From the NCBI GenBank assembly GCA_937926445.1, contig CALBAK010000008.1, positions 1 to 64,000 of the forward strand: a stretch of 64,000 bases of DNA. Reading direction: 5' to 3'. The position numbers and the translations under genes are program-made. This document shows, piece after piece, positions 1 to 64,000 of this stretch (positions are counted from its first letter, which is position 1; every line of letters begins with the position of its first letter). Below the pieces are notes generated by a model that was given only the letters and a program-made list of their open reading frames with translations, was not told the origin of the DNA and made no database searches. The stretch comes from an uncultured Alphaproteobacteria bacterium (GTDB lineage: Bacteria > Pseudomonadota > Alphaproteobacteria > Geminicoccales > Geminicoccaceae).

Positions 1-1
1 G

Positions 2-352
2 GGCTTCGACCCCGCCGAAGAGACGATCGCCAACCTCGCCAAGGCGCTCGCCCATCCGGCTCGCGTCCACATCGTCCGCCTGTTGCTCGAGAAACGCTCC
101 TGCATCGGTTGCGACATCGTCGAGGCCATCGGCCTCGCCCAGTCGACCGTGTCGGAGCATCTGCGCATCCTCAAGGAAGCCGGCATCGTCGAGGCCGCGG
201 TCGATCGTCCGCGCGTCTGCTACGCGCTCGCCCCCGAGCGTCTGCGGCCGCTCGCCGAGCTGCTCGAGACCGTCTTCGCCGCCCATCGCCGCGGCGAGCT
301 CGGCGGTGCCATCTGCTGCCCGCCGAGCCCTTGCGGCCCGGGCGTGGCTTGA
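2..352 (+). CDS. arsR: ArsR-family winged-helix repressor, 5' end missing
   Basis: The reading frame is already open at the left edge, so the true start lies outside. The visible 116 residues contain a winged helix-turn-helix with the recognition helix around AQSTVSEHLRILKEAGIV, typical of the ArsR/SmtB family. Members repress their own operon and release DNA on binding As(III), Sb(III) or other soft metals. Cysteine pairs are present in RSCIGC just before the recognition helix and in the tail AICCPPSPCGPG, so a thiol-based arsenite site is plausible. It ends 20 bases before arsD and probably controls arsD-arsA. Family assignment is firm; the inducer is inferred from the neighbours. Confidence 0.88.
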   Translation, partial: GFDPAEETIANLAKALAHPARVHIVRLLLEKRSCIGCDIVEAIGLAQSTVSEHLRILKEAGIVEAAVDRPRVCYALAPERLRPLAELLETVFAAHRRGELGGAICCPPSPCGPGVA

Positions 353-372
353 CCCCGATCGGGAGATCTCCG

Positions 373-981
373 ATGCGATCGATCACCGTCTACGATCCTC
401 CCATGTGCTGCGCCACCGGCGTGTGCGGGCCGGATGTCGATCCCGAACTCGTGCGCTTCGCGAGCGATCTCGACTGGCTCGCCGCGCGCGGCGTCGAGGT
501 CGCCCGCTTCAACCTGGCGCGCGAGCCGCAGCGCTTCGCCGAGAACCCGGCGGTCAAGGCGATCCTCCAGCGCGCGGGCAGCGAAGCTCTGCCGGCGATC
601 CTCGTCGGCGACCGGCTCGTCGCCCAGGGTCGCTATCCGAGCCGCGAGGAGCTCGCTGCCGCGCTCGAGCTGTCGGCCGCCGAGACCGGTCCGGCGTTGA
701 GCGCGCAGGTCGAAGAGCTGGTAGCCCTCGGGGCGGCGATCGCCGCGAGCTGCGAGCCCTGCTTCAAATATCACTACGACAAGGCGCGCAAGCTCGGCGT
801 CGGGGCCGAGGCGATGCGCGCGGCGGTGCGCATCGGCGAGGCGGTCAAGGCGGCCTCGACCAGGAACATCCTGGCACTCGCCGAAAAGTTGATCGGCAGC
901 GGCGCGCCCGGAGCGGCGCCGGGCAAAGGTTGCCGCGGCGCGAGCGAGCCGGGCGAGGGCAAATCCTCGGGCTGCTGCTGA
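373..981 (+). CDS. arsD: ArsD arsenic metallochaperone fused to an AhpD-like domain
   Basis: The N-terminal ~105 residues are ArsD, the chaperone that hands As(III) to the ArsA ATPase. It starts MRSITVYDPPMCC and has Cys12, Cys13 and Cys18, the same numbering as the three As(III) ligands of the R773 protein. Residues ~115-175 add a second domain with C127-E-P-C130-F-K-Y-H134, the CxxCxxxH motif of the AhpD/carboxymuconolactone decarboxylase fold, whose members are thiol-redox proteins. A cysteine-containing tail (KSSGCC) closes the 202-residue protein; ordinary ArsD is about 120 residues. The ATG at 373 was chosen because it gives the canonical ArsD N terminus. The role of the extra domain (arsenic or disulfide redox) is inference. 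Confidence 0.9.
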   Translation: MRSITVYDPPMCCATGVCGPDVDPELVRFASDLDWLAARGVEVARFNLAREPQRFAENPAVKAILQRAGSEALPAILVGDRLVAQGRYPSREELAAALELSAAETGPALSAQVEELVALGAAIAASCEPCFKYHYDKARKLGVGAEAMRAAVRIGEAVKAASTRNILALAEKLIGSGAPGAAPGKGCRGASEPGEGKSSGCC

Positions 982-1014
982 GCCGGCCCGCCCGCGAGGG
1001 GAAAGGGACGCAGG

Positions 1015-2811
1015 ATGTTCGCCGATCTGCCGAAGTTCGTCTTCTTCACCGGCAAAGGCGGGGTCGGCAAGACCTCGCTCGCCTGCGCGGCGGCCCTTCG
1101 CCTCGCCGAGCGCGGGGCCGCGGTGCTGCTCGTGAGCACCGATCCGGCCTCCAATGTCGGCCACGTGTTCGGGGTCGCGATCGGCAACCGGATCACCCCG
1201 ATCCCCGGCGTCGCCGGACTCGAGGCGATCGAGATCGACCCCGAGCGGGCCGCCGCCGACTATCGCGAACGGATCGTCGGGCCGATGCGCGGGGTCCTGC
1301 CGGAGAAGGCGCTCGCGAGCATCGAAGAGCAGCTCTCGGGAGCTTGCACGACCGAGATCGCGGCCTTCGACGAGTTCACGGCACTCTTGACCGATCCGGA
1401 GCTCGTCGACCGTTACGACCACGTGATCTTCGACACGGCCCCGACCGGGCACACGATCCGGCTCCTGCGACTGCCCGGTGCCTGGTCCGGCTTTCTCGAA
1501 GCGGGCAAGGGCGACGCCTCCTGTCTCGGCCCGCTGGCCGGGCTCGACAAGCAGCGGGCGCGCTGCGCCGCCGCGGTCGCGCGGCTGGCCGATGCCGCGA
1601 CGACCCGGCTCGTGCTCGTGGCCCGGCCACGCCGCTCGGCGCTCGCCGAGGCGGCCCGCACCGCCCGCGAACTCGCGGCCCTGGGGATCGGCAACCAGCA
1701 TCTGGCGATCAACGGCCTGATGCCGGCCGAGGACGATCCCGATCCCTTGGCGGCCGCGCTCGCCCGCCGCGACCGGGCGGCGCTCGCGGCCATGGATCCC
1801 GAGCTCGCCCGGCTGCCGCGCAGCGAATTTCCGCTGCGCTCGGAGAACATAGTCGGCATCGAGGCGTTGCGCCGCCTGGCGGCCGGCGATCCGGAGCCGC
1901 TCGCCGCGCACGCCCCCGAAGAAGCGCCGCTCGCGCGCTCCTTGCCGACGCTCGGCGAGCTGATCGACGAAATCGAGCGGCCGGGCAAGGGTCTCGTGAT
2001 GTTCATGGGCAAAGGTGGCGTGGGCAAGACCACGATGGCCGCCGCGGTCGCCGTCGAACTCGCCGCTCGCGGCCACGAGGTACTCTTGAGCACGACCGAT
2101 CCCGCCGCGCATCTGGCCGAGACCCTGAACGAACGGGTCCCGGGGCTGACGCTGAGCCGGATCGACCCGGCGGCGGAAACGGAGCGCTATCGCGCCCACG
2201 TCCTCGAGACCAAGGGCAAGGAGCTCGATCCCGAGGCCCGCGCCCTTTTGGAAGAGGACCTGCGCTCGCCCTGCACCGAGGAGATCGCGGTCTTCCAGGC
2301 CTTCTCCCGGGTGATCCGCGAGAGCGGCCGCCATTTCGTCGTCCTCGATACGGCCCCCACCGGCCACACGCTGCTCCTCCTCGACGCCACGGGCTCCTAC
2401 CACCGCGACGTCCTGCGCCACGCGCCGGCGAGCGCCCAGGGCCGCATCGTGACACCGATGATGCGCCTGCAGGACCCGGAGAAGACCAAGGTCGTCGTCG
2501 TCACGACACCGGAGACCACCCCGGTGCTCGAAGCCGCCGAGCTCCAGGAGGATCTGCGCCGGGCCGGGATCGAGCCCTGGGCCTGGATCGTCAACGCGAG
2601 CCTCGCCGCCGCCTCGACGACCAGTCCGCTCCTGCGCGCCCGGGCGGCCGCGGAAGCGCCGCTGATCGCCCGGATCCGCGACCGCCTCGCGGTCCGCTAC
2701 GCGGTCGTGCCGATGCGGGCGGAGGAGCCGATCGGCCGCGAGCGGCTGCGAGCACTGTGCCGCCGTGGCGGCCCCGTCGCGCAGCCCGAGCGCCGAAGCC
2801 TCGCCGGCTGA
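1015..2811 (+). CDS. arsA: ArsA arsenite-stimulated ATPase (two-domain)
   Basis: 598 residues, the normal length of full ArsA, with two homologous halves each carrying a deviant Walker A (GKGGVGKTS near residue 13 and GKGGVGKTT near residue 333) and the switch sequence DTAPTGHT in both halves. The three allosteric As(III)/Sb(III) ligands are present as Cys111 (GACTTE), Cys170 (DASCLG) and Cys420 (SPCTEE), closely matching Cys113/172/422 of the R773 protein. ArsA normally energises the ArsB membrane pump. It follows arsD by 33 bases. No arsB or acr3 lies downstream, so the partner pump is either left of the window or elsewhere. Confidence 0.95.
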   Translation: MFADLPKFVFFTGKGGVGKTSLACAAALRLAERGAAVLLVSTDPASNVGHVFGVAIGNRITPIPGVAGLEAIEIDPERAAADYRERIVGPMRGVLPEKALASIEEQLSGACTTEIAAFDEFTALLTDPELVDRYDHVIFDTAPTGHTIRLLRLPGAWSGFLEAGKGDASCLGPLAGLDKQRARCAAAVARLADAATTRLVLVARPRRSALAEAARTARELAALGIGNQHLAINGLMPAEDDPDPLAAALARRDRAALAAMDPELARLPRSEFPLRSENIVGIEALRRLAAGDPEPLAAHAPEEAPLARSLPTLGELIDEIERPGKGLVMFMGKGGVGKTTMAAAVAVELAARGHEVLLSTTDPAAHLAETLNERVPGLTLSRIDPAAETERYRAHVLETKGKELDPEARALLEEDLRSPCTEEIAVFQAFSRVIRESGRHFVVLDTAPTGHTLLLLDATGSYHRDVLRHAPASAQGRIVTPMMRLQDPEKTKVVVVTTPETTPVLEAAELQEDLRRAGIEPWAWIVNASLAAASTTSPLLRARAAAEAPLIARIRDRLAVRYAVVPMRAEEPIGRERLRALCRRGGPVAQPERRSLAG

Positions 2812-2869
2812 GCAGATCGGTCGAGCAACGTCCCGGGCCGCCCTCGCCGGGCCGGTCGATCCGACGCCT

Positions 2870-2912
2870 GTGATCGGGATCACTGGATCGCCGGCCGCAG
2901 CCGCTGTATGCT
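2870..2912 (+). promoter_or_regulatory. CRP/FNR-like dyad plus candidate -10 for the copper-oxidase operon
   Basis: GTGATC-GG-GATCAC (2870-2883) is a perfect dyad; read as TGTGA-N6-TCACt it matches the CRP-type consensus at 9 of 10 positions. A -10-like TATGCT lies at 2907-2912, which would put the transcription start near 2918 and the dyad centre near -42, the class II activator position. The only -35 candidate at the right spacing (TGGATC, 2884-2889) is poor, consistent with activator dependence. The oxidase ATG is at 2958 with GGGAGG seven bases before it. Sites are visible; function is inferred. Confidence 0.45.
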
Positions 2913-2957
2913 GGCTCGTCGAACATGCTCGAGCTTCGAGCGGCGGGAGGAAACGTC

Positions 2958-5900
2958 ATGGGGCCGGCGAGAGCCTCGCGATGGCTCGGTTGCCTCGTCG
3001 CGGCCTCGGTCGCCCCGCAAGCGGCGGCCCAGCCCGTGGTGCCGCTCGAGACGGCGCCCACGGGCGCTCCGGCCCGGGTGATCGTGGCGGAGGTCGCGGC
3101 GATCGAGCAGCCGATCGTCTACAACCGCTTCGGCTCGTTCGACCCGGCCGGCACGATCTACGCCCTCGAGCGCGACCTCGTCACGGTCGAGGAGGGCGGC
3201 CGACCGATCGCCCGCCTGCGCCCAGGTAAACGGCCGCGGCCGCTCGTCCTGCGCGGGAACGTGGGCGACGAGCTCGTCGTCGCCTTCACCAACCGCCTGC
3301 CGCCGCTGCAGCCGAATTTCGACCCCGCGACCGGCGAGCTGTCGCGCCGCGGACCCGTGAACGGCGTCTGCCCCGGGGCCGACTGGCCCTGCACCCGGAC
3401 CGCCTCGATCGCGGTCCACGGCGTCCCCACGCTCGGCAGCGACGACCGCGCCCGCGGCCTCGTGCCGGTGGCCCCGGGCGAAAGCCAGACCTACCGCTTC
3501 CGGCTCGAGCGCGAGGGCGCCTTCCTCTTCACGAGCCTCGGCGCTCCGGCCGGCGGCGAGGGCGACGGCGGCTCGCTGGTCCACGGCCTGTTCGGCGTGA
3601 TCGTGGTCGAGCCCCGCGGCTCGCGCTGGTATCGGAGCCAGGTCGGGCCCGAGCGGCTCGCCGCCGCCCGGGCCGCGGCCGCCCCCGGTGCCTTCCTCGC
3701 CTACGACGCCGCCGATCCCGCGGCCCGGCTCGACCTGCTCGCCGCCGCGCCGGACGCAGAGGGCCGATACGAGCTGCTGGCGGGCGATCTCTCGGCCGTG
3801 GTCGACGTCTGCCCGGACTGGAACGCCGGCCGCCCCGGGGCCGCCTGCCCGCGCGAGGGGCTCGCCGCGTTCCGCGAGTTCGTGGTCGTCTTCCACGACG
3901 AACTGAAGACGTTCTACCCCGAGCGGTTGCGCGAGCTCCGCGAGCCGCCCGAGGGCGACCCGGATGCCATCCTGGCGGACGTGCTCCAGGGCGTGCGCGA
4001 CGGCTTCGCGATCAATTACGGCGCCTCGGGGATGGGTGCGGCGCTGCTCGCCAACCGCAAGGGCTTCGGCCCCGCCAAGGACTGTGTCGAGTGCGCCTAC
4101 GAGGAGTTCTTCCTGCAGTCCTGGGCCAACGGCGACCCGGCGCTCTTGCCCGCTTACGCCGACGATCCCTCGAACGTCTTCCACTCCTATCTGGGGGAGC
4201 CCGTCGTCTTCCGCAACCTGCACGCCGGGCCCAAGGAAACCCACGTCTTCCACCTCCACGCTCATCAGTGGCTGGCGCAGCGGCTCGACGATTCAAGCCT
4301 CGGCGGCCCGACCCTCGGGGTCGCCTCCTCGCCCGGCAACTATCTCGATTCGCAGACGATCGCGCCGCTCCAGTCCTTCAGCTACCCGATCTATTACGGC
4401 GGCAGCGGCAATCTGAACCTCACCCCCGGCGATTCGATCTTCCACTGCCACCTCTACCCGCACTTCGCCCAGGGCATGTGGGCCTTGTGGCGGGTGCACG
4501 ACGTGTTCGAGGACGGCCGCCGCCGACTGCCGGACGGCGAGCTCGGCGCCGGCGAGCCGTTCCCCGCGCCCGGAACGACGCCGACCACCGGCACGCCGAT
4601 CCCGGCCGTCGTGCCGCTGCCGGGCCACGCCCTCCCGCCGGCACCCACGCCGGAGATGCCGGGCTATCCCTTCTACGTCGAGGGAAGGCCCGGCCATCGC
4701 GCACCGCAGCCGCCGCGCGACCTGGTCGTGGACGCCGGTCTGCCGCGCCATCTCGTGACGGGCGGCACTCGCACCGTGGCCGGCGTTCCGGCAGCGGAAC
4801 AGGCCGCCCTCGGCCCGGGCGGGGTCGACGAGATCCTCCGCCTGGCCCTCGTCACGGGCGACATGTCGGTCCACCTCGAGACCGCGCGGATCGAGCTCCT
4901 GCCGGCCGACGGCACCGAGAGAGAGCGGGCGGCGATGGCCTTCCACGCCGGTCGCCCGAGCACGGTTCGGATGGCCGACGGCAGCCTGGGGCAGCGCCTG
5001 CGCTTCGCCGAGGCGGAGCCGGGCCTCGCCGCCGATCCGAACGTCCATCCCACGGCCAAGGCGCGGGTCGGGTGGACCTCGCGCACACCGACCGGTGCGG
5101 ATCGGCTACCCTCCGGCAAACCCGCCGTGTTCTGGGTCAACGGCAACAGCCCCGACGCGCCGCCGGACGAGCCGCCCGGCGCCCCGGGTGCGCCCTTCGC
5201 CGACCCCTGCGCCGGCGTGCCGCGCGAGCAGCACGTCCGCTACCGCGTAGCGGCGATCCAGGCCGACCTCGTGGTCAACGACGCCGGCTGGCACGACCCG
5301 CAGGCGCGGCTCAACGTGCTCGCGAGCGACGCCGCTCGGCTCGAGGCCAAGCGAATCGGGCGCGGCACCGACGAAGACGTCAAGCCCTTCTTCTTCCGCG
5401 CCCATTCGGGCGATTGCATCCTCTTCGAGCACGAGAACCGGCTGCCCAAAGAGCTCGCCCTCGACGATTTCCAGGTCCGCACCCCGACCGACACGATCGG
5501 TCAGCACATCCACCTCGTGAAGTTCGACGTGCTCGCCTCCGACGGCTCGGCCAACGGCTTCAACTACGAGGACGGCACCTTCGCCCGCGAGGCGATCCTC
5601 GAGCGGGTCCGGGCCGCGACCGCGCCGGGCGGCGCGGTGGTCGGCGGCAGCCTGCGCGAGCCCGGCGCCGAGGAATACCAGGTGACGGCGCAGCGCTGGT
5701 GGGCCGATCCCCTGCTCTGGGGCCCGCCCGATGCGCCGCCGGGCAGCCGGCCGGTCGACAAGACCCTGCGCACGGTCTTCACCCACGACCATTTCGGCCC
5801 CTCCTCGATCCAGCAGCACGGCTTCTACGCAGCACTCCTGATCGAGCCCGCGGGCTCCTCCTGGTGGGACCGGCTGGCGGCCCGCGACGTCACCAACCGT

Positions 5901-8693
5901 CCGGGCGCCGACGGCATCAAGGAGGGCCGCGGCGTCGGGACCCAGGTGCGGGTGAGCCCGCGCGCCGGCGAGGGCGAGCCGGTCGCCGAGTTCGCCCTCG
6001 CGATCGCCGACTTCGCGCTCCTCTACGAGCCCTGTGCGGCCGCCACCGCTTGCCGCGATCCGGTCGGGCCCGAGGCCCGCGGCCTCGAGCAGGTCGCCCA
6101 TCTCGTGGCGACCCGTCCGCCGCGGCTTCTGAGCGCGGCGCACCGGGCCGAACTCGAGCTGCGCCGAGCCGCCCTCGCGGCCGAGCGGCCGATCGCCCCG
6201 CCGCGGTTGCCCGAGGCGATCTCGACCGACCATCACGACCCCTATCTTTTGAACTACCGCAACGAGCCCCTGCCCTTGCGGATCGGCGAGCGCAGCGGTC
6301 CGCGCTCGTGGCGGCAGAAGGCCGGGGTGGAGGGCGATCTCGCCGCCGTCTTCTCGAGCGTGGTCCACGGTCGCGACCCGGCCACCGAGATCCCGCTCGT
6401 CCAGGAGGGCGAGCGCCTGCAGCTGCGGCTGATCCAGGGGGCGCAAGAGGTCCAGCACGTGCTCGCCGTCCAGGGCCTGTCCTGGCCGCGCGAACCGAAC
6501 GACCCGGCGAGCTTCCGCATCGCCGCCCAGGAGATCGGCATCTCCGAGCATTTCGAGCTCGACCTCGTGATGCCCGGCGTGCCGCACGGTGCCGATCGGG
6601 TCGATCTCCTCTACCACGCTACGACCGTCGACGGGCTGTGGAACGGGGCCTGGGGGCTCCTGCGCGTCCATCGCGGCGATCCGACCCGCACGCCGGCCGA
6701 AGCGCTCGTCGCCGGCCTCGGGAGCGCGATCCGGCCGGCGGCGCCGCCGGCCGCACGGCCGGCCGCGGCAGCGGCGGCCGCCCCGGCCGCGGCCCCGAGG
6801 AGCCTCGCGTTCCAACTGTTCGGCACCCCGGCCGGGGTCGCCGTCCCGCTCGCCGCCGACACGGCACCCCCGGCCCCGCCGGTCCGCCTCGCCTGGCCCC
6901 AAGCACTGCGCACGCCCGCGCCGGCGCCGCGCCCGCCGGCCCCGGCCGGCGCCGCTCCGGCCGCGGTGCTGGTCGAGCGGCTGCCGGCCGGTACGACCAG
7001 CGCCTGCGCGCCCTCCGATCCGCGCCGCCGCTACCTCCTCGAGGCATGGCGGACCGACACTTGGCTCGGCCAGGCGGTGGGCGGGCCGAGGGAGGGCCTG
7101 CGGCTCGGTGCCCAGGGCCGGCTGCGCTCGCGGGCGGCACTTTCCTGGGTCATGCTGGCACACGAGCTGGTCGCGGTCACGGATGCTGCCGGCGGTGGCG
7201 ACCCAGTCCTCACGCCGAGCGCCCTCGAGAGCGATCCCGCCCTCTGGCTGGCCCGAAGGCAGGCGGTCCGCGCCGCGCATCGGGCGCTGGGCGAGGTCCC
7301 GCCGCTCGTGCTGCGCGCCAAGGCCGGCGAGTGCCTCGAAGTGGTCCTCCACAACTGCCTCGCGGGGGCTGCGACCGGTCCCGATGGGGCGGAGGCCGCG
7401 CGCTGCGCGCCGGTGCCACCGGGATCGCGGATAGCCGCGCTCGACCCGCGGCTCGGCCGCGGCGACGCGCCCGACGCCGATCGCGACCTTCTGCCCGAGA
7501 TCGTGGGCCTCAATCTGCAGGATCTCGAGCCCTCCTACAGCGTGGGGCTCCGGCCGCAGATCGTGGGACAGGACTTCCTGGCCGACCCGAACCCGGTGGG
7601 CGCCAACTTCCCGACCGGTGGCGACGGTCTGCCCGATCCCGACCGGCTCGGCGGGCTCCGCCCGGGCGAGGCCCGGGCACTCTCCTGGTGGGCGGGCATC
7701 GTGACCACGCGCTTTTGCGACCGGCCCGACCCGCCGCCCGACTGCGCCCGCGAAGGCGTCACCCACGTGGTCGACCGCCGCCCCCTGCCGCTCGGTGTCG
7801 TCAACCTCGGGGCGAGCGGCGACGTCCTCGAGCACGGCCAGCACCACCTCGCGGGCGCGCTCGTGGTCGAGACGGTCGGGAGCCGCTGGCTTCTGCCGAA
7901 GGATCCGCTCGCGGCCCGGCCCGAGCGGCCGCAGGACTGGGTCCGGGTCGACGAGCCGGCGCCGATCGACGCCGCGACCGCCGCCCGGCCGCCGCTCGAC
8001 GTGCAGCGCAACGGCGGCCTCGAGGCCCGGATCCTCGTCACCAACGCCGCCCTCCGCCACGAGGAGTGGCGCCGCGAGCACGTCCTGCTATACGCCGACG
8101 GCCTGGGCGAGCACTACCGCGCCGCCGGCAGCGCCGGCTTCCGCGCGGTCCCCGCCTGCCGGGTCTGCGACGACAGCTACGATCTCGGCCGCCAGGCGGT
8201 CTCGGGCCGCAGCGCCCCCTTCTTCGCCCGCCTGGGCCTGTTGCCTTGGACCGAGACCGGCAAGCCGAACGGTGCCCCCGGCCCGATCGACTACAACCGC
8301 GTGGTGTTCCCGCCCGACTTCTTCGCCGCCCCCGACCCCGCGACCCGCACGCTGCGCGCGGTCGAAGGCGAGATCGTCGCTCTGCGGGTGGCGCAGCCCT
8401 ATGGGCGGGCCCGCCAGCACGCCTTCACCGTCCAGGGCCACGACTTCCCCGACCTCTTGCCGCATTTCGGCTCGCCGTCGGCGGTGTTGGTGGCACCGGC
8501 CCGCGCCTTCACCGCGCATCTCTGCCGGCGTTGGGATCCGCGCGAGCGCTTCGCGGGCGAGCCGCTCTGGTACGGCTTCGAGGACCGCCCCTGCCTCGAG
8601 GGCGGAGCGCGGGAGGGCCGCTGGCTCTGGCGCGACGGGCCCACGATGTTCTTCGCGGGTGGCATGTGGGGCGTCTTCGAGGTGACGCGGTAG
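2958..8693 (+). CDS. Giant secreted multicopper oxidase, MnxG/MofA-like
   Basis: 1911 residues, starting at an ATG preceded by GGGAGG and followed by a signal peptide ending near AAAQ. Type 1/3 copper motifs are clear: HVFHLHAHQW (~429) and FHCHLYPHFAQGMW (~494, with the HCHxxxHxxxxM type 1 set). Further His motifs lie at GQHIHLVKFDV (~848) and THDHFGPSSIQQHG (~942), as in the very large manganese-oxidase-type multicopper oxidases MnxG and MofA. An Ala/Pro-rich linker (~1260-1345) separates a C-terminal third with cupredoxin-like features (GGMWGVFEV at the end). It probably acts outside the cytoplasm. The genes behind it encode a SCO chaperone and a cytochrome c, which fit copper loading and electron removal. 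The substrate (Mn(II), Fe(II), Cu(I), organic) cannot be told from sequence. Confidence 0.85.
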   Translation: MGPARASRWLGCLVAASVAPQAAAQPVVPLETAPTGAPARVIVAEVAAIEQPIVYNRFGSFDPAGTIYALERDLVTVEEGGRPIARLRPGKRPRPLVLRGNVGDELVVAFTNRLPPLQPNFDPATGELSRRGPVNGVCPGADWPCTRTASIAVHGVPTLGSDDRARGLVPVAPGESQTYRFRLEREGAFLFTSLGAPAGGEGDGGSLVHGLFGVIVVEPRGSRWYRSQVGPERLAAARAAAAPGAFLAYDAADPAARLDLLAAAPDAEGRYELLAGDLSAVVDVCPDWNAGRPGAACPREGLAAFREFVVVFHDELKTFYPERLRELREPPEGDPDAILADVLQGVRDGFAINYGASGMGAALLANRKGFGPAKDCVECAYEEFFLQSWANGDPALLPAYADDPSNVFHSYLGEPVVFRNLHAGPKETHVFHLHAHQWLAQRLDDSSLGGPTLGVASSPGNYLDSQTIAPLQSFSYPIYYGGSGNLNLTPGDSIFHCHLYPHFAQGMWALWRVHDVFEDGRRRLPDGELGAGEPFPAPGTTPTTGTPIPAVVPLPGHALPPAPTPEMPGYPFYVEGRPGHRAPQPPRDLVVDAGLPRHLVTGGTRTVAGVPAAEQAALGPGGVDEILRLALVTGDMSVHLETARIELLPADGTERERAAMAFHAGRPSTVRMADGSLGQRLRFAEAEPGLAADPNVHPTAKARVGWTSRTPTGADRLPSGKPAVFWVNGNSPDAPPDEPPGAPGAPFADPCAGVPREQHVRYRVAAIQADLVVNDAGWHDPQARLNVLASDAARLEAKRIGRGTDEDVKPFFFRAHSGDCILFEHENRLPKELALDDFQVRTPTDTIGQHIHLVKFDVLASDGSANGFNYEDGTFAREAILERVRAATAPGGAVVGGSLREPGAEEYQVTAQRWWADPLLWGPPDAPPGSRPVDKTLRTVFTHDHFGPSSIQQHGFYAALLIEPAGSSWWDRLAARDVTNRPGADGIKEGRGVGTQVRVSPRAGEGEPVAEFALAIADFALLYEPCAAATACRDPVGPEARGLEQVAHLVATRPPRLLSAAHRAELELRRAALAAERPIAPPRLPEAISTDHHDPYLLNYRNEPLPLRIGERSGPRSWRQKAGVEGDLAAVFSSVVHGRDPATEIPLVQEGERLQLRLIQGAQEVQHVLAVQGLSWPREPNDPASFRIAAQEIGISEHFELDLVMPGVPHGADRVDLLYHATTVDGLWNGAWGLLRVHRGDPTRTPAEALVAGLGSAIRPAAPPAARPAAAAAAAPAAAPRSLAFQLFGTPAGVAVPLAADTAPPAPPVRLAWPQALRTPAPAPRPPAPAGAAPAAVLVERLPAGTTSACAPSDPRRRYLLEAWRTDTWLGQAVGGPREGLRLGAQGRLRSRAALSWVMLAHELVAVTDAAGGGDPVLTPSALESDPALWLARRQAVRAAHRALGEVPPLVLRAKAGECLEVVLHNCLAGAATGPDGAEAARCAPVPPGSRIAALDPRLGRGDAPDADRDLLPEIVGLNLQDLEPSYSVGLRPQIVGQDFLADPNPVGANFPTGGDGLPDPDRLGGLRPGEARALSWWAGIVTTRFCDRPDPPPDCAREGVTHVVDRRPLPLGVVNLGASGDVLEHGQHHLAGALVVETVGSRWLLPKDPLAARPERPQDWVRVDEPAPIDAATAARPPLDVQRNGGLEARILVTNAALRHEEWRREHVLLYADGLGEHYRAAGSAGFRAVPACRVCDDSYDLGRQAVSGRSAPFFARLGLLPWTETGKPNGAPGPIDYNRVVFPPDFFAAPDPATRTLRAVEGEIVALRVAQPYGRARQHAFTVQGHDFPDLLPHFGSPSAVLVAPARAFTAHLCRRWDPRERFAGEPLWYGFEDRPCLEGGAREGRWLWRDGPTMFFAGGMWGVFEVTR

Positions 8694-8722
8694 GCCGGTC
8701 GCCGAGCGGGAGCGGCACGCCC

Positions 8723-10513
8723 GTGCGCCCGCTCGACGTAGCGGCCGGCCTGCTCGGGCTGCTCGCGCTCGTCGCAGGCGTGCCGCGCGCCGATGCCTTC
8801 GAGGTCGCCCTCGAGCTCCGCGACGAGGCGGGTGCGCCGCTTTCTCTCGCCCGACCGGGTGCGCCGGTGCGGCTCCTCCTCGAGGCGCGCGATCCGCTGT
8901 CCGGCTGGCCGCCCGCTGCGCCGCCGCGCGCCTGGCTCGCCGTCGCACGGGCCCCCGAGGAGGCCTGCGCGACGGCCGCCGCCCGGCTCGTCCAGCGCGG
9001 GGCCGATCCCCGGCGCGAGCGTGCACTCGACGGCTACCGGATCGTGCTGTTCGGGCCGCAGGGCGAGCTCGCGCTCCTCGACCCCCGCTTCCGCCTCGCC
9101 TCGGCCCGGCTGCAGGGGGCGCTCCGCCTGCCCGCGACCCCGACCGCGGCGGTCCTCGACCCGCGCCGGGCGCTGCTCTGGGCCGCCCTTCCCGGCGCCG
9201 GGCTCGCCCGCGTCGATCTTTCGGCCGAGGGCCGGTTCGCGCTCGTGGCGACCGAAGCGGCGGTCGAAGCGCTCGCGCTCTTGGCCGACGGCCGGCTCGT
9301 GCTCGCCACCGCTGACGGGCGCCTTTCGATCCTCGACGCCGACGGGCTCGAGCGGGCCGCGACGCTTCTTCCCGAACCCGCTCGCGCGCTTCTGGTCGAT
9401 CCGCTCGCCGGCCGGATCTGGGCCGGCGGTCCTTCGGGCCTGCAGGTGATCGAGCCCGGGGCCGGCGGGCCGCTCGCCACCCGCTCGATCCTCGGCGAGC
9501 CCGTGGCCGCGCTCCTCCTGCTCGCCCGCGAACGCCTGCTCCAGGCGGTGGGCGAAAGGGGGATCCTGAGCCTCGACGCCGACGAAGCGAGTCTCCTCGC
9601 CCGCACCCCGCTCGCCGCCCCGGTCGACGAGCTCCGGGCCGATCCCGAGGAGCGGGTCCTGCTCGCCCAGAGCCGGGCGGCTGGGATCGTGACCCTCCTC
9701 GAAGCGAGCTCGGCCCGGCCGATCGGCGCGCTCGCCCCGGAGGACGGGGTGGAGGAGCTGGGCCTCGTCGGCCGCCGGGCCTATCTCGCGCCCGCCGGGT
9801 CGGCCCGGATCGCGCTCCTGCCGCTCTCCGAGGTCGAGCCGGGCCGGCTGCCGCCGCTCGCCCTCCTCGCCGCCGGCACGGCGCCGCGCGGCCCGGCCGG
9901 CTCCCTGCCGCGCCTCGCGGCGAGCCCGGACGGTCGGGCGATGCTGATCCTCGCCCCGGCCGAGCGCCGCGTCTTCCTGCACGGCGAAGGCGGCATGCTC
10001 GCCCCGTCGAGTGCGCTCCCCGTGCCCTTCGCCGAGGCCCGCGGCCTCCTGGTCCAACCGCTGGGTCCGGTCGAGGTCGGCCCCGGCCGGTTCGAGCTCT
10101 CGACCACCCTGCCGGCGGGCGCCCGCGAGCTCGTCCTCGTCTTCGCGGACCCGCCCGAGGCGCATTGCCTGCCGCTGTCGGTCGAAGCCGCGGCCGCCGA
10201 GACCGCGGCAGCCGAGGGCCCCCGCCTGCGCCTCCTGCCACCCGCCGAGCCCCCGCGTGCCGGCCGACCCACCAGCTTCTCACTCGAGATCGAAGGAACG
10301 GAAACGGTGCCGGGCGAGCCGGAATATCTCGCGCTTTCGCCCGCGACCGGCTGGTTCGCCCGCGGGCCCGCCCGGCCCAGGGGCGACGGCCGTTTCGCGA
10401 TCGAGCTCGCCTTCCCCTCGGCCGGCGCTTACGAGCTCCTCGTTCGCGCCCCCGCCCTCGGTCTCGACTTCGCCCGCGCCCCGAGCCTCTCCGTGGAGGT
10501 CGCGACGCCATGA
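8723..10513 (+). CDS. Secreted beta-propeller-like protein, function unknown
   Basis: 596 residues beginning at a GTG with the purine-rich GAGCGGGAGCGG upstream and a signal peptide (RPLDVAAGLLGLLALVAG, cleavage near RADA). The central ~350 residues are a run of short repeats of the kind ALLPDGRLVLATADGRLSI, with regularly spaced DGR/GR turns, which suggests a WD40/YVTN-type propeller. Flanking N- and C-terminal regions look like beta-sandwich domains. It starts 29 bases after the oxidase stop and overlaps the SCO gene by ATGA, so it belongs to the same operon. Its role, for example a periplasmic scaffold for the oxidase, is inference; I do not recognise the family. Confidence 0.7.
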   Translation: MRPLDVAAGLLGLLALVAGVPRADAFEVALELRDEAGAPLSLARPGAPVRLLLEARDPLSGWPPAAPPRAWLAVARAPEEACATAAARLVQRGADPRRERALDGYRIVLFGPQGELALLDPRFRLASARLQGALRLPATPTAAVLDPRRALLWAALPGAGLARVDLSAEGRFALVATEAAVEALALLADGRLVLATADGRLSILDADGLERAATLLPEPARALLVDPLAGRIWAGGPSGLQVIEPGAGGPLATRSILGEPVAALLLLARERLLQAVGERGILSLDADEASLLARTPLAAPVDELRADPEERVLLAQSRAAGIVTLLEASSARPIGALAPEDGVEELGLVGRRAYLAPAGSARIALLPLSEVEPGRLPPLALLAAGTAPRGPAGSLPRLAASPDGRAMLILAPAERRVFLHGEGGMLAPSSALPVPFAEARGLLVQPLGPVEVGPGRFELSTTLPAGARELVLVFADPPEAHCLPLSVEAAAAETAAAEGPRLRLLPPAEPPRAGRPTSFSLEIEGTETVPGEPEYLALSPATGWFARGPARPRGDGRFAIELAFPSAGAYELLVRAPALGLDFARAPSLSVEVATP

Positions 10514-11088
10514 TCGTCGCCCGACGTGGCCTGCTCGCCGGCCTCCTTTGCCTCGCCGCGCTAGACGGTGCCGCGCGTGCCGAGGAGGATCGGAGTTCAC
10601 GGCCGGTCCGGCTGCGCCGTCGCGAGGTCCCGGTCGAGGACGCGGGCGGCCGCCGGCTCCGCTTCTGGGCCGAGGTGGTCGGCGATTCGCTCGTCCTCCT
10701 CAACCCGATCTTCACCCAATGCTCGAGCCTCTGCCCGCTCACCAACGCCGTGATGGCCGAGCTCCAGGACCGGCTCGCCGACCGTCTCGGGCCGGATTTC
10801 CGCCTCGTGAGCCTGTCGATCGACCCGTTCGGCGACACCCGGGCGGCGCTTTCGGCCATGGCCCGCGAGCTCGGGGCCGGGCCGCACTGGCTCTGGATCC
10901 GGGCCGAGCCGGCCGCCCTCGACGACCTGCTGCGCCAGCTTTCCGCCGGCGCCCGCCGGCTCGACGACCACCCGCCGCTCTTCCTCCTGCTCGACGGGCG
11001 CACGGGCGAGGCGCTGCGCGCCGACGGAATCCCGCCCGCCGACCGGCTCGCCGCCGCCCTCCGCGCCCGGCTCGGTGCCCGGCCGTGA
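10510..11088 (+). CDS. SCO1/SenC/PrrC-type copper chaperone
   Basis: 192 residues with an N-terminal signal or anchor segment (RRGLLAGLLCLAALDGAARA) and a thioredoxin-like fold. The copper-binding pair is C71-S-S-L-C75 in FTQCSSLCPL, and the conserved distal histidine is H154 in DDHPP. SCO proteins deliver copper to CuA of cytochrome oxidase or to other periplasmic cuproenzymes. Here it sits behind a multicopper oxidase rather than cytochrome oxidase genes, so loading that enzyme is the likely job. Start overlaps the previous stop (ATGA) and its own stop overlaps the next start (GTGA), indicating translational coupling. Confidence 0.88.
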   Translation: MIVARRGLLAGLLCLAALDGAARAEEDRSSRPVRLRRREVPVEDAGGRRLRFWAEVVGDSLVLLNPIFTQCSSLCPLTNAVMAELQDRLADRLGPDFRLVSLSIDPFGDTRAALSAMARELGAGPHWLWIRAEPAALDDLLRQLSAGARRLDDHPPLFLLLDGRTGEALRADGIPPADRLAAALRARLGARP

Positions 11089-12485
11089 GCCCGGGCGGCC
11101 GCCTCGCCGGCGTCGCGATCGCGGCCGTCCTCGTCGCGACGGCCTTCGCGTCCGAGCGCCCGACCGCAGCGGCCGACGGGCCGGGTGCCGCGCTCTGGCT
11201 GAGCGGGCTCGTCGACGGTCGGCCGATCGGCGCGCGGCTGGGACCGCAGGGACCCGAGTTGCGCGGTGCCGCCGTCGCCTGCGCCCGCTGCCACGGGGCG
11301 GAGGCCGAGGGCGGCGGCGAGGGAGCCGCCCGCGCGCCCGCCCTCCTGCGCCGCGGCGCCCGCCGGCCGGCGCTCGACGCCGAAGCGCTCGCGCGGGCGC
11401 TCGAGGAAGGCATCGGCCTCGACGGCCGTGCGCTGCATCCGGCGATGCCGCGCTACGCCCTCGCCCCCGAGCTGCATGCGGCCCTCTTGGCCGAGCTCGA
11501 CCGGATCGGCCGCCGCGCGGTCGAGGGGGTCGAGAGCCGCCGGCTGCGGCTCGCCACGGTCTGGCCGAACCCGGCCGCGCGCGCCGCACTGCGCCCCCTG
11601 ATCGAGCGCCACCGGGCGCTCCTCGAGGCCGAGGGCGGGCTCGTGCACCGCGAGATCGAGCTCCTGCTCCTGCCGGCCGAGCCCGAGGCGGCGCTCCGCA
11701 GGCTGGAGACCGAACCCGCCCTCGCCCTCCTGCTCGACGACGCGCCGCCCGCGCTGCTCGCGGCCTTGCGCGCGCGCGGGTTGCCCGAGCTCTTCCCGAT
11801 CCGCCCCCAGATCGGGCCCGAGCCCGCGACCGTGCGTCGGCTCGGCGCCCCGCGCCTGGTCGAGGCCCGGCTCCTCGCCGAAGCGATGGCCGAGGATCTC
11901 GGCGGCCGCGGCCGCTTCCGCCTCCTGGCCGATCCCGCCCTCGAGGCCGAGCTCGAGCCAACCCTCGCCCGCTGGCCGGAGCTCGCGCGAAGCGAGGCGG
12001 AGGCGGATGCCCTGCTCCTCTTGACGCCCGCGCCGGCCGGGGCCCTCGCCGTCCCTCGCCTCTACGCGCCGGTCGACCTCTTGGCCCGGCTCGCCACGCC
12101 GCTTCCGGCCGCGGTCGAGGCCCTGGTCGTGACCGATCCCCGCGCCCTGCCGCCCGGTTCGCCCGCCCCTTCCGAGCGGGCCCGGGCGCTCGTGGGCGAG
12201 GCCGAGGCCGCGGGCCCGCTCGTTCGCCACGCCACGGCCGCCCTCCTCCTCCTCGAGACGGCGCTGCGCCGGCTCGGCCGCGATGTCACCCGCGCCCGCC
12301 TGCTCGGAGCACTCGACGAGCTCGGCCTCGTCACGACCGGTCTCGTCCCGCCCTGGAGCTCCCGGCCCGGCCGCGAGGCCGGCGCGGCCCTCCTGCGCCT
12401 CGACCGGCCGAGCGGCGCGCGGCGGGTCGATCCCTGGCGACGCCCCGGCGATCCGCCGCCCGCGGCCCGCCCATCGAAGGAGTGA
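11085..12485 (+). CDS. Cytochrome c fused to a periplasmic binding-protein-like domain
   Basis: 466 residues from a GTG that overlaps the preceding stop. A signal segment (LAGVAIAAVLVATAFA) is followed by a mono-haem cytochrome c domain with C66-A-R-C69-H70 and a plausible axial methionine in HPAMPRY near 121. Residues ~150-455 resemble the ligand-binding domain of branched-chain amino-acid type ABC receptors, most clearly near the end (TRARLLGALDELGLVTTG). The operon position next to a multicopper oxidase suggests it takes or gives electrons to that enzyme; the binding domain could sense or hold a ligand. The haem domain is certain; the second-domain assignment is moderate. Confidence 0.8.
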   Translation: MSPGGRLAGVAIAAVLVATAFASERPTAAADGPGAALWLSGLVDGRPIGARLGPQGPELRGAAVACARCHGAEAEGGGEGAARAPALLRRGARRPALDAEALARALEEGIGLDGRALHPAMPRYALAPELHAALLAELDRIGRRAVEGVESRRLRLATVWPNPAARAALRPLIERHRALLEAEGGLVHREIELLLLPAEPEAALRRLETEPALALLLDDAPPALLAALRARGLPELFPIRPQIGPEPATVRRLGAPRLVEARLLAEAMAEDLGGRGRFRLLADPALEAELEPTLARWPELARSEAEADALLLLTPAPAGALAVPRLYAPVDLLARLATPLPAAVEALVVTDPRALPPGSPAPSERARALVGEAEAAGPLVRHATAALLLLETALRRLGRDVTRARLLGALDELGLVTTGLVPPWSSRPGREAGAALLRLDRPSGARRVDPWRRPGDPPPAARPSKE

Positions 12486-12488
12486 GCC

Positions 12489-14267
12489 ATGCCCGCCGTC
12501 CACGCACCGCTGCGCGCCCGCTGCGCGCTCCTCGCCCTCTTGGCCGCGCTCCCGCTCGCCGGCACCGCGTTCGTGGCAACGGCTCGAGCGGCGGTCGAGC
12601 TGCCGGCCGCGGTGATCGAGCGCGCCGATCGCTCGCGCGGCCGCTTGCCGGTGATCGTCCGGCTGCGCGGCGCGCCGACCGACCCGACGACGGTCGCGGC
12701 GCGGCTGCGGGGTCTTTCGACACGCATGGCCGGGGTCGTGCCCCTGGGGGCGACGCTGCGCTCCGCACCCGAGCGGGTCACGGCGCTCGTCGACGGGCCG
12801 CGGCTGCGGGCACTCGCCGCCGACCCGGAGGTCGAGGAGATCGTGCCGAATACCGCCTTCACCCTGCCGCGGGCCGAGGCGGGCGCGGGCGAGCCCTCGC
12901 CCCTGCCCGGTGCGCCCGCGGAGGCGGGCCGCGGGACCCTCGTGGCGATCCTCGACACCGGTGTGGATGCCGGTCACCCGGCGCTGGCCGGCCGGGTGAT
13001 CGCGGAGTTCTGCACCGCCTACGCGAGCGCGCTCGACGGCCAAGGCCGGCCACTGCAGCCGATCCGCTCGCTCTGCCCGGGCGGCGCCGAGCGGGTCGAG
13101 GGCGCCGGGGTCGCCGCCCCCTGCGACCTGCCGCGCTGCGAGCACGGCACCCACGTCGCGGCGATCGCCGCCGGCGCCGGCCACCCGGCGACCGGCGGCC
13201 GCCCTCTGGGCTGGGCACCGGCGGCCGAGATCGTGGCCGTCCAGCTCTTCTCCCGGGTCGACGATCAGGTCCTGTGCGGCGGCACCGCCCCCTGCGTGCT
13301 CGCCTTCAGGAGTGCCATCCTCGATGCCCTCGACTGGCTCGCCGAACTCGCCCGCGAGCGGCCGATCGCGGCCGTCAATCTGAGCCTCGGCGATCTCGGC
13401 GCGCACGGCACCGGCTTCCGCTTCCCCTGCGACGACGAATATCGCGACGTGAGCGCGGCGATCGCTCGCCTCGAGGAGGTGGGCACGGCGGTGGTCGCCG
13501 CTTCCGGCAACGATTGGCTCACCGGCCGGATCGCCTGGCCCGCTTGTATCGGCAGGACGGTGGCGGTCGCCGCCGCCGACCGGCCGATCGCCGAGGTGGC
13601 TCCCTTTGCCGACTTCGGCGCGAGCGTCGACCTCGTCGCCCCCGGCACGGCCATCCTCTCGGCGGTGCCCGGCCCGGCCGGGCTCGCGACCATGGACGGC
13701 ACCTCGATGGCCGCTCCGGCGGTGAGCGGTGCCATCGCCGCCCTCCTCGGTGCGGGTCTCGCTGCCGACGGGCCCGAGGCTGCGCGCCGGCTCGCTGCGG
13801 CCGGTGCGGTCCGGCCGCTCGGCCGCCCGCTCGCCACGACGCTGACCCGCCCGAGCCTCGTCCCCGCCACGCTCGTGGCGGCCCCGCCCACGCCCGCGAC
13901 CCCGTCCGGTGCGCCGGCCGGCGGCGCGCTCGCGGCGGCGGGCCCGCCGCGCGCTCTCGCCGCCGCGCCGGCCGCCGCGGCGCCGTCCGGGGCGGTAGCG
14001 GCGGCGGCGCCGGAGGCGGCCTCCCGCGCGCTGCTCTTGAGCTATCCGAAGGAAACCGTGCCGACCGCGGCGGCGGTCGAGGCGGCTCTCGCTCGAGCGT
14101 TCGGCCTCGCCCCGGACAAGGAGCTGGTCGTTCGCGCGGCGCCCGGCGGGCTCGTGGTCGAGGCGGTTCGGCCACTCGAGCGCGGCACGGTCGAACGCGC
14201 GCTCGCGGCCGAGCTCGCCCCCCGCGCGATCACCCCTCAGCTTGGCGCGAAACCGCTGGCCCCCTAG
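12489..14267 (+). CDS. Secreted subtilisin-like serine protease (S8)
   Basis: 592 residues with AAGGAG before the ATG and a long signal peptide ending near ATARA. The catalytic triad is present: Asp156 in ILDTGVDAGHP, His219 in HGTHVAAIAAG and Ser406 in DGTSMAAPAVSG. Residues ~25-125 look like an inhibitor-type propeptide, and a low-complexity Ala/Pro linker (~465-510) leads to a ~75-residue C-terminal domain of unknown type. The gene starts 3 bases after the cytochrome stop, so it is probably part of the copper-oxidase operon. It may mature or turn over the giant oxidase, but that is inference; it could equally act on other extracytoplasmic proteins. Confidence 0.88.
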   Translation: MPAVHAPLRARCALLALLAALPLAGTAFVATARAAVELPAAVIERADRSRGRLPVIVRLRGAPTDPTTVAARLRGLSTRMAGVVPLGATLRSAPERVTALVDGPRLRALAADPEVEEIVPNTAFTLPRAEAGAGEPSPLPGAPAEAGRGTLVAILDTGVDAGHPALAGRVIAEFCTAYASALDGQGRPLQPIRSLCPGGAERVEGAGVAAPCDLPRCEHGTHVAAIAAGAGHPATGGRPLGWAPAAEIVAVQLFSRVDDQVLCGGTAPCVLAFRSAILDALDWLAELARERPIAAVNLSLGDLGAHGTGFRFPCDDEYRDVSAAIARLEEVGTAVVAASGNDWLTGRIAWPACIGRTVAVAAADRPIAEVAPFADFGASVDLVAPGTAILSAVPGPAGLATMDGTSMAAPAVSGAIAALLGAGLAADGPEAARRLAAAGAVRPLGRPLATTLTRPSLVPATLVAAPPTPATPSGAPAGGALAAAGPPRALAAAPAAAAPSGAVAAAAPEAASRALLLSYPKETVPTAAAVEAALARAFGLAPDKELVVRAAPGGLVVEAVRPLERGTVERALAAELAPRAITPQLGAKPLAP

Positions 14268-14291
14268 CCGAAGTCCCGACCCGCGACGATC

Positions 14292-15689
14292 CTAGGCGCC
14301 GCCCGCCGGCTCCACGACCTTGCCGGGGTTGAGGATGTTCTTGGGGTCCAGGGCCGCCTTTAGGGTCCGCATCAAGGCGATTTCGGCTTCGCTGCGGGCA
14401 TGACCGAGCCAGGGCTTCTTGAGCGTGCCGATGCCGTGCTCGGCCGAGATCGTGCCGCCGTGCGCGCGCACGAGCCCGTAGAGGATCTCGGTGACGTCCT
14501 CGTAGGGCTGCTGCTCGACCCCCGGCACGTGGACCACCACGTGCAGGTTCGAATCGCCGAGATGGCCGAAGAAGACCGCGACCGTGCCGGGAAAGCGCGC
14601 CGCGAGCGCCGCTTCGACCGCCGTGGCGAAACGCTCGGTCGCGCCGATCGGCAACCCCAGATCGTAGCCCAGATGCGGGCCCAGGATCCGGTTCCACTCG
14701 GCGACCGCATCGCGGATCGCCCAGAAGGCGCGCACGTCCGCCCGGCTCCGGGCGACCGCCGCGTCGGCCACCACGCCCGCTTCGTGCATCCGCTCGAGAA
14801 AGGCCTCGAACCGGGGTGCATCGAAAGCTTCGTCCGTGCCCTGGGCCTCGAGGAGGACGTAGTAGCCGTGCCGGCCGGCGAGCGGCGCCCGCACCCCCGA
14901 GGCCCGGCTCGTCACCAGATCGTAGAAGCGCGGTCCCATGACCTCGAAGGCCGAAAGGAGCGGCCCGAGCCCGGCCCGGGCCTCCTCGAGGAAGCGGACG
15001 ACCGCGGCGAAGTCGGGAAGGCCGCAGAAGGCGGCGGTGGTGTGGCCGGGCAAGGGCCAGAGGCGCAGCACGGCCCGCGTGATCACGCCGAGCGTGCCCT
15101 CCGAGCCCAGGAACAGCTGCTTCCAGTCGTAGCCGGCGTTGTTCTTGATCATCTTGTCGAGGTTCGAGACGATCGTGCCGTCGGCCAAGACGACTTCGAG
15201 CCCGAGGACCATCTCGCGCGCCATGCCGTAGCGGATCACCCGGTTGCCGCCGGCATTGGTCGAGAGATTGCCGCCGATCGCACAAGAGCCGCGCGCGCCC
15301 AGGTCGAGCGGCACGAGAAAGCCGGCCGCTTCCGCCGCCTTCTGCACCACTTCGAGCGGTGTGCCGGCGCGGACCGTCATCGTCGCCGTGGCCGGATCGA
15401 TCTCCTCCACGCCCACCAGGCGCTCGAGCGAGAGGACGATCGCACCGGGCGAGGGCCGGGCGCCGCCGCAGAGCCCCGTGAGCCCGCCCTGCGGTACCAC
15501 GGGGACACCGAGCCGATGGCAGGTCCGCAGGACCGCCGCCACCTCCTCGGTCGAGCGCGGCCGCACGAGGGCCGCGGGCAGTACCGGCGGAAGCCCGCTC
15601 CAGTCCGTCCGGTTGCGCTCCGGCACTTGCTCGCCCGCGACCACCGTCCCCGGCCCCAGAGCCGCCTCGAGTGCCGCCACGATCGCCAT
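14292..15689 (-). CDS. FAD-linked 2-hydroxyacid dehydrogenase (GlcD/D-lactate dehydrogenase family)
   Basis: 465 residues. The N-terminal PCMH-type FAD domain shows VPQGGLTGLCGGARPS (~70) and GSCAIGGNLSTNAGG (~135); the C-terminal FAD-oxidase domain shows FFGHLGDSNLHVVVH and EHGIGTLKKPWLG. Such flavoenzymes oxidise D-lactate, glycolate or D-2-hydroxyglutarate and pass electrons to quinones or cytochromes; the substrate cannot be fixed here. The ATG at 15689 has GGAGG five bases upstream and fits family starts better than the open frame that extends 43 codons further. It converges on the S8 protease with only 24 bases between stops. Confidence 0.88.
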   Translation of the reverse strand: MAIVAALEAALGPGTVVAGEQVPERNRTDWSGLPPVLPAALVRPRSTEEVAAVLRTCHRLGVPVVPQGGLTGLCGGARPSPGAIVLSLERLVGVEEIDPATATMTVRAGTPLEVVQKAAEAAGFLVPLDLGARGSCAIGGNLSTNAGGNRVIRYGMAREMVLGLEVVLADGTIVSNLDKMIKNNAGYDWKQLFLGSEGTLGVITRAVLRLWPLPGHTTAAFCGLPDFAAVVRFLEEARAGLGPLLSAFEVMGPRFYDLVTSRASGVRAPLAGRHGYYVLLEAQGTDEAFDAPRFEAFLERMHEAGVVADAAVARSRADVRAFWAIRDAVAEWNRILGPHLGYDLGLPIGATERFATAVEAALAARFPGTVAVFFGHLGDSNLHVVVHVPGVEQQPYEDVTEILYGLVRAHGGTISAEHGIGTLKKPWLGHARSEAEIALMRTLKAALDPKNILNPGKVVEPAGGA

Positions 15690-15843
15690 TCCGCCCCTCC
15701 GTACCGGCTCCGCCAGCGGCGCGATCCAGCATGCCGCCCGCCCCTCCGTCCAGCACGCGGCGGCGCGGGTCCCGTCTGCTGCAACGACGACACGGACCGC
15801 CGCGGCCGATGGTAGCATCGGTTCCGAACCACGGCGGCGGCCA

Positions 15844-15864
15844 TTATATCAGAGAATGCTGATA
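15844..15864 (+). promoter_or_regulatory. AT-rich dyad overlapping a candidate -10 before the RND efflux pair
   Basis: TATCAG-N6-CTGATA (15847-15864) is a perfect 6-base inverted repeat in an otherwise GC-rich gap, and it overlaps the -10-like TTATAT at 15844-15849. The adaptor ATG follows at 15893. A repressor site covering the core promoter is the simplest reading; no good -35 is visible. The regulator is not identifiable in the window. Confidence 0.4.
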
Positions 15865-15892
15865 GACAGCGGCCGATCCGAGGGAGCCGTCC

Positions 15893-16903
15893 ATGCGCGT
15901 CGCCCCGCTCCTCGCCCTGCTCTCGTTTTTCACCGCGACCGCCGAAGCGGCCGAAATCTTCGTGGCCGAGCGACGCACGGTCGAGGATCGAAAGGCCGTC
16001 TTCGCCACGGTCGAGAGCGTGCGCGAGGTCGAGGCCCGCACGCGCATCGCCGGCACGGTCGTCAAGCTCCTCGTGCGCGAGGGCGATCGGGTCGAAGCGG
16101 GCGCACTCTTGGCCGAAGTCGAGGACAAAAAGCTCGCCCTCGAGCTCGCCGCGATCGATTCCCGGCTGGATGCGCTCGCCGCCCAACGCCGCCAGGCCGC
16201 TCAGGACCTCGAGCGGGCGCGGACCTTGCGCGCCCAGGGTGCCGTGCCGCAGGCCCGGCTCGACGACGCCCAGGCCGCCTTCGACGTGATCGAAGCGCAG
16301 ATCGCCGCCACCCGCGCCGAGCGCGCGGTCATCGAGGAGCGGCGGCGCGAGGGCCGCGTGCTCGCCCCGCAAGCCGGCCGCGTGCTCGCCGTGCGCGGCA
16401 CCGAGGGGGCGGTCGTCATGCCCGGCGAGACGGTCGCCCGCCTCGCCACCCGGACCTATGTGCTGCGCCTCCGCTTGCCCGAGCGGCACGCCCGGTTCAT
16501 GCGCGCGGGCGATCCCGTGGAAGTGGGGGCGCGCGGCCTCGCCGATCGGCCCGACGCGGTCCTCGGCACCGGGAAGCTCGTTCTCGTCTACCCCGAACTC
16601 GAGAACGGCCAGGTCGTGGCCGACGCCGAGGTCGAGGGGCTCGGCGATTTCTTCGTGGGCGAGCGGGTGCGCGTGACGATCGCGGCCGACAAGCGCGAGG
16701 CCATTCTCGTCCCCGAAGCCTTCCTCCGCCGCGCGCCGGGGGTCGATCTCGTCCGCCTCGAGAGCGGCCTCGAGGTGCCGGTCCAGCGCGGGCCCGTGCG
16801 CCTCGTCGAGGGGGTGCGGATGGTCGAGATCCTCTCGGGCCTCCGCCCCGGTGACCGGCTCGTCCCGCCGGTCGGGCCCGGCGACACGGGAGCCGCCCGA
16901 TGA
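15893..16903 (+). CDS. RND efflux periplasmic adaptor (HlyD/MFP family)
   Basis: 336 residues with a signal peptide (LLALLSFFTATAEA), then the biotinyl-lipoyl half RIAGTVVKLLVREGDRVEAG, an alpha-helical hairpin (~residues 85-150, coiled-coil type), a second lipoyl half (VLAPQAGRVLAVRGTEG) and beta-barrel and membrane-proximal domains. Adaptors of this family link an inner-membrane RND pump to an outer-membrane channel. GAGGGAG precedes the ATG. It overlaps the pump gene by ATGA, so the two are made together. No outer-membrane TolC-type gene is adjacent, so one from elsewhere must serve. Confidence 0.9.
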   Translation: MRVAPLLALLSFFTATAEAAEIFVAERRTVEDRKAVFATVESVREVEARTRIAGTVVKLLVREGDRVEAGALLAEVEDKKLALELAAIDSRLDALAAQRRQAAQDLERARTLRAQGAVPQARLDDAQAAFDVIEAQIAATRAERAVIEERRREGRVLAPQAGRVLAVRGTEGAVVMPGETVARLATRTYVLRLRLPERHARFMRAGDPVEVGARGLADRPDAVLGTGKLVLVYPELENGQVVADAEVEGLGDFFVGERVRVTIAADKREAILVPEAFLRRAPGVDLVRLESGLEVPVQRGPVRLVEGVRMVEILSGLRPGDRLVPPVGPGDTGAAR

Positions 16904-19900
16904 GCCTCGGCATCTCCGGAACTCTCGCGCGGAGCTTCGTCCGTTCGCCGCTCACCCCACTCCTCTTGTTCGCGGCGCTCGCCGTCGGGCTGATCGCGCT
17001 CTTCGCGCTGCCGCGGGAAGAAGAGCCGCAGATCTCGGTGCCGATGGTCGACGTCCACGTCCGCGCCGACGGGCTTTCGGCCGCGGATGCGGTCGAGCTC
17101 GTCACGCGCCCGTTGGAGCAGATCCTCGAAGGCATTCCTGGCGTCGAGCACGTCTACAGCCGCACCGAAGACGACCAGGTGTTGGCCACCGCCCGCTTCT
17201 TCGTCGGCACCGATGCGGACGACGCGATCCTGCGCGTGCACGAGAAGCTGCGCGCGAACTGGGACCGCATCCCCATGGGCATCCCAGAGCCCCTGGTCGT
17301 CGGCCGCGGGATCGACGACGTCGCGGTCGCGGTCGTGACCCTGCACCCGGTGGGCGAGGCGATCGGGCGGGTCGACGATGCGGCGCTCTTCGAGCTCGCC
17401 GACCGGCTCCTGTCCGAGCTCGTCAAGATCGACGAGGTCGGCCTCACCTACATCGTGGGCGGCCGGCCGAACGAGATCCGCATCGAGCCCGACCCCGAGC
17501 GCCTGGCACTCCACGGCATCACCTTGAACCAGCTGGTCGACAAGCTCGAAGGCGCCAATCGCTCCTTCGCCGCCGGCCGGATGCGGACCGATGGCAAGAC
17601 CCTCGCGGTCCAAGTGGGCGCCACGCTCCAGACCGTGCCGGATATCGCGCTCCTGGTCCTGCGCGCCCGCGACGGACGGCCGGTCTATCTGGGCGACGTC
17701 GCCACCGTCGCCGTCCTGCCCCGCCCCGAAGAGAGCCGGGTCTGGCGGCTCACCCGCGGCTCCGACGGCGCCTTCCTGCGCGCTCCCGCCGTCTCGGTGG
17801 CGGTCGCCAAACGGCCCGGGGCGAACGCGGTGACGATCACCCGCGCGGTCGAGAAGCGCCTTTCGGAGCTGCGCGGCACGTTGCTGCCGGCCGGCATCGA
17901 GGCCACGATCACCCGCGACTACGGCAAGACCGCGACCGAGAAGTCGGACGAGCTGCTCTTCCACCTCTTCCTCGCCACGGTCTCGATCGTGGGCCTGATC
18001 TGGCTCGCGATCGGCTGGCGGGCGGCGGTGGTCACCGCGATCGTCGTCCCGACCACGATCCTTCTGACCCTCTTCGGTGCCTGGGCGCTCGGCTACACCT
18101 TGAACCGGGTCTCGCTGTTCGCGCTCATCTTCGCGATCGGCATCCTGGTCGACGACGCGATCGTCGTGGTCGAGAACATCGACCGGCACTGGGCCATGAA
18201 CGACGGCCGCGATCGGGTCCAGGCGGCGATCGACGCCGTGGCCGAGGTCGGCAATCCCACGATCGTCGCCACGCTCACGGTCGTCGTGGCGCTCTTGCCC
18301 ATGCTCTTCGTCTCCGGGCTCATGGGCCCCTACATGGGCCCGATCCCGGCCGTCGCCTCGACCGCGATGCTCTTTTCCTACTTCGTCGCGGTCATGCTCA
18401 CACCCTGGCTCATGGTGAAGCTCGGCGCCGGGCATCTCGCGCACGGCGAGGGGGCGCTCGCCCGGGTCTATCGCGCACTCGCCGGGCCCATCGTCCGCCG
18501 CCGCTGGGCCTCCTGGGCCTTTCTGCTGATCGTGGCGGCCGCCACCATGGGGAGTTTCGCCCTCTTCGCCACCCGCCACGTCACCGTGAAGCTCCTCCCC
18601 TTCGACAACAAGTCCGAGCTCATGGTGCTCTTGGACCTCGACAAGGGTGCCAGCCTCGAGGACACGGAGCGGTCCCTGCTCCTGCTCGCCGAGAAGCTGA
18701 GGGACGTGCCCGAGGTCGTTGCCATGAACCTGCATGCCGGCACCGCCGCACCCTTCAACTTCAACGGTCTGGTACGCCATTACTTCGCCCGCCGGGCGCC
18801 CGAGCTCGGCGATCTCGACATCCAGCTCGCCCCGCGCCACGACCGCACCCGCGAGAGCCACGCCATCGCCCTCGAGGTGCGCGAGCTGTTGCGCGCCGTG
18901 CCGCTGCCCGAGGGGGCCCGCTGGAAAGTGGTCGAGGTGCCGCCCGGGCCGCCCGTGCTCGCCACCTTGATCGCCGAGCTCTACGGCCCCGATGCCGCGA
19001 GCCGCGAGGCGACCGCCCGGCAGGTGCGCCGCGTGTTCGAAGAGGTGCCGTTCCTGGTCGACCTCGACGATACGATCCGTGCCCCCGGCACGCGCCTTCG
19101 CATCCGCCTCCTCGCGGACGAGCTCGAGTTCCACGGCGTCGAAGAGGAGGCGGTGCACGACACGCTCGCGGCCCTCCTGCGCGGGCTGCAAGCCGGCTGG
19201 TCGCATCGCGGGGCGGGACGCAACCCGCTCGCCATCACGCTGCGCCTCGCCAAAGAGCACCTCGCGCCGAGCGAGCGGATCCTCGCCACCCCGGTGCCCG
19301 GCCGGCACGGCCTGGTCGAGCTCGGCGATCTCGTCGAGATCCGCGAGGAGCCGGCCTCGCGGCCGATCTGGCGGCGCAACGGGCGGACCATGGAGATGGT
19401 CACGGCCGAGCTCGCCGGTGCCTTCGAAGCCCCGATCTACGGTATCCTCGCGGTGATGGACGGGCTCGGCCGGCTCGCCGATGCCCCCGAGCTCCGCTTC
19501 GCATCCCAGCCACTCGACGAGAGCCGCCCGGCGCTCTTGTGGGAGGGCGAGTGGGAGATCACGCGGGTGACCTTCCGCGACATGGGGGCGGCCTTCGCGG
19601 TGGCGCTTCTGGGGATCTACCTCCTGGTCGTGGCTCAGTTCGGAAGTTTCAAACTGCCGCTCGTCGTGCTCTTGCCGGTGCCGTTGGCGCTTCTGGGGGT
19701 TGTGCTCGGCCACGCGGCGCTCGGTGCCGCCTTCACCGCTCCTTCCATGATCGGCTTCATCGCGCTCGCGGGCATCATCGTCCGCAACTCGATCCTCTTG
19801 GTGGATTTCGTCCGCCACACTCCGGCCGAGGGGCGGCCCGTGCGCGAGATCGCACTCCGAGCGGGGGCGGTGCGCGTCAAGCCGATCGCCTTGACCGCCG

Positions 19901-20049
19901 CTGCGGCGATGATCGGGGCGGCCTTCATCTTCCCCGACCCGATCTTCAAAGGCCTCGCCACCGCCCTCTTCTTCGGCCTGCTCTCGAGCACGGTCTTGAC
20001 CGTGGTGGCGATCCCGGCCGTCTACCGGATCTTCCGCGACCCGAGCTGA
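16900..20049 (+). CDS. RND efflux inner-membrane pump (AcrB/MexF-like)
   Basis: 1049 residues, standard length for RND pumps, with the usual layout of TM1, a large periplasmic loop, TM2-6, a second loop and TM8-12. The proton-relay acidic pair in TM4 is visible as D418-D419 in FAIGILVDDAIVVVENI. LPREEEPQISVPMV near the N terminus is typical of the hydrophobe/amphiphile efflux group. Substrates are unknown. It is coupled to the adaptor gene and ends facing pqqE, with 94 bases between. Confidence 0.93.
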   Translation: MSLGISGTLARSFVRSPLTPLLLFAALAVGLIALFALPREEEPQISVPMVDVHVRADGLSAADAVELVTRPLEQILEGIPGVEHVYSRTEDDQVLATARFFVGTDADDAILRVHEKLRANWDRIPMGIPEPLVVGRGIDDVAVAVVTLHPVGEAIGRVDDAALFELADRLLSELVKIDEVGLTYIVGGRPNEIRIEPDPERLALHGITLNQLVDKLEGANRSFAAGRMRTDGKTLAVQVGATLQTVPDIALLVLRARDGRPVYLGDVATVAVLPRPEESRVWRLTRGSDGAFLRAPAVSVAVAKRPGANAVTITRAVEKRLSELRGTLLPAGIEATITRDYGKTATEKSDELLFHLFLATVSIVGLIWLAIGWRAAVVTAIVVPTTILLTLFGAWALGYTLNRVSLFALIFAIGILVDDAIVVVENIDRHWAMNDGRDRVQAAIDAVAEVGNPTIVATLTVVVALLPMLFVSGLMGPYMGPIPAVASTAMLFSYFVAVMLTPWLMVKLGAGHLAHGEGALARVYRALAGPIVRRRWASWAFLLIVAAATMGSFALFATRHVTVKLLPFDNKSELMVLLDLDKGASLEDTERSLLLLAEKLRDVPEVVAMNLHAGTAAPFNFNGLVRHYFARRAPELGDLDIQLAPRHDRTRESHAIALEVRELLRAVPLPEGARWKVVEVPPGPPVLATLIAELYGPDAASREATARQVRRVFEEVPFLVDLDDTIRAPGTRLRIRLLADELEFHGVEEEAVHDTLAALLRGLQAGWSHRGAGRNPLAITLRLAKEHLAPSERILATPVPGRHGLVELGDLVEIREEPASRPIWRRNGRTMEMVTAELAGAFEAPIYGILAVMDGLGRLADAPELRFASQPLDESRPALLWEGEWEITRVTFRDMGAAFAVALLGIYLLVVAQFGSFKLPLVVLLPVPLALLGVVLGHAALGAAFTAPSMIGFIALAGIIVRNSILLVDFVRHTPAEGRPVREIALRAGAVRVKPIALTAAAAMIGAAFIFPDPIFKGLATALFFGLLSSTVLTVVAIPAVYRIFRDPS

Positions 20050-20063
20050 GCCGGCGCCGGCTC
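20048..20063. terminator. Perfect GC palindrome between convergent genes
   Basis: GAGCCGGCGCCGGCTC is a 16-base perfect palindrome starting in the stop region of the RND pump gene and lying between it and the end of pqqE. It could form a short stem in the transcript, but there is no following T run, so it is at best a weak or Rho-assisted terminator. Confidence 0.3.
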
Positions 20064-20143
20064 GGCAGCCGACGTCGCGGTCCTCGGCACCGAAGGCGGC
20101 GAGCCGCCCCCGGCGCCATCGTCGAGGCTCCGCCCGCGGCCGC

Positions 20144-21259
20144 TCAGGCCGGTACGGGCTCGAGCCGGCGGTAGCGGAAGGCGGGCGGCGGGGCGGCGGC
20201 TTCGGCCTCGGCCAACGCCATGATCCGGGCGTGCTCGGGGGAAAGCGTGCAGGCCGGATCGGTCGCCTCGGGATCGCCCAGAAGCTGCATCGCCTGGCAG
20301 CGACAGCCGCCGAAATCGATTTCCCGGCGCGCGCAGGAGCGGCAGGGCTCCTGCATCCAGTCGAACCCGCGGAAGCGCTGGAAGGCCGGGCTCTCTTGCC
20401 AGATCCAACGCAGTGGCTTCTCTTCGACGTTCGGAAAGACGAGCCCCGGGATCACGTGCGCCGCGTGGCACGGCAACACCCGGCCGTCCGGGGCCACCAC
20501 GATCACCGCCCGCCCCCAGCCCGAAGCACAGGGCTTGGGGTGCGTCGCGTAATAGTCCGGCACGACGAAATCGATCAGGAGCCGATCGCCGAGGCGCTCG
20601 CGCGCCGCTTTCACGACCGCGACCGAGCGGTCGAGTTGCGAGCGAGTCGGCATCAAGGCCGCCCGGTTGGCGAGCGCCCAGCCGTAATATTGCACGTGAG
20701 CCACCTCGAGCCGGTCCGCACCGAGCTCGAGGGCGAGCTCGACGAACCGCTCGAGCCGGTCGAGATTGTGCCGGTGGACCACGGCGTTCAGGGTCAAGGG
20801 CAGGCCCAGCCGGCGGACGGCCTTGGCGAAGGCGAGCTTCCGCGCGAGCGATCCCTCGAACCCGCCGATCCGATCGCAGCCCTCGGCATCGACGTCCTGG
20901 ACGCTCAATTGCACGTGGTCGAGCCCGGCTTCGGCCAGCGCCTCGAGCCGGCGCTCGGAGACCCCGACCCCCGCGGTGATCAGGTTCGAATAGAGCTCCA
21001 GCGCGCGGGCGCGGGCGACGATCGCCTCGAGGTCGCTGCGCAGCGTCGGCTCGCCACCCGAGAGGTGGAGCTGGAGCACGCCGAGTTCGGCCGCCTCTTC
21101 GAGCACCCGCTCCCAGCTCGCGGTCGGGAGTTCGCGCTCGCGCCGCGTGAGCTCGAGCGGGTTCGAGCAATAGGGACAGGCGAGCGGGCAGCGATGGGTG
21201 AGCTCGGCCAGCAAGCCGATCGGCGGCTCGCGCCAGGGCTCGCGGGCGGGCGCGCTCAC
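20144..21259 (-). CDS. pqqE: PqqE radical SAM enzyme of PQQ biosynthesis
   Basis: 371 residues from a GTG start overlapping the pqqD stop (GTGA). The radical SAM cluster motif is C24-P-L-A-C28-P-Y-C31, followed by [10 protein letters not shown]. The C-terminal SPASM region carries additional cysteines ([25 protein letters not shown]) that bind auxiliary iron-sulfur clusters. PqqE forms the carbon-carbon bond between the Glu and Tyr side chains of the PqqA peptide while it is held by PqqD. It is the last gene of the pqqABCDE operon. Confidence 0.96.
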
Positions 21260-21546
21260 AAAGGCCTCCGCTCGACCCGCACGATCCGCTGCGCCAGGAG
21301 ATCGGCCAAGAGATCCTCGACGTCGCGGGCGATCTCCTCCGAAGGCGCATCGAACTCGGCGGCGAGGCCCTCGACCAGCTCGCGGAAGGCCCTGGGCTCG
21401 GCCAGTCGGCCCAGGATCTCGACCGAGGTCGGGCAGGGGAACAGCACCCGCTCGGGCGCCAGGAGCACGTTGCAGTTGCGCACCGGGTCGAAGCGCAGCC
21501 GCACGCCCCTCGCCACGACCAGGCGATCCTCGGGCGCGAAGCTCAT
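21256..21546 (-). CDS. pqqD: PqqD peptide chaperone
   Basis: 96 residues, typical of PqqD, a small RiPP recognition element that binds PqqA and presents it to PqqE. The [18 protein letters not shown] stretch is characteristic of the family. Its ATG overlaps the pqqC stop and its stop overlaps the pqqE start, so the three are translationally coupled. It is a separate protein here, not fused to PqqC as in some methylotrophs. Confidence 0.94.
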
Positions 21547-22316
21547 GCCGCCCTCGCCGAGGTCGCGTGGTCGGCCGGCACGAAGGCGCCCTTGGGGATC
21601 CCGCCGCCCAGCACGTAGGCGTGGTGCAACGCGTCGAGCTGGGCCCAGAGCACGTCGCACTTGAAGATCAGCGCCTTGCAGACGAGGAAGCGCTTTTCCG
21701 GCGTGTCGGCGTGCCGCTTCACGTAGTCGAGGGCGAAGCTCGCATCGCGCGGCGCCTGGCCGAGCCGTTTGCGGAAATAGGCGACCATCTCTTCGGAGAC
21801 GAACGGGTAGTTCCGGAGAAGGCCCGGGATCCGCTCTTCGTGGATCGCCGGGGCGAAGAGCTCGGTGAGCGAGGAGGCGACGGCTTCGAGCAGGCTCTTC
21901 TCGCGCACGAAGCGGACATAGGCCTCGACCGCGAAGATCGTGGCCGGCAAAGCGCCCTCCTCGGAAACCACATAGGCGCGCTCCAGGCCGAGCCCCTCGC
22001 AGAGCCGGAGCCAGCGCTCGATGCCGCCCTCCTCCTCGCCGAAGCCGTCGTGGTCGAGGATGCGGCAGAGCCACGCGCGCCGCAGCTCCCGATCCGGGCA
22101 GCGGCCCATCAGGCTCGCATCCTTCATCGGGATCCGGCTCTGATAGACGTAGCGGTTCAGAGCCCAGGCCTGGACCTGACCCTTGCTGCAGCGGCCGGTG
22201 TGCAACATCCGGTGGAAGGGGTGGTGGATGTGGTAGCGCTCGGCGCCGATCCGGCGCAGCGCCGCCTCCAGCTCCTCGGCCGATTGCAGATCGCGAAAGG
22301 CGTCGAGTTCGCTCAA
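21543..22316 (-). CDS. pqqC: PqqC, pyrroloquinoline-quinone synthase
   Basis: 257 residues of the haem-oxygenase-like all-helical fold. Active-site sequences include [14 protein letters not shown] and [19 protein letters not shown]. The enzyme carries out the final ring closure and eight-electron oxidation to PQQ, using oxygen and no metal. I choose the TTG at 22316: it gives the family N terminus ([11 protein letters not shown]), has GGAGG upstream and overlaps the pqqB stop as TTGA; no ATG is near. Confidence 0.95.
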
Positions 22317-23254
22317 GGCGTTCCTCCCGGCAGGTCGATCGCGAGGCCGTCGGTCGCGACCTCGAAGCCCGCCCGCTCGACCGCGGCCCGTTCGGGGCTG
22401 TCGGCGAGCAGCACGGGGTTCGTGTTGTTGACGTGCACGAGGATCTTGCGGCCGGCCGGCACGGCGCCGAGCCGGGCGAGCACACCCGCTTCGCCGGAAA
22501 TCGAGACGTGGCCCATCTCCCGGCCGGTACGCGCGGCGATGCCTGCCAGAAGGAGCTCGTCGTCGCGCCAGAGCGTGCCGTCGACGAACACGACGTCCGC
22601 GCCGGCACAGCGCTCGAGCACCGGCGGATCGAGCCGGCCGCAATTGGCGATCCACACGAGGCGCCTTCGACCTTCGCGGATCTCGAGGCCGATCACGTCG
22701 CCCGGCCGGGGGACGGGCGGCTCGCCGCCGCGGGCGGCCTTCTCGAGGAAGAGCGGGGGCTTACCCTCGACCGCGAAGGCGCGGACCTCGAGCCCTAGGG
22801 GCGCGCCCTCCCCATCCTCGAGGGCCACCCAGCGGTCGAGCACCAGGGCCCGGCGCGGAACGATCCGCCGGTCGACCACCTCGAAAACCGGGTTGGCGTC
22901 GAGCAGCGCCAGGATCCGCGGATGGGCCCAGAGCGCGAAGGCCGTGCCCTCGCGCAGATGCAGGAGACCGCCGATCGAATCGATCTCGCCGTTGGTCGGG
23001 ATCACCGCGGCGATCGGCGAAGAGCGCGGCGCCGCTTTCGGATGGAGTGCCGGGGTCGCCTCGATCTGTTGGCGCAGATCCGGCGAGGCTTCGACCAAGA
23101 GCCATCGCACACCGTCGGCGCTCGCCGCGAGCGCCGCTTGGGTCGCCGGTCGAGCCGCCGGGTCGCCCGCGCGGGCCCGTCGGCAGGCCTCGCAGGCCGC
23201 GTTCCACTGCGGGAACCCGCCGCCCGCGGCGGCGCCGAGCACGATCGCGCGCAA
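22313..23254 (-). CDS. pqqB: PqqB, metallo-beta-lactamase-fold PQQ biosynthesis hydroxylase
   Basis: 313 residues with the family N terminus RAIVLGAAAGGGFPQWN and the degenerate metallo-beta-lactamase region VIPTNGEIDSIGGLLHLREG. PqqB acts on the cross-linked Glu-Tyr intermediate, reported as hydroxylation of the tyrosine ring. The start is a TTG at 23254 with GGGAGGAG two to nine bases before it. It follows pqqA by 30 bases. Confidence 0.95.
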   Translation of the reverse strand: MRAIVLGAAAGGGFPQWNAACEACRRARAGDPAARPATQAALAASADGVRWLLVEASPDLRQQIEATPALHPKAAPRSSPIAAVIPTNGEIDSIGGLLHLREGTAFALWAHPRILALLDANPVFEVVDRRIVPRRALVLDRWVALEDGEGAPLGLEVRAFAVEGKPPLFLEKAARGGEPPVPRPGDVIGLEIREGRRRLVWIANCGRLDPPVLERCAGADVVFVDGTLWRDDELLLAGIAARTGREMGHVSISGEAGVLARLGAVPAGRKILVHVNNTNPVLLADSPERAAVERAGFEVATDGLAIDLPGGTP

Positions 23255-23284
23255 GGCTCCTCCCGCGGGCGGCGGCCGCCGACC

Positions 23285-23368
23285 TCAGAGCTCGGCCGGC
23301 AGGTACATGGTGACCTCCATCCCGACGGGACGGCTGGTCACCCGCGGACGGATCCACGTCTTGCGCAT
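23285..23368 (-). CDS. pqqA: PqqA, 27-residue precursor peptide of PQQ
   Basis: The peptide runs from MRKTWIRPRV to MYLPAEL and contains the essential EVTMY core: Glu and Tyr with three residues between, whose side chains become the PQQ backbone. It is 27 residues, within the usual 22-30. It sits directly upstream of pqqB in the same direction with a purine-rich GGGGAGTGG before the ATG. It is short and easily missed by gene callers. Confidence 0.93.
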   Translation of the reverse strand: MRKTWIRPRVTSRPVGMEVTMYLPAEL

Positions 23369-23425
23369 CGTTCCACTCCCCGATCGCATCGTGCTCGCCA
23401 CCCGAGGATCCGGGCGGCTCTCCGC

Positions 23426-23454
23426 TATATGGATCTCGTCACCGGGGACGTCGA
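23426..23454 (-). promoter_or_regulatory. Candidate sigma70-type promoter of pqqABCDE
   Basis: On the minus strand TCGACG (23449-23454) is followed after 17 bases by CATATA (23426-23431), an otherwise rare AT-rich hexamer in this region. This would start transcription about 50 bases before pqqA. The -35 is 5 of 6 to TTGACG, the -10 is weaker. Confidence 0.4.
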
Positions 23455-25438
23455 CTTTTCTCGATCATGCAGGTTCACTTATGGGCCGACCGTGCGCCGC
23501 CCGTCGGCCGGCCCGCCCTCGAAGGTGCGGTAAGCGGTTCCTGCGGACTTTGCTCGGGCCCGAATCGCCCGAAGGCGGCGTACCGTGCCCGTCGCCCGGG
23601 CGCGCGCGGCTCGGTGACAGCCGCGCTTGCGAATCCCCGCGATCAGATCCGAACTCCTCCGCTTCGAAGCAGCGCCTTCGGCTTCCGGCCCCGAGGCCGG
23701 GGCCGTGTGACGGAAGCGAGACGACCCGCTCCGCCTCGCTGCTCGGCCGGTCGGCCGATCCGGCGGGTGGATCGCTGCGCCGCCCAGCGCGGATCGTGTT
23801 CACCTCGACCCGAGGTCGGGAGCCTCGTTGTGTTGCGAGTCCTTCCGGATCGCATGCCGAACACGGCTCGCCTTCGACCAGGGCCCATGGTCCGCTCGAC
23901 ATCGCCTGCGACCAGAAAGGCCGGAAGGTCGAGCGGACAGCGGCCAACACGGCCGGAGCCAGGCAGACGAACCGTCCGAGAAACGAAGGCGGGCGAGGCG
24001 GGGCCGCGATCCGCTCGAGCGCGGGCGAGCCCGACCCGGCCACGGCGAGTGCCACGCCCTTGTACGCCGAGAGGAATAGGACCGAGACGAGCATGGGTGG
24101 ATCCCTCGGGGCTCGGGAAGAGCGTACTGGCCAAGGGTTAACGAATCCTCACCGAGAAAGGGATCGGCCACCCGGATCGCGGCGTCCCGCTCCGGGTTTC
24201 CGACGTTTCGAGCCGGGTCGGCGAGGGAGGTGGAACGCCGCCCACCGGGAGTGTCGGGTGCGCCTCACAGTCGCTGCCGACGGCAGGGACATCGAGGGAT
24301 GCCCGAGCGAAGCGAGCGAGCCGTCGGCCTCTTGCGGCCGCCCGAGGCCGCGTCGGCGAGGGGTCGTCGAAGCCGCGACCCGTCGCCGCCGACATCCCCG
24401 AGGCCACCGGCCGAGTCGGTTCGCGGTTTCCGGCAAGACGGACCTCGACCGTTCGTCCGTCGTGTCACCCGATCGGTCCGCCCCACCGCTCGCCCGGCTC
24501 GAAGCGTCGCGCTGCGCCTCCGCCCATCGCAGCCGGCGCGCCACCTGTCGGGAGACCATCGCGCCGAACCGGTCCGAGGCGAGGTACGCTTCAGCTCCCG
24601 CAGATCCGCCTCTGTTGGCCGACGACGTCGGCCGACCGGCTCGCCGACGAGTACGATCGCGCCCGTCGGTTCGCGATCGACTGGCCATCGAGGGCGGGTG
24701 TCGAAGCGGCTCTCCAGCATCTCGGGTCCCGCCGCTCGACCGGGCTCTCGAGCGCTACACTCGGGAGCGCGACCCGGCCGCGACCCGCGCCGGCGGAGGG
24801 GAGCGGCCTTGGCGGGGCCCGACCGACGGGACCCCGTCGTGGCGCGCCGCCGCGGTCCCCGTCGCACTCCGGGGGCGCGGAATCGAAAGCCGGCGAAAGC
24901 CCCGCCTGCTCCGCCGGACCGGCGGGTGAGCACGCCTCCTCTTCGCGACCCGTCCCCTCGGCTGGCCCGTCCGATGTCGAGACGGCCCGAGGCGAGCGGG
25001 AGGAAAATCCGGGGCGGCTCGGCGATTCGCCGTACCTGCGACGGGTCCCGCGGAGCCGTGCCCGGCGAGTCGATATCCGAGCCGGTGCACCTGGTCGCGG
25101 GTGTCGGACGGTACCGGTCGGCTTTCCGGAACACGCCGCGCCGATGTGACCCTGTCACCGGCTGTACTGCCGTCACCGCTCGGGGTGCGCGGCTGCTCGG
25201 CGATCCTCGCACCCACTCGGGGTCGGATCTGGGCGATCGATCTGCGGAACCGAGCCGCCGACCGGTCCCAGGCGCGGCGCGACGCGCGGAGTTCGCGGGT
25301 CCCCGATCCATCCGGCGCGCTCCGAGAGCCGCACCCGCCGGTTTCCTCGGGCGATCGGTGGTCGATCGGCCGCCCGGTTCACCAGCACGTGCCTCGAGCG
25401 GCTCTCGCCCGCGCGGTCGCATGCCGCGCGGGTATCGC
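23455..25438. other. Two-kilobase stretch without a credible gene
   Basis: Between the pqq promoter and the LysR gene there are many open frames on both strands, but none shows domain-like sequence; their translations are Arg/Pro/Ser-rich and change character every few dozen residues. I found no RNA gene, transposase or tandem repeat. The only local structure I can point to is a CtrA-like box near 24138 with a small hydrophobic open frame behind it, listed separately. It may be a decayed accessory segment. Confidence 0.5.
24035..24152 (-). other. Candidate small membrane-peptide locus C behind a CtrA-like box
   Basis: TTAA-N7-TCAC at 24138-24152 resembles the CtrA recognition pattern TTAA-N7-TTAA. 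On the minus strand an ATG at 24094 lies 43 bases further, preceded by GAGGGA and followed by a hydrophobic stretch MLVSVLFLSAYKGVALAVAG. The frame stays open for 209 codons, but only the first ~20 residues look protein-like. The same layout recurs at 28.8 and 54.9 kb. Confidence 0.3.
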
Positions 25439-26521
25439 TCAGCCCGCCGAGCGGGCGAGGACGAAGGGCGGTGGGGGTGTCGCCGGCACGAGCTCGAGCC
25501 GCAGGGCCGCCGCCGCCAGCGCGTCGAGGAAGGTCCGAAGAGGCTCCATCTGCCGGCGGTGCGACGGTACCAGCGCCACCAGCCGGCGCTCCATCGTCGG
25601 CACGGCATACAGCCGCACCCGGAAGAGCATCCTGCCGGCGAGCTGGGCGGTGAGCTGCGGGACGAGCGCCACGCCGTGGCCGCCCTCGACCATGGCGAGC
25701 GCCGTTTCGTAGGTGCGTACCCTGGCCACCGTCCGGGCCCAGGGCAAGACCCTGCGGTACCATTCGGCGATCCGGTCGGCGTGCAGCGTGCCGAAATTGA
25801 ACTCGATCGTCCGGCCGAGCACGGCTCTGGCCGCCGCGTCGAGCTCGCGTTCCGGCTCGACGATACCGTCGAGCACGATCCCGTCGGGAACGGCGAGCGC
25901 GTAGCCGTCGACGCGGAGGGGCCGCCGGGCGAAGGGCAGATGGTCGCTCGCCACCGCCGTCTCCGAGACCACGGCGACGTCGAGGGTCCGGCCGTAGAGG
26001 CCTTCAACGGCCTCCTGCGGCGCCACCTCGTGCACGTCGAGGGCGAGCTCCGGAACCCGCGCGCGGGCCTCGGCGAAGGCCGTGGGCAAGAGTGTGCGGG
26101 CAATCGAGGCCAGGGCACCGACCGCGACCCGGCCCCTGAGCCCGGCCTTGTAGGCGGCGAGCCCGCTCTCGAGCGCATCGGCCTCGGCCAGGAGCCGGCC
26201 CGCCCGCTCGAGCAGGAAGCGCCCGGCATCGGTGAGCACGAGGCGGCCCGACTGGCGGTCGACCAGCCGGTGCCCCAATAGCCGCTCCAGCTTGGCGAGC
26301 GCCTGCGAGAGCGCCGGTTGCGAGATGCCGAGCTGCTTGGCCGCCTGGGTCAGCGAGCGGGCATGGGCGAGGGCCCAGAAGAGCCGCAGCTGGTGCAGGC
26401 TGACGGCGAGCGTCTGCCCCCGTCCCTCGCCTCCGGGCGCCGCACCGGCCTCGTCCGGAACCGGTCGGCCGGCCTCGGGCACCTCCAATGCCGCCGGATT
26501 CGAGCCGTCCTCGTCGCGCAT
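25439..26521 (-). CDS. LysR-type transcriptional regulator
   Basis: 360 residues. The winged helix-turn-helix (HQLRLFWALAHARSLTQAA, LGISQPALSQALAKLE) begins after an unusual ~40-residue acidic, Gly/Pro-rich N-terminal extension, and the rest is the type 2 periplasmic-binding effector domain. The ATG at 26521 has a strong GGGAGGGGAGG in front, so the extension appears genuine. It is divergent from the amidohydrolase gene with 121 bases between, the classic LysR arrangement, so it probably regulates that gene and the ABC ATPase behind it. The effector is unknown. Confidence 0.9.
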   Translation of the reverse strand: MRDEDGSNPAALEVPEAGRPVPDEAGAAPGGEGRGQTLAVSLHQLRLFWALAHARSLTQAAKQLGISQPALSQALAKLERLLGHRLVDRQSGRLVLTDAGRFLLERAGRLLAEADALESGLAAYKAGLRGRVAVGALASIARTLLPTAFAEARARVPELALDVHEVAPQEAVEGLYGRTLDVAVVSETAVASDHLPFARRPLRVDGYALAVPDGIVLDGIVEPERELDAAARAVLGRTIEFNFGTLHADRIAEWYRRVLPWARTVARVRTYETALAMVEGGHGVALVPQLTAQLAGRMLFRVRLYAVPTMERRLVALVPSHRRQMEPLRTFLDALAAAALRLELVPATPPPPFVLARSAG

Positions 26522-26642
26522 CGCCTCCCCTCCCGAACCGAGCCTGCCGTGGCCCCGGCCGGCGGTCCAGCCCCCGTAGACGCTTGACCGCGCCGGCGTG
26601 CGGCGCGAGGGATCGCCCGAGAGCCCATTCGGGAGAACCGCC

Positions 26643-27893
26643 GTGATCGGAGCCGAGGCCGGCAATCTGCGGATCGACGCCCGCCGTTACTGGGATTCGC
26701 TCATGGAGATGGCGAAGATCGGGGCCACTCCCAAGGGCGGTTGCAACCGACAGACGCTCACCGATCTCGACCGCGAGGGGCGCGACCTCTTCCGGCGCTG
26801 GTGCGAGGCGGCGGGCTGCACCGTAACCGTCGACGAGATGGGCAACATGATGGCGCTGCGACCCGGCCGCCGGCCGGATCTGCCGCCGGTGGCGATCGGC
26901 AGCCATCTCGACACCCAACCGACCGGCGGCAAGTTCGACGGGGTCGCCGGCGTCCTGGCCGGTCTCGAGATCGTGCGTACCCTCGCCGACGCCGGCTACG
27001 AGACCGACCATCCGATCCTGGTCGTGAACTGGACCAACGAGGAGGGCACCCGGTTCGCCCCGGCGATGCTCGCTTCGGGTGTGTTCGCGGGTGCCTTCAC
27101 CAAGGAATGGGCCTATGCCCGTACCGACCGCGAGGGCAAGCGGTTCGGCGACGAACTCGAGCGGATCGGCTACAAGGGAACGCTGCCCTGCGCCCCGCAG
27201 CGTTGGAAATGTCACCTCGAGTTGCACATCGAGCAGGGTCCGATCCTCGAGGCCGAGGGCAAGACGATCGGAGTGGTGACCGGCGCCCAGGGCATTCGCT
27301 GGTACGAGGTCCGGATCACCGGGAAAGAGAGCCACGCCGGCTCGACGCCGATGCCGCGCCGCAAGGACGCGCTCGTCGCCGCCGCGCGCGTGATCGAGGC
27401 GCTCGACGGGCTCGCCCGCGGGCACGGGCCACACGCGGTCGCCACGGTGGGCGTGCTCGAGATCGCGAAACCGTCGCGCAACGTGATTCCGGGCGAGGTC
27501 TTCTTCACGATCGACCTGCGCCACCCCGAGGACTCCGTCCTGGCCGAGCTCGACCGTGCCGTGCACCGGATCGTCGGCGAGGCCTGCGTCCGCGACGGCC
27601 TCGCGTACACGGTCGACCCGATCTGGCACTTCCCCTCGGTGCGCTTCGACCCGACCTGCGTGGCGGCGATCCGCGCGGCGGCGGAGGCCGGCGGCTTTTC
27701 CTGGCGCGAGATGGTCTCGGGACCCGGCCACGATTCCTGCTACACGGCGCGCGTCGTCCCGACCGCGATGATCTTCGTTCCCTGCCGCGACGGCCTCTCC
27801 CACAACGAGGAGGAGTGGGCCGAGCCCGAACATCTGGCGGCCGGCTGCCAGGTGCTGCTGCAGGCGGCGCTCACGCTCGCCCGCGCGGACTGA
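26643..27893 (+). CDS. M20-family amidohydrolase (N-carbamoyl amino acid hydrolase / allantoate amidohydrolase type)
   Basis: 416 residues with family landmarks: GSHLDTQPTGGKFDGVAGVL (first metal site and bridging Asp), NWTNEEGTRFAPAMLASGVF (catalytic Glu and metal ligand), HIEQGPILE, and GPGHDSCY plus GLSHNEEEW near the end. Members hydrolyse N-carbamoyl amino acids, beta-ureidopropionate, allantoate or ureidoglycine derivatives; which one cannot be fixed. Starts at GTG 26643 with GGGAG upstream. The gene is divergent from LysR and followed after 12 bases by an ABC ATPase, suggesting use of an imported pyrimidine, hydantoin or purine breakdown product. Confidence 0.9.
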   Translation: MIGAEAGNLRIDARRYWDSLMEMAKIGATPKGGCNRQTLTDLDREGRDLFRRWCEAAGCTVTVDEMGNMMALRPGRRPDLPPVAIGSHLDTQPTGGKFDGVAGVLAGLEIVRTLADAGYETDHPILVVNWTNEEGTRFAPAMLASGVFAGAFTKEWAYARTDREGKRFGDELERIGYKGTLPCAPQRWKCHLELHIEQGPILEAEGKTIGVVTGAQGIRWYEVRITGKESHAGSTPMPRRKDALVAAARVIEALDGLARGHGPHAVATVGVLEIAKPSRNVIPGEVFFTIDLRHPEDSVLAELDRAVHRIVGEACVRDGLAYTVDPIWHFPSVRFDPTCVAAIRAAAEAGGFSWREMVSGPGHDSCYTARVVPTAMIFVPCRDGLSHNEEEWAEPEHLAAGCQVLLQAALTLARAD

Positions 27894-27905
27894 CCGGAGC
27901 CCGCG

Positions 27906-28736
27906 ATGGCGCAACTGGCCAGCGCCGCCGCGTCCTCGCGCGGTGCGACCGAGCTCGGACGGTGCCCGGCGGTCGAGGCGCGCGGTCTCGGCCTCACCTT
28001 CGCCACGGCCGCGGGGCCGGTGACCGCGCTCGCCGGTGTCGATCTCGTGATCGAGCCCGGCGCCTTCGTGGCGCTGATCGGGCCTTCGGGCTGCGGCAAG
28101 ACGACCTTCCTGCGGCTCGTGGCCGACCTCGAGCAGCCGACCGCCGGGACGCTCAGAGTCGAGGGCCTCGCACCGCGCGAGGCGCGCCTCGCTCGCCGCT
28201 ACGGCTACGTCTTCCAGGCGCCGGCGCTGCAGCCTTGGCGCACGGTCGAGCGCAACGTCACCCTGCCGCTCGAGATCATGGGCTTCTCGCCCGAGGAACG
28301 GGCGGCACGCGCCCGCCGCTGGCTCGCCCTCGTCGAGCTCGAGGCCTTCGCCCGGCACCATCCCTGGCAGCTCTCGGGCGGCATGCAACAGCGCGTGTCG
28401 ATCGCTCGGGCGCTCGCTTTCGAGCCCGACATCCTGCTGATGGACGAGCCCTTCGGCGCGCTCGACGAGATCACCCGCGATCGGCTCAACCTCGAGCTGC
28501 ACCGGCTCTGGCGGCGGACGGGCAAGACCATCCTCTTCGTCACCCATTCGATCGCCGAGGCGGTCTATCTCGCCACCCGGATCGTCGTGATGTCGCCGCG
28601 GCCCGGCCGGATCCTCGAAGTGATCGACAGCCCGCTGCCGGTCGACCGGCCGCTCGAGCTGCGCGACACACCGGAATTCCTCGCCGTGGCGCACCGCGTG
28701 CGCGAAGGTCTGCGCGCCGGCCACTCCTACGATTGA
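27906..28736 (+). CDS. ABC transporter ATPase (SsuB/TauB/ThiZ-like), orphan
   Basis: 276 residues with Walker A GPSGCGKTT, Q-loop VFQAPALQPWRT, signature LSGGMQQR, Walker B ILLMDEPFGALD and the switch histidine in FVTHS. The sequence is of the taurine/sulfonate/nitrate/pyrimidine-precursor importer group, in which the ATPase gene normally sits with a permease and a binding protein. Neither partner is present: the next gene is gyrB on the other strand. It may work with permeases encoded elsewhere, or the rest of the operon has been lost. Confidence 0.9.
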   Translation: MAQLASAAASSRGATELGRCPAVEARGLGLTFATAAGPVTALAGVDLVIEPGAFVALIGPSGCGKTTFLRLVADLEQPTAGTLRVEGLAPREARLARRYGYVFQAPALQPWRTVERNVTLPLEIMGFSPEERAARARRWLALVELEAFARHHPWQLSGGMQQRVSIARALAFEPDILLMDEPFGALDEITRDRLNLELHRLWRRTGKTILFVTHSIAEAVYLATRIVVMSPRPGRILEVIDSPLPVDRPLELRDTPEFLAVAHRVREGLRAGHSYD

Positions 28737-28872
28737 CACGGCGCGGCCCGTCGCCGCGGCGAGCAACCCGGCGAGCAGGAGAGCGACGAGCGAGCCCAGT
28801 CCGATCCCGAACACGACACCTCGCGACCTCGGCCGCGATCCTTCTCGCAGGGAAAGGTTGAGGAAGCGTTAA
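28737..28872 (-). other. Candidate small membrane-peptide locus A behind a CtrA-like box
   Basis: On the minus strand TTAA-N7-TCAA (28858-28872) is followed after 43 bases by a GTG at 28814 with GAGG just before it. The first residues, FGIGLGSLVALLLAGLLAAA, are strongly hydrophobic. The gap ends at the stop of the convergent ABC gene 78 bases from that GTG; the frame has no stop before entering the antisense of that gene. Layout matches loci at 24.1 and 54.9 kb, so a small gene or a shared element is possible; not proven. Confidence 0.35.
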
Positions 28873-28916
28873 CGGGGTCCGAGGCTCGCGAGCGGCGGCC
28901 GCCGGGCCGGCCGGGC

Positions 28917-32483
<3,567 letters not shown>

Positions 32484-32484
<1 letters not shown>

Positions 32485-33599
32485 CAGACCCGCATGGGCA
32501 TGAGCACGAACAGGGCGGCGGGGTCGGCCGGATCGCGCAGGAGCGTGGGCGCCGCCGCGTTCGCCATCTCGATCCGCAGCTGCGGACCGTCGATCTGGGC
32601 GACGATGTCGAGCACGTAGCGGGCGTTGAAGCCGATCTCGAGCGGCTCGCCGCGCCAGTCGCAGTCGAGCTCTTCCTCGGCCCGGCCCTGCTCCGGGCTG
32701 ATCGCCGAGACGGTGACCCGGCCGGCCTCGAAGGCGAGCTTGATCGGCCGCGCCTTCTCCATCGAGATCGTCGCCACCCGGTCGACCGCCTCGGCGAAGG
32801 CCTCGGTGGCGAGGAGCGCGATCCGCTCGTTGCCGGTCGGGATCACCCGCTCGTAGTCGGGGAAGGTGCCGTCGATCAGCCGCGAGAGCAGCCGAATGCG
32901 GCCACAGGCCCCCTCGATCCGGGCGGCCGAGACCGCGATGCGCACCGGCTCTTCCGCGCCTTCGAGCAGCTTGCGGAGCTCGCCCACAGTCTTGCGCGGC
33001 ACGATCACGGGCGGCATGCGCTCGGCCCCCGGCGGCAGCGGCACCTCGATCCGGGAGAGCCGGTGGCCGTCGGTCGCGACCCCGCGCAGGGTGCGGGTGG
33101 CGCCCGCGCCGGCGACGTGGACATGGATCCCGTTCAGATAATAGCGGGTCTCCTCGGTCGAGATCGCGAAGCGGGTCTTGTCGATCAGCTTGGCGAGTTC
33201 GGCCGGGGCGATCTCGAAGTGGACCTCGAGCTCGTCGCCTCCGGTCGCCGGAAACTCGTCGGGCGGCAGGGTCGGCAGCGCGAAGCGCGAGCGGCCGGCC
33301 GCGAGCCGCAGTTCGCTCGCACCGGGCGCCTGCTCGAGCGCCACGGTCGCCCCCTCGGGCAGCTTGCGGACGATGTCGAAGAGCGTGTGGGCCGGCACGG
33401 TGGTGGCACCGGCGCGGGCCACCTCGGCCGGCTCGCGGGCCAAGAGCGTGAGGTCGAGGTCGGTCGCCAGGAGCTCGAGCCCGTCGCCGGCGGTGAGCTT
33501 GACGTTGCCCAGGATCGGGATCGTGGTCCGCCGTTCGACCACGTTCTGAACGTGGCCGAGCGAGCGGAGCAGGGCGGCGCGTTCGATCTCGAGTTTCAT
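32484..33599 (-). CDS. dnaN: DNA polymerase III beta sliding clamp
   Basis: 371 residues, the usual clamp length, with the three-domain layout and the family start MKLEIERAALLRSLGHVQNVVERR and C-terminal LFVLMPMRV. It encircles DNA and tethers polymerase III. It lies 158 bases downstream of dnaA, with a gap that could hold its own promoter (TAGCGT-like -10 visible, no good -35), and is coupled to recF. Confidence 0.96.
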
Positions 33600-33757
33600 C
33601 GACGACTCACCCGCTGGGCTCGTATCGCTCGGGCCCGGCTCGACCGGCGCCCGCCCCGAACGGCTCGGGGACGGGACGCTAGCAGAAAAGCCGGGCGAGG
33701 TTGACCCTTTTCACGTCGCGCGGCGGCCCGCCGGGCGGCCGCCCGGCGTCGGCCGGC

Positions 33758-35125
33758 TCAGCTCTGCAGCCGGCGCTTGAGCGCCTCGATGTCGTCGGCG
33801 AGCTGGCGGTCTTCGGCCTGCAGCCGCTCGATCTGGCGCACCGCATGCATGACCGTCGTGTGGTCGCGGCCGCCGAAGCGCCGGCCGATCTCCGGCAGGG
33901 AGCGCGGCGTCAGCAGCTTGGCGAGGTACATCGCGACCTGGCGCGGCCGTGCCACCTGGCGCTGCCGACGCGCCGAGGTCATGTCCGCCATCCGCAGGCC
34001 GTAGTGTTCGACCACCGCCTTCTGGATCTCCTCGATCGTGATCCGCCGGTCGGCGGCGCGCAGCACGTCCTTGAGGATCTCCTGCGCCATCTCGATCGAG
34101 ACCGGCTGGCGGGTCACGCTCGCCTGCAGGACGATCCGGTTCAGCGCGCCTTCGAGCTCGCGCACGTTGCTCGTGATCCGGCTCGCGAGGAACTCGAGGA
34201 CCCGAAGCGGCACGTCGACGCCACACGATTCGGCCTTGGTCTGCAGGATGCCGAGCCGCAGTTCGTAGGTCGTCGGGTGGATGTCGGCCACGAGACCCCA
34301 GGACAGGCGCGAGCGGATCCGCTCCTCGAGCCCGTCGAGATCGGAGGGGCTGCGGTCGGCGCTGATGACGATCTGCCGGCCGCGCTCGACCAGCGCGTTG
34401 AAGGTGTGGAAGAACTCTTCCTGGGTCTGGTCCTTGCCGGCGATGAACTGGAGATCGTCGACCATCAAGAGGTCGACCGAGCGGAACAGCTCCTTGAAGG
34501 GGATGGTGTCCTTCGAGCGCAGCGCCAAGATGAACTGGTACATGAACTTCTCGGCGGTGAGATAGACCACCCGCCGGCTCGGGTCGCGCTGGCGGACCCG
34601 CCAGGCGATCGCATGCATGAGGTGGGTCTTGCCGAGCCCCACCCCGCCGTAGAGGAACAGCGGGTTGAAGGGTGGCGTCGCCGACATGGCGACCTTCTCG
34701 GCGGCGGCGACCGCGAACTCGTTGGGCTTGCCGATCACGAAGCGCTCGAAGGTGAGCCTGGGGTCGAGCCGCGCGCCGAGCTCCTCCCCGGTCGGGTCGA
34801 GCACGGGCTCGGCGGCCACCGGCGCGGGCGTGGCCAGCGCCGGTGCGGGAGCCGGCTCCGCCCCCGGCGGCCGCACCGCGAGCGTGATCGAGCGGACGGA
34901 GGGGTTGAGCCGGGTCCAGAGGGCTCGGATCCGATCGGCGTAGTTGGCGACGATCCAGTCCCGCATGAACTGGGTGGGTACCGCCAGCACCACCCGCTCG
35001 CCCGCCAACTCGACCAGATCGAGCGGCCGGAGCCAGGTGCCGAACGCGGTGTCGCCGAGTTCCGCCCGCAGGAGCGCGCGGACCTGCTGCCACTGTTGCT
35101 GGACCTCGCCCGGCGCTGCGCCCAT
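33758..35125 (-). CDS. dnaA: Chromosomal replication initiator DnaA
   Basis: About 455 residues. Domain I begins [20 protein letters not shown]; the AAA+ domain has [20 protein letters not shown] (Walker A) and [19 protein letters not shown] (Walker B); the DNA-binding domain IV ends [18 protein letters not shown], the DnaA-box recognition signature. I take ATG 35125; ATG 35191, with a stronger GGGAGGGGG, would add 22 residues and is a real alternative. DnaA opens oriC and regulates its own promoter. It heads the dnaA-dnaN-recF-gyrB series. Confidence 0.95.
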
Positions 35126-35645
35126 CCGCCCCTCGACGGCTCCCCGTGCCGCCACAGAAGAGGCCAACGACTGCCCCGACCGCAAGGCCATCCGCCCCCT
35201 CCCGACAACCAGACGCCCCGACGAAGCCGCAGTCGCACGCGGCTCCCGCGGCCCACCCCGCGAACCGCCTCTCAAGCATAGGTAGAGAGACCCGACGCGG
35301 AACCCGCCGTCAAGAGCCGCCGAGAACTTCTTGGCGAAACTGTCACAACTCAAGTAGTTACAAGTCAATCCCCAGAGAAGACACCCGACTCGTCAGAGAC
35401 AGGAGCCTAAGGAACCGCCCGGCAAGCCGCAAGGCGATCGAAACGAGAACGACGCAGTTCGCGGAAAGGTTGATGAGGCGGCGAGCCGCCAACCCCCTGT
35501 CGGGGGCCGGCACACGAAACCGCCCCGGGGCCGACCGCCGCCTCGGCCGGCGTCCCAGGTGCGCTGCGGTTTCGCGGCTGTGAAACCCGGTCGCGACCGA
35601 CGGCCCGCCGGTCGCCGTCCCGGCCCGGTAGACGGGCTGCCCCGG
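35126..35645. other. dnaA-rpsT intergenic region, partly AT-rich
   Basis: About 520 bases without a gene, AT-richer around 35330-35410 than the surroundings. Two minus-strand TTGAC hexamers (35308-35313 and 35363-35368) could be -35 elements for dnaA, but no convincing -10 pairs with them. I see no TTATCCACA-type DnaA box, so there is no direct support for an origin here. The string GGAAAGGTTGA at 35463-35473 is shared with the gaps at 28.85 and 54.90 kb. Confidence 0.45.
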
Positions 35646-35930
35646 TCAGCTCGCCGGCGGCGACCGGGTGTCGAGCGCCTTGATCCGCTGTGCGAGACGC
35701 GAGATCCGCCGCGAGGCCGTGTTGAGGTGCAGAACGCCCTTGCTCACGCCGCGTCGGATCTCGGGCTCGGCGAGCGCGAAGGCCGCCTTGGCGGCCGCCA
35801 CGTCGCCCGCCGCCAACGCCGCCTCGACCTTGCGCACGAAGGTCTTGATGCGGCTGCGGCGGCTCTTGTTGACGAGCGCGCGCTTGGCCGCCTGGCGGGC
35901 GCGCTTGCGCGCCGAGGGGGTGTTCGCCAC
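35646..35930 (-). CDS. rpsT: Ribosomal protein S20
   Basis: 94 residues, very basic, with the family start [16 protein letters not shown] and the three-helix pattern that binds the 5' domain of 16S rRNA ([38 protein letters not shown]). It starts at GTG 35930. A good promoter lies just upstream. Placement beside dnaA is the normal alphaproteobacterial arrangement. Confidence 0.96.
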
Positions 35931-35962
35931 GGAAACCGTCTCCCAGGGAAATCGGACGCCGG

Positions 35963-35991
35963 CAGATAGCGACCCGGGGTTCGCCCGTCAA
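35963..35991 (-). promoter_or_regulatory. Sigma70-type promoter of rpsT
   Basis: Minus-strand TTGACG (35986-35991), a 17-base spacer and TATCTG (35963-35968) give a transcription start about 26 bases before the rpsT GTG. The -35 is nearly ideal and the spacing is optimal. Confidence 0.6.
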
Positions 35992-36046
35992 CCGCGCCCT
36001 CGCCGCCCGGGCGGACGCCGCCACGGGCCGCGCGGTCGGGCCCGCC

Positions 36047-36820
36047 TCAGCGGTTGACGAAGCTCGGCGAGCGCTTCTCGACGAAAGCGCTCATCCCCTC
36101 TTTGCGGTCGGCGGTCGCGAAGGTGGCGTAGAACACCCGCTGCTCGAACCGGACACCCTCGGCGAGCGTCGTCTCGAAGGCGACGTTGACCGCCTCCTTG
36201 GCCAGCCGCACGATCGGCTGCGACTTCCGCGCGATCTCCTCGCCGAGCGCGATCGCCTCGTCCAGCAGCTTGGCGAGCGGCACCACCCGCGCCACCAGGT
36301 TCGAGCGCTCCGCCTCCTCGGCACTCATGAGCCGGCCGGTGAGGATCATCTCCATGGCCTTGGACTTGCCGACCGCGCGGGTCAACCGCTGCGTCCCGCC
36401 CACCCCCGGGATCGTGCCGAGATTGATCTCCGGCTGGCCGAAGCGGGCATTGTCGGCCGCCAGGATGATGTCGCACATCATGGCGAGCTCGCAGCCGCCG
36501 CCGAGCGCGTACCCGGCGACCGCAGCGATGAGCGGCTTCTTGTGCCGGGCAATCCGGTTCCAGGCGCCCACGAAGTCGCTCTCGAGCGCGCTCGCGAAGT
36601 CCTTCTCGAGCATCTCCTTGATGTCGGCGCCGGCGGCGAACGCCTTCTCCGACCCGGTGATCACCACCGCCGCCACCGTGGAATCGGCGTCGAAGTTGGC
36701 GAGCGCCTGTTCGATCTCGGCGATCACCTGACTGTTCAACGCGTTGAGCTGCTTGGGCCGGTTCAGCGTCACGAGCCCCACGGGCCCGCGCTTTTCGACC
36801 AGGATCGTCTCGTAGGCCAT
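36047..36820 (-). CDS. Enoyl-CoA hydratase (crotonase family)
   Basis: 257 residues. Crotonase landmarks are [11 protein letters not shown] (oxyanion hole), [16 protein letters not shown] (first catalytic Glu) and [20 protein letters not shown] (second catalytic Glu and turn). Having both glutamates argues for a true short-chain enoyl-CoA hydratase hydrating trans-2-enoyl-CoA in fatty acid or amino acid degradation. The ATG at 36820 gives the usual [12 protein letters not shown] start. It lies between rpsT and mutM in the same direction, an order common in alphaproteobacteria. Confidence 0.94.
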
Positions 36821-36996
36821 CAATCCGTCTCCTCGCCGGCGCCCACCGGTGCCGGCTCGACCGCCCACCGGCGCGGCCGCCCCTGGCGCCGCCCCGCGGT
36901 CGCGGCTTCTTGCCCGAGCCGCCCGCCGCCGTCCAGCGCCGCCCGGGTCGCGCCCGGCACCGGCGCCGCAGCCGGTGCGGGCCCCCGGCGCGCGGC

Positions 36997-37812
36997 TCAG
37001 CGCTGGCAGCTGCTACAGAAATAGGTCGCCCGACCGCAGAGGACGATCCGCCGGATCGGCCCGCCGCAGGCCAGGCAGGGCTCGCCTTCCCGCTCGTAGA
37101 CCCGAAAGTCGTTTTGGAAGCTGCCGAGCGTGCCGTCCGCTTGGACATAGTCGCGCAGGCTCGTGCCGCCCTTCTCGATCGCCTCCAGGAGCACCGCGCG
37201 TACCGCGCGGGCGAGCCGCTCCGCGCGCTCGGGGCCCACCGTGAGGGCCAGCCGGCGCGGCGAGAGCCGGGCGCGGAACAGAGCCTCGTTGGCGTAGATG
37301 TTGCCGATCCCGACGACGAGGCGCTGGTCCATGAGCGCGTTCTTGAGCGGCGTGCGCCGTCCGCGCAGGAGCTCGAGCAGCACCGGCCCGCCGAATTCCG
37401 GCCCGAGCGGCTCGAGACCGAGGCCGCGCAGGAGCGGGTGTTCGCCGAGGCGGGCCGTGGGCCAGAGATCGACCGCGCCGAAGCGTCGCGGGTCGACGAG
37501 GCGCAGCACCCGGCCGCCTTCGAAGCCGATCGTCAGATGCTCGTGCGGGCCCCGGGGCGGGCCGTCGAGCAGCAGCCGGCCCGACATGCCGAGATGGAGA
37601 AGCAGCGTCCAACCGTCGTCGAGCGCCGCGAGCACGTATTTGGCCCGTCGGGCGAAGCCGGTCACCTGCCGGCCCTGGAGTCGGGTCGCGAGCCGCTCCG
37701 GCATCGGGAAGCGCAGATCCCGCCGCCGCTGCTCGACCGCTTCGATCCGCGCCCCGCTCAACCGGGCCTCGAGCCCGCGCACGATCGTCTCGACCTCGGG
37801 CAGCTCGGGCAC
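36997..37812 (-). CDS. mutM: Formamidopyrimidine-DNA glycosylase
   Basis: 271 residues starting GTG-encoded Met then [13 protein letters not shown], giving the catalytic N-terminal Pro and Glu after Met removal. The helix-two-turn-helix region is [20 protein letters not shown], and the C-terminal zinc finger has four cysteines ([17 protein letters not shown]). The enzyme removes 8-oxoguanine and ring-opened purines. GGGAGGGGGC precedes the GTG. It diverges from ubiE with 80 bases between. Confidence 0.96.
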
Positions 37813-37892
37813 GCCCCCTCCCTTCCGCGCCTTGCCCGCCCGCCGCCCACCGCGTACATCGCGCCGGTCGCAACGGAGCCGTCGCTGTCTGC

Positions 37893-38666
37893 ATGAGCGA
37901 ACAGGACCCCGCAAGCGCCGCCGATCGGCTGGCCGCCTCCTTCGGCTTCGCCGAGGTCCCACCCGAGGCCAAGGCCGGCCTGGTGAAGGGCGTGTTCGAG
38001 CGGGTCGCCTCCCGCTACGACCTCATGAACGATCTCATGAGCCTGGGCGTCCATCGTCTCTGGAAGGAGGCGATGCTCGATTGGCTCGCCCCGCGCCCCG
38101 ATCTGCACCTGCTCGACGTCGCCGGCGGCACGGGCGACATCGCGCTCCGCTTCCTCGCCCGCGTCGAGGGCCGCGGCCGGGTGACGGTGGTCGACTACAA
38201 CCGCGCCATGGTGGCGGTCGGTCGCGACAAGGCGCTCGATGCCGGCTGGCTCGCCGAGATCGACTGGGTGGTGGGCGACGCCCAGGCGCTGCCGCTGCCC
38301 GATTCGAGCGTGGACGCCTGCACGATCGCCTTCGGCATCCGCAACGTCACCCGGATCGACCGGGCGCTCGCCGAGGCGCGCCGGGTGCTGAAGCCGGGCG
38401 GCCGCTTCCTCTGTCTCGAATTCTCGAAGCTAGCGCTGCCCCTCCTCGAGCCGCTCTACGACCTATACTCCTTCACCGTGCTCCCGACCCTGGGTGCGCT
38501 CGTGGCGGGCGATGCCGAAAGCTACCGCTATCTGGCCGAGAGCATCCGCCGCTTCCCCGACCAGGAAACCTTCGCCGCGCTCGTCGAGGCGGCCGGCCTC
38601 GAGCGGGTCCGCTTTCGCAACCTCTCGGGGGGGATCGCCGCGATCCACTCCGCCTGGCGGCTCTGA
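37893..38666 (+). CDS. ubiE: UbiE/MenG quinone methyltransferase
   Basis: 257 residues of the class I SAM methyltransferase fold with [20 protein letters not shown] and the glycine motif [15 protein letters not shown], then [15 protein letters not shown] and [17 protein letters not shown], all hallmarks of UbiE. It methylates the benzoquinol ring in ubiquinone synthesis (and demethylmenaquinone if present). The ATG at 37893 begins a run of four closely spaced genes. Confidence 0.96.
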
Positions 38667-38672
38667 GGGGCG

Positions 38673-40178
38673 ATGCTCCGATCCGCGCGCAACCTGGCGC
38701 GGCTCGTCGCGGTCGCCCGCGCGCTTTCCCGCCACAACGCCCTCTTCCCGCTCGGCCTCGTTCCCCAGCTCGTTCCCTTCGTCGAGTTCGCCGAGCGCTT
38801 CGCCCGCCGCGACGCGCCGGGCCGGCCGGGCGAGCGGCTCGCCAGGGCGCTCCAGGAGATGGGCCCGGCCTTCATCAAGCTCGGCCAGAGCCTCGCCACC
38901 CGCGCCGATCTGTTGGGCGAGACCATCGCCCGCGACCTCTCGCTCCTCCAGGACCGGCTGCCGCCCTTTCCGGCCGAGGAGGCCCGCGCCACCCTCGAGC
39001 GCGAGCTCGGCCAGCCGCTTCCGGCCCTCTTCGCGAGCTTCGAGGACCGGCCGGTGGCGGCCGCCTCGATCGCGCAAGTCCATTTCGCCACCACGACCGA
39101 GGGCGAAGCGGTGGCGGTCAAGATCCTCCGCCCCGGCATCGAAGAGGCGATCGGCCGCGACCTCGACTTCTTCCTCTGGCTCGCCGAGTGGGCCGAGCGG
39201 CTGCACCCGCCGCTGCGCCGCTACAAGCCGGTCGAGGCGGTCCGCCTCCTGGCCCGTTCGACCCGCCGCGAGATGGATCTCCGCCTCGAGGCCGCGGCCG
39301 CCGCCGAGTTCGCCGAGAACAACAAGGACGCGCTCGGCTTCCGCGTCCCCCGCGTCGATTGGCGGCGGACCGGCAGACGGGTGGTCACCTTCGAGCGCGT
39401 CGAGGGCCTGCCGGCCGACGAGCGCGACCGGCTCCTGGCCGCCGGGCTCGATCCCGATGCGATCCTCGAACGAGCGGCCGTCGTTTTCTTCAACCAGGTC
39501 TTCCGGGACGGCTTTTTCCACGCCGACATGCACCCCGGCAACATGCTGATCGACCCGAAGACGGGCGACATCGTCGCCCTCGACTTCGGCATCATGGGCC
39601 GGCTCGAGCTCGCCGATCGGCGCAACCTGGCCGAGGTGCTGTTGGGCTTCCTCGAGCGCGATTACGCCCGCGTCGCCGAAGTCTTCTTCCGCGCCGGGTT
39701 CCTGCCCCCCGACCAGGACCGTGCCGCCTTCACTCAGGCCTGCCGGGCACTCGGCGAGCCGATCCTGGGCCTGCCCTTGAACGAGATCTCCTTCGGCCGC
39801 CTCTTGGGCCAGCTCCTCGCCACCGCCGAGGAGTTCGAGATGGAGACCCAGCCCCAGCTCCTCCTCCTCCAGAAGACCATGGTGGTGGCCGAGGGTGTGG
39901 GCCGCGCCCTCAACCCGGCCGTCAACATCTGGACCCTGGCCCGCCCCCTGGTCGAGCAGTGGATGCGCGACAATCTCGGGCCCGAAGCGCAACTGCGCGA
40001 GGCGGTGGCCGAGGGCGTGGAGGCGCTGCGCCGGCTACCGGCCACGCTCGGCCGGCTCGAGCGTCTGTTGGAGACCGGTCCGCGCCCGGCGCCCGAGCGA
40101 CGAGCCGTCGAGCACGGCCGGGTCGCGGGCGTCCTCCTCCTGCTCCTGGGCCTGCTGCTCGGCCTTGCCTTGGGCTGA
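38673..40178 (+). CDS. ubiB: UbiB atypical kinase/ATPase for ubiquinone biosynthesis
   Basis: 501 residues with the ABC1/ADCK signature [14 protein letters not shown] (KxGQ), the Ala-rich loop [13 protein letters not shown], the catalytic-lysine segment [10 protein letters not shown] and [14 protein letters not shown] followed by [10 protein letters not shown]. The C terminus ends in a hydrophobic helix ([18 protein letters not shown]) that anchors it in the inner membrane. UbiB supports ubiquinone synthesis through its ATPase activity. It starts 6 bases after ubiE. Confidence 0.95.
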
Positions 40179-40219
40179 GCCGGCGCCACACTCGCCCCGG
40201 CGCCAGGGAGAGCCTTCGC

Positions 40220-41431
40220 GTGTCGAACAAGCGCGTGCTGCTGGTCCTCGGCGGCGGGATCGCCGCCTACAAATGCCTCGAGCTGATCCGTCGGCTCAAA
40301 GAACACGGAATCGCCGTGCGCTGCGTGCCGACCGCCGCCGCTCGGGCGCTCGTGAGCCCGCTCGCGCTCGCCGCGGTCTCCGGCGAGAAGGTCTACGACT
40401 CTCTCTTCTCGCTCACCGACGAGGCCGAGATGGGCCACATCCGTCTCTCCCGCGAGGCCGATCTCGTGGTCGTCGCACCCGCCACCGCCGATCTCCTCGC
40501 CAAGATGGCGAACGGCCTCGCCGACGATCTCGCCTCCACCCTGCTGCTCGCCACCGACAAGCCGGTGCTCGTCGCCCCCGCCATGAACCCGCGCATGTGG
40601 GCGCATCCCGCGACCCGCCGCAACCTCGAGCGGCTCGCAGCCGACGGAATCGCGATACTGGGCCCGGCCGTGGGCGATACCGCCTGCGGCGAGGTCGGCG
40701 CCGGCCGGATGGTCGAGCCCCACGAGCTCCTGGCCGCGATCCTGGCCCGCCTCGAGCCTTCTTCCCGCCCGCTCGAGGGCGTTCGCGCGCTCGTCACGAG
40801 CGGGCCGACGCACGAGCCGATCGACCCCGTACGCTTCATCGCCAACCGGAGCTCGGGCCGGCAGGGCCACGCGATCGCCGAGGCCCTCGCCCGAGCCGGG
40901 GCCACCGTCACCCTCGTGAGCGGGCCGGTCGCGATCCCCGACCCGCCCGGGGTCCGCACCGTCAAGGTGGAGACCGCACGCGAGATGGCGGCCGCCTGCG
41001 AGGCGGCGCTACCCGTCGATGTCGCGGTCTGCGCCGCGGCAGTCGCCGACTGGCGCCCGGCCGAGGTGCCCGCGGCCAAGATCAAGAAGGAGACGGGTGC
41101 CGCGCCGCCGGTCCTGCGGCTGGTCGAGAACCCCGACATCCTGGCGGGCCTCGCCCGCCATCCCACGCAGCGGCCGCGCCTCGTCGTGGGCTTCGCCGCG
41201 GAGACCGGCGCGCTCGAGGCCGAGGCCCGCACCAAGCGTGCGAAAAAGGACTGCGATTGGATCCTCGCCAACGACGTCTCCCGTGGCGCGGTGTTCGGCG
41301 CCGATCGCAACCGCATCCTGTTCCTTTCGGGCGAAGGCCCGGCCGAGCCTTGGCCCGAGCTCTCCAAAGAGGAGGTGGCGGCTCGTCTCGTCGAGCGGAT
41401 CGCCGCCGCCCTCGGCCGGGGGCCCTCTTGA
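40220..41431 (+). CDS. coaBC: CoaBC, bifunctional phosphopantothenoylcysteine synthetase/decarboxylase
   Basis: 403 residues. The N-terminal flavoprotein decarboxylase half has [45 protein letters not shown] and the catalytic Cys in [13 protein letters not shown]. The C-terminal synthetase half has [20 protein letters not shown] and AAAVADWRP with KIKK. It makes 4'-phosphopantetheine for coenzyme A. Start is GTG 40220 with GGGAG before it; the stop overlaps dut (TTGA). Confidence 0.95.
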
Positions 41432-42081
41432 GCCCGCCCGTCCCGGTCGCGGTCGAGCGGCTGCCGCACGGCCGCGACCTGCCGCTTCCGGCCTATGCGA
41501 GCAAAGGCGCGGCGGGCCTCGACCTGGTTGCCGCCCTGCCCGAGGAGCAGCATCTCGCCCTTCGCCCGGGCGAGCGGGCGCTCGTGCCGACCGGGCTCCG
41601 GATCGCCCTGCCGCCGGGCTACGAAGCGCAGGTCCGACCGCGCTCGGGCCTCGCGCTCCGTCACGGCGTCACCGTGCTCAACGCCCCGGGCACGATCGAC
41701 AGCGACTATCGCGGCGAGGTCGGCGTGCTCTTGGTCAATCTCGGCACCGAGCCCGTGACGATCCGCCGCGGCGATCGGATCGCCCAGCTCGTCCTCGCGC
41801 CGGTGAGCCGGCTCGCCTGGGAGGAGCGGCCGGTGGCGGCCGGTGAGACCGCGCGCGGGACCGGCGGCTTCGGCTCGACCGGCCGCTCGGGCCTCCCGCC
41901 CGGCGTGGAAGGCGACGGTTCCACCGCCCATCGACCGAGGCCCGGCGACCCGCCGCCGGATCCGGCGGCCACCGTCTCTACCGCTCCGGCGCCGCTCGGC
42001 CCGGGCGGCTCGCGGCCCCGCTCCGTTGCTCCCGCCCCGGCGCCGGCCGCTCCACCGCTCGTCGGGGGGCCGGCAGGCTGA
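41428..42081 (+). CDS. dut: dUTP diphosphatase with a long Pro-rich C-terminal tail
   Basis: 217 residues. All five dUTPase motifs are seen: [56 protein letters not shown] and the flexible C-terminal arm [12 protein letters not shown]. The trimeric enzyme removes dUTP and supplies dUMP. Normal length is about 150; here the arm is followed by ~60 residues rich in Pro, Gly and Ala with no recognisable domain. The start is the TTG at 41428 overlapping the coaBC stop. The stop shares a base with the next ATG (TGATG). Confidence 0.92.
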
Positions 42082-42536
42082 TGCGCGACCCGCCCGGCCT
42101 CGACCGCCGCTTCCAGCTCGCCGTCGCGGCGCTGCTCGACATCGCCCTGCACGGCGGCAACGCCCCGGTCCAGAGCAAGGACACCGCCGCCCGGCTCGGC
42201 CTGCCCCGTCGCCATCTCGAGCAGCTCATGCAACAGCTCGTCCGCGCCGGGCTGCTCAAGGGCGTGCGCGGGCCGCGCGGCGGCTACCGGCTCGCCCGCG
42301 AGCGGCGGCGGATCAGCTTGGCCGACCTCCTGCTCGCCCTCCGTCGCGAACGGGAGGCGGACGAGCGCCCGCAGCCGGCCGCGCCTCTGGTCGAGGACGT
42401 GCTCGCTCCGGTCTGGGCCGAGCTCGAGTCGGTGCTGGTCGAGCGGCTCGCCCTCGTCTCGCTCGAATCGCTCTGCGAGCGGGCGATCGCCGCCGGCCGC
42501 GCCCCCCGCACCCCGGACGTCGACTTCGTCATCTGA
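42081..42536 (+). CDS. Rrf2-family transcriptional regulator
   Basis: 151 residues with the Rrf2 winged helix-turn-helix: QLAVAALLDIALHGG, RLGLPRRHLEQLMQQLVRAG and the wing GVRGPRGGYRLA. IscR-type members bind an Fe-S cluster through three cysteines in the loop after the wing; here that region has none, and the only cysteine is near the C terminus (SLESLCER), so cluster sensing as in IscR is unlikely. Its ATG overlaps the dut stop, so it is co-expressed with the housekeeping run. Targets are unknown. Confidence 0.87.
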   Translation: MRDPPGLDRRFQLAVAALLDIALHGGNAPVQSKDTAARLGLPRRHLEQLMQQLVRAGLLKGVRGPRGGYRLARERRRISLADLLLALRREREADERPQPAAPLVEDVLAPVWAELESVLVERLALVSLESLCERAIAAGRAPRTPDVDFVI

Positions 42537-43022
42537 TCCGGGCCCCCGGCACCCGCCGGCGTCCGCCCCCGCCGACCGGGCCGCGCGCGGGTCCGCCGCG
42601 CCGCGCGGCCGCGCTCGAGCCGCAGGCCGGTCCGGCCGAGGCCGAGCGAGGCGTCGAGGCCGCATCCGGCTCCGGGCGCGGGAGCGCCGTCTACGGCCCG
42701 TCGCTGCACCGCCGCTCCCGTCTCCTCCGGAGCCTCCCCTCCCGGCCGCGCCCGCGGCCGCTCGCCGTTCCCAACCCGGGCGAGCCCGTCCCCCGAGCCG
42801 CCTGCAGGCCGCTGCCGAGGCCGTCCGCGCCGTTCGCGCCGACCCCCGGCTCGCACGCCGTCGCTCGCAGGGCACCTCCCGGCCGGGCCCCGAGGCGGCC
42901 GGGCCGCTGGGCGCCCGAGCGCGGCCGCCTCCGGGCCGAACCCGGTCGGCGTGCGACGCGCCGGCAACGATCGACGCCCGACCTCGCCGGACGGCATCCG
43001 CGGCTGCAGGCCCGGGCGGCGT
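42537..43022. other. Gap without a recognisable gene
   Basis: About 490 very GC-rich bases between the Rrf2 regulator and the promoter region of the EamA transporter. Open frames here give Arg/Pro/Ala-rich translations without domain character. I see no RNA gene or repeat. Confidence 0.5.
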
Positions 43023-43059
43023 TTTCGCAGCAGCGAAAGCCTCGGCTGCGCCGTATGAT
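43023..43059 (+). promoter_or_regulatory. Dyad and -10 element before the EamA transporter
   Basis: TTTCGC-AGCA-GCGAAA (43023-43038) is a perfect inverted repeat, followed by TATGAT at 43054-43059, 5 of 6 to the -10 consensus and 34 bases before the ATG. The dyad covers the expected -35 position, where no good -35 hexamer is seen, so a regulator binding site is plausible. Confidence 0.4.
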
Positions 43060-43092
43060 TGGGCTCGGACCGACCTGCGGGCTTCCGCCTCC

Positions 43093-44031
43093 ATGACCGA
43101 CACCTCCGCCCTCGTGGCCCCGGTCCCGGTTATCGGCCGGGCCGTGGCCCTGGCGCTCGCGAGTTACGCCTGCTTCTCCACCGCCGATGCGCTGGTCAAG
43201 CTCGCGGCCGCCCGGCTGCCGGTCGAGCAGATCGCGCTCCTGATGTCCGGCTTCGCGCTCTTGCCCGTCCTTTTCCTGGTCCGCGGTGCCGGTGGCCTCT
43301 CGGCGCTGCGACCGCGCCGGCCGGCCCTCGTCCTCGCCCGCGGCGTCCTCACCGCGCTCTGCGCGCTCGCCGCTTGGCGTGCCTTCGCCCTCCTGCCGCT
43401 CGCCGACGCCTATGCGATCCTCTTTCTCGCTCCGATCCTGGTGACCGCGTTCTCCGCCCTCTTTCTCCACGAGCCGGTCGGCATGCGCCGCTGGTCGGCG
43501 GCGGCCGTGGGCTTCCTGGGCGTGCTGTTGATGGTCCGGCCCGACTTCGACGGGCTCGGCGCGGGCCACCTCCTGGCCCTGGCTGCGGCCACCTCGGGTG
43601 CCGCCTCATTCTGTGTCCTCAAGAAGATCGGTAGCGCCGAATCGAGCCCGGCGATCCTGCTCGTTCTCTTCCTCGCGATCGCCGCGATCGCCGCCCCCGG
43701 CGCCCTCCTCGCTTGGCGGCCGCTCACCGCGGACGGGCTTCTCTGGGTCGCACTCGCGGGCCTCCTCCAGGGCAGCGGCCAGGCCGCCCTCGTCCTCGCC
43801 ACCCGCGAGGCTCCGGCCTCCGTCGTGGCCCCCTTTCAATACAGCCAGATGCTCTGGGCGGTGCTCTTCGGCCTGCTGGTGTTCGGCGATCGGCCCACCC
43901 CCCTCCTCTTCGCCGGCATGGCGCTCGTGGTCGCGAGCGGCCTCTACATCCTCTGGCGCGAGCGCGTCCGGCGCGGCACCGTCACCCTCGGCGCCGCCCG
44001 GGGCGAGGTCCCGGCCCGCCGGGCACGCTGA
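43093..44031 (+). CDS. EamA/DMT-superfamily transporter
   Basis: 312 residues with ten predicted membrane helices arranged as two EamA repeats (for example LPLADAYAILFLAPILVTAF in the first and VVAPFQYSQMLWAVLFGLLV in the second). Family members export metabolites such as amino acids or import nucleotide-like compounds; the substrate is unknown. The gene stands alone behind its own promoter-like region. A decayed copy of its last ~45 codons lies immediately downstream. Confidence 0.88.
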   Translation: MTDTSALVAPVPVIGRAVALALASYACFSTADALVKLAAARLPVEQIALLMSGFALLPVLFLVRGAGGLSALRPRRPALVLARGVLTALCALAAWRAFALLPLADAYAILFLAPILVTAFSALFLHEPVGMRRWSAAAVGFLGVLLMVRPDFDGLGAGHLLALAAATSGAASFCVLKKIGSAESSPAILLVLFLAIAAIAAPGALLAWRPLTADGLLWVALAGLLQGSGQAALVLATREAPASVVAPFQYSQMLWAVLFGLLVFGDRPTPLLFAGMALVVASGLYILWRERVRRGTVTLGAARGEVPARRAR

Positions 44032-44063
44032 GCCCGGCGCCGCGGCCTTCCGCCGGCCTCGGC

Positions 44064-44200
44064 CGAGCCCACTCCCGTTCGCCGGCACGGCGCTCGCGGT
44101 CGCAGACGGCCTCTCCATCCTCCCACGCGAGCGCGCGCCATGCGGCACCGTCGGCCTCGGCGCCGCTCGGGGCGAGGTCCCGGCCCACCGGGCCCGCCGA
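44064..44200 (+). pseudogene. Degenerate tandem copy of the EamA gene 3' end
   Basis: Bases 44081-44200 align with 43912-44031, offset 169 bases, at roughly five of six positions. The peptide it would encode, LPFAGTALAVADGLSILPRE, mirrors the gene's LLFAGMALVVASGLYILWRE, and GAARGEVPAHRAR mirrors GAARGEVPARRAR. The stop TGA of the gene is CGA in the copy, and the offset is not a multiple of three, so it is in another frame and cannot extend the protein. A weaker third partial copy may start near 44224. Confidence 0.75.
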
Positions 44201-44319
44201 GCCGTCCGCCGCGGCCCTCCCCGCGGCACCTCGGCCGACCCCTTCCGGCACCGAGCGCGCCGCGCTAAGCCGGCCGTCGCCGGGTATCCTCCCGGTGCCC
44301 CGAGCTCGCCCCGCCGCCC

Positions 44320-44916
44320 GTGCGCTGCCTGCTCGTCTATTGTCATCCCTGTCCCGAGAGCTTCACCGCCGCGGTCCGCGACCGGGTCGTAGCCGGCCTC
44401 GATCGAGCCGGGCACGAGGTCGACCTGCTCGACCTCTACGCCTCGGGCTTTCGGGCCGTGATGGACGCCGAGGAACGCCGCCGCTACCACGACCCGGGCA
44501 TCAACGAAGTTCCTGTCAAGGACCATCTCGAGCGGCTCAAGCGGGCCCATGGGCTGGTCTTCGTCTACCCGACCTGGTGGTACGGCCAGCCGGCGCTCCT
44601 GAAGGGCTGGCTCGACCGGGTCTGGGTGCCGCACGCCACCTTCACCATGCCCGAGGGCGGCAAGGCGATCGGGCGCGTTCTCACCAACATTCGCCTCTTG
44701 GCCGCGGTCAGCACGCTCGGCTCGCCCTGGTGGTGGTGGACCTTCCTCGGCCAGCCCGGCCGCCGTCAGCTGCTGTGGGGGCTGCGCGTCCTCTGCCATC
44801 CCCGCTGCCGGACCCTCTGGATGGCGCTGCATCGGATGGACACGGTGTCGGCCGAGGAGCGCCGGGCCTTCCTCGACCGGGTCGAGGCCCGCTTCGCCCG
44901 GCTGCGGGCGGTCTAG
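44320..44916 (+). CDS. Flavodoxin-fold NAD(P)H:quinone oxidoreductase family protein
   Basis: 198 residues from GTG 44320. The N terminus LLVYCHPCPESFTAAV is the FMN phosphate loop of the NQO/KefF/MdaB family, and FVYPTWWYGQPALLKGWLDR the second flavin-binding stretch. Members reduce quinones by two electrons, protecting against redox cycling, or regulate KefC-type potassium efflux. No kef gene is adjacent. It starts 120 bases after the decayed EamA copy. Confidence 0.87.
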   Translation: MRCLLVYCHPCPESFTAAVRDRVVAGLDRAGHEVDLLDLYASGFRAVMDAEERRRYHDPGINEVPVKDHLERLKRAHGLVFVYPTWWYGQPALLKGWLDRVWVPHATFTMPEGGKAIGRVLTNIRLLAAVSTLGSPWWWWTFLGQPGRRQLLWGLRVLCHPRCRTLWMALHRMDTVSAEERRAFLDRVEARFARLRAV

Positions 44917-45782
44917 CCGAAGGAGTCCCGGCCGAACGGCCGGTCGATCGCGGTGGCTCGCCGGACCGCCGCTCCCGGCGGGGCTCGGCGAACCGGGCTC
45001 GCCGGTGGGGTGGACCTTCTTCCCCCGAGTGCCGCCCCGACGGCCGCTCCGCGGATCCTCTCGAGCCGCCGTCCCCCTCGCCCCTTCCGATGGGCACCGG
45101 AAGATCGGACGCCCTCTCGGGCCGGCAACGCCGGGCGTCGTCCGACGAAGTCGAGGCTCGATACGACCGCCTGCAGCGGGGCGGGGCCGCGATGTCCCGC
45201 GCCTCCCACCCTGCTTCCTCCACGCCGACAGGTCGTCGCTCGCGAAGCTCCAGGTCCCGCCCGTGGCTCCGAGCCCGGATCGCCCCACTCTTCCGGCCGG
45301 CCGCCCGTTTCCCGAAGCCCCGGTCCCCGCCGGGCTCGCCGGCCGACGCGCAAACCGATCGGGGCAGGAGCGGCGCGAGCCGATGGATCGCCATCGACCG
45401 CCGGACACCACCCGAACGGGCGGCCCGTTCGCCCGGCTCGGCGGCGTGCCGCACTCGGACTTCGCTCGCCTCGTTCGACCCCGCCGAGGCTTCCCCCTCG
45501 CCGGATACGGCATGCAGGACACGGCCGGGTCCATCCCTGGATCCTGCCGGCGGTTCCCGTGCCCGAGCCCGCGGCCCGGCCGGAGATGCGGGTCACGACC
45601 CACCGCGTGCGGCCCGTCGCGGCGCCCGGGGCCAGCCGGAAGCCGCGGGCGTCTTGCAGCGGCCCACTTCGCGATTCTACCCTGCGGCGGACCGGTGTCG
45701 GCGCGCCTGCACGGTCGCGACCCGTCATAGCGTCGCCCGGTACACCGCACGGCCTGCGGACACCGAGCCGGAGAGTCGACCG
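44917..45782. other. Gap of ~870 bases without a recognisable gene
   Basis: Open frames of up to ~300 codons exist on both strands but their translations are Arg/Pro-rich and show no family motif or signal. There is no obvious promoter for dmeF, no DmeR-type regulator and no RNA gene that I can see. Sequence texture is like the gaps at 23.4-25.4 and 46.8-47.5 kb. Confidence 0.5.
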
Positions 45783-46778
45783 TTGCACCGCGAAACGATC
45801 GAACCCTGGCGCCACGACCACCGTTTCCTGGCCGACGGCCACGAGCATCTCGAGCGGCGGACGCTCCTCGTCGTCGTGCTCACCACCGCGACCATGATCG
45901 GCGAGATCGTGGCCGGTCTCCTGTTCGGCTCGATGGCACTCCTGGCCGACGGCGTGCACATGGCGACCCACGCCGGCGCCCTGGCGCTGAGCGCCCTCGC
46001 CTACGGCCTCGCCCGGCGCCACGCCGGCGACTCGCGGCTGAGCTTCGGCACCGGCAAGCTCGGCGACCTCGCTGCCTGGTCGAGTGCCCTCCTTCTCCTG
46101 CTCGCGGGCGCAGGCGTCGCGTTCGAGTCGGTCCGACGCCTCCTCGCGCCCGCCACGATTCGCTTCGGGGAGGCGATCCTGGTCGCGGTCCTGGGCCTCC
46201 TCGTCAATCTCGTCTGCGCGCTCCTCCTGCGGGACGAGCACGATCACGCCCACGGGCACGAGCTGCACGACCACGATCACGACCGAGGTCACGGTCACGA
46301 GCACGATGGTGCCGACCACGAGCACCACGCTCACACTCGCCGCGACCACAACCTCGCCGCGGCCTATGCTCACGTCGTCACCGATGCGCTGACATCGCTA
46401 CTGGCGATCGCCGCCCTCTTGGCCGGCCGTTTCGCCGGCTGGCTCTGGCTCGACGCCGCCGTGGGCCTGCTCGGGGCGTTCCTGATCGTCCTCTGGGCCG
46501 TCTCGCTCCTGCGGCGCGCCGGTGCCGTGCTGCTCGACGCGGTCCCCGACCCGCGCCTCGAGGCGCGTGTCCGGGAGCGCCTCGAGCGCGACGGCGACCG
46601 CGTGGCCGACCTCCACCTCTGGCGCCTCGGCCCCGGCTATCTGGCGCTCGTCGTCTCGATCGTCAGCGACGCGCCGGCCGATCCCGACCACTACAAGGCC
46701 CGTCTCCGCGACCTCCCGGGTCTCGCCCACGTGACCGTCGAGGTCCATCCCTGCCGACCGCGCCGGCTCGCCGCCTGA
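45783..46778 (+). CDS. dmeF: CDF-family Co(II)/Ni(II) efflux transporter DmeF
   Basis: 331 residues. The N terminus WRHDHRFLADGHEHLERRT and the first helices GEIVAGLLFGSMALLADGVH and MATHAGALALSALAYGLARR are characteristic of DmeF, with the HxxxD-type metal sites in TM2 and TM5 (YAHVVTDALTSL). A His/Asp-rich cytoplasmic loop at residues ~151-190 has about 17 histidines and should bind metal. DmeF uses the proton gradient to export cobalt and nickel. Start is TTG 45783 with GGAGA eight bases before it; no better start exists. The usual DmeR repressor gene is absent here. Confidence 0.9.
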   Translation: MHRETIEPWRHDHRFLADGHEHLERRTLLVVVLTTATMIGEIVAGLLFGSMALLADGVHMATHAGALALSALAYGLARRHAGDSRLSFGTGKLGDLAAWSSALLLLLAGAGVAFESVRRLLAPATIRFGEAILVAVLGLLVNLVCALLLRDEHDHAHGHELHDHDHDRGHGHEHDGADHEHHAHTRRDHNLAAAYAHVVTDALTSLLAIAALLAGRFAGWLWLDAAVGLLGAFLIVLWAVSLLRRAGAVLLDAVPDPRLEARVRERLERDGDRVADLHLWRLGPGYLALVVSIVSDAPADPDHYKARLRDLPGLAHVTVEVHPCRPRRLAA

Positions 46779-47507
46779 GCCGGGGGATCTCTTCGAGCGC
46801 CGCGAGGCCGCGCGCGAAAGCACCTCCGCGCTCGCACGGCGCCACCCCTGGCGGGCTTTGCTCGCGGATTCGCGGCTTCGCGCCGCCACTTCACCGTACC
46901 GCCCGCGCCGCGTGTCCGGGCCGAGCCACGCTCGAAGCTCCGCACGTTCCGAAGCGGGCCCGGACCCGCGAGCCCGCCCCCACCCTTTGGAGCCAGCATC
47001 GGCTCGACGGGCGTGCCGCTCGTCGAACGGGTCGTAGCCGACGGACGGCACGCACCCCTTCCTGTGGGCACCGAACGGGCGGGGCCGAACGATCCCTCAC
47101 CACGCGGGTCCGGACTGCCTCACTCGCCCGTGGGCGTTCGAGCCCCGAGCGACCCGGCCGAGCGAGCGCCGGGTCTCGCCGGGCCGCCGTTCCCCCTGCA
47201 GTCGATGCCGACGGCTCATTCCGGCGATCACCCCTCGCTTCTCCCCTCCGACCGCCCGCGCGAGCCACGACCAGCGCGCTCGCATCGTCGCCCGGCGGGC
47301 AGGCCTTCCGCCCGCGGCCGAGCGGCGCGTGGCCCGGTTCGATCGCCTCGAGGCTCTCCCCGTACGACCGAGGGGTCTCGGCCGAACGGGTTCGGCAGCT
47401 CCCCGCCGAACGAGCCCTCTCCGTGCGCCCGAGGGGCCTCGAGGGCCCGGATCTCGATGGCTTCGTCGGCCGCTAGGCTCGCCCCGCAGCTCAGGGAGAA
47501 CGGAGGC
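46779..47507. other. Gap of ~730 bases without a recognisable gene
   Basis: GC-rich sequence between dmeF and the peptide transporter operon. The oppD frame stays open leftward to 47013, but nothing before ~47457 looks like ABC ATPase sequence. I see no RNA gene, repeat or clear promoter. Confidence 0.45.
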
Positions 47508-48489
47508 TTGCACCTTCTCGAGGTCGAGAACCTGTCCGTCGCCTTCTCGGGCGACGGTCGCCTCCTGCCGGTGCTCGACGGGGTGAGCCTCGAGCTCGAC
47601 GCCGGCCGCACGCTCGGCCTCGTCGGCGAGTCGGGCTGCGGCAAGAGCCTCACCGCCCTCGCCGTCATTGGCCTCCTACCGCGCCCGCAGGCAAGGGTGA
47701 CGGCCGGTGCCGTCCGCCTCGAGGGGCGCGATCTCCTGCGCCTTTCCGACCGCGCGCTCCGGACCTTCCGCGGCTCCCGGATGGCGATGATCTTCCAAGA
47801 GTCGATGAACTCCTTGAATCCGGTCCTGTCGATCGGCGCCCGGCTCGTCGAGGTGATCCGCCGGCACCGGCGCGTCGGCCTGAAAGAGGCTCGGGAGCGC
47901 GCCCTCGAGATCCTCGCTCGGGTGCGCGCGAGCGAGCCCGCTCGCCGGCTCTCCCAACACCCGCACGAACTCTCGGGCGGTCTCCGCCAGCGGGTGATGA
48001 TCGCCATGGCGCTGGTCAACCATCCGGCGCTCCTGATCGCCGACGAGCCCACCACCGCCCTCGACGTCACCATCCAGGCCCAGATCCTGGAGCTGGTCCG
48101 CACGCTCCAGGTCGAGACCGGCACCGCCGTCCTGCTGATCACCCACGATCTCGGCGTGGTCGCCGAGACCGCGCAGGAGGTCGCGGTGATGTACGCCGGG
48201 CGGATCGTCGAGCGGGCCCCGGTGGATGCCCTGTTCGCCGATCCGCAGCACCCGTACACGATCGGCCTCCTGGGCTCGATCCCGCGGCTCGACCGGCGGG
48301 TCGGCCGCCTCGCCGTGATCCCGGGTGCGGTGCCCTCACCCACCGCCCGGCTCGGCCTGCCGCTTCGCCGACCGCTGCCCGCTCGCGACCGCCCGCTGCC
48401 GAGCCAGGCGGCCGACCTTGCGCCCGCTCGCCGGCGGCCACCTCGTCGCCTGCCATCGGGCGCCGATCGAGGCGCGGGTGGCGGCATGA
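47508..48489 (+). CDS. Dipeptide ABC transporter ATPase OppD/DppD, +1 frameshift near the 3' end
   Basis: Walker A GESGCGKS (~40), Q-loop IFQESMNSLNP, signature LSGGLRQRV, Walker B LLIADEPTTALDVT and switch VLLITHDLG are intact. After VIPGAVPSP the frame loses family character, while the +1 frame from ~48343 reads CRFADRCPLATARC and HLVACHRAP, the conserved Cys-rich oligopeptide-ATPase tail, and stops at 48487-48489, overlapping the next ATG as ATGA. So a single-base insertion (or two-base loss) separates the tail from the protein. As sequenced the frame runs on into the next ATPase. TTG 47508 is my start; ATG 47457 is an alternative. Confidence 0.82.
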
Positions 48490-49595
48490 ACCCGGTGCTT
48501 CTGGAGGCCCGGGGCCTCCGCCGCCATTACCCGATCGGCCGAGGACTGTGGCTCGGTCGGCGCGGCCGGCTCCTGCGCGCGGTCGACGGCCTCGACCTCG
48601 AGGTCCGGCTCGGCGAGACGCTGGCCGTGGTCGGCGAGTCGGGCTGCGGGAAGTCGACGCTCGCTCGCCTCCTCCTCCGCCTCGAGCGACCCGATGCCGG
48701 CACGCTCCGCCTCGACGGGATCGACCTCGCGAGCCTGCCCGAGCGCCGGCTGCGACCGCTCCGTCGCCGCCTGCAGATCGTCTTCCAGGACCCCTATGCT
48801 TCGCTGAACCCGCGGCTCCCGGTAGTAGCGGCCCTGCTGGCCGAGCCCCTGCTCGTCCACGACCTCGGCGGAGCGACCGAGCGGCGGGCAGGGGTCGCCG
48901 AGCTCATGGACCTCGTCGGGCTGCGCCCGGCTCTCTCGGGCCGCTTCCCGCACGAGTTCTGGGGCGGCCAACGCCAGTTGGTGGCGATCGCCCGAGCCCT
49001 CGCCACCGGCCCGGAGCTCCTGGTCGCCGACGAGCCGGTCTCGGCGCTCGACGTCTCGGTCCAGGCCCAGGTCTTGAACCTGCTCGCCGACCTGCGCGCC
49101 CGGCTCGGCCTCGCGCTCGTGCTTGTCACCCACGATCTGGCGGTGGTCCGTTACATGGCCGATCGGGTCGCGGTCACGTATCTCGGCAAGATCGTCGAGC
49201 GCGCGCCGGCCGAGGCGCTGTTCTCGGCGCCGCGCCATCCCTACACCCGCGCGCTCCTCGCCGCCGTGCCGCGCCCGGACCCGGCGCGTGCCGGCAGCCG
49301 ACGGATCCTCGAGGGCGAGTTGCCGAGCCCGGTCGACCCACCCTCCGGCTGCCGATTCCGCACCCGCTGCCCGTTCGCCCTGGTCGATTGCTCCAGGCTG
49401 GAGCCGGCGGTCGAGGAGGCGGCCCCGCGCCACGATGTCGCCTGCCTGCGCGCGGCCGAGCTGCCGGCACCCGAGCCGCTGCCCGTGGCACCCTTGCCGG
49501 CGGCGCTCGCGCGCCGGCTCGCCCTGCTCGAGGCGGTCCGCGACAATCCGCCCGCGGAGTGCCGGAGCGCGAACGTCGCGAGGGAGGGACCGCGC
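48486..49595 (+). CDS. Dipeptide ABC transporter ATPase OppF/DppF, no stop before oppA
   Basis: Starts at ATG 48486. Walker A GESGCGKST, Q-loop VFQDPYASLNPR, signature FWGGQRQLV (a variant of LSGGQRQ), Walker B LLVADEPVSALDVS and LVTHDLAVVRYMADR are present, and the Cys-rich tail CRFRTRCPFALVDC is in frame. The expected end is near 49500-49590, yet no stop codon occurs in this frame until 51123-51125, so the frame continues into the binding-protein gene; the end given here is the base before that gene's ATG. An automatic caller would probably report one ~1200-codon gene for this and its neighbours. Confidence 0.85.
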
Positions 49596-51125
49596 ATGCG
49601 CAAGACCCGGCTCGGGCGGACCACCGCTCTGCTGTTGACCGCCTCGACCCTGTTCGCCGCCGGAGCCGGCGCAGCCGGGATCCGGATCGGCATCCAGGAG
49701 GACCCGGACAAGCTCGACCCTAAGGTGGCCCGCACCTTCGTCGGCCGGATCGTCTTCGCCTCGCTCTGCGACAAGCTCGTCGACATCACGCCCGGGCTCG
49801 ACTACGTGCCGCAGCTCGCGACCTCCTGGAGCCTCGCCGACGACGGCCGGACGTTGACCTTCGAGCTGTGGCCGAACGTCCGCTTCCACGACGGGACCCC
49901 CATGGACGCGGCCGCGGTGGTGACGAGCCTCGAACGGCACCGGACCATGAAGGGCTCCAACCGGGCGAGCGAGATCCGCCCGGTCCGAAAGGTCGTGGCG
50001 ACCGGCCCGCTCGGCGTCCGCCTCGAGCTCGACCGGCCCTTCGCGCCGCTCCTCGCTCAGCTTTCGGATCGAGCCGGCATGATCCTCTCGCCTACCGCGC
50101 TCGCCAAGGCCGAGGCCGAGGGCGAGGACTTCGCCCTCCAGCCGGTCTTTGCCGGGCCCTTCCGCTCCGAGGAGCGGGTGGCGGAGGACCGCATCGTCCT
50201 CGAGCGCTTCGCCCACTACTCGGACGAGGAGCGGATCGCCCTCGACCGCATCACCTTCCTGCCGATCCCCGACCAGAGCGTACGCCTCGCCAACCTCCGG
50301 TCGGGCGATCTCGATCTGGTCGAGCGGCTCGCCCCGCAGGACCTCGACCAGGTCCGCAGCGACCCGCGCCTTTCGCTCGTCACGATCGGCTCGCTCGGCT
50401 ACCGGGGCATCACCTCCAACCTCGGCAACGGGCCGTGCGCGCGATCGCCGATCGGCCAGAAGCGCTGGTTGCGGGAAGCCTTCGCGCTGGTCCTCGACCG
50501 CCGGGTCTCGAACGACGTCGCTTTCCGGCGCGCGCACCTCGTCGGCAACCAGCCGGTCAGCCCCGAGAATCCCTGGTATCACGTGGGTCTGCCGATCCCC
50601 GTCCGCGACGTCGAGCGGGCCCGGGCTCTGGTCCGGACGGCCGGCTTCGAGCGAGTCCCGGTCGAGCTCGTGATCCCGAACAATCCAGAGACCCCGCGGG
50701 TGGGCGAGATCGTCCAGGCGACGACCGGCGAGGCCGGCTTCGACGTCGAGCTGCTCGCGATCGAGTTCGCGGCCGCCCTCGACCGGCAGACCAAGAGCGA
50801 TTTCGAGGCGTTCCCGATCGGCTGGTCCGGTCGCACCGACCCGGAAGGGAACATCCACGTCTTCACCGAGAGCAGGGGCGTCCTCGACGACGGCGAGTAC
50901 AGCGACCCCGAGGTCGACCGGCTGCTCGAGGAGGCTCGCATCGCGAGCGATCCGGCCGCCCGCAAGGCGCTCTACGCCGAGGCCTTCGAGATCTTCGTGG
51001 GCCGCGACCGGCCGCGCATCTATCTGTACCAGCAGCGCTGGCTCTGGGCGCATCGCCAGGAGGTCGAGGGCTTCGTCCCCCATCCCGACGGGCTGATCCG
51101 CCCGCAGGGCGTCGGCAAGGGCTGA
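49596..51125 (+). CDS. Dipeptide-type ABC transporter substrate-binding protein (SBP_bac_5)
   Basis: 509 residues from an ATG with GGGAGG eight bases upstream and a clear signal peptide (LGRTTALLLTASTLFAAGAG). Family features include LATSWSLADDGRTLTFEL and VRFHDGTPMDAAAVVTSLER, then the long two-lobed fold. Ligands of this family include di- and oligopeptides, glutathione and nickel chelates. Its own ribosome site and signal peptide argue that it is made separately even though the reading frame is continuous with oppF. Confidence 0.9.
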   Translation: MRKTRLGRTTALLLTASTLFAAGAGAAGIRIGIQEDPDKLDPKVARTFVGRIVFASLCDKLVDITPGLDYVPQLATSWSLADDGRTLTFELWPNVRFHDGTPMDAAAVVTSLERHRTMKGSNRASEIRPVRKVVATGPLGVRLELDRPFAPLLAQLSDRAGMILSPTALAKAEAEGEDFALQPVFAGPFRSEERVAEDRIVLERFAHYSDEERIALDRITFLPIPDQSVRLANLRSGDLDLVERLAPQDLDQVRSDPRLSLVTIGSLGYRGITSNLGNGPCARSPIGQKRWLREAFALVLDRRVSNDVAFRRAHLVGNQPVSPENPWYHVGLPIPVRDVERARALVRTAGFERVPVELVIPNNPETPRVGEIVQATTGEAGFDVELLAIEFAAALDRQTKSDFEAFPIGWSGRTDPEGNIHVFTESRGVLDDGEYSDPEVDRLLEEARIASDPAARKALYAEAFEIFVGRDRPRIYLYQQRWLWAHRQEVEGFVPHPDGLIRPQGVGKG

Positions 51126-51146
51126 GCGGCCGGGCGGCGCGGCGCC

Positions 51147-52088
51147 TTGCTCGAGGCGATCGCCGGCCGGCTCCTGATCGCGGTGCCGACCGTTCTGCTC
51201 GTGAGTGTGATCGTCTTCGCCCTCCAGCTCCTTCTGCCGGCCGATCCGGCCCTCGCACTGGCCGGCGAGGAGCGCGACCCCGTGGCGATCGCCCAGATCC
51301 GCGCGCTTCACCATCTCGACCGGCCGATCCCGGTCCGGCACCTCCTCCGGCTCGCTGGCCTCGTGCGGGGCGATCTCGGCACCTCGCTCGAGACCGGCCT
51401 GCCGGTCGCCGAGCTCATCGCCTCCGAGCTCCCCGTGACGATCGAGCTCGCGCTGCTCGCCATGCTCGTGGCGCTGGCGATCGGCATCCCGGCGGGCGTG
51501 GCGGCGGCGGTCCGCAAGGGCGGGACGATCGACGCCGCCGCCAATCCCGTGGCGCTCGCCGGCATCTCGATCCCCAACTTCTGGCTGGGAATCGTGCTGA
51601 TCCCGCTCGTCTCGGTGCGCTGGAACCTCTTGCCCGCCTCGGGTTACACGAGCCCCTTCGAGGCCCCTGTCCGCATCCTGCAGACGACGATCGTGCCGGC
51701 CTTCGTGCTCGGCACCGGCATCGCCGCGGTGATGATGCGCCACACCCGAAACGCCATGCTGACCGTCCTGCGCCAGGACTACGTCCGCACCGCCCGAGCG
51801 ATGGGCCCGACCGAACGGCGGGTCGTCGGCCGGCACGCGCTCCGGAACGCTCTCCTGCCCGTCGTCACCCTCGGCACCCTCGAACTCGGCACCCTCCTTT
51901 CGGGCGCCGTGCTCACCGAGCAGGTCTTCACCATCCCGGGCTTCGGCGAACTCGTGGTCGATGCCGTCTTCACCCGCGACTATCCGGTGGTCCAGGGCGT
52001 GGTCCTGTGCGCCGGCCTCGGCTTCGTCCTCATGAGCCTGCTCGCCGACCTGCTCTACGTCGTCCTCAACCCCAGGCTGCGGACCTGA
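51147..52088 (+). CDS. Dipeptide ABC transporter permease (DppB/GsiC type)
   Basis: 313 residues with six membrane helices; the first, LLIAVPTVLLVSVIVFALQL, and the EAA loop RQDYVRTARAMGPTERRVVGR are family features. It starts at TTG 51147, 21 bases after the binding-protein stop, and is followed after 3 bases by the second permease. It forms the membrane channel with the DppC-type partner. Confidence 0.91.
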   Translation: MLEAIAGRLLIAVPTVLLVSVIVFALQLLLPADPALALAGEERDPVAIAQIRALHHLDRPIPVRHLLRLAGLVRGDLGTSLETGLPVAELIASELPVTIELALLAMLVALAIGIPAGVAAAVRKGGTIDAAANPVALAGISIPNFWLGIVLIPLVSVRWNLLPASGYTSPFEAPVRILQTTIVPAFVLGTGIAAVMMRHTRNAMLTVLRQDYVRTARAMGPTERRVVGRHALRNALLPVVTLGTLELGTLLSGAVLTEQVFTIPGFGELVVDAVFTRDYPVVQGVVLCAGLGFVLMSLLADLLYVVLNPRLRT

Positions 52089-52091
52089 GCG

Positions 52092-52961
52092 GTGGCCACC
52101 GCCCTCGCCCACGCCGAGCCCGAGCCGGCGCCGAGCCTCCGGCTGGGCCGCCGGCTCGCCCGCAACCGTCTGACCCTCCTCGGTGGGACGGTCGTCCTTC
52201 TGTTCGTCCTGGTCGCCCTCTTCGCCCCGTTCCTGGCTCCCTTCGATCCGATCGAGAGCAACTGGCTCGCGGTCCGCAAGCCGCCTTTCACGACCTTCTG
52301 GCTGGGCACCGACGAGCTCGGCCGCGACATCCTCTCGCGCCTGATCTGGGGTGATCGCGCTTGGCTGCTCGCGGGCGTCCTCCCGGTCGCCATCGCCGTG
52401 GTCGTGGGCGTGCCGTTCGGCATCCTCGCGGCCTATGTGCGCGGTTGGGTCGACGCCCTGATCGGGCGGCTCACCGAGGCGCTGCTGGCCTGCCCCTTCC
52501 TCATCCTGGCGATCGCGCTCGCGGCCTTTCCCGGGCCCTCGCTCGGCAACGCCACGATCGCGATCGGGATCTCCGCCACCCCGATCTTCGTCCGCCTGGC
52601 GCGTGGCCAGACCATGGCCGTACTCGCCGAGGATCACGTCTTGGGCGCCCGCGCCGTCGGCTGCCCGCACCGGTGGATCGTGCTCGTCTACGTGCTGCCG
52701 AACATCGCCGCCCCGATCCTCGTGCAAGCCACCCTCGCGATCGCCGGGGCGATCATCGCCGAGGCCTCGCTCTACTTCCTCGGCCTCGGCCAGCAGCCGC
52801 CCGCCCCCTCCTGGGGCAGCATGCTCAATACCGCCAAGAATTTCATGAGCCAGGCGCCTCGGATGTCGGTCTCGCCCGGGCTCGCGATCGGCCTCGTCGT
52901 GCCGGCCTTCGACCTTCTCGGCGACGGTCTCCGGGACGCCCTCGACCCGCGCGAGAGCTGA
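52092..52961 (+). CDS. Dipeptide ABC transporter permease (DppC/GsiD type)
   Basis: 289 residues, starting GTG 52092, with the N-terminal OppC extension (RLARNRLTLLGGTVVLLFVL), the periplasmic FWLGTDELGRDILSRLIWG signature of this group and the EAA loop EDHVLGARAVGCPHRWIV. It pairs with the preceding permease. The typical C-terminal LLGDGLRDALDPR is intact. Confidence 0.92.
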   Translation: MATALAHAEPEPAPSLRLGRRLARNRLTLLGGTVVLLFVLVALFAPFLAPFDPIESNWLAVRKPPFTTFWLGTDELGRDILSRLIWGDRAWLLAGVLPVAIAVVVGVPFGILAAYVRGWVDALIGRLTEALLACPFLILAIALAAFPGPSLGNATIAIGISATPIFVRLARGQTMAVLAEDHVLGARAVGCPHRWIVLVYVLPNIAAPILVQATLAIAGAIIAEASLYFLGLGQQPPAPSWGSMLNTAKNFMSQAPRMSVSPGLAIGLVVPAFDLLGDGLRDALDPRES

Positions 52962-52985
52962 ACAGTCGACCACGGAGGAGCGCAC

Positions 52986-54782
52986 ATGAGCGGCTTCAAC
53001 ACCCGGCCCGTGATCAGCGGCACTTTCGGGGTGGTGGCCTCGACCCACTGGATCGCCTCGCAGGCCGCCATGCGGATGCCGGAGCTGGGCGGCAACGCCT
53101 TCGATGCGGCGGTCGCCGGCGGCTTCACCCTGCAGGTCGTCGAGCCGCACCTCAACGGTCCGGGTGGCGACATGCCCGCCATCCTCTGGGACGCAAGCGG
53201 CCGCCGCGTCCGCGTCCTCTGCGGCCAAGGGCCGGCCCCCGCCGCCGCGACGATCGAGGCCTGCCGGGAACTCGGGGTCGACGGGATCCCCGACGACGGC
53301 CTGTTGCCGGCGGTCCTCCCCGGTGCCGTCGACGCCTGGCTCCTGCTCTTCCTCGAGCACGGCACGCTCGATCTGCGAACCGTCCTCGAGCCCGCGATCG
53401 CCTATGCCCGGGAGGGGCACCCGCTGCTCCCCCGTGCCGTCGCCACCATCGCCGGGCGGGCCGACTGGTTCCGCGCCCACTGGCCGAGCTCGGCCGCGCT
53501 CTGGCTGCCGGACGGCGCGCCGCCGGTGCCGGGCAGTCTTTTCCGCAACCGCCCGCTCGCCGCCACATGGGAGCGTCTCGTGGCCGAGGCCGAGGCTGCG
53601 GGAGGTGCGCGCGAGCGGTGGATCGAGGCCGCCCGGCGGGCCTGGCGGGAGGGCTTCGTCGCCGAGGCGATCGACCGTTTCTGCCGCCGCACCGAGGCGA
53701 TGGACTCGCTCGGCGGGCCGCACCGGGCCTTCCTGCGCGGCGCGGACCTCGCGGCCCGGAGCGCCTCCTTCGAGGAGCCCGTCACGCTCGATCTCGGCCG
53801 CCTGCGCTTCTGCAAAACGGGCCCCTGGGGCCGGGGCCCGGTGCTCCTGCAGACCCTCGCCATCCTCGAGGGCACCGGCATCGAGGCCGCCGACCCGCTC
53901 GGGCCCGATTTCGTCCATCTCGTGATCGAGGCGCTCAAGCTCGCGATGGCCGACCGCGAGGCCTTTTACGGCGATCCCGCCTTCGTCCGGGTCCCCCTCG
54001 ACCGGCTCCTCGACAGGGACTACGCGGCCGATCGACGGCGGCTGATCGGCCCCGAGGCGAGCGGCGATTTCCTGCCCGGCTCGATCCCCGGATTCGAGCG
54101 GCAGCGCGCGCTCGCCATCGAGGGCTGGCGGTGGGCCTGTCTGGAAGAGGGCCCGATCGGCACCGAGCCGACCTTCGGGCATCTGCAGGAGCCGCGCGGC
54201 CGCGGCGACACCTGCCACATCGACGTGGCCGACCGCTTCGGCAACCTGATTTCCGCCACCCCCTCGGGCGGCTGGCTGCAGTCGAGCCCGACGATCCCCG
54301 AACTCGGCTTCTGCCTCGGATCGCGCGGCCAGATGTTCCGCCTCGAGCCGGAGCGACCGGACGCACTGGCACCCGGCAAGCGGCCGCGCACCACCCTCTC
54401 GCCCACTCTCGTCCTCGAGGACGGCGAGCCCCGGCTCGCCTGTGGCACGCCCGGCGGCGACCAGCAGGACCAATGGCAGCTCGTCTTCCTGCTGCGCCAC
54501 CTGTTCCACGGCCTCGATCTGCAGGCGGCAATCGACGCGCCGCTCTTCCACGGCGAGCACTGGCCGCTCTCCTTCTGGCCGCGCCGGGCCAGGCCCCGCT
54601 CGGTGCCGATCGAGGACCGGTTCGCCTACGCCACACTCGAGGAGCTCTCCCGCCGCGGCCATCGCCTCGCGATCCGGGAGGGCTGGTCGATCGGCCGGCT
54701 CACCGCCACGGTGCGCGCGGGCGGGGTTCTGGCCGCCGCCGCCACGCCGCGCCAGATGCAGGCCTACGCCGTCGGCCGCTAG
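52986..54782 (+). CDS. Gamma-glutamyltransferase-family Ntn hydrolase
   Basis: 598 residues. The autoprocessing and catalytic threonine is in GRGDTCHIDVADRFGNLIS, followed by SPTLVLEDGEPRLACGTPGG, as in GGT-fold enzymes; the N-terminal half holds MRMPELGGNAFDAAVAGGF. No export signal is evident, so it is probably cytoplasmic. Members cleave gamma-glutamyl bonds or related amides (for example cephalosporin acylases). Placement directly behind a dipeptide/glutathione-type importer suggests it processes the imported compound. Confidence 0.88.
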   Translation: MSGFNTRPVISGTFGVVASTHWIASQAAMRMPELGGNAFDAAVAGGFTLQVVEPHLNGPGGDMPAILWDASGRRVRVLCGQGPAPAAATIEACRELGVDGIPDDGLLPAVLPGAVDAWLLLFLEHGTLDLRTVLEPAIAYAREGHPLLPRAVATIAGRADWFRAHWPSSAALWLPDGAPPVPGSLFRNRPLAATWERLVAEAEAAGGARERWIEAARRAWREGFVAEAIDRFCRRTEAMDSLGGPHRAFLRGADLAARSASFEEPVTLDLGRLRFCKTGPWGRGPVLLQTLAILEGTGIEAADPLGPDFVHLVIEALKLAMADREAFYGDPAFVRVPLDRLLDRDYAADRRRLIGPEASGDFLPGSIPGFERQRALAIEGWRWACLEEGPIGTEPTFGHLQEPRGRGDTCHIDVADRFGNLISATPSGGWLQSSPTIPELGFCLGSRGQMFRLEPERPDALAPGKRPRTTLSPTLVLEDGEPRLACGTPGGDQQDQWQLVFLLRHLFHGLDLQAAIDAPLFHGEHWPLSFWPRRARPRSVPIEDRFAYATLEELSRRGHRLAIREGWSIGRLTATVRAGGVLAAAATPRQMQAYAVGR

Positions 54783-54917
54783 CCGGCCGGCCACGGCGCG
54801 CAGCACCGCCTGCCCGAGGCCGAGGAGCAGAGCCGACAGGAGACTCACGAGGAATGCCAACGATATCCCTCCGCCTGCCGGTTCCCTTGTCGCTCGGAAA
54901 GGTTGACGAAAGGTTGA
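54783..54917 (-). other. Candidate small membrane-peptide locus B behind a CtrA-like box
   Basis: Minus-strand TCAA-N7-TCAA (54903-54917) is followed after 42 bases by a TTG at 54860 with GGAGGG six bases before it. The first residues AFLVSLLSALLLGLGQAVLR are hydrophobic. The convergent gene's stop lies 78 bases from that TTG, the same distance as at the 28.8 kb locus. There is no stop before it enters the antisense of the upstream gene. The string shared with locus A (GGAAAGGTTGA and neighbours) supports a common element. Confidence 0.35.
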
Positions 54918-55062
54918 CGCCGGCGCTCGTGACGGCGGCGCCGGCGGATCGCACCCGTTTCGGCCACTGCGCCGCCGGCGGCCCGCTGCTGTGGGCTCCC
55001 GGTTCGGCGACGCCGCCGACGGGAGAATCGTCGCCGCGAGCGAAGCGAGGGGAAGGGCACCT

Positions 55063-55773
55063 GTGACCTGGTCGATCATCGTCCGCGACCCCGCGCGGAA
55101 CCTGTTCGGCATCGCCGTTGCGACCCGCTTCTTCGCCGTGGGCGCCCTGGTGCCGCACGCGAGCCCGGTGGGGGCGGTCGCCACCCAGGCTCTCGTCAAC
55201 CCGACCTACGGGCCGCGTGGCCTTCGACTCCTGGCCGAAGGAGTGGCGCCCGAGATGGCGGTCGCCACCCTCGTGGGCCTCGATTCCGGCCGCGAGACCC
55301 GCCAGCTCCACCTGATGGACAGGGACGGCCGCTCGGCGCGCTGGACCGGGCGCGACTGCATCGATTGGTGCGGCCATCGAGCGGCCCCCGACGTCTCGCT
55401 CGCCGGCAACATGCTCGCGGGCCCAGAGGTGCTGGACGCCACCCTCGAGACTTGGCTCGCGCGCGCCGATTTGCCGCTCGTGCCCCGCCTGCTCGCGGCG
55501 ATGCGATCGGGCGAGGCCGTGGGCGGCGACAAGCGCGGCAAGCAGTCGGCCGCGATCCTGGTGCAGGGGGCGGAGCCCTTCCCGCGCCTGTCGATCCGGG
55601 TCGACGACCATGCCGAGCCGCTCGACGAGCTCGAGCGGCTCTACCGGGTGGCCAAGGAGCGCTTTCTGCCCTTCTCCGCCGCCTTCCCGAAGAGCGAACG
55701 CGATCCGGGCCTGTTCGATCGGGCGCGGATCGAGGCCATGGTCGCCGAGGCCGCGGGCGAGGTCGAGCTTTGA
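55063..55773 (+). CDS. DUF1028-family putative Ntn hydrolase
   Basis: 236 residues starting GTG 55063 with GGGGAAGGG in front. The N terminus TWSIIVRDPARNLFGIAVAT with the conserved invariant Ser/Thr-rich start and YGPRGLRLLAEG, then DVSLAGNMLAG and GGDKRGKQSAAI, are DUF1028 hallmarks. The family has an Ntn-hydrolase fold and often lies in peptide or purine degradation clusters; the reaction is unproven. It overlaps opgD by its stop (TTGA). Confidence 0.85.
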   Translation: MTWSIIVRDPARNLFGIAVATRFFAVGALVPHASPVGAVATQALVNPTYGPRGLRLLAEGVAPEMAVATLVGLDSGRETRQLHLMDRDGRSARWTGRDCIDWCGHRAAPDVSLAGNMLAGPEVLDATLETWLARADLPLVPRLLAAMRSGEAVGGDKRGKQSAAILVQGAEPFPRLSIRVDDHAEPLDELERLYRVAKERFLPFSAAFPKSERDPGLFDRARIEAMVAEAAGEVEL

Positions 55774-57329
55774 GGGCGTCGCGCCGCGGCACGCTCGCGT
55801 TCGGGGCTGCCCTCGCGGCTCTCGCCGCCGTCCCGCGCCGGCCCCGGGCGACAGACGCGCCGGGCGAGCCCTGGTCCTTCGAGCGGCTCGTCGAGCGCGC
55901 CCGTCGTCTCGCGCGCGAGCCCTTCCGGCCGCCGCCGCGGCCCGCCCCCGAACTCGTCGAGGCGATCGACTACGAGCGCCACGGCCGGATCCACTTCCGG
56001 CGCGAGCGGGCGCTCTGGGCCGAGGGACCGGGTCGCTTCCCGGTCACCTTCTTCCCGCTCGGCCGCTTCTTCCCCCATCCCGTGGCGATCCACGCCGTCG
56101 AGAACGGCCGCGCCCGACCCGTGCCCTTCGACCCTTCGCTCTTCGAGAGCCCACAGGGCCATCCCTGGCGGGCGATCGGGGAAGCGGGCGGCTTCGCCGG
56201 TTTTCGCGTCCACGAGGCCCGTTCGCGACCCGACTGGAAGACCCAGGATTGGCTCGCCTTTTTGGGCGCCTCCTATTTCCGGGCGATCGGCGAACTCGGC
56301 CAGTACGGCCTCTCCGCCCGCGGGGTGGCGATCGACGCGGCAGAGCCTTCGGGCGAAGAGTTCCCGGCCTTCACCGCCTTCTGGCTGTACCCCTCGGTGC
56401 GGGTCGAGGAACCCGTCACGATCGAGGCGCTCTTGGACGGGCCCTCGCTCACCGGTGCCTTCCGCTTCCTCGCCTGGCGGGGGGCGGGGGTGATCATGGA
56501 GGTCGAGGCGCGGCTGTTCTTCCGGCGCCGAGTGGCCCGGCTCGGCATCGCGCCCTTGACCTCGATGTTCTGGTACGGCGAGCACGGCTCGAGCCGCTGG
56601 CTCGACTGGCGCCCCGAGGTCCACGATTCCGACGGCCTCGCCATCTGGACCGGGGCGGGCGAGCGGATCTGGCGGCCGCTCAACAACCCCGAAGTGGTGG
56701 TCGTCTCGAGCTTCCTCGACCGCGATCCGAGAGGCTTCGGCCTCCTCCAGCGCGACCGCGAGGTCGAACACTATCTGGACGGCGTACGGTTCGAGCGGCG
56801 GCCTTCGGCCTGGGTCGAGCCCCTCGATCATTGGGGCCAGGGTGCGGTCCAGCTCGTGGAGATCCCGACCGACCACGAGATCCACGACAACATCGTCGCC
56901 ATGTGGGTGCCGAAGGAGCCGCCGCCCGCCGGTGGCGAGGCGGCCTTCCGCTACCGGCTCTTCTGGCTGGCCGACGATCCCTACCTGCCGCGCGAGATCG
57001 CCACCGTGGCGGCCACCCGGATCGGCCGCGGCAACGAGCCCGGCAAGCCGCGCGCCCTCGACATCTTCCGCATCGTCGTCGAGTTCGAGGGCCGGCCACT
57101 GGACGCCCTGCCGCACGGCACGCTGCCCGAGCCGGTCGTGGACGCTTCGCGCGGTCGCATCGCCTCGGCGGTCGTCGAGCCGGTGCCGGGGACGCGGCGG
57201 CTGCGGATCCTCTTCGACCTGCACGCCCCGGGCCCCGAGCCGGTCGAGCTGCGCGGCTTTCTGCGGCTGGCGGACCGGCCCTTGTCCGAGACCTGGCTGT
57301 TCCAGCTGCGACCGGGAGCGACGGGATGA
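55770..57329 (+). CDS. opgD: Periplasmic glucan biosynthesis protein, OpgD/MdoD type
   Basis: 519 residues of the MdoG/OpgG family. The N terminus RASRRGTLAFGAALAALA is a Tat-type signal with twin arginines, as in OpgD rather than OpgG. Conserved stretches include FFPLGRFFPHPVAIH, GASYFRAIGELGQYGLSARG, LTSMFWYGEHGS and HDSDGLAIWTG. These proteins shape osmoregulated periplasmic glucans. The start is TTG 55770, overlapping the DUF1028 stop. No opgH glucosyltransferase lies in the window. Confidence 0.88.
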   Translation: MRASRRGTLAFGAALAALAAVPRRPRATDAPGEPWSFERLVERARRLAREPFRPPPRPAPELVEAIDYERHGRIHFRRERALWAEGPGRFPVTFFPLGRFFPHPVAIHAVENGRARPVPFDPSLFESPQGHPWRAIGEAGGFAGFRVHEARSRPDWKTQDWLAFLGASYFRAIGELGQYGLSARGVAIDAAEPSGEEFPAFTAFWLYPSVRVEEPVTIEALLDGPSLTGAFRFLAWRGAGVIMEVEARLFFRRRVARLGIAPLTSMFWYGEHGSSRWLDWRPEVHDSDGLAIWTGAGERIWRPLNNPEVVVVSSFLDRDPRGFGLLQRDREVEHYLDGVRFERRPSAWVEPLDHWGQGAVQLVEIPTDHEIHDNIVAMWVPKEPPPAGGEAAFRYRLFWLADDPYLPREIATVAATRIGRGNEPGKPRALDIFRIVVEFEGRPLDALPHGTLPEPVVDASRGRIASAVVEPVPGTRRLRILFDLHAPGPEPVELRGFLRLADRPLSETWLFQLRPGATG

Positions 57330-57832
57330 ACGAGCCGCATCGGCCCGAGGAGCACCGCCGCGGCCTCCTCCGCCGCGAATTCGAAGCCGCACGCGGTCGC
57401 TGGCGGGTTCTGGGCCTCTACGAGCGCTTCGAACAGACCGTGGTCGTGGCGCTCACCGCGGTGATCGCGATCATCGTCGTGGCCGCGCTCTGGAACCTCG
57501 TCCTCGAGGTGATCGCGAGCCTGATCTGGAAGGGCCAGCTCGACGTGACCGAGCACGCCGCCTTCCAGCGCGTCTTCGGCATGATCTTCACGGTGGTCAT
57601 CGCTCTCGAATTCAAGCGCTCGCTGCTCGTCACCGTCGAGCGCCGGCGCGGCCTGGTCCACGTCCGCGTCATGGTGCTGCTCGCCCTGCTCGCGATTCTG
57701 CGCAAGCTCATCATCCTCGATCTCGGCGAGACCGAGGCCGGCAAGGTCCTCGCGCTCGCGGCCGTCCTCGTCGGGCTCGGCGCGGTCTACTGGGCGGTCC
57801 GCGAGCAGGACCGCCGGCTCGGCGAGGGCTGA
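57326..57832 (+). CDS. PsiE-family membrane protein
   Basis: 168 residues with four predicted membrane helices (VVVALTAVIAIIVVAALWNL; FGMIFTVVIALEFKRSL; VMVLLALLAILRKLIIL; VLALAAVLVGLGAVYWAV). The arrangement and the LRKLIILDLGET segment fit the phosphate-starvation-inducible PsiE family, whose function is not known. Its ATG overlaps the opgD stop (ATGA), so it is co-translated with the glucan gene. Confidence 0.75.
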   Translation: MNEPHRPEEHRRGLLRREFEAARGRWRVLGLYERFEQTVVVALTAVIAIIVVAALWNLVLEVIASLIWKGQLDVTEHAAFQRVFGMIFTVVIALEFKRSLLVTVERRRGLVHVRVMVLLALLAILRKLIILDLGETEAGKVLALAAVLVGLGAVYWAVREQDRRLGEG

Positions 57833-57852
57833 GCGCGCTCGCCGCCAGGGAG

Positions 57853-57882
57853 ATGACAGACCCTCCGCGGCCCGGCTATGAG
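57853..57882 (+). promoter_or_regulatory. Candidate sigma70 promoter of the TRAP operon
   Basis: ATGACA (57853-57858), an 18-base spacer and TATGAG (57877-57882) lie 31 bases before the DctP ATG. The -35 is 5 of 6 to TTGACA. GGAGGAGG precedes the ATG by about six bases. Confidence 0.45.
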
Positions 57883-57913
57883 GCGACCGCGACCCGGATC
57901 GGAGGAGGCATCG

Positions 57914-58915
57914 ATGCGACGCGGATCCCTCGCCTTCGTTCTCGCCACGGCGGCGCTCGCCCTGCTCACGACCGGCACCGCTCGGGCCCAGATCGAACTC
58001 AAAGCGAGCCATCAGTTCCCGGGAGGGAAGGGCGACATCCGAGACGAAATGGTCCAGATCATCGCCCGCGAGGTCGAAAAGGCGAACGTCGGCCTCACCG
58101 TCAAGGTCTTCCCAGGTGCCTCCCTGGTCAAAGCGCAGGAGCAGTGGAACGCGCTCCTCAAAGGTCAGATCGACATCTCCGCCTTCCCGCTCGACTACGC
58201 CTCGGGCCGCCATCCCCAGTTCGGCGCCACACTGATGCCGGGGCTGGTGCTGAGCCACGAGCGGGCCCGGCGGCTCAACGCCTCGCCCTTCATGAAGGAC
58301 ATCAAGAAGATCATCGAGGACGCCGGCATCCTGGTCCTGGCCGATGCCTGGCTCGCCGGCGCCTTCGGCGCCAAGGACAAGTGCATCCTCGAGCCGGCCG
58401 ACGCCAAGGGCCTCAAGGTCCGCTCGGCCGGCGCCACCTTCGCCGAGATGTGGGCGGGAGCCGGCGCCTCCATCGTGAGCATCCCCTCCAACGAGGTCTA
58501 CAACGCGCTGCAGACCGGCGTCGCCCAGGCGACCGACACCTCGACCGGCAGCTTCGTCTCCTTCCGGCTCTACGAGCAACTGAAGTGCGTGACCGCACCG
58601 GGCGACAACGCGCTCTGGTTCATGTACGAGCCGGTGCTCATGGCCAAGCGCAGCTTCGACAAGCTCGACGCCAAGCAGAAGGAGGTGCTGCTCGCCGCGG
58701 CCAAGAAGAGCGAGGACTATTTCGCCGCCGAGAGCAAGAAGCTCGACGAGCAGTTCGTCGCCACCTTCGAGAAGGCCGGGGTCAAAGTCGTGACCATGAC
58801 GCCCGAGCAGGTGAAGAAGTGGCAGGAGGTGGCGAAGGCGACCTCCTACAAGACGTTCGCCGAGCAGGTCCCGGGCGGCAAGGAGCTGATCGAGAAGGCG
58901 CTCGCCGTCCCCTGA
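57914..58915 (+). CDS. dctP: TRAP transporter solute-binding protein, DctP family
   Basis: 333 residues with a signal peptide (LAFVLATAALALLTTGTARA). The fold shows ELKASHQFPGGKGDIRDEM, GADVKVFPG-like core strands and KGLKVRSAGATFAEMWAGAG, with the C-terminal helix KWQEVAKATSYKTFAEQVPG. It delivers an organic acid or similar solute to the DctQM permease using an ion gradient. The ligand is unknown. The ATG at 57914 has GGAGGAGG upstream. Confidence 0.92.
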   Translation: MRRGSLAFVLATAALALLTTGTARAQIELKASHQFPGGKGDIRDEMVQIIAREVEKANVGLTVKVFPGASLVKAQEQWNALLKGQIDISAFPLDYASGRHPQFGATLMPGLVLSHERARRLNASPFMKDIKKIIEDAGILVLADAWLAGAFGAKDKCILEPADAKGLKVRSAGATFAEMWAGAGASIVSIPSNEVYNALQTGVAQATDTSTGSFVSFRLYEQLKCVTAPGDNALWFMYEPVLMAKRSFDKLDAKQKEVLLAAAKKSEDYFAAESKKLDEQFVATFEKAGVKVVTMTPEQVKKWQEVAKATSYKTFAEQVPGGKELIEKALAVP

Positions 58916-58952
58916 GCCGGCGGCCCGGCTCGCGACCGGCGGAACCCCGGTC

Positions 58953-59471
58953 TTGGCGGCCTTCGCTCGGGTCGTCGAAGCCCTCTCGCGCGCCGCCGGC
59001 GCCTTCGCCGCGGCGCTCGTGGTGGCGGCCGTCCTCGTCGTCTGCCAGATGCTCGTGGTCCGCCACGGCCTCGGCCGTTCGGCGATCTGGCAGAACGAGT
59101 TCGTCACCTTCGCCCTCGTCGCCGCCACCTTCCTGGGTGCCCCCTACGTGCTCCTGCGCCGGGCCCATGTCGCGGTCGAGCTCGTGCCGCTCTGGCTCGG
59201 GCCCGCGGGCCGCCGCCGCCTCGGTCTCTCGGCCTCGGCCCTCGGCTTCCTCTTCTGCCTCGTCCTCTTCCTCGCCTCGCTCGAATGGTGGTGGGAGGCC
59301 TGGAGCTTGAACCTCAAGACCTCCTCCATGTGGCGGGCGCGGCTGTGGATCCCGTATCTCTCGCTGCCCGTCGGCAGCCTGCTCCTCGCGCTCCAGTACC
59401 TGGTCGAGCTCTGGAAAATCGCGACCGGCCGGCTCCCGGCTTGCGCGACGGCGCCCGGGGGATCGGCTTGA
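58953..59471 (+). CDS. dctQ: TRAP transporter small permease, DctQ family
   Basis: 172 residues, four membrane helices (for example FAAALVVAAVLVVCQMLVV and FVTFALVAATFLGAPYVLLR), with the conserved WQNEFV segment and the RAHVAVELVPLWL stretch. The start is TTG 58953. It forms the membrane complex with DctM, and its stop overlaps the dctM start (TTGA). Confidence 0.88.
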   Translation: MAAFARVVEALSRAAGAFAAALVVAAVLVVCQMLVVRHGLGRSAIWQNEFVTFALVAATFLGAPYVLLRRAHVAVELVPLWLGPAGRRRLGLSASALGFLFCLVLFLASLEWWWEAWSLNLKTSSMWRARLWIPYLSLPVGSLLLALQYLVELWKIATGRLPACATAPGGSA

Positions 59472-60784
59472 GCCCGCTCACCCTCGGCCTTTCGATCGGC
59501 CTCGCCACGATCCTCGTGCTCGCCACCGGCGTGCCCGTGGCCTTCGGCCTCGGCATCGTGGCGCTCGCCTTCCTCCTCGCTTTCGAGGGCCCGCAGGCGC
59601 TCGCCAACCTCGCCGATACGGTCTTCGCCGGCCTCAACGATTTCACCCTCGTCTCGATCCCGATGTTCGTCATGATGGGGGCGGCGGTCGCCGCCTCGCG
59701 TGCCGGCGCCGATCTCTACGAGGCGCTCTCGCGCTGGCTCTGGCGGGTGCCGGGCAACCTCGTGGTCGCCAACATCGGCGCCTGCGCGCTCTTCGCCGCC
59801 TTGACCGGCTCCTCGCCCGCGACCTGTGCCGCGATCGGCAAGATGGGCATCCCCGAGATGCGCCGGCGCGGCTTCCCGGCCGATCTCGCGACCGGGGCGA
59901 TCGCCGCCGGCGGCACGCTCGGGATCCTCATCCCGCCCTCGATCACCATGATCCTCTACGGGATCGCCTCCGAGACCTCGATCGGCCGGCTGTTCCTTGC
60001 CGGAATCGTGCCGGGTCTGATGCTCACCCTCCTCTTCGCCCTCTGGGCGGCCTTCGCGAGCTGGCGACGCGGCGAGCGGGCCGCCTCCGGCCCGCCGCCG
60101 AGCCGGGCCGAGAAGCTCGCCGTGCTGCCGCGTGTGCTGCCGTTCCTCGCGGTGATCGCGGGTGTGGTCTGGGCGCTCTACGGCGGGATCGCCACACCGA
60201 GCGAGGCGGCCGGGGTGGGCGCCGTCCTCTGCCTTCTGCTCGTGATCCTGGTCTACCGCGTCCGCCGGCCGGGCGAACTGCGGCCGATCCTCGAGGCCAC
60301 GCTGGTCGAATCGGTGATGATCCTCATGATCATCGCCACTTCGATCCTGTTCGGCACCATGCTCTCGAGCCTCTACGTGACGCAGTCGATCGCCGAATGG
60401 ATCGGCTCGCTCGAGATCGGCCGCTGGACCCTCCTGTTCTGGATAAACGTCTTGTTGCTGGTCGCGGGCTGCTTCCTGCCGCCGGCTGCGATCATCCTCA
60501 TGACCACGCCGATCCTGCTGCCGATCCTCACGCGCGCGGGGTTCGACCCGGTCTGGTTCGGCGTGATATTGACCCTCAACATGGAGCTCGGGCTGATCAC
60601 CCCGCCCGTCGGGCTCAACCTCTTCGTCATCAACGGCATCGCCCCGGACGTGCCCTTGCCCACCATCCTCAAGGGTGCCCTGCCCTTCATGCTGTTGATG
60701 GTGCTGCAGATCGTGATCCTCTGCCTGTTCCCCGGCCTCGCCACCTGGTTGCCCGATCTCCTGATGGGCCCGCGGCTCGGCTGA
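59468..60784 (+). CDS. dctM: TRAP transporter large permease, DctM family
   Basis: 438 residues with about twelve membrane helices. Landmarks are SIPMFVMMGAAVAASR, ALTGSSPATCAAIGKMGIP, GTLGILIPPSITMILYG and LTLNMELGLITPPVGLNLFV. The start is the TTG at 59468 overlapping dctQ. The gene completes the DctPQM set and converges on the next gene 28 bases later. Confidence 0.93.
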   Translation: MSPLTLGLSIGLATILVLATGVPVAFGLGIVALAFLLAFEGPQALANLADTVFAGLNDFTLVSIPMFVMMGAAVAASRAGADLYEALSRWLWRVPGNLVVANIGACALFAALTGSSPATCAAIGKMGIPEMRRRGFPADLATGAIAAGGTLGILIPPSITMILYGIASETSIGRLFLAGIVPGLMLTLLFALWAAFASWRRGERAASGPPPSRAEKLAVLPRVLPFLAVIAGVVWALYGGIATPSEAAGVGAVLCLLLVILVYRVRRPGELRPILEATLVESVMILMIIATSILFGTMLSSLYVTQSIAEWIGSLEIGRWTLLFWINVLLLVAGCFLPPAAIILMTTPILLPILTRAGFDPVWFGVILTLNMELGLITPPVGLNLFVINGIAPDVPLPTILKGALPFMLLMVLQIVILCLFPGLATWLPDLLMGPRLG

Positions 60785-60812
60785 ACCGCCGGCCCGAACC
60801 GCGCGCCGGGGG

Positions 60813-61616
60813 TCAGCCGCCGGGACCGAGGGCCCGCGCGAGGCCGGCGATCGCCGAGGCCGAGCCGAGCCAGTCGGCGGCGCGCGGCATGCCGGGCGAG
60901 GTGGATCGTGCGAAGGAGGAGGGCGGCGGCGCGGCGGCCCCGCCCGCCGCGCGCGGGGCCGCGGCGCGCTCCCCGCTCGGTGCCGCGCGCGGCCGCTCGC
61001 CGGCTCCGACCGGCTCGGGTGACGCCGCCTCCGATCCGTTCTCCGCACCGGGCGGGACCGACGCGCGACGGGCCCGCACCGGCTCGACGGCGACCGGGGC
61101 GGCGCTCTCCGCCGCGAGGAGGGCCGCCAGCGCTTCGGCCGATTCGATCGCCCGCTGCCGCAGGTGCGCGGCGAGCCATTCGAGCCTTTCCGGGTTGAGG
61201 TCGGGGCGCGGGATCGGCACCGGTCGCAGACGGTAGAGCTCGCGCAGCTCGCGCTCGGCCGCCGCTCGATCCTTATCGAGCCGCGCCCTGTGCCGGGTGA
61301 AGGTCGCGAGCGCGGGCATCGCCGGATCGACGCGCCCCTCGGCCAGCCCCTCGAGCAGCTTGAGCTCGGCCCGCTCGAGCAGGCTCCGGCGACGGACGGT
61401 GCCGACGATCGCGTCGACCGCCGCCCGCTCGGCCTCGTCGATCGGCTTGAGCCGGGCCTGCCAGTCGCGCCGCAGCTCGGCCAGCCGGCCGGCCGGGTCG
61501 GGGTTCTCGGGGGTCGGCCAGAGGACCGGCCGGCGCGAACGGTCGATGGAGGCTGGCTCCGCGGTGCCGGGGCCGGGCAGCGGAGCTTCGGCGGAAGAGT
61601 CGACCATGGGGGACAT
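60813..61616 (-). CDS. Hypothetical protein with helical core and Ala/Pro-rich tail
   Basis: 267 residues; I do not recognise the family. Residues ~45-175 are charged, Arg/Glu/Leu-rich and probably helical (AELRRDWQARLKPIDEAERA, LERAELKLLEGLAEG, AAERELRELYRLRPVPIPR). The last ~80 residues are Ala, Pro and Ser-rich. It has no signal peptide or membrane segment. ATG 61616 and ATG 61607 are both possible; only the second has a normally spaced GAGGG. A promoter with an overlapping perfect dyad lies directly upstream, so it is likely expressed and regulated. Confidence 0.6.
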   Translation of the reverse strand: MSPMVDSSAEAPLPGPGTAEPASIDRSRRPVLWPTPENPDPAGRLAELRRDWQARLKPIDEAERAAVDAIVGTVRRRSLLERAELKLLEGLAEGRVDPAMPALATFTRHRARLDKDRAAAERELRELYRLRPVPIPRPDLNPERLEWLAAHLRQRAIESAEALAALLAAESAAPVAVEPVRARRASVPPGAENGSEAASPEPVGAGERPRAAPSGERAAAPRAAGGAAAPPPSSFARSTSPGMPRAADWLGSASAIAGLARALGPGG

Positions 61617-61617
61617 C

Positions 61618-61666
61618 CCTCGGCTTCTGGCCGAGGTTGTTTATCCTACTACAGGTTATTTTTCAA
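61618..61666 (-). promoter_or_regulatory. Promoter with perfect dyad at the start site
   Basis: Minus-strand TTGAAA (61661-61666), 17 bases and TAAACA (61638-61643) form a promoter in a strikingly AT-rich segment. Directly behind it CCTCGGC-N5-GCCGAGG (61618-61636) is a perfect 7-base dyad that would span the transcription start, the position expected for a repressor operator. As RNA it could also hide the GAGGG ribosome site. Confidence 0.5.
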
Positions 61667-61742
61667 GGTCCCGCCCAAGACAGGACCCGCGCCGAAAGCC
61701 GCCCGGACGGGGCGGAAGGCCACCCGGGTGGAAGAGGGAGCG

Positions 61743-61818
61743 TGGTGGAGCCGAGCGGGTTCGAACCGCCGACCCCCTGCTTGCAAAGCAGGTGCTCTCC
61801 CAGCTGAGCTACGGCCCC
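61743..61818 (-). tRNA. tRNA-Ala (anticodon UGC)
   Basis: 76 bases on the minus strand. The acceptor stem GGGGCCG pairs with the 3' side CGGCTCC (one G-T pair), the D arm is GCTCAGCTGGGAGAGC, the anticodon arm CCTGC-TTTGCAA-GCAGG gives UGC (alanine), and the T arm contains GGTTCGAACCC. The 3' CCA is encoded. No integrase or second copy of the 3' end is next to it. Confidence 0.97.
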
Positions 61819-61898
61819 ACGCGCGAGGAGAGATGGCAGCTCGTGTCGCCGCGCGCAACCTCTTCGGCCGCCGAAGGCTGCGGCCGGCGACGGCCGGT

Positions 61899-62543
61899 TC
61901 AGCCCTCGCCGGCCGTCTCGGGCCGGATCGGCGGGAAGCAGCGGGCGAGGAGAACCGCCATCGCCCTGGCCCGGTGCGAGAGCGCTTCCTTCTCGCGGGC
62001 CAACATCTCGCCGAAGGTGCGGCTCTCGCCCTCGGGTCGGAAGAGCGGATCGTAGCCGAAACCGCCCGTGCCGCGCGGCTCGGGCACCACCTCTCCCTCG
62101 ACCCGGCCTTCGGCGCATTCGACCGCGCCGTCCGGCCAGGCGAGACAGAGCGCCGCCACGAAGGCCGCCCGGCGATCGGCTCGCTCGATCGATCCGAAGC
62201 GGGCGACGAGCTCCTCGCGCACCCGTCGCATGGCGCGGGCGAAATCGCGCTCGGGCCCGGCCCAGTCGGCGGTGGCGAGACCCGGCGCGCCGTCGAGCCC
62301 GCGGACCTCGAGGCCGCTGTCGTCGGCGAGCGCCGGCAGACCCGAGGCCCGGGCGGCGGCGAGCGCCTTGAGGCGGGCGTTCTCGAGGAAGGTCGTGCCG
62401 GTCTCGGCCGGTGCGGGAAGGCCGAGCTCGCCCGCCCCGATCACCCGGATGCCGCGCGGCTCGAGCAGGGCTTGGAACTCGGCGAGCTTGCCGACATTGT
62501 GGGTGGCGACCAGGAGCCGGTCGCCCGGGGCGAGGCGCGGCAT
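61899..62543 (-). CDS. rdgB: XTP/dITP diphosphatase (RdgB/Ham1)
   Basis: 214 residues. Signature segments are LLVATHNVGKLAEFQALL (substrate loop), TFLENARLKALAAA, PALADDSGLEVRGLDGAPG and GTGGFGYDPLF, then LSHRARA. The enzyme removes inosine, xanthosine and 6-hydroxylaminopurine nucleotides from the pool. It starts 3 bases after the rph stop in the same direction. Confidence 0.96.
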   Translation of the reverse strand: MPRLAPGDRLLVATHNVGKLAEFQALLEPRGIRVIGAGELGLPAPAETGTTFLENARLKALAAARASGLPALADDSGLEVRGLDGAPGLATADWAGPERDFARAMRRVREELVARFGSIERADRRAAFVAALCLAWPDGAVECAEGRVEGEVVPEPRGTGGFGYDPLFRPEGESRTFGEMLAREKEALSHRARAMAVLLARCFPPIRPETAGEG

Positions 62544-62546
62544 CCC

Positions 62547-63278
62547 TCAGAGCGCCTCGATCGCCTGCCGCTGCAGCTCGACGAGGGTGGCGATCCCGCG
62601 CTCGGCGAGTGCCCGGAGCGCCGCCACGTGATGGTCGCCGAGCGGCAGGTCCTCGGCCGTGAGCTGGATTTCGACCACCCCGCCCGAAGCCGAGAGGACG
62701 AAATTGCCGTCCGCCTGGGCGATGCTGTCCTCGGCATAGTCGAGATCGAGCAGCGCCGTACCTTCGACCACCCCGCAGGAGACCGCGGCCACGGGCTCCC
62801 GCAGCGGCAGCCGCGGCAGCTCGCCCCGGCGAACGAGGCCGAGCAGGGCCTGGTGGAGGGCGACGTAGGCGCCGGTGATCGAGGCCGTGCGGGTACCGCC
62901 GTCGGCCTGGAGCACGTCGCAATCGAGGACGATCTGCCGCTCGCCCAGAAGGTCGAGCTCGGTCACCGCCCTGAGCGAGCGCCCGATCAGCCGCTGGATC
63001 TCCTGGGTCCGGCCGGACTGGCGCCCGCGTGCCGCCTCGCGCTCGCCACGGGTGGTGGTGGCCCGCGGCAGCATCCCGTACTCGGCGGTGATCCAACCTC
63101 GACCGGTGTTGCGCAGGAAGCTCGGTACCCGCTCTTCCACGCTCGCCGTGCAGAGCACGACGGTGTGCCCCATGCGGACGAGGCAGGAGCCCTCGGCGTG
63201 CCGGCTCCAGCCGGGCTCGAGGGCGACCGGCCGGAGCTCGTCCGGTCGTCGCCCGGAGGGCCGCGTGTAGCCGCTCAC
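62547..63278 (-). CDS. rph: Ribonuclease PH
   Basis: 243 residues with the family N terminus [72 protein letters not shown] and [20 protein letters not shown] (phosphate site). It trims tRNA 3' ends by phosphorolysis. Start is the GTG at 63278, overlapping the preceding stop. The rph-rdgB pair is a conserved order. Confidence 0.96.
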
Positions 63279-64000
63279 GCCGCCTTCGGCAGCGGCGGCA
63301 CGCGCTCGACCAGCTCGAGGGCGTCGTGGCGGATGTGGTTCCGCGCCATGTGCTCCTTGATCAGCGCCTCGTCGACGACGCCCTGCTCGAGGCATTCGCG
63401 CAGGAGCTGGAAGAAGTACCGCTCTTGATTCGAATCGGGGTGTTTCTTGTAGTGGCCGAGGAAGGCGTACTCGCCGAACAGCCGCCGGCGCGCCCGTTTG
63501 AGGAAAGCGAGGCCCGGGACGATCGAGCGCTCCGCCGGCACGAAGTCGACCGGCAGCCCGGTCTTCCAGGGCTGGGTCATCCGCCGGGTGTTGTGGAGCA
63601 TCTTGGTTTTCGGTGTCAGCTTGTCGAAGTCGTTCCACTCGGGCTCGAAGAGGCCGATGGTCGACTTGTCCTCGTACTCGAGGTTCATCCAGTCCTTGTA
63701 GTCGCGCTCCATGCGGAACAGCTTGTCGAAATCCTCTTCGATTTTCCAATGGGTCAGCTTCGCGCAATCCAGCAGCATCACGCTCGAGGCGAAATGGGCG
63801 AGCGGGCCGGTGCCGCGCATCCGGCACAGGATCGCCTTGCCCTGCATGTCGCGGGAGAGGAGCTCCATCACGTCCTGGACCGCGAACACGTCCGGGTCCA
63901 CCACCACCGCCTTGCCCCGGTAGCCCACGAGCTCGGGCGGGGCGAAGCGCAGCGGGGTGAAGGACTGCAGGTCGTCGTTGAGCCAGCGGCGGGTCGAGCC
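63275..64000 (-). CDS. GT-A-like glycosyltransferase-related protein, 5' end missing
   Basis: The frame is open at the right edge, so the N terminus is outside. The visible 241 residues contain [20 protein letters not shown], with a DPD that resembles the DxD metal motif of GT-A nucleotide-sugar transferases, and KILCR-type core strands followed by [20 protein letters not shown]. Residues after ~150 are helical and charged. It overlaps rph by GTGA, so all three may be one transcript. I cannot name the substrate; the glycosyltransferase link is moderate. Confidence 0.6.

Follow-up and report, generated by a model that had tools for sequence, protein, structure and literature searches.

The closest described relatives of the loci reported here are the promoters of the CtrA regulon, long antisense transcripts of the excludon type, antisense overlapping genes and the antisense tethers proposed under the heading of transertion. 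In Caulobacter, 107 cell-cycle-regulated antisense starts are reported, 23 of them with core-regulator sites (PMC4287350). CtrA regulon promoters (TTAA-N7-TTAA) share with the present loci the box, a spacing like that found before the pilin-like and flhB-like genes of the same host, and a genome that encodes CtrA; they differ in that the present loci are directed into other operons from the 3' end, with no conventional gene under their control. In the excludon and other long antisense RNAs (PMC7154746, as far as the available text of that source goes), an antisense transcript runs over a neighbouring operon, as is predicted here; the differences are that here the antisense strand is an open frame from a dedicated leader, and that no adjacent real gene is served, except for serC and perhaps in the copy L156 (both described below). 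The antisense overlapping genes of E. coli O157:H7 (pop, asa, ano) likewise are open frames antisense to known genes, but pop and ano are described as single genes (603 and 186 bp), whereas the loci considered here share one architecture as a dispersed family, with frames that reach 2,265 codons. Published speculation has antisense ORFs tethering genes to the membrane by transertion (PMC10400600), and a membrane-binding nascent chain from the antisense strand is what the present loci would also produce. That proposal, in its available part, is built on codon metrics inside genes and does not seek antisense ORFs that span gene boundaries; unlike the ORFs it treats, the present loci carry box, ribosome site and leader within the gap, and their frames stay open across operons. 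Among the matches listed for CtrA and transertion, none appears from its title and the beginning of its abstract to describe such loci, and on the same basis none of those listed for antisense with CtrA, excludons or antisense overlapping genes was alike.

The window, that is, the whole 64,000-nucleotide stretch of DNA analysed, carries two clear copies on its minus strand. At 28.8 kb, a full CtrA-type site (TTAACGCTTCCTCAACC, 28856-28872), identified by reading the sequence and by pattern count, is followed by a GAGG ribosome-binding-type sequence (28819-28822) and a GTG at 28814, 43 nt past the TCAA of the box, which opens a frame with the N-terminal sequence VFGIGLGSLVALLLAGLLAA. The leader occupies the gap (28737-28814), carries a transmembrane segment at residues 4-20 (IGLGSLVALLLAGLLAA), scores highest of the six frames and runs in register for 26 codons to the stop of the convergent gene at 28736. 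The entire stop-free antisense frame (26004-28814, 936 codons) spans both convergent genes and some 200 codons more: an ABC transporter ATPase on the plus strand (27906-28736), assigned by family search and read in register, and an M20 peptidase, the second gene of the pair, also on the plus strand and in register (26598-27893; the gene finder places its start at 26643). At 54.9 kb, the full CtrA-type site (TCAACCTTTCGTCAACC, 54901-54917, found in the same two ways) precedes a GGAGGG ribosome-binding-type sequence (54867-54872) and a TTG at 54860, 42 nt past the box, with the N-terminal sequence LAFLVSLLSALLLGLG. Its leader (54783-54860, transmembrane segment LVSLLSALLLGLGQAVL) again fills the gap with 26 codons up to the convergent stop at 54782, in register. 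The stop-free frame of 2,174 codons (48336-54860) spans the convergent gene, a gamma-glutamyltranspeptidase (GGT; plus strand, 52986-54782, by family search and register reading), and two more genes, and ends within a fourth; the three genes preceding GGT (52092-52961, 51147-52088 and 47508-51125, plus strand) keep its register, so that all four convergent genes share one. The ribosome-binding-type sequences were read directly. No Pfam family matched the product of the 28.8-kb frame or the first 787 codons of the 54.9-kb frame. Intrinsic terminators closing the window frames were considered and rejected: terminator-like sites number 2 against 1.0 expected at 25.5-29.0 kb, one of them on the antisense strand (27348-27334), and 0 against 1.8 expected at 47.0-55.2 kb, and counts so near expectation give no clear sign of an early end to the frames.

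The initial annotation had proposed one geometry for three loci, of which the box, the distance of 43 or 42 nt, the start, the ribosome site and the leader stand at 28.8 and 54.9 kb and fail at 24.1 kb. There, the box that had been given (TTAA-N7-TCAC) lies on the plus rather than the minus strand; the minus strand has a half-site alone (TTAACC, 24141-24136, with GTGA in place of the first half) 43 nt 5' of the ATG at 24094. This site scores 13.0 on the weight matrix described below, compared with 19.4-31.7 for the 23 sites that define it. The frame (23465-24094, minus strand) has a hydrophobic start, gives no Pfam hit, meets a stop after 209 codons and faces no convergent gene, and its standing as a full member of the family is doubtful. 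About 2.2 kb around it (23255-25438) are free of predicted genes, and none of the long frames tested in that interval matched a Pfam family. The 78 bases that had been noted from start to convergent stop are exact at both of the other loci; the shared value is a coincidence (57-429 in the other loci), while its divisibility by 3 is not.

Control by a CtrA-like regulator, as had been suggested, gains support. The pattern TYAAN7TYAACC occurs 25 times in the 3.71-Mb window genome against once for the reversed pattern, and 76 times against 9 in five congeners. All six genomes encode a CtrA-like protein with 62-64% identity to Caulobacter CtrA; that of the window genome is 63% identical to the Caulobacter protein and reaches 384.6 bits with NCBIfam NF045991, above the cut-off of 350. 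The best GyrB match among those listed is likewise 63% identical, in a list from which near relatives may be left out. The box also stands before genes of ordinary kind, one starting at 43 nt that we take to be a Flp pilin and one starting at 47 nt that is presumably the FlhB C-terminal domain; other boxed genes we assume to encode a GGDEF protein and a D-Ala-D-Ala carboxypeptidase. The ortholog, the enrichment and these neighbours together make CtrA-type control of the loci probable. Further CtrA-type boxes (L016, L029, L030, L032, L035 and others) are followed at the usual distance by no recognised gene and by no leader frame.

The repeated geometry that had been taken for the sign of a family extends well beyond the window. 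Among the 101 distinct exact boxes of the window genome and the five congeners, each compared with its own mirror image as control, 41 are followed at a distance of 38-50 nt by a start with a ribosome site (mirror image, 7); 19 of these also open with hydrophobic residues (mirror image, 1), and in 18 the frame, besides, reaches 200 codons or more without scoring as a normal gene (mirror image, 0). Leaving out the hydrophobic condition gives 25 against 0, some of these 25 being ordinary genes. The 18 comprise 16 antisense copies, so that the proposed genome scan for box and spacing did yield more copies, together with one copy that reads into serC and one (L201) that is an ordinary EAL-domain gene. 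A mobile or repeat element, the other origin that had been put forward, was rejected: the copies share only the box, the spacing, the start, the character of the leader and the reading phase, with no evident sequence in common beyond these when the copies are set against one another, and several are kept in place across species.

The set on which the remaining counts rest is larger and was assembled in two steps. The first 20 loci with a convergent gene (19 exact boxes and L146, with one mismatch) were picked by eye on distance and hydrophobicity, and some lie below the automatic thresholds; the listings used displayed frame lengths, while the register was not visible at picking. Five loci, three of them found without any filter on length, were added as orthologs or by scanning with box weights: the TPP and his copies of congener G004, the methylcrotonyl-CoA carboxylase (MCC) copy of G002, and two new G004 copies from a weight-matrix scan of 1.28 Mb. 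The matrix was built from 23 sites (21 loci, the serC copy included, plus the TPP and his copies of G004), and because some of these lie in the scanned sequence, only the two new G004 copies count as independent finds. The display filter of that scan asked for at least 150 codons with a ribosome site, or for hydrophobicity, and admitted the G004 41.3-kb copy by length; the G002 MCC locus came through a filter of more than 250 codons. Omitted by eye, as ordinary sense genes or internal sites with a start at 39-52 nt, were L023, L026, L028, L037, L157, L159, L187, L190, L199, L220 and L226. Also outside the family are L172, L176 and L201, which are called sense genes, and L183, whose start lies within a gene; L182 (where the contig breaks off after 64 codons) and L222 (a frame of 277 codons that is not hydrophobic and matches no family) were left out of the count, as were the serC copy (L154) and the gyrB locus of G001 (L152), which are without a convergent gene. 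As the species share ancestry, the 25 loci correspond to about 14 independent places. From the box to the start the distance is 39-49 nt, except in one weak copy, where it is 33 or 51. Convergent genes among the first 20 encode an ABC ATPase, gamma-glutamyltranspeptidase, a TPP enzyme, RimO, a short-chain dehydrogenase, a squalene/phytoene synthase, a LysR protein and a small membrane protein, and, recurrently, PurH (three species), HisA with HisI/HisE domains (two), methylcrotonyl-CoA carboxylase (four) and DctM (two). One convergent gene of each kind was checked by Pfam/NCBIfam, the small membrane protein excepted, and orthologs were recognised by eye; this check covers the named convergent genes, and gene borders come from our own gene finder.

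Picking by eye from listings that displayed frame lengths invites the explanation that chance and composition suffice, hydrophobic starts with open frames having simply been selected from a genome of 73% GC. Against this stand the register, hidden at picking, the automatic count of 18 against 0 in the mirror image, and the agreement of the five further loci, three of them found without a length filter; we regard such an origin as very improbable indeed.

The register is the most regular property of the family. In all 25 loci (20 of 20 in the first set), the distance from the leader start to the convergent stop is divisible by 3, so that the leader frame is in register with the convergent gene; since the G002 MCC and G004 41.3-kb copies had passed a length filter that favours this register, the fair form of the test is 23 of 23. 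Ordinary start codons in such gaps divide evenly among the three registers (436, 407 and 381 of 1,224), and orthologous gaps vary in length by multiples of 3 (201/153/207, 147/99 and 195/279). Stops make up 0.8% of gap codons, yet the 25 loci have none in the 1,489 codons that lead from the start to the convergent stop, where about 12 would be expected. In this 73% GC genome, the in-register antisense frame contains 0.11% stops per codon and is fully open in 73 of 100 genes, whereas the other two antisense registers close after about 45 codons; the loci thus always use the register that is open. Adjacent codirectional genes generally share a register in 116 of 461 pairs. In G004 (L250, about 41.3-48 kb), six consecutive codirectional genes in one register lie beneath an antisense frame of 2,196 codons.

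These figures bear directly on the small membrane peptides that the initial annotation had suggested. In this explanation the peptides would be young, the leader alone would matter, and the absent stop would be a by-product of GC-rich antisense strands, whose in-register frame is indeed naturally open to the extent just given. It leaves unexplained the constancy of the open register (23 of 23), frames much longer than those of in-register controls, and openness in a register that is not favourable, and we consider it unlikely. No stop occurs in the gap in any of the 25 loci, and the shortest frame facing a convergent gene has 209 codons, and small peptides were rejected as the full explanation; the lack of a stop codon in the gaps, which had been put down as a weak point and is true at 28.8 and 54.9 kb, is the rule of the family and not a flaw.

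The length of the frames was compared with that of controls, namely other genes followed by a gap, taken from 0.88 Mb of two species. Past the convergent stop, the median open run is about 1,290 codons in the first 20 loci and 319 in 202 controls, and runs of at least 900 codons are found in 14 of 20 loci as opposed to 16 of 202 controls (Mann-Whitney p = 1.1e-7 for the 20 loci, 8e-4 for the shortest member of each of 12 locus groups and 0.003 for the six loci of the window genome alone). The longest frame, L151, has 2,265 codons counted from its start. By the borders of our gene finder, 19 of the 25 frames pass the far end of the convergent operon; five end inside it, at 54.9 kb (fourth gene), in L146 (209 codons), L212 (422) and L161 (within a gene truncated where the contig ends), and in the 121-kb copy of G004 (second gene). 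The remaining frame runs off the stretch that was read.

Orthologous operons with and without the box offer a second comparison. Downstream of GGT, the box is found in the window species only, and the antisense frame there stays open for 2,148 codons past the stop; in four congeners, whose 450 nt downstream showed neither a full box nor a leader, it closes at 626, 626, 781 and 168 codons. Over the TPP operon, the two species that have box and leader show 973 and 1,024 open codons, against 626 and 784 in two that lack them; in G001, where the gap ends 21 nt past the stop at a contig end and leaves the box state unreadable, 1,448 codons are open, and in G005 the gene is split over contigs. The second TPP gene stands in the same unfavourable register in all TPP operons compared. 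Such a register is a demanding one, since genes of 240-330 residues contain about five stops in it on average and only 7 of 190 are free of stops. hisF, which stands in it, contains no stop in three boxed species and five each in G003 and G005; G005 shows no box in the 250 nt available, and the gap of G003 falls outside the comparison. In G002, hisF is stop-free though its gap lies off the contig. The enoyl-CoA hydratase gene of the MCC operon, also in the unfavourable register, is stop-free in five species, all with a leader frame, including G002 despite its weak box and leader. Shared ancestry of G000, G001 and G004 may account for part of these observations. As judged from the sequence comparisons, selection on the open antisense frame is well supported.

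The leader shows a different kind of constancy. In 17 of 21 loci (exceptions: L224, L170, L221 and L203), the first twenty codons score best of the six frames in the leader frame, with a score that is positive in 14 and negative in seven. In most leaders, no more than a few residues separate the start codon from the hydrophobic span; summed over the 21 loci, net charge is +2 in the 65 residues before the span and +51 in the 315 after it, and by the positive-inside rule this charge distribution would place the N-terminus outside and the growing chain in the cytoplasm. Some leaders, those of the G004 his locus and of L203, look amphipathic rather than transmembrane. Hydrophobic starts are rare in gaps (8 of 1,224 start codons), and four of these have a ribosome site, three of the four being loci of this family. 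Leader and linker sequences can hardly be aligned between orthologs, and their membrane-binding character alone is conserved.

Long frames behind a promoter-type box, a ribosome site and a start are what genuine overprinted genes would look like, their long antisense products being functional membrane-anchored proteins, and E. coli antisense genes with translation evidence have been reported (PMC7103648). The tails, however, are complementary to some fourteen genes unrelated to one another, no Pfam family matched the tested parts of the two window frames, and leaders and linkers barely align between orthologs, which makes a family of such proteins improbable.

Taken together, these features are best accommodated by a membrane-anchored antisense translation of the transertion type, in which the length of the frame and not the sequence of the product matters; we put the probability of this reading at roughly 0.4. 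A CtrA-type promoter behind a gene cluster would point back into the cluster and fire an antisense transcript, which would be translated from the start downstream of the box. The leader, usually transmembrane and with its positive side inside, would enter the membrane on emerging while the ribosome continues, in register and without meeting a stop, along the antisense strand of the operon. Gene, polymerase, ribosomes and nascent chain would thereby be kept at the membrane as long as CtrA is active, and the antisense transcript, which its ribosomes would protect from Rho, would also impede the operon beneath. That translation itself rather than its product is what is sought is suggested by the missing Pfam matches of the two window frames, the unrelated genes beneath, and the serC and L156 copies. 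Against the reading weigh the five frames that end within the operon, the leaders that score poorly or look amphipathic, and the two stop-free genes of G002, with a gap off the contig and a weak box; ordinary membrane-protein genes could, moreover, serve as tethers too, so that dedicated ones need a reason.

A simpler proposal keeps the impediment and drops the anchor: the CtrA promoter would silence the convergent operon by antisense interference over its whole length, translation would merely guard the RNA from Rho, and the leader would be incidental or an aid to disposal. The 19 of 25 frames that reach past the far end of the operon speak for it, as do the operons targeted repeatedly across species (MCC in five genomes, purH in three and his in three, counting all loci) and the cell-cycle-regulated antisense starts reported for Caulobacter (PMC4287350). 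It leaves the recurrent membrane leader without a role, the targets have no evident common theme, the serC copy enters a sense gene and L156 continues in frame through the next sense gene. Interference of this kind is possible, though we would not expect it to prove the full account. Because the features ask for translation of the antisense strand and not for a specific product, membrane-anchored coupled transcription and translation is favoured over simple silencing; anchored translation and antisense silencing are not mutually exclusive.

A more far-reaching form of the anchoring proposal would make the loci a set of dedicated, CtrA-fired tethers between DNA and membrane, pinning the chromosome at chosen times, with operon codons and gene spacing adapted to keep the frame open; the sole product of the loci would then be a nascent chain with a membrane leader, translated as far as possible along the antisense strand. 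We consider this extension rather doubtful. In the closed genome of G004, the GC skew of 25 sampled stretches was too noisy to place the replication terminus, relative to which the loci were to be located.

Copies that depart from the common plan show which of its elements can vary. In the serC copy (L154; L285, G000 C16), a CtrA-type box and leader lie 116 codons upstream of, and in frame with, serC, and the frame would yield a membrane-anchored form of SerC; as this copy reads in frame into a sense gene, it is the open frame that is indispensable and not its antisense position. In L156 (L268, G001 C21), a frame of 1,671 codons crosses the operon, joins the next gene on the same strand (551 codons) in frame and ends at its stop. 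After gyrB in G001 (L152/L131), at the place of the 28.8-kb locus, a degenerate box and a GTG remain, but no gene converges on them, and the frame, not clearly hydrophobic, ends after 65 codons; it looks as if the element decays where the opposite gene is missing. In eight genomes of other genera, no clear copy was found among the 30 boxes read of 85, a weak test of spread since the box is weakly enriched there (85 against 25 reversed, and in some genomes without any enrichment). One locus in another genus (L331, G012) has a CtrA-type box followed at 44 nt by an ATG with a ribosome site; its beginning is moderately hydrophobic, and at least 486 codons are open. It gives no family match on either strand and is out of register with the longest antisense stretch opposite. 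Another from these genera (L334) lacks a leader, and its long frame shows weak sense-strand similarity to glycosyltransferases. It may be that the family does not extend beyond the genus of the window genome.

What these loci suggest is that translating the "wrong" strand can be useful to the cell. Whether antisense translation is purposeful, and whether transertion can be encoded as opposed to incidental, are standing questions on which the family bears, in several species and with box-less orthologs as natural controls. A single stop codon that leaves the sense product unchanged would put both to the test. For the biology of GC-rich operons, an open antisense frame that reaches from a leader in the gap across whole gene clusters would offer an additional possible reason for the choice of codons and the spacing of genes.
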